Part shown: positions 1-10,925 of the stretch, piece after piece | Numbering within the stretch: the first letter of the stretch is position 1 | Layout of the letters: each line of letters begins with the position of its first letter | Source: Fimbriimonadaceae bacterium | GTDB lineage: Bacteria > Armatimonadota > Fimbriimonadia > Fimbriimonadales > Fimbriimonadaceae | Direction: 5' to 3' | Length of the DNA: 10,925 nt | Assembly (NCBI GenBank): GCA_022842565.1 | Contig: JALHPH010000024.1 | Span: 1 to 10,925 of the forward strand | Notes under the pieces: model-generated | What the model was told of the DNA's origin: nothing | Databases searched by the model: none | Seen by the model: the letters and a program-made list of their open reading frames with translations, nothing else | Made by a program: the position numbers and the translations under genes

Positions 1-1159
1 GGCGGAAGCGGTTGTAATTGCTCGCCATGGACGAGTTGTACGCGCCCGTGCAAAGAACCTGAAGCGTATCGCCCGCTTGGCTGTCCGCAGGGAGCATAGT
101 ATTCGGAAAGAGCAGGTCGCTTTCACAGTGGGCTCCGTAAATGCTGAAGGCCGTGTCGCATTCGTCCTCCCGGGTGGGCACGACGTCGAAATTCCGGTCG
201 TAGAGCGCAGGGGAGGGGTTGTCACTCATGCCTCCGTCCACCGCCAGCAGCTTGTAATCGCCGATGTCCTTTCGCGCCATCACGTGGTAGAGCGTGACCC
301 CGGCTTCGGCTACCACCGAGCGCCCGGGCTCGATGGCGAGCGTGGCCATCACGCCTTCTTGAAGCAGCCTCGCGGCGACGGGCCGGAAAAGTGCCTTCAG
401 AAACTGACCCACTCGCACGGGCGGGTCGCTCTGGAGCTGCCGAACGGCGATCCCGCCGCCAAGGTTCAGATATCGCACATCCAGGCTCTGGCGCTGCATC
501 ATCTCGATGGCGAACTCCACGAGGGCGCTCGCGCCGAGTTCCAATTGCTCGGCCTCTCTCAGTTGCGACCCCAGATGGATATGGAATCCAACAAGGTTGA
601 GGCCCGCTTCTTGGCAGCGCTGCACCGCTTTTTCGGCACGCCCGTCCAGCAGCGGAATTCCGAATTTGCTCTTGAGGTGGCCGGTCGAAATCTTCTGGTG
701 AGTGCTCGTGCCGACGCCCGGATTGATGCGCAGGGCGATGGGCACTGTGCGGGCGCCCTTCTGAATCAGCCACTCCAGCTCGTCGGTGCTATCCACCACG
801 ATCATCCCCACTCCTAGTTCTAGTGCCAGTTCCAGATCAACCGGGGATTTGGCGTTGCCATGCAGGTGGCACCGGCTGGGTGGGATCGCCGCTCGGCTGG
901 CGGCAAGCAGCTCGCCCGCACCCGCGCAGTCGATTCCGCAGCCCTCGTGCGCGGCGACCTGCAGCAGCGCGAGCGTACCGTTGGCCTTACTGGCATAGGT
1001 GAGGGAAGTGGCGGGCCAGAGCTCGTTCAACGCAGCTTGGTATGTACGAATGCGGTCGCGGAGCGTCGCTTCATCCAGCACATACAGAGGGGTTCCAAAA
1101 GTCCGCGCCAGAGAGATGGCGTCAGCAGCGGGCAAGCGGAAACGGGTCTCCGGGTGCAT
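1..1159 (-). CDS. lysA: Diaminopimelate decarboxylase (partial, C-terminal end outside window)
   Basis: This PLP enzyme decarboxylates meso-diaminopimelate to L-lysine, the last step of lysine synthesis, in the cytoplasm. Reading the minus strand from the ATG at 1159 gives 386 residues that run off the left edge. The family usually has about 420, so only the C-terminal tail is missing. Visible motifs are YASKAN with the PLP lysine near residue 58, HLGSQ near 195-199, the glycine-rich LGGG near 233-236, EPGR near 277-280, CESD near 345-348, and GAYNSSMASNYN near the edge; the last two groups form the shared active site of the fold III dimer. The start is supported by a G-rich stretch just upstream and by the match of the N-terminus (FGTPLYVLDE) to the family. 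The gene is divergent from the phage-like cassette that begins at 1246. Its reading frame is intact. The assignment is secure; related decarboxylases of other substrates are unlikely given the CESD/GAY pattern. Confidence 0.95.
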   Translation of the reverse strand, partial: MHPETRFRLPAADAISLARTFGTPLYVLDEATLRDRIRTYQAALNELWPATSLTYASKANGTLALLQVAAHEGCGIDCAGAGELLAASRAAIPPSRCHLHGNAKSPVDLELALELGVGMIVVDSTDELEWLIQKGARTVPIALRINPGVGTSTHQKISTGHLKSKFGIPLLDGRAEKAVQRCQEAGLNLVGFHIHLGSQLREAEQLELGASALVEFAIEMMQRQSLDVRYLNLGGGIAVRQLQSDPPVRVGQFLKALFRPVAARLLQEGVMATLAIEPGRSVVAEAGVTLYHVMARKDIGDYKLLAVDGGMSDNPSPALYDRNFDVVPTREDECDTAFSIYGAHCESDLLFPNTMLPADSQAGDTLQVLCTGAYNSSMASNYNRFR

Positions 1160-1245
1160 AATCCCCCACACTTTAGCAGAACACCCAAGAAGAAAGAATC
1201 AAAAACCAGTAGACAAAAAGATACATTTGTGACGAAGGCTCAGTG
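1160..1245. promoter_or_regulatory. A-rich divergent intergenic region between lysA and the capsid cassette
   Basis: These 86 bases separate two divergently read genes, so any promoters for lysA (leftward) and the capsid cassette (rightward) should lie here. The centre (about 1187-1225) is strongly A-rich on the plus strand, unlike the G+C-rich coding sequence around it. A weak -10-like TACATT lies at 1222-1227 on the plus strand, with no good -35 partner. On the minus strand TTGATT (1202-1197) resembles a -35, with only a poor -10 downstream. I see no convincing consensus promoter and no att-like repeat matching the far end of the cassette near 4590. Confidence 0.35.
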
Positions 1246-1262
1246 ATGAATGAGCCTTTGTT
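1231..1262 (+). promoter_or_regulatory. Hairpin sequestering the start site of the first capsid-cassette gene
   Basis: Positions 1235-1242 (AAGGCTCA) are perfectly complementary to 1251-1258 (TGAGCCTT). The pairing extends outward through 1231-1234 with 1259-1262 (G.U, C-G, A-U, G.U), giving a 12-pair stem. The eight-base loop, 1243-1250, contains both possible start codons (GTG 1243 and ATG 1246). The Shine-Dalgarno-like GAAGG (1234-1238) lies in the 5' arm. In mRNA this would hide the ribosome binding site of the protease/scaffold gene, as translational operators do; as DNA it is also a palindrome that a repressor could bind. The pairing is seen directly. The regulatory role is inferred. 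Confidence 0.6.
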
Positions 1263-2130
1263 CGTCTCTTCGATTCCGCTGGAGGTGCAACGCTGGGTGG
1301 CCACATCAGGCCCCGGCTATCGCGGGCAACGCCGCGCCCCGACCGCTGAACAGCGCGTCCGCATTCTGGAAGTCTACGCCGCGGCCAGCCTGCAGCCCCC
1401 GATGTTCTTTTTGGAGGAAGTCACCTGGGTGGAGCGCAAAGCGAAGCTCTTTGAAGCCGGCGAGTACCCAGACAAGGGAGCCACGGTGACCGAAGGCGAT
1501 CTTGATGCGATGGTTGCCCATTTCGATCTGCCCGTCGGCGTGCTGATCGAGCACTCCGCTTCGCCATTGGAGCTGGGCTTTGTCACCCAGATTTGGCGCG
1601 AGGGTACGGCGCTTTTCGGGACGGTGGCGCTGACCTTCGAAGCCGACGCCCTCATCCGGCGAAGCAAGGCGACCGGGCTTTCGGTCGGGCTTTCCGAGGA
1701 CCTGCAGCACCTTCAGGAGGTGAGCCTGGTGCGATCGCCCCGCGTGGCCGATGCGCGCCTGTTTTGTGCCGCCTCCGCTGGCCTGCTCGAGACGGAAGTC
1801 GCCCCCGCGCCGACCGCCCCCGCCGAACACTGCGTTCAGCGATGGATCCGCGAGGGCCGCATCCTCCCCGCACAGGGCGAACCCCTGATGAAGCTCTACC
1901 AACTCGCTGCTCAGCCGCAGTTCAGCGCCGGCGGCGACCTGGTTGCGCGTCTTGATGCATTCCTCCAGTCGCTTCCGGCTCATGCGCTCTTTCAGGAGCA
2001 GGGCATCGACCCGCAGGATTCTTCCTCGGCTCTGTTCTTGCCCGAAGAGCGCGCGTTCTATGAGCGCTATTTCCCCGATGTCAGCCTGGACCAAATTGCC
2101 AAGCGCAAGCCGGTGCTGCGAAGCCTTTAA
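1246..2130 (+). CDS. Phage prohead protease with C-terminal scaffold-like region (Mu-type)
   Basis: This predicted 294-residue protein is likely the capsid maturation protease, which cuts scaffold and head proteins during procapsid assembly. The ATG at 1246 is chosen because GAAGG at 1234-1238 lies seven bases upstream; a GTG at 1243 would add one residue. Residues about 78-174 have the layout of prohead serine proteases: a region with YPDKGATVTEGDLD, a histidine in VLIEHS (near 103), PLELGFV, a serine in LSVGLS (near 146), then EVSLVRSPRVADARLF. His and Ser are the probable catalytic pair. The C-terminal 100 residues include GRILPAQGE, resembling the tail of Mu protease/scaffold proteins, and a helical end. 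The gene heads a six-gene capsid module and is followed 17 bases later by the decoration gene. Family placement is by motif recognition, without a database search. The start lies in a hairpin loop. Confidence 0.75.
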   Translation: MNEPLFVSSIPLEVQRWVATSGPGYRGQRRAPTAEQRVRILEVYAAASLQPPMFFLEEVTWVERKAKLFEAGEYPDKGATVTEGDLDAMVAHFDLPVGVLIEHSASPLELGFVTQIWREGTALFGTVALTFEADALIRRSKATGLSVGLSEDLQHLQEVSLVRSPRVADARLFCAASAGLLETEVAPAPTAPAEHCVQRWIREGRILPAQGEPLMKLYQLAAQPQFSAGGDLVARLDAFLQSLPAHALFQEQGIDPQDSSSALFLPEERAFYERYFPDVSLDQIAKRKPVLRSL

Positions 2131-2147
2131 CCCCCAAACATCCCATC

Positions 2148-2588
2148 ATGCCAGCACTCACTCGATCTTACGAAACATTCGAACGACCCGGATTGGTCGT
2201 TTCGTACCGAATCTCCAACACCAGAATCTTCAAGGGCGCCCTTGTCGGCGTCAATGCCAGCGGCTTCTTGGTGCCCATGGCGCACGGCACCGCCGGTCTG
2301 CGCTTTGTGGGCGTGGCCAATGAGAGCGTCGATAACTCGGCCGGAACGGCGGGCTCGCGCTCGGTCAATATCACCAAATCGGGGTCGTTCCTCATGATCC
2401 CCATTTCTGGGTTGACTCTGACCCAGGCCGATATTGGCAAAGTCGCTTATGCGAACACCGACTGGGAGATTCAGCTCGCTTCGGCCGGACTCACCAACCA
2501 ATACATCGTCGGCACCATCGTGGCCCTCGAAACCAGCTCAACCGGACAATCCGCGGCCCGCGTGCGCATCGACAACTACTCCGTCTAA
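2148..2588 (+). CDS. Probable capsid decoration protein (DUF2190/cement-like)
   Basis: The 146-residue product looks like the small beta-rich decoration or cement proteins encoded next to the major head protein in many tailed phages, which bind the outside of expanded capsids. The pattern is a short N-terminal arm, then repeated glycine-centred strands: GALVGVNASGFLVP (near 29-42), RFVGVANESVDNSAG (near 53-67), VNITKSGSFL, LTQADIGKVAY (near 92-102), and a C-terminal VGTIVALETS with RVRIDNYSV. GVA.E..DNS and LTQADIG are typical of the DUF2190 group. It lacks cysteines, signal peptide and membrane segments. It lies 17 bases after the protease and 8 bases before the major head gene, the order expected for Mu-like and related head operons. 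No Shine-Dalgarno sequence is visible before its ATG, so expression may depend on coupling or an SD-independent start. Confidence 0.68.
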   Translation: MPALTRSYETFERPGLVVSYRISNTRIFKGALVGVNASGFLVPMAHGTAGLRFVGVANESVDNSAGTAGSRSVNITKSGSFLMIPISGLTLTQADIGKVAYANTDWEIQLASAGLTNQYIVGTIVALETSSTGQSAARVRIDNYSV

Positions 2589-2596
2589 ACGAAACT

Positions 2597-3520
2597 ATGG
2601 CACTCACACGATCTGATATCCCCGATCTTCTGCTTCCCGGTCTGCGTACCGAATTCGACCTTGCATACCGCAACCTCATTCAGGATGGAGTCGCCGAACA
2701 GCTCGCGACCATCATCAACACCACCATTCCGGTGCAGCGCTACGGTTGGCTGGCCGCCAACCCCGTCATGCGCGAGTTCATCGATGAGCGACGCCCGCAG
2801 GGCATTGGCCAAAACTCTTGGAGCATCGCCGATAAAACCTTCGAAGCGACCCTTGCTGTCGACCGCAAGGCGATGGAGGATGACCAGCTCGACCTGATCC
2901 GGCTGCGTGTGCGGGATATGGCCGAGCGAGTCGCTGTGCACCGCCACCAATTGGTGGTCGAGGCGCTTGTCGCAGGCGAAGCCAGCACCAGTTACGACGG
3001 AGCGGCGTTCTTCGGCACTCACAGCATGGGCGTCGGCGGCAGCGCCGAAAACACCGGCCTCGACGCGCTGTCGTCTTCGACGCTCGCCACCTCCATGTCG
3101 ACCATGATGGGCTTTACCGACGATCAGGGCATCCCGCTTGGGATCATTCCCGATACCCTTCTGGTCGGCCCGAGCAACTGGTGGACTGCGCTGGAACTGG
3201 TTGAGAGCGTCACGGCCGTTCACAAATCCGACGCGAACTCGACCAATCACAAGAATGTTTTCCGGGGCAAGCTGAAAGTGGTGCTCTCGCCATTTCTTCG
3301 CGGGGCGTCGGCTGCGAACTGGTTCCTGCTGGATACCACCCGTGCCATGCGCGCGATCATCCTGCAGCAGCGTTCGGACGTTCCGATAGAATTCACGGCA
3401 CTGGAGGGCGGTTCGAGCTCCGAAGCGGCTTTCATGCGCGACCAGTATTTGTACGGCGTCCGAGGACGCTACAACGTAGGTTACGGCCTGTGGCAAACCG
3501 CCTTCGGCCAGTTCGCCTAA
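2597..3520 (+). CDS. Major capsid protein, Mu gpT-like (Mu-like prophage major head subunit)
   Basis: This 307-residue protein should form the capsid shell with the HK97 fold. It matches the Mu gpT family pattern: an N-terminal helix (LRTEFDLAYRNL, near 16-27), RYGWLAANPVMREF (near 48-61) matching the YGWLG..P.L.EW region of gpT, NSWSIADKTFEATLAVDR (near 73-90) matching the SIANKTFEGTVGISR stretch, a helix with RVAVHRHQLVVEALVAG, and YDGAAFFGTHSMG (near 133-145) matching the YDGQ.FF...HP segment. The C-terminal half carries a TLLVGPSNWWTALEL segment and ends in RGRYNVGYGLWQTAFG. The length equals that of gpT (about 305). The start is the ATG at 2597, eight bases after the decoration gene, with no Shine-Dalgarno motif. 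The frame is intact. A strong terminator follows immediately at 3540. I am confident it is a head protein; encapsulins lack this family pattern. Confidence 0.88.
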   Translation: MALTRSDIPDLLLPGLRTEFDLAYRNLIQDGVAEQLATIINTTIPVQRYGWLAANPVMREFIDERRPQGIGQNSWSIADKTFEATLAVDRKAMEDDQLDLIRLRVRDMAERVAVHRHQLVVEALVAGEASTSYDGAAFFGTHSMGVGGSAENTGLDALSSSTLATSMSTMMGFTDDQGIPLGIIPDTLLVGPSNWWTALELVESVTAVHKSDANSTNHKNVFRGKLKVVLSPFLRGASAANWFLLDTTRAMRAIILQQRSDVPIEFTALEGGSSSEAAFMRDQYLYGVRGRYNVGYGLWQTAFGQFA

Positions 3521-3539
3521 AGAAACCACCCTCAACCTT

Positions 3540-3573
3540 GGCCCGCGTAGCGCAAGCTGCCGGGCCGCTTTTT
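3540..3573 (+). terminator. Intrinsic terminator after the major capsid gene
   Basis: GGCCCG (3540-3545) pairs with CGGGCC (3561-3566). Inside, after a bulged C at 3546, five more pairs (3547-3551 with 3556-3560, one a G.U) close a GCAA tetraloop at 3552-3555. The run TTTTT follows at 3569-3573. This is a textbook Rho-independent structure, 19 bases after the major head stop codon. It is oriented for rightward transcription, and there is no A-run on its left to make it work in reverse. It would lower or stop transcription of the three downstream cassette genes, leaving the shell genes at higher expression. Confidence 0.85.
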
Positions 3574-3587
3574 CATTCAAGAACCCT

Positions 3588-3851
3588 ATGGAATCCCATA
3601 TTGTCATCGAAATCGTGGCGCTCCTTGTGGGCCTGGTGGGCACCTCCTTTGCGGTGGTGCGGCTGGGCATGCACATGAGCGAGCGCATCATCAACAAAAC
3701 TCTGAGCCTCTTCGAGGTCTCGTTCCGAAGTCAAGAAGAAGCGCTTCAGCGCATGGAAGAAGCCTTGGACGCGCTGACGATGGCCGTGCGTGATAGCAAC
3801 GCGATCATGGCCCGTGGCTCCGAGCTCCGCGTTCAGCAAGGTGGCCGCTAA
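3588..3851 (+). CDS. Small membrane-anchored coiled-coil protein of the capsid cassette, function unknown
   Basis: I do not recognise this 87-residue protein. Residues about 6-27 (VIEIVALLVGLVGTSFAVVRLG) form one clear hydrophobic helix with a very short N-terminus. Residues about 31-70 are a charged amphipathic helix with heptad-like spacing (RSQEEALQRMEEALDALTMAV), a likely coiled coil. The tail is basic (R..ELRVQQGGR). It stands where Mu has gp35, between the major head protein and the connector genes, but I see no similarity to gp35. It could be a holin- or spanin-like protein, a membrane tether, or a small accessory protein of unknown role; a one-helix holin is possible but unproven. Its ATG is 14 bases after the terminator T-run and its stop is 2 bases before the next GTG start, so it is co-translated with the next gene. 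An AAGAA at 3579-3583 is a weak ribosome site. Confidence 0.65.
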   Translation: MESHIVIEIVALLVGLVGTSFAVVRLGMHMSERIINKTLSLFEVSFRSQEEALQRMEEALDALTMAVRDSNAIMARGSELRVQQGGR

Positions 3852-3853
3852 AG

Positions 3854-4276
3854 GTGTTCGGACTCCAGCGTAGCACCGTCCTTTGGTGGGCGGGCCTCTC
3901 GCCAACGCTTTCCGATACGTTTGTGGACCAGGTCGTGAGTGATGTGGACACCATCATGCAGCACGTCCTGCGGCCCGAAGTCATCGCGGCGGTGCCATCC
4001 AACGTGCCTTTACAGGCCGTGTTGCGGGTGGCGGGCGAGGAAATTGCAGCGGGCATGATCTACGCGCGCTGGCTGCGGCTGCCAGAGCGATCGTGGGGTT
4101 GGCGAATTGGCGAACTGGAAGCTTCCCCCGGCGCACGGCCGCCTCTCGACCCAGGCGGGCTGATTGAGCGCGGGACCGCGCGCCTGAAGCCTTATCTGGT
4201 GAGCGATCCCAAGTTTGGGCCCCTCGCGAGCGTTTTTGGCGTCACCGGAAAGCAAGGGGGCGAGGCGATCTCGTGA
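3854..4276 (+). CDS. Probable head-tail connector (adaptor-like) phage protein
   Basis: The 140-residue product starts at GTG 3854, with AAGGTGG at 3838-3844 as the ribosome site. It ends in a TGA that overlaps the next GTG. The middle is helical: TFVDQVVSDVDTIMQHVLRPEVIAAV (near 22-47), then VPLQAVLRVAGEEIAAGMIYARWLRLPE (near 51-78), followed by a proline/glycine-rich stretch and a C-terminal helix containing ERGTARLKPYL. A helical bundle with a conserved A..A..IA...IY.RW-type helix is typical of gp15/gp6-type adaptors and of Mu gp36 (DUF1320), which bind the portal and extend the neck. The gene sits after the major head gene and before a stopper-like gene, the usual place for such a protein. 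No portal gene is present in the window for it to bind. The specific family is inferred from position and helix pattern, not from a firm motif. Confidence 0.55.
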   Translation: MFGLQRSTVLWWAGLSPTLSDTFVDQVVSDVDTIMQHVLRPEVIAAVPSNVPLQAVLRVAGEEIAAGMIYARWLRLPERSWGWRIGELEASPGARPPLDPGGLIERGTARLKPYLVSDPKFGPLASVFGVTGKQGGEAIS

Positions 4277-4593
4277 CCTCGCTCGTCGAAGGAACCAGCG
4301 CCGTCATCGACCACCTTGGCGAGGACATGACTCTAAACGGAGTGGCGCTCAAGGGCATAGTCCGCGTGGTGGGGCCTAGCGAGGCGCGAAACGTAATGGC
4401 GCAAGCGACGGCGGACGCCTCCGCCCGGCCGATGTACCGCGTGTTCATCAAAGCGTCGGTGGCGATCCCGGCGTTCCCGACAGTGGTCTACAACGGCCAA
4501 AACTACGGCATCCTGTTTTCTAGGCTGCACGTGGTGGCGGGCGTTGCTATCTACCGTTCGCTGAACATCGCCCAGGAACCTGGGCCGGTCTAG
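4273..4593 (+). CDS. Probable head-completion/stopper-like phage protein
   Basis: This 106-residue protein starts at GTG 4273 inside the previous stop (GTGA overlap), with GAGG at 4262-4265 as ribosome site, so it is translationally coupled. It looks like a small beta-barrel: GEDMTLNGVALKGIVRVV (near 16-33), a loop, then YRVFIKASVAIPAFPTVVYNGQNYGILFSRLHVVAGVAIYRSL. A strand with NG..YGI followed by a hydrophobic strand and a terminal YR is common in stopper or head-completion proteins (SPP1 gp16, lambda FII type) that close the neck after packaging. It is the last gene of the cassette. No tail-terminator or tail gene follows, and rseP begins on the opposite strand. Its TAG stop shares the bases CTAG with the rseP stop. 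Assignment rests on order, size and predicted fold and is tentative. Confidence 0.5.
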   Translation: MTSLVEGTSAVIDHLGEDMTLNGVALKGIVRVVGPSEARNVMAQATADASARPMYRVFIKASVAIPAFPTVVYNGQNYGILFSRLHVVAGVAIYRSLNIAQEPGPV

Positions 4594-6155
4594 CGCCCGA
4601 CGTTTCGACCGATATCTTGGCTCAGCGCGAACAGCATCAGGGTGAGCACCAGCATGAAACCCACGGTGCTAATGGTGTGCTGAACCTTCAGGCTGAGTCG
4701 CCTGCCTCCGCGGAGCATCTCGGCAAACGCCACCACCATCTGCCCGCCATCGAGCGGTGGCACCGGCAACAGGTTCATGATGCCCACCGCGATGCTCAGC
4801 TGGCCAGCCAGCAAAAGCACCGACTCGAATCCGCTGCGGCTCGCCTCTTGGGTGGCAGAGGCGATGGCAGCGGGTCCGCCTACATTTGCCTTGAAAGCGT
4901 CGGCGTTCATGAAAAGGCCGATGAAGCTGCGCACAGACCTTCCGGGAACCGCAAAGGCCTCCTGGAGCGCCTCAGCCGGACCCACCTTGTTCGTTTTCAC
5001 TTCCGGGCCGATGCCGAGTTTGCCTTGGCGCTTGAACTGTCCGGTCGGCTGAAGATCGGCCCCCAAGACCATTGTCGGTTCCTCATCGAGGATGGGCGTG
5101 ACAGTCTTCTCCAGGCGAATTCCGGCTCTTTCAATGACAATGGGGATCGCCTTGCCGCCCCGATCGCGCACGACTGCGACGGCGTCATAGAAGTTAGTGA
5201 TGGGCTGACCATCAATGCTCACAAACCGATCGCCATCTTTCAGACCAGCCTGCGCCGCGGCACCCTTGGGGGATGTCCCGCCGATCACCGGAGCCTCAGT
5301 AGGCCTATGAACGCCGAAAACCGCAAATGCGGAGAACAGGATCAAGACGCCGAGCACCACGCTGAAGAGCGGCCCGGCGAAGAGGGTCATGAGCCGCGCG
5401 AACGCAGGCTTTGTATAGAACCCCCCCAATATCTTCGCCTCGCCGCCATCTTCTTTCGGCACCATCCCCCTGATCTTGGCAAAGCCGCCCAGCGGGAGAG
5501 CCAGCAGGCTAAACTCAGTGCCCTCCTTGTTGGTGGTGTGCCAAATCGGTCGGTAGCGCACGTGCATCGGCTCGTTATTCACCTGAATCGCGCCATGGCC
5601 CATGGAGTCGTCATTGTCATCTATCTTCATGCCGAGTGGCGCGTAATAGATGATCAGCAGCCCAACCAGCGATGCGCCGATAAGCACCGCCAAAACATTG
5701 ATCAGCGTAACTCCTCGGAATCCGGTGCCGAAAGCCAGCAGAAACAAGCCGACCATATAGCAGGCCCCCAGTCGGCGGAGCGCATCGATCGGCTGCATGT
5801 GGTACAGATTCGCGAGACGGAGAGCGATCCAAACAGGCAGCACGCAGCCCAATAGGAGCATGGCGAATTCGAAAGCAGCGAGAAAGCGCTGATTCGCACT
5901 CACAAAAGCCACCACGGCCGTTGCGCTATAGGCCGCCGCAACCCAACTCGCCGGAACCATCTTCTTTGGCGCAGTCGCCTCCAGCGGGGTCTTACGGATT
6001 CCACCGACCATCACCGCAAAGGCGTCCACTTTCATTCCAAAAAGCTTCGCCACCCAGTAATGGCCCAGCTCATGAACGGCGATCAGCACCGTGAGAACCA
6101 AGAAGAAAGTGACGGCCCCACGAGCGAGGTCTAAAAGTGCGTTAAGGCTTTCCAT
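4590..6155 (-). CDS. rseP: RIP/site-2 zinc metalloprotease RseP with membrane-spanning insertion
   Basis: The 521-residue membrane protein is an intramembrane zinc protease, the family that cleaves anti-sigma factors or signal peptides within the membrane. The first helix (about 15-37) holds HELGH at 28-32, with the two zinc histidines and the catalytic glutamate. PLGGFAKIRG at 221-230, a helix near 253-280 after FAGPL, a PDZ domain at about 290-352 (GAAAQAGLKDGDRFVSIDG), and NLLPVPPLDGG at 461-471, carrying the third zinc ligand, follow in the expected order; a last helix spans about 495-511. Between GGIRKT and GTEFSLLALPLGGF, where typical members have roughly 15-25 residues, lie some 150 extra residues with about four hydrophobic helices (near 70-86, 91-114, 129-146, 149-171). 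The ATG at 6155 overlaps the end of dxr by 14 bases, implying coupling. It is the last gene of the leftward operon. Confidence 0.93.
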   Translation of the reverse strand: MESLNALLDLARGAVTFFLVLTVLIAVHELGHYWVAKLFGMKVDAFAVMVGGIRKTPLEATAPKKMVPASWVAAAYSATAVVAFVSANQRFLAAFEFAMLLLGCVLPVWIALRLANLYHMQPIDALRRLGACYMVGLFLLAFGTGFRGVTLINVLAVLIGASLVGLLIIYYAPLGMKIDDNDDSMGHGAIQVNNEPMHVRYRPIWHTTNKEGTEFSLLALPLGGFAKIRGMVPKEDGGEAKILGGFYTKPAFARLMTLFAGPLFSVVLGVLILFSAFAVFGVHRPTEAPVIGGTSPKGAAAQAGLKDGDRFVSIDGQPITNFYDAVAVVRDRGGKAIPIVIERAGIRLEKTVTPILDEEPTMVLGADLQPTGQFKRQGKLGIGPEVKTNKVGPAEALQEAFAVPGRSVRSFIGLFMNADAFKANVGGPAAIASATQEASRSGFESVLLLAGQLSIAVGIMNLLPVPPLDGGQMVVAFAEMLRGGRRLSLKVQHTISTVGFMLVLTLMLFALSQDIGRNVGR

Positions 6156-7281
6156 GAATGAGTTGGTGTTCTATGTGGGTTCGGGCCCATGCATCAACCT
6201 GTAACAGGTTTTCGAGCGTTGGCTCCACGGGCACATGCTCCTCAATCGTACTCGCAACGAGCTCCGAAATTTGAAGAAACCCGGTGCGTCCCGCCAAAAA
6301 GTGAGCGACCGCTGCCTCGTTGGCGGCGTTAAAGGCGCAACAGGTGGTGCCGCCACGCTCGACCGCGAGCTTGGCGAGCCCAAGCGCAGGGAAGGTCTCC
6401 TGGTCCACCGCTTCGAATGTGAGGTTCGGGGTCTCGACCGGCGACCACTTTCGTAGCTGGTTCGCTTTTCGTTCAGGATAGAGCAGAGAATATTGGATAG
6501 GAATGCGCATATCGGGCCAGCCGAACTGCCCCAAGACGCTTGTGTCCTTCAGCGTCACCATGCTGTGAATGATGCTTTGCGGGTGCACCACCACCGAGAC
6601 CTGATCCATCGTCAGTCCAAACAACCACATCGCCTCAATGGTTTCGAGCGCTTTGTTCATGAGCGTGGCTGAGTCAATGGTGATCTTGCCGCCCATGTTC
6701 CAGGTGGGGTGATTCAGCGCCTGATCCACGGTGATGTGTGCAAGCTCCTCACGTTTCTTTCCACGGAAAGGACCGCCGCTTGCAGTGAGGATGATGCCCT
6801 CGACTTGGTCGGGCGTGGTGCCCTGCAGGCATTGGAAAATCGCGCTGTGCTCGCTATCAATCGGTGTAAAGGAAATGCCCATTTCTTGTACTAAAGGCAT
6901 CACCACTTCACCAGCGGCGACCAGAACTTCCTTGCTTGCAAGCGCAATGTCTTTGCCCGCGTGGATGGCCGCGAGCGTCGGCGCAAGCCCAATGACGCCA
7001 GCCACCGCCACAACGACACACCTCACGTCAGGCCGGGTGACCAACTGTACGATCGCGTCCATGCCACCCGGGAGTCCGTGTTCGCTCGCGGCGCGCTCGT
7101 CCATCAGAGCTAAGTCGGGGACGCTGTACTGGGCGGCGAGTTGCTTAAGGTGATCGGCGCTTTGGTTGGCCACCAATCCGACCACTTCGAGCCGGTCCGG
7201 ATGTTGGGCACAAATGTCTAAGGTTTGGGTGCCAATGCTACCCGTTGCTCCCAGAATGACGATCTTCTTGCGTTCAGGCAT
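6142..7281 (-). CDS. dxr: 1-deoxy-D-xylulose 5-phosphate reductoisomerase
   Basis: The enzyme converts 1-deoxy-D-xylulose 5-phosphate to 2-C-methyl-D-erythritol 4-phosphate with NADPH and a divalent metal, the first committed step of the MEP isoprenoid pathway. The 379-residue product has the NADPH fold GATGSIG at 11-17, LASKEVL at 114-120, the metal ligands D142 and E144 in IDSEHS, ASGGPFRG at 167-174, HPTWNMG at 191-197, MNKALE at 208-213 with the third acidic ligand, and HPQSIIHSM at 233-241. I chose the ATG at 7281 because it places MPERKKIVILGATG at the usual N-terminus; the frame stays open 18 codons further up, into the preceding gene, which is unlikely to be used. It starts 2 bases after the stop of the GH127-like gene and overlaps rseP by 14 bases. 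The pairing with rseP is common, but the usual cdsA neighbour is absent. Confidence 0.96.
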   Translation of the reverse strand: MPERKKIVILGATGSIGTQTLDICAQHPDRLEVVGLVANQSADHLKQLAAQYSVPDLALMDERAASEHGLPGGMDAIVQLVTRPDVRCVVVAVAGVIGLAPTLAAIHAGKDIALASKEVLVAAGEVVMPLVQEMGISFTPIDSEHSAIFQCLQGTTPDQVEGIILTASGGPFRGKKREELAHITVDQALNHPTWNMGGKITIDSATLMNKALETIEAMWLFGLTMDQVSVVVHPQSIIHSMVTLKDTSVLGQFGWPDMRIPIQYSLLYPERKANQLRKWSPVETPNLTFEAVDQETFPALGLAKLAVERGGTTCCAFNAANEAAVAHFLAGRTGFLQISELVASTIEEHVPVEPTLENLLQVDAWARTHIEHQLIHGKP

Positions 7282-7283
7282 CG

Positions 7284-8204
7284 TTAAACTTTCCGCAGCC
7301 AAACCTGCATTTGCTGTTTCCCTTCCGAGCCCCACCTGTAGAATGGCGTGAGTTGCACCGCCACTGCCTCTTCGCCGCCATCATACGGCGGAAAGGGCGT
7401 CCACTCTTCAGGGATTGGCGCGTCCTTAACCCCATCGACCCAAAGTGTCCCGTCCTCATCGAACTCCAGTTCTTGCGCAGCTGCTGCCGCAAAGTGTTGG
7501 GGTGAAACGCCAAGCTCGCTCTCGCGCAAGCAATAGATGAGCGGCCCCGCCTGCAGCGCAAGCCGCCCCGAGAGCTCCTCGTAACACTCCGCGGCAACCA
7601 GCCACTCGGGCATGAACCGAAAGTTGACCTTCACCGAGTCGCCTGCAGTCCAAACGCGCCGCAACAGGATGAAATCGTCCTCGTATTCCATTTCGCCGTA
7701 ATGGTCGGGGATGTCGACCTCGGTATCGGATGCCCAACTCGGGAGTCGAATCGCAAGTGCGAACTCCACAGGCTCCTTGGGGTGCAGCGTCACCTCATAG
7801 TCGCCGCGATGCGGCAAGCCGGTCGTCGCTGAAACAGCCACCTTTTTGCCCGAAACCTCCACATGGGCATCGAGCGCCAACGGATGGATCATTCCTAAAT
7901 GATCCCCCTCCAAACCTATACAAAGCCCGCCCAGATTCTGCAACTCATCAATGGGCAAATTGTGCGCAAAAACTTGCACACAAGAGCCAGGCAAAGTGCA
8001 AAAAAACTGGAAAAAGCTGGCAGGGAGGGCGTTCCATAAGCGGCGGTCCTCGTCCTCAAAACTAGTCGGAAAGTGCGCTCCGATCACGCTGGGGACGCTG
8101 GCATAGAAAGAGGCCCCTGATTGCCCAAGGTAGCGATCTTGGAGAGGGCGCAATATCGCGTCGCGCAGCTCCACTTGGTCGGCGGGCACTCGGGTCCAGT
8201 TCAT
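7284..8204 (-). CDS. GH127-like protein reduced to the C-terminal part, probably non-catalytic
   Basis: The 306-residue protein resembles the C-terminal half of GH127 (DUF1680, beta-L-arabinofuranosidase-type) proteins. Residues about 145-228 follow the family pattern: VEFALAIRLPSWA, then DDFILLRRVWTAGDSVKVNFRF, then GRLALQAGPLIYCLRE. The end, VQLTPFYRWGSEGKQQMQVWL (about 283-302), matches the family terminus. The first 30 residues (TRVPADQVELRDAILRP) look like a GH127 N-terminus. The segment near 56-75 (LWNALPASFFQFFCTLPGS) seems to match the CCPPN region, but without the paired cysteines that include the nucleophile. Most of the (alpha/alpha) barrel is absent, since full members have over 600 residues. 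It therefore seems a shortened, probably inactive relative, perhaps binding sugar or serving another role. No signal peptide is visible. It lies 16 bases after nadC and 2 bases before dxr. Homology is by eye; confidence in the reading frame is higher. Confidence 0.6.
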   Translation of the reverse strand: MNWTRVPADQVELRDAILRPLQDRYLGQSGASFYASVPSVIGAHFPTSFEDEDRRLWNALPASFFQFFCTLPGSCVQVFAHNLPIDELQNLGGLCIGLEGDHLGMIHPLALDAHVEVSGKKVAVSATTGLPHRGDYEVTLHPKEPVEFALAIRLPSWASDTEVDIPDHYGEMEYEDDFILLRRVWTAGDSVKVNFRFMPEWLVAAECYEELSGRLALQAGPLIYCLRESELGVSPQHFAAAAAQELEFDEDGTLWVDGVKDAPIPEEWTPFPPYDGGEEAVAVQLTPFYRWGSEGKQQMQVWLRKV

Positions 8205-8220
8205 GCCCCTGAAAGTACCC

Positions 8221-9072
8221 TCACCGTCGCTTGCCCGGTTTCTCGCGCTCCACCAGTTCCAAGTGCAGTGGCACCGCCCGGGCCGAGTGAGTCAATGCGC
8301 CGACCGAAATCAAATCCACTCCGCTCTCGGCGACCGCTCGAACCGAACTTAGCGTGATACCACCGCTGGCTTCAAAAAGCATCCGTCCCTTATATTGTTG
8401 GCAGATACTACGCATTCGGTCGGGCTTCATATTGTCCAGCATCACGATGTCTGCGCCCGCTTCCACAGCCTCCTTCACCATCGCCTCGTTCTCGCATTCC
8501 ACTTCGATCTTCGCGGTAAACGGGATCGCCTTTCGTAGCTTCTCGACCGCATTCCGGATCGAGCCAGCTGCCTGGATATGGTTATCTTTGATCATCGCCG
8601 CGTCGTAAAGACCCAGTCGGTGGTTCGTCGCGCCTCCGCAACGCACCGCGTATTTCTGCAGCGAGCGCAGCCCCGGAATCGTCTTGCGAGTGTCCACAAT
8701 TCGCGCCGAGGTCCCCTCCACCGCCTGCACGAACTCGGTCGTCAGCGTCGAAACGCCGCTTAGGTGCATCAGAAAATTCAGAGCAGTCCGCTCGCGGCTT
8801 AGCATTTCGCCGACGGGGCACTCAAAGCCGATGACTACATCACCCGGCTCGCACCATTCGCCGTCGCGCATCTGCACATCGACCTCGCCGACATCGCCAA
8901 AGATCGCCGCCGCGATCCCGACTCCGCACAAAACTCCCTCGCCTTGAGCCTCGATGTAGCCCTCACGCACGTCGCTCTCGCGAAAGAGCGAGCGCGTCAG
9001 GTCGCCCGGACCCAGGTCCTCGCTAAGCGCGAAGTCGAGCACGTCCAGCCAGTTGGCCGGTTCTGGCCCCAT
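8221..9072 (-). CDS. nadC: Nicotinate-nucleotide pyrophosphorylase (quinolinate phosphoribosyltransferase)
   Basis: NadC joins quinolinate and PRPP to give nicotinate mononucleotide, CO2 and PPi in de novo NAD synthesis. The 283-residue product shows the full family pattern: SEDLGPGDLT at 17-26, LNFLMHLSGVST at 98-109, DTRKT at 127-131, K140 with CGG.TNHR at 145-152, KDNH at 162-165, EVE at 190-192, LDN at 212-214 and SGGI at 236-239, with the basic residues for quinolinate and phosphate binding in place. I chose the ATG at 9072, 7 bases after the upstream stop; the frame stays open 18 codons further up, but those would overlap the previous gene and are not family-like. No strong ribosome site is visible, so re-initiation from the upstream gene is likely. 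No nadA or nadB is seen nearby. Confidence 0.96.
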   Translation of the reverse strand: MGPEPANWLDVLDFALSEDLGPGDLTRSLFRESDVREGYIEAQGEGVLCGVGIAAAIFGDVGEVDVQMRDGEWCEPGDVVIGFECPVGEMLSRERTALNFLMHLSGVSTLTTEFVQAVEGTSARIVDTRKTIPGLRSLQKYAVRCGGATNHRLGLYDAAMIKDNHIQAAGSIRNAVEKLRKAIPFTAKIEVECENEAMVKEAVEAGADIVMLDNMKPDRMRSICQQYKGRMLFEASGGITLSSVRAVAESGVDLISVGALTHSARAVPLHLELVEREKPGKRR

Positions 9073-9079
9073 CCATCCG

Positions 9080-9577
9080 TTATTCAATGTCCACTTCCAC
9101 ATCGGCCCGCGCCGAAATCTCTTCAATCAGTAGTTCGAAAGGCACTTCGACGCCATTGCGCGACCACCCAATGGGAACCCTCACGCGGCCCGCGCTCAGG
9201 TGCGCAAAGGGCCGGATCGTGATGCTGCCTCGCTCCAGCACCACCAGGCAGCGATCGCCCTGCATCACCATGCGCTTGATGGTGGAATAAGGAGCGCGCT
9301 TTTGACCGGCAAGGCTCACCACGGTGAAGGCCTCGTCATCCAGCACGTACTCTGCTGCCTCGGCCTGTTTACGCGCGAACTCAGCCACGGTGGCTGCGCC
9401 CACGTCCCACAGGGCGCCTGCTACATCGCGGACGTCTCGCCCGACGCTGCGGGCACCCTCGCGACGAAACACGCTGGTCGCTTTGCGCCAAGAGCTTTCA
9501 CGGATGCGGTCCGCGCCACCCTCCAGCCAACGCAGCGCTTCACCCGGCTTATATCGAACGGTCGCCATCTTCAGCAT
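9080..9577 (-). CDS. Small hypothetical protein, possibly PH-like C-terminal domain
   Basis: I do not recognise this 165-residue protein with certainty. Residues about 10-70 are predicted helical and charged (YKPGEALRWLEGG, then GRDVRDVAGALWDVGAATVAEFARKQAEAAEY). Residues about 75-160 look like a small beta-domain: EAFTVVSLAGQKRAPYSTIKRMVMQGDRCLVVLERGSITIRPF, with a strand-turn pattern like bacterial PH-type domains where a start-of-domain I.Y..I..V...GD..L.....G...I. motif is common. The end is acidic (ARADVEVDIE). No signal peptide or membrane helix is visible, so it is probably cytosolic. It is the first gene of the leftward nadC-dxr-rseP operon. The ATG at 9577 gives the longest form; MATVRYKP from 9568 is an equally reasonable start. 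Neither has a good ribosome site. Confidence 0.6.
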   Translation of the reverse strand: MLKMATVRYKPGEALRWLEGGADRIRESSWRKATSVFRREGARSVGRDVRDVAGALWDVGAATVAEFARKQAEAAEYVLDDEAFTVVSLAGQKRAPYSTIKRMVMQGDRCLVVLERGSITIRPFAHLSAGRVRVPIGWSRNGVEVPFELLIEEISARADVEVDIE

Positions 9578-9639
9578 GATGACGCGAAAGCAACCCCCGT
9601 GGTTGCAGCCAGACTCGCGGTACCCTTATCAGCAGAAGC
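9578..9639. promoter_or_regulatory. Divergent promoter region with inverted repeat upstream of fumC
   Basis: These 62 bases separate the leftward nadC-rseP operon from rightward fumC, so both need a promoter here or inside the flanking coding sequence. GCAACC (9590-9595) and GGTTGC (9601-9606) form a perfect six-base inverted repeat with a five-base spacer, which could be an operator. TTGCAG (9603-9608), overlapping the right arm, is a possible -35 for fumC, but the -10 candidate 17 bases on (TTATCA, 9626-9631) is weak. No ribosome site stands out before the fumC ATG. The repeat is seen; its role is a guess. Confidence 0.35.
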
Positions 9640-10925
9640 ATGAACACGCGAACCGAATCGGACACTATGGGCAGCCTTGAGGTCGAATCCTCTCGCTATT
9701 GGGGTGCCCAAACCCAACGCAGCATCCAGAATTTCCCCATCGGGCGAGACCGCTATCTCATGGCGCCGGCTATCGTTCGGGCGCTCGGAATTCTGAAAAA
9801 GGGTGCGGCTGAGGCAAACCGAGACTTAGGCCAGCTTCCCGGCGACCTCGCCGCGCTCATTGTTCAAGCTGCCGATGAAGTGATCGCAGGGAAGTTGAAT
9901 GACCATTTCCCGCTTGTGGTTTTCCAGACCGGTAGCGGTACGCAAAGCAACATGAACGCGAACGAAGTCATCAGCAATCGCGCCATCGAACTCTCCGGTG
10001 GGCAGATGGGCAGCAAAACTCCCGTCCACCCCAACGACCACGTGAACCGTGGCCAAAGCAGCAACGACACTTTCCCGACGGCCATGCACATTGCCGTGGT
10101 CGAGGAACTGCACCGCCAGCTGTATCCAAGTGTTCAGGCGCTGCGAGATGGCCTTGCTGCGAAAGCCGTGGCGTTTGCCGAGATCGTAAAGGTCGGGCGA
10201 ACCCACCTTCAGGACGCGACGCCCATCACCCTCGGGCAAGAAGTAGGCGGCTGGGTGGCTCAGCTCGATTTCGCGCTTGCCGAGGTGCGCCACGCTGAAT
10301 CCGGGCTCTATGAGCTGGCCATTGGCGGCACGGCGGTGGGTACCGGCCTGAACGCGCATCCCGAATTCGGCGAGCGAGCAGCCGCCTACTTCGCCAAAGA
10401 AACCGGCTTTCCGTTCGTCGCGGCAGAAAACAAGTTTGCGGCGCTCAGCGCGCACGATGCGCTGGTGCAGGTCAGCGGCTCCTTGCGGACCCTCGCCGGG
10501 GCGCTCATGAAGATCGCCAACGACGTGCGCTGGCTCGCCAGCGGCCCGCGCAATGGCATCGGAGAAATCACTATCCCCGAAAACGAGCCGGGCAGCAGCA
10601 TCATGCCGGGTAAGGTCAACCCCACCCAAAGCGAGGCGCTGACCATGGTCGCGGTGCAGGTCTTTGGTAACGACGCCGCAGTCGCATTTGGTGGCTCACA
10701 GGGGAACTTCCAGTTGAACGTGTTCAAGCCGGTGATGGTGCACAACGTCCTGATGTCAATACAGTTACTGGGCGACGGATGCCAAGCCTTCCTCGATAAC
10801 TGCGCGGCCGGAATCGAGCCAAATCGAGAGAAAATCGACCACAACCTCGCCATCAACTTGATGCAGGTCACAGCGCTGAACCCCCATATCGGTTACGAGA
10901 AAGCCGCGAAAATCGCCAAGAAAGC
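9640..10925 (+). CDS. fumC: Class II fumarate hydratase (partial, C-terminal end outside window)
   Basis: FumC interconverts fumarate and L-malate in the TCA cycle without an iron-sulfur cluster, as a homotetramer. The frame opens at ATG 9640 and is still open at the right edge after 428 residues; full members have about 460. Family marks are [11 protein letters not shown] near 18-28, [14 protein letters not shown] near 97-110, [19 protein letters not shown] near 130-148, [11 protein letters not shown] near 185-195 with the catalytic histidine, [10 protein letters not shown] near 229-238, [13 protein letters not shown] near 264-276, and the fumarase/lyase signature [13 protein letters not shown] at 318-330 with the catalytic serine loop. 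These separate it from aspartase (different substrate loop) and argininosuccinate lyase. It is divergent from the nadC-rseP operon. The start agrees with family N-termini, although the ribosome site is poor. The frame shows no damage. Confidence 0.95.

Follow-up and report, generated by a model that had tools for sequence, protein, structure and literature searches.

A Mu-type head module in a Fimbriimonadaceae genome is probably one island of a dispersed, gene transfer agent-like system

Introduction

What is a set of six phage head genes, standing alone between lysA and rseP, doing in the chromosome of a Fimbriimonadaceae bacterium? A sequence-only reading of the locus proposed long retention and domestication, either within a dispersed gene transfer agent-like system whose other parts lie elsewhere or as a capsid-only compartment. 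Known gene transfer agents are described, in the accessible text of PMC11841831, as tailed and encoded by a core head-tail cluster. We analyzed the window (the whole stretch of 10,925 nucleotides) together with a sample of 101 genomes, comprising its own and 100 relatives, mostly Fimbriimonadales (Armatimonadota). The module probably represents the capsid island left by a phage that was domesticated, is passed on vertically and acts like a gene transfer agent today.

Results

The six genes between positions 1246 and 4593 were confirmed as a stand-alone head module by profile matches and predicted folds (Table 1). PROT residues H103, S146 and E158, which we take to be catalytic, are identical in 35/35 alignment rows. 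A CAPSID profile built from 17 relatives matched 8rkx (E 3e-58), an entry belonging, according to the available part of PMC11445458, to the paper on siphophage JBD30. MEM had no family match in Pfam or PHROG-type profile searches, and ADAP and STOP profiles returned nothing useful from PDB sequences. Because the Foldseek E-values for ADAP and STOP were weak (best 0.059 and 7e-3), both names come from a second look at the predicted folds, that of STOP being a predicted neck stopper. The window does not show the single unit expected of an active Mu-like prophage, which would combine transposase and tail genes with a regulator and lysis genes; the module lies alone there between host genes, and no integrase was found among the ten window proteins scanned.

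Table 1. Positions of the head genes, host flanks and palindrome in the window.
Feature	Position	Strand	Evidence or remark
lysA, diaminopimelate decarboxylase, host flank	2..1171	-	PF02784 E 5e-48; cut by window end
Palindrome GTAGAC-N4-GTCTAC, weak copy (9/12)	1209..1224	+	gap between divergent lysA and PROT
PROT, head maturation protease/scaffold	1246..2130	+	phrog_976 E 4e-9; alternative GTG start at 1243
DECO, decoration / virion structural protein	2148..2588	+	phrog_1731 E 2e-21
CAPSID, major capsid protein, Mu gpT type	2597..3520	+	PF10124 E 5e-53
MEM, small membrane / coiled-coil protein	3588..3851	+	place conserved in relatives; membrane nature judged by eye
ADAP, head-to-tail adaptor, moderate confidence	3854..4276	+	predicted fold
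STOP, neck stopper, lambda FII / SPP1 gp16 type	4273..4593	+	predicted fold
rseP, M50 protease, host flank	4590..6155	-	PF02163 E 4e-46; overlaps STOP by 4 bases

The missing packaging genes were found at separate loci, as the idea of a dispersed system had anticipated. In the module's own genome, a terminase and a Mu-type portal are neighbors on another contig, whose end cuts the portal; Phage_Mu_F (PF04233) gave 0 matches in this genome. Across relatives, the terminase adjoins the portal in 18/20 fetched loci (G065 is a case where they lie apart), and its Walker A, Walker B, coupling and nuclease residues are near invariant. Of the 20 capsid-bearing genomes examined, 19 hold capsid and portal at different places, each surrounded by host genes, and in the remaining one, G019, the two are neighbors. 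The distance between islands reaches about 1 Mb. Phage-derived head and packaging genes sit in the host chromosome, as is expected of a gene transfer agent. Dispersion goes further in family f2, which has up to four islands per genome. There the adaptor is present in 14/14 genomes and lies on another contig than the capsid, or 1.1 Mb away (G065), in 12 of them; all 10 adaptor loci fetched place it among host genes, and none of three genomes without a capsid has it (0/3). Internal stop codons in f2 portals, hinted at by one search column, were ruled out by tblastn on 15 loci, none of which contained any.

No full prophage surrounds the capsid in the gene maps of the 20 stretches fetched around it (two of them contigs shorter than 4 kb). 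Capsid islands share flanking host genes; for example, rseP adjoins STOP also at three other loci (L040, L146 and L199). Apart from host families, named by eye, no recurring neighbors of the islands were seen.

A capsid was detected in 67 of the 101 genomes, as a single match in 61 of those 67, and a portal in 72. Both were present in 62 genomes, the capsid only in 5, the portal only in 10 and neither in 24 (Fisher p 7.5e-11, for related and hence not independent genomes). Being absent from a third of genomes, the capsid is dispensable. In G020, which is 99% complete, terminase and portal are retained although capsid and adaptor are both missing.

Capsid distances closely followed those of the housekeeping gene dxr (Mantel r 0.80, p 1e-4, n = 28), with a mean identity of 0.59 versus 0.57, and portal distances did likewise (r 0.80). 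Adaptor distances did not track dxr (r 0.095, not significant), and the correlation between capsid and terminase distances was r 0.236 (p 0.097). In the capsid tree, f1, f2 and the HR16-like group are each confined to one side of a branch with no viral row inside. Frames are intact across the order. Module genes in ten close pairs of relatives gave dN/dS of 0.014-0.39 (one undefined), similar to flanking host genes; the pair L044/L046, which joins two genera (G022 versus G035), was excluded. These values describe relatives, the nearest of which are only 58-64% identical to the window copy in the capsid, and in the relatives tested the frames are not evolving neutrally. Adaptor and stopper are among the genes kept under selection there. 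Vertical inheritance combined with purifying selection is a mark of gene transfer agents, and the Fimbriimonadales relatives carry it.

A promoter element is also common to the islands. Within -45 to -25, a range picked after looking at the data, GTTGAC precedes PROT in 20/36 cases, the terminase in 12/20 and host genes in 3/675, again in related genomes. Similarly, the palindrome GTAGAC-N4-GTCTAC with at least 10/12 positions precedes PROT in 25/81 cases and host genes in 9/1563. The copy in the window is not significant alone, because 9/12 or better also precedes 54/1563 host genes. No terminase promoter had the palindrome at 9/12 or better (0/31), and over a whole contig matches at 10/12 were as frequent as in a shuffle (11 versus 10). 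The palindrome precedes a small sigma-region-4 protein in 3/3 homologs from three genomes; this protein, known from only those 3 genomes and 7 database records, is a candidate regulator of the islands. A consensus scan of positions 1000-4700 revealed no sigma-70 promoter, and short motifs detected no RecA- or LexA-type proteins in the loci. Host-parallel inheritance, purifying selection and the common promoter element, all as seen in relatives, support the long retention and domestication first proposed.

Four tail families were rare and none was tied to the islands, with the caveat that divergent tails can escape such profiles. The sheath PF04984 occurred in 3/27 genomes (G022, G046 and G029) and in 2/20 capsid-bearing genomes. 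Among 25 panel genomes, the tape measure PF10145 was found in two (G009 and G101), the hub PF13550 in three (G009, G011 and G014) and TMP_3 PF20155 in four (G009, below cut-off, G065, G101 and G103). The matches in G009, G011, G014 and G065 were assigned to other phages, as another portal, of phage type, is found no more than ~25 kb from them. Pfam recognized hardly any tail-region open reading frame in the nearest full phages. Profiles of small terminase, holin and XhlA had no match in the Fimbriimonadales loci tested, and one weak small-terminase-like match came from G065.

Other Armatimonadota carry the terminase, portal, protease, decoration, capsid, adaptor and stopper that the islands have (e.g. 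L179, L181, L188, L191, L193 and L194). Unlike the dispersed islands, these genes form one unified cluster, which additionally has a small terminase and a variable gene slot, and in which the stopper is directly followed by XhlA-like, holin-like and endolysin genes. In the capsid tree unified clusters intermix with viral contigs. Tape-measure matches occur in 2/8 unified-cluster genomes, G101 and G103, the latter on a contig of 4.5 kb. The unified-cluster gene order is also shown by IMG/VR contigs L205, L206, L219 and L229. Unified clusters may be counted as viruses in catalogues; those contigs could also be real viruses.

Discussion

The best reading of these data is a vertically inherited, co-regulated, dispersed, gene transfer agent-like particle that packages DNA. 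The common promoter would drive the islands, possibly via the small sigma-region-4 protein, itself under the palindrome, and other islands of the same chromosome would supply terminase and portal. The cell would make proheads, which the protease would mature, portal and terminase would fill with host DNA, and adaptor and stopper would close. In most genomes the genes are probably too scattered to fit together into one particle, which would then be limited to moving or storing DNA of the host. Formation of the particle, packaging of host DNA, release, transfer and the regulator's role are what we infer from this gene set.

Three observations are what one would expect had the tail been lost: the only recurring neighbors of the islands are host families, as named by eye; tail families are rare and unlinked to the islands; and in unified clusters the stopper is followed at once by genes of XhlA-like, holin-like and endolysin type. 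What is left would be a DNA-packaging head in which host DNA is stored or protected, or from which it is released when the cell lyses, while the recipient does the uptake. However, the usual job of adaptor and stopper is joining a tail, and both are kept under selection; a divergent tail could escape detection, as did nearly all tail frames of the nearest full phages against Pfam, and G101 and G103 do have tape-measure matches. We consider such a head a possible but less likely alternative. A bolder proposal is an order-wide tailless gene transfer agent, with its head in two to four co-regulated islands that hosts have kept from an early point in the order's history. Its heads would have necks and be filled with DNA, and a sigma-region-4 protein, standing alone, would activate the islands by recognizing GGTTGAC as their shared -35 element; in this full form it seems to us rather unlikely.

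A satellite that builds a head by itself but relies on the tails of helpers for its spread would also have capsid and packaging genes without a tail, as cfPICI satellites, in the portion of PMC11389934 available, produce their own capsids. This reading may apply to unified clusters, which are mixed with viral contigs in the tree. For Fimbriimonadales the evidence largely refutes it, namely host-parallel inheritance, mostly single copies, up to four loci and no integrase among the window proteins scanned, and for the module we judge it very unlikely. The capsid island does stand alone, as an encapsulin-like, capsid-only compartment would, but that suggestion of the sequence-only reading is not supported, since the genomes have also kept the portal, the adaptor, the stopper and a terminase whose motifs are near invariant; it is highly improbable. 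Equally improbable is a functionless, slowly decaying prophage remnant, with which the capsid's absence from a third of genomes and the terminase and portal left in G020 would agree, but not frames that are intact throughout an order, low dN/dS in pairs of relatives, coordinated presence and absence, or shared promoters.

The gene transfer agent-like system favored here differs from RcGTA and other gene transfer agents in its Mu gpT capsid, Mu portal and Armatimonadota host, in head genes split into 2-4 islands with no tail found, and in being known from genes alone. Its capsid resembles that of Casadabanvirus JBD30, a siphophage with a Mu head, through the 8rkx profile match (the entry as given in the accessible text); JBD30 has an infection cycle, whereas the window holds a head without tail, transposase or replication gene. 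As in cfPICI, the capsid is its own, but cfPICI, as characterized in the sections available, are mobile islands, and these are host-inherited and dispersed. In the accessible portions of five papers (PMC4072686, PMC11841831, PMC11389934, PMC13055281 and PMC8597652), a set largely outside subscription journals and preprints, there was nothing beyond 'incomplete prophages'. These are listed in the available text of PMC8597652 for three Fimbriimonadales MAGs of hot-spring mats, one being a 7.1 kb region for which portal, head and capsid are given but no attachment site. That text treats the regions as incomplete prophages, describes no dispersed system and mentions gene transfer agents only in general; we set them beside the islands by description only. 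The corresponding part of PMC13055281 mentions a gene transfer agent operon only for a Rhodobacteraceae MAG.

If the favored reading is true, Armatimonadota evolved a gene transfer agent-like particle out of another lineage of heads, with Mu gpT capsid and Mu portal, adding one more phylum to those with known gene transfer agents. The common promoter and candidate regulator offer a handle for experiments and a route to missing parts. A whole order would have kept the particle despite scattered head genes, so that a working phage head could persist without linkage, and one could ask what selection keeps, head and packaging rather than tail.

Location of terminase, portal and adaptor genes

The idea of the sequence-only reading that other parts of the system lie elsewhere was borne out, as contig C168 of the same genome carries a terminase (PF03237) together with a Mu portal (PF06074, broken off by the contig end), adjoining the ribosomal L3 and L4 genes. 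Among 27 genomes searched, all 20 that bear the capsid matched PF03237 and possess a Mu portal (in G009 the PF03237 match is another phage's, and the island terminase was identified from the gene map). The Mu portal was absent from six of the seven capsid-lacking genomes, and the seventh, G013, has a portal of phage type. Terminase and portal are adjacent in 18 of 20 fetched loci, the others being the window's own genome, with its cut portal, and G065, where the genes lie apart. The capsid is separate from the portal in 19 of 20 genomes examined, by 20 kb in G014 and G035, by about 1 Mb in G022 and on different contigs in several; the exception is G019, where they adjoin.

Family f1, to which the window belongs, has a capsid island ordered as protease, decoration, capsid, at most two small membrane genes, adaptor and stopper. 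In another family (f2) it is often just protease, decoration and capsid. An adaptor profile search matched 14/14 f2 genomes and 0/3 capsid-lacking genomes; the f2 adaptor adjoins the capsid in two genomes and lies away from it in 12. Fetched f2 adaptor islands sit among host genes, with the stopper after the adaptor in 10/10 and the membrane gene before it in 9/10. In G065, capsid, portal, terminase and adaptor lie at 1.41, 1.23, 2.27 and 2.56 Mb. A further pattern of head splitting occurs in locus L145, where five other genes part decoration from capsid.

Portal or terminase was found within the same stretch as the capsid in 13 of 77 named loci, mostly from other Armatimonadota lineages with a single cluster. 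These unified clusters begin with a small-terminase-like gene (phrog_7344, E 5e-6) and end with XhlA-like, holin-like and endolysin genes. We infer that one cluster was ancestral and was split later. In the unified clusters L179-L194 a variable gene slot lies between capsid and adaptor and resembles a site for fibres or surface enzymes; by eye, slot proteins of 346 and 985 residues have an N-terminal stretch in common and differ afterwards. Four contigs that IMG/VR lists as viral (L205, L206, L219 and L229) have portal, protease, decoration and capsid in the order of the Armatimonadota cluster and may be either host chromosome or real virus; L206 also carries an adaptor, a stopper and holin-like and amidase-like genes.

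Coordinates of individual features
Location	Feature	Remark
L193:11242-14199	variable slot	
L181:11267-12307	variable slot	
L191:7326-8015	variable slot	GDSL-type hydrolase (PF13472 2e-16)
L368:6936-7142	conserved 56-68 residue protein	before membrane-adaptor-stopper island; also in eight other f2 loci
L368:10129-10425 (G065)	small-terminase-like HTH protein	profile E 2.4e-4; about 2 kb from adaptor island
G048:C7 near 124471 (L394:4471)	10/12 palindrome	48 bases before class II ribonucleotide reductase (PF08471 5e-38)
L123:9100-10027, L362, L363 (G067)	capsid, portal and adaptor, each split in two pieces	either sequencing indels or decay
Window 7284-8204 (-)	only the middle and C-terminal domains of GH127	apparently lacks the catalytic N-terminal part

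Distribution across genomes

Counting all matches at E 0.001 or better, 67 of 101 genomes carry the capsid gene and 72 the portal (both 62, capsid only 5, portal only 10, neither 24); among those counted are G034, with a weak capsid match, G013 and G058, with portals of phage type, and G090, with a portal below cut-off. Several genomes with one gene only are incomplete assemblies. The 99% complete G020 carries terminase and portal but gave no capsid or adaptor match; its terminase (locus L384) nonetheless keeps the GTTGAC element described below. By record title, 63 of the 77 named loci belong to Armatimonadetes/-ota, Fimbriimonad- or Chthonomonad- groups, 12 to "bacterium" alone, and one each to Abditibacteriota and Methanoregulaceae.

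Inheritance and selection

Capsid distances follow those of the housekeeping protein Dxr (r 0.80, p 1e-4, 28 genomes), at mean identities of 0.59 and 0.57 respectively. Correlations with Dxr were 0.80 for portal, 0.77 for protease, 0.71 for decoration, 0.56 for terminase, 0.42 for stopper and 0.36 for the membrane gene; adaptor distances do not follow Dxr (r 0.095). Capsid against terminase gave r 0.236 (p 0.097). In a capsid tree of 68 rows built by a quick method, a branch separates each of f1, f2 and an HR16-like group from the other rows (support 90, 97 and 100), and none of the three holds a viral row. Unified-cluster capsids intermingle with viral contigs, one of which (L207) carries further phage genes, and vertical descent is therefore argued for Fimbriimonadia and not for the unified clusters.

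Among ten close pairs, dN/dS of the module genes was 0.014-0.39, within the range of flanking genes, with one value undefined and dS saturated in some; f2 adaptor, stopper, membrane and portal genes gave 0.06-0.44. Recurrent module neighbours among 43 loci (lysA 7, rseP 6, dxr 6, a trpS-like gene 5) indicate that the window's insertion site is old. In up to 25 terminase rows, the residues that we take to be Walker A are identical in 19-21/21, Walker B in 24/24, the coupling motif in 23-24/24 and the nuclease acids in 25/25.

A shared promoter element and a candidate regulator

Words enriched upstream of the protease gene led to a promoter element, GTTGAC, found at -45 to -25 of the start codon in 20/36 protease and 12/20 terminase genes versus 3/675 host genes (Fisher 3.5e-26 and 2.3e-18), a position range set after inspecting the sequences, some from closely related genomes. 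Other module and portal genes have it in 5/191. The window's own protease has GTAGAC in its place, and its genome's terminase has GTTGAC at -42.

Overlapping this promoter upstream of the protease is a palindrome, GTAGAC-N4-GTCTAC, which scores at least 10/12 in 25/81 protease upstream stretches versus 9/1563 host genes. Five of these nine are divergent neighbours of the protease gene; a sixth, a short ORF, directly precedes it; two are the gene pair at the candidate regulator's locus described below, and one is unrelated. Across 50 f1 loci (886,647 bases), 12 sites score 11 or better, nine of them before a protease, versus four after shuffling. In G035, another of the 12 serves as promoter for a protein of 145 residues that matches sigma-70 region 4 below the cut-off (PF08281, 1.3e-4). 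Homologs found by sequence in G009 and G048 have the palindrome before their starts (11/12 at -41 and 10/12 at about -30, from starts called here; the G048 database model begins 37 codons later). The whole G048 contig has 11 sites scoring 10 or better versus 10 when shuffled, so the evidence is the position of the palindrome and not its score. Only two such sites there precede genes, the homolog and a class II ribonucleotide reductase; the site before the reductase may be part of one regulon with the islands or be due to chance. The sigma-region-4 protein turned up in three genomes and seven database records and is a candidate regulator that may drive the islands.

Tail search and overall reading

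A tail was sought with four families (sheath PF04984, tape measure PF10145, hub PF13550 and TMP_3 PF20155). In G009, G011, G014 and G065 the matches have a second portal, of phage type, close by, and the profiles are thus able to detect tails in these genomes; sheath was further matched in G022 and G046 and tape measure in G101 and G103. A divergent tail is possible, since genes from the tail regions of the nearest full phages gave matches to almost no Pfam family. We liken this system to a gene transfer agent in its probable working, without classing it as one. Taken together, the observations fit a dispersed, co-regulated and vertically kept DNA-packaging head that would work like a gene transfer agent.
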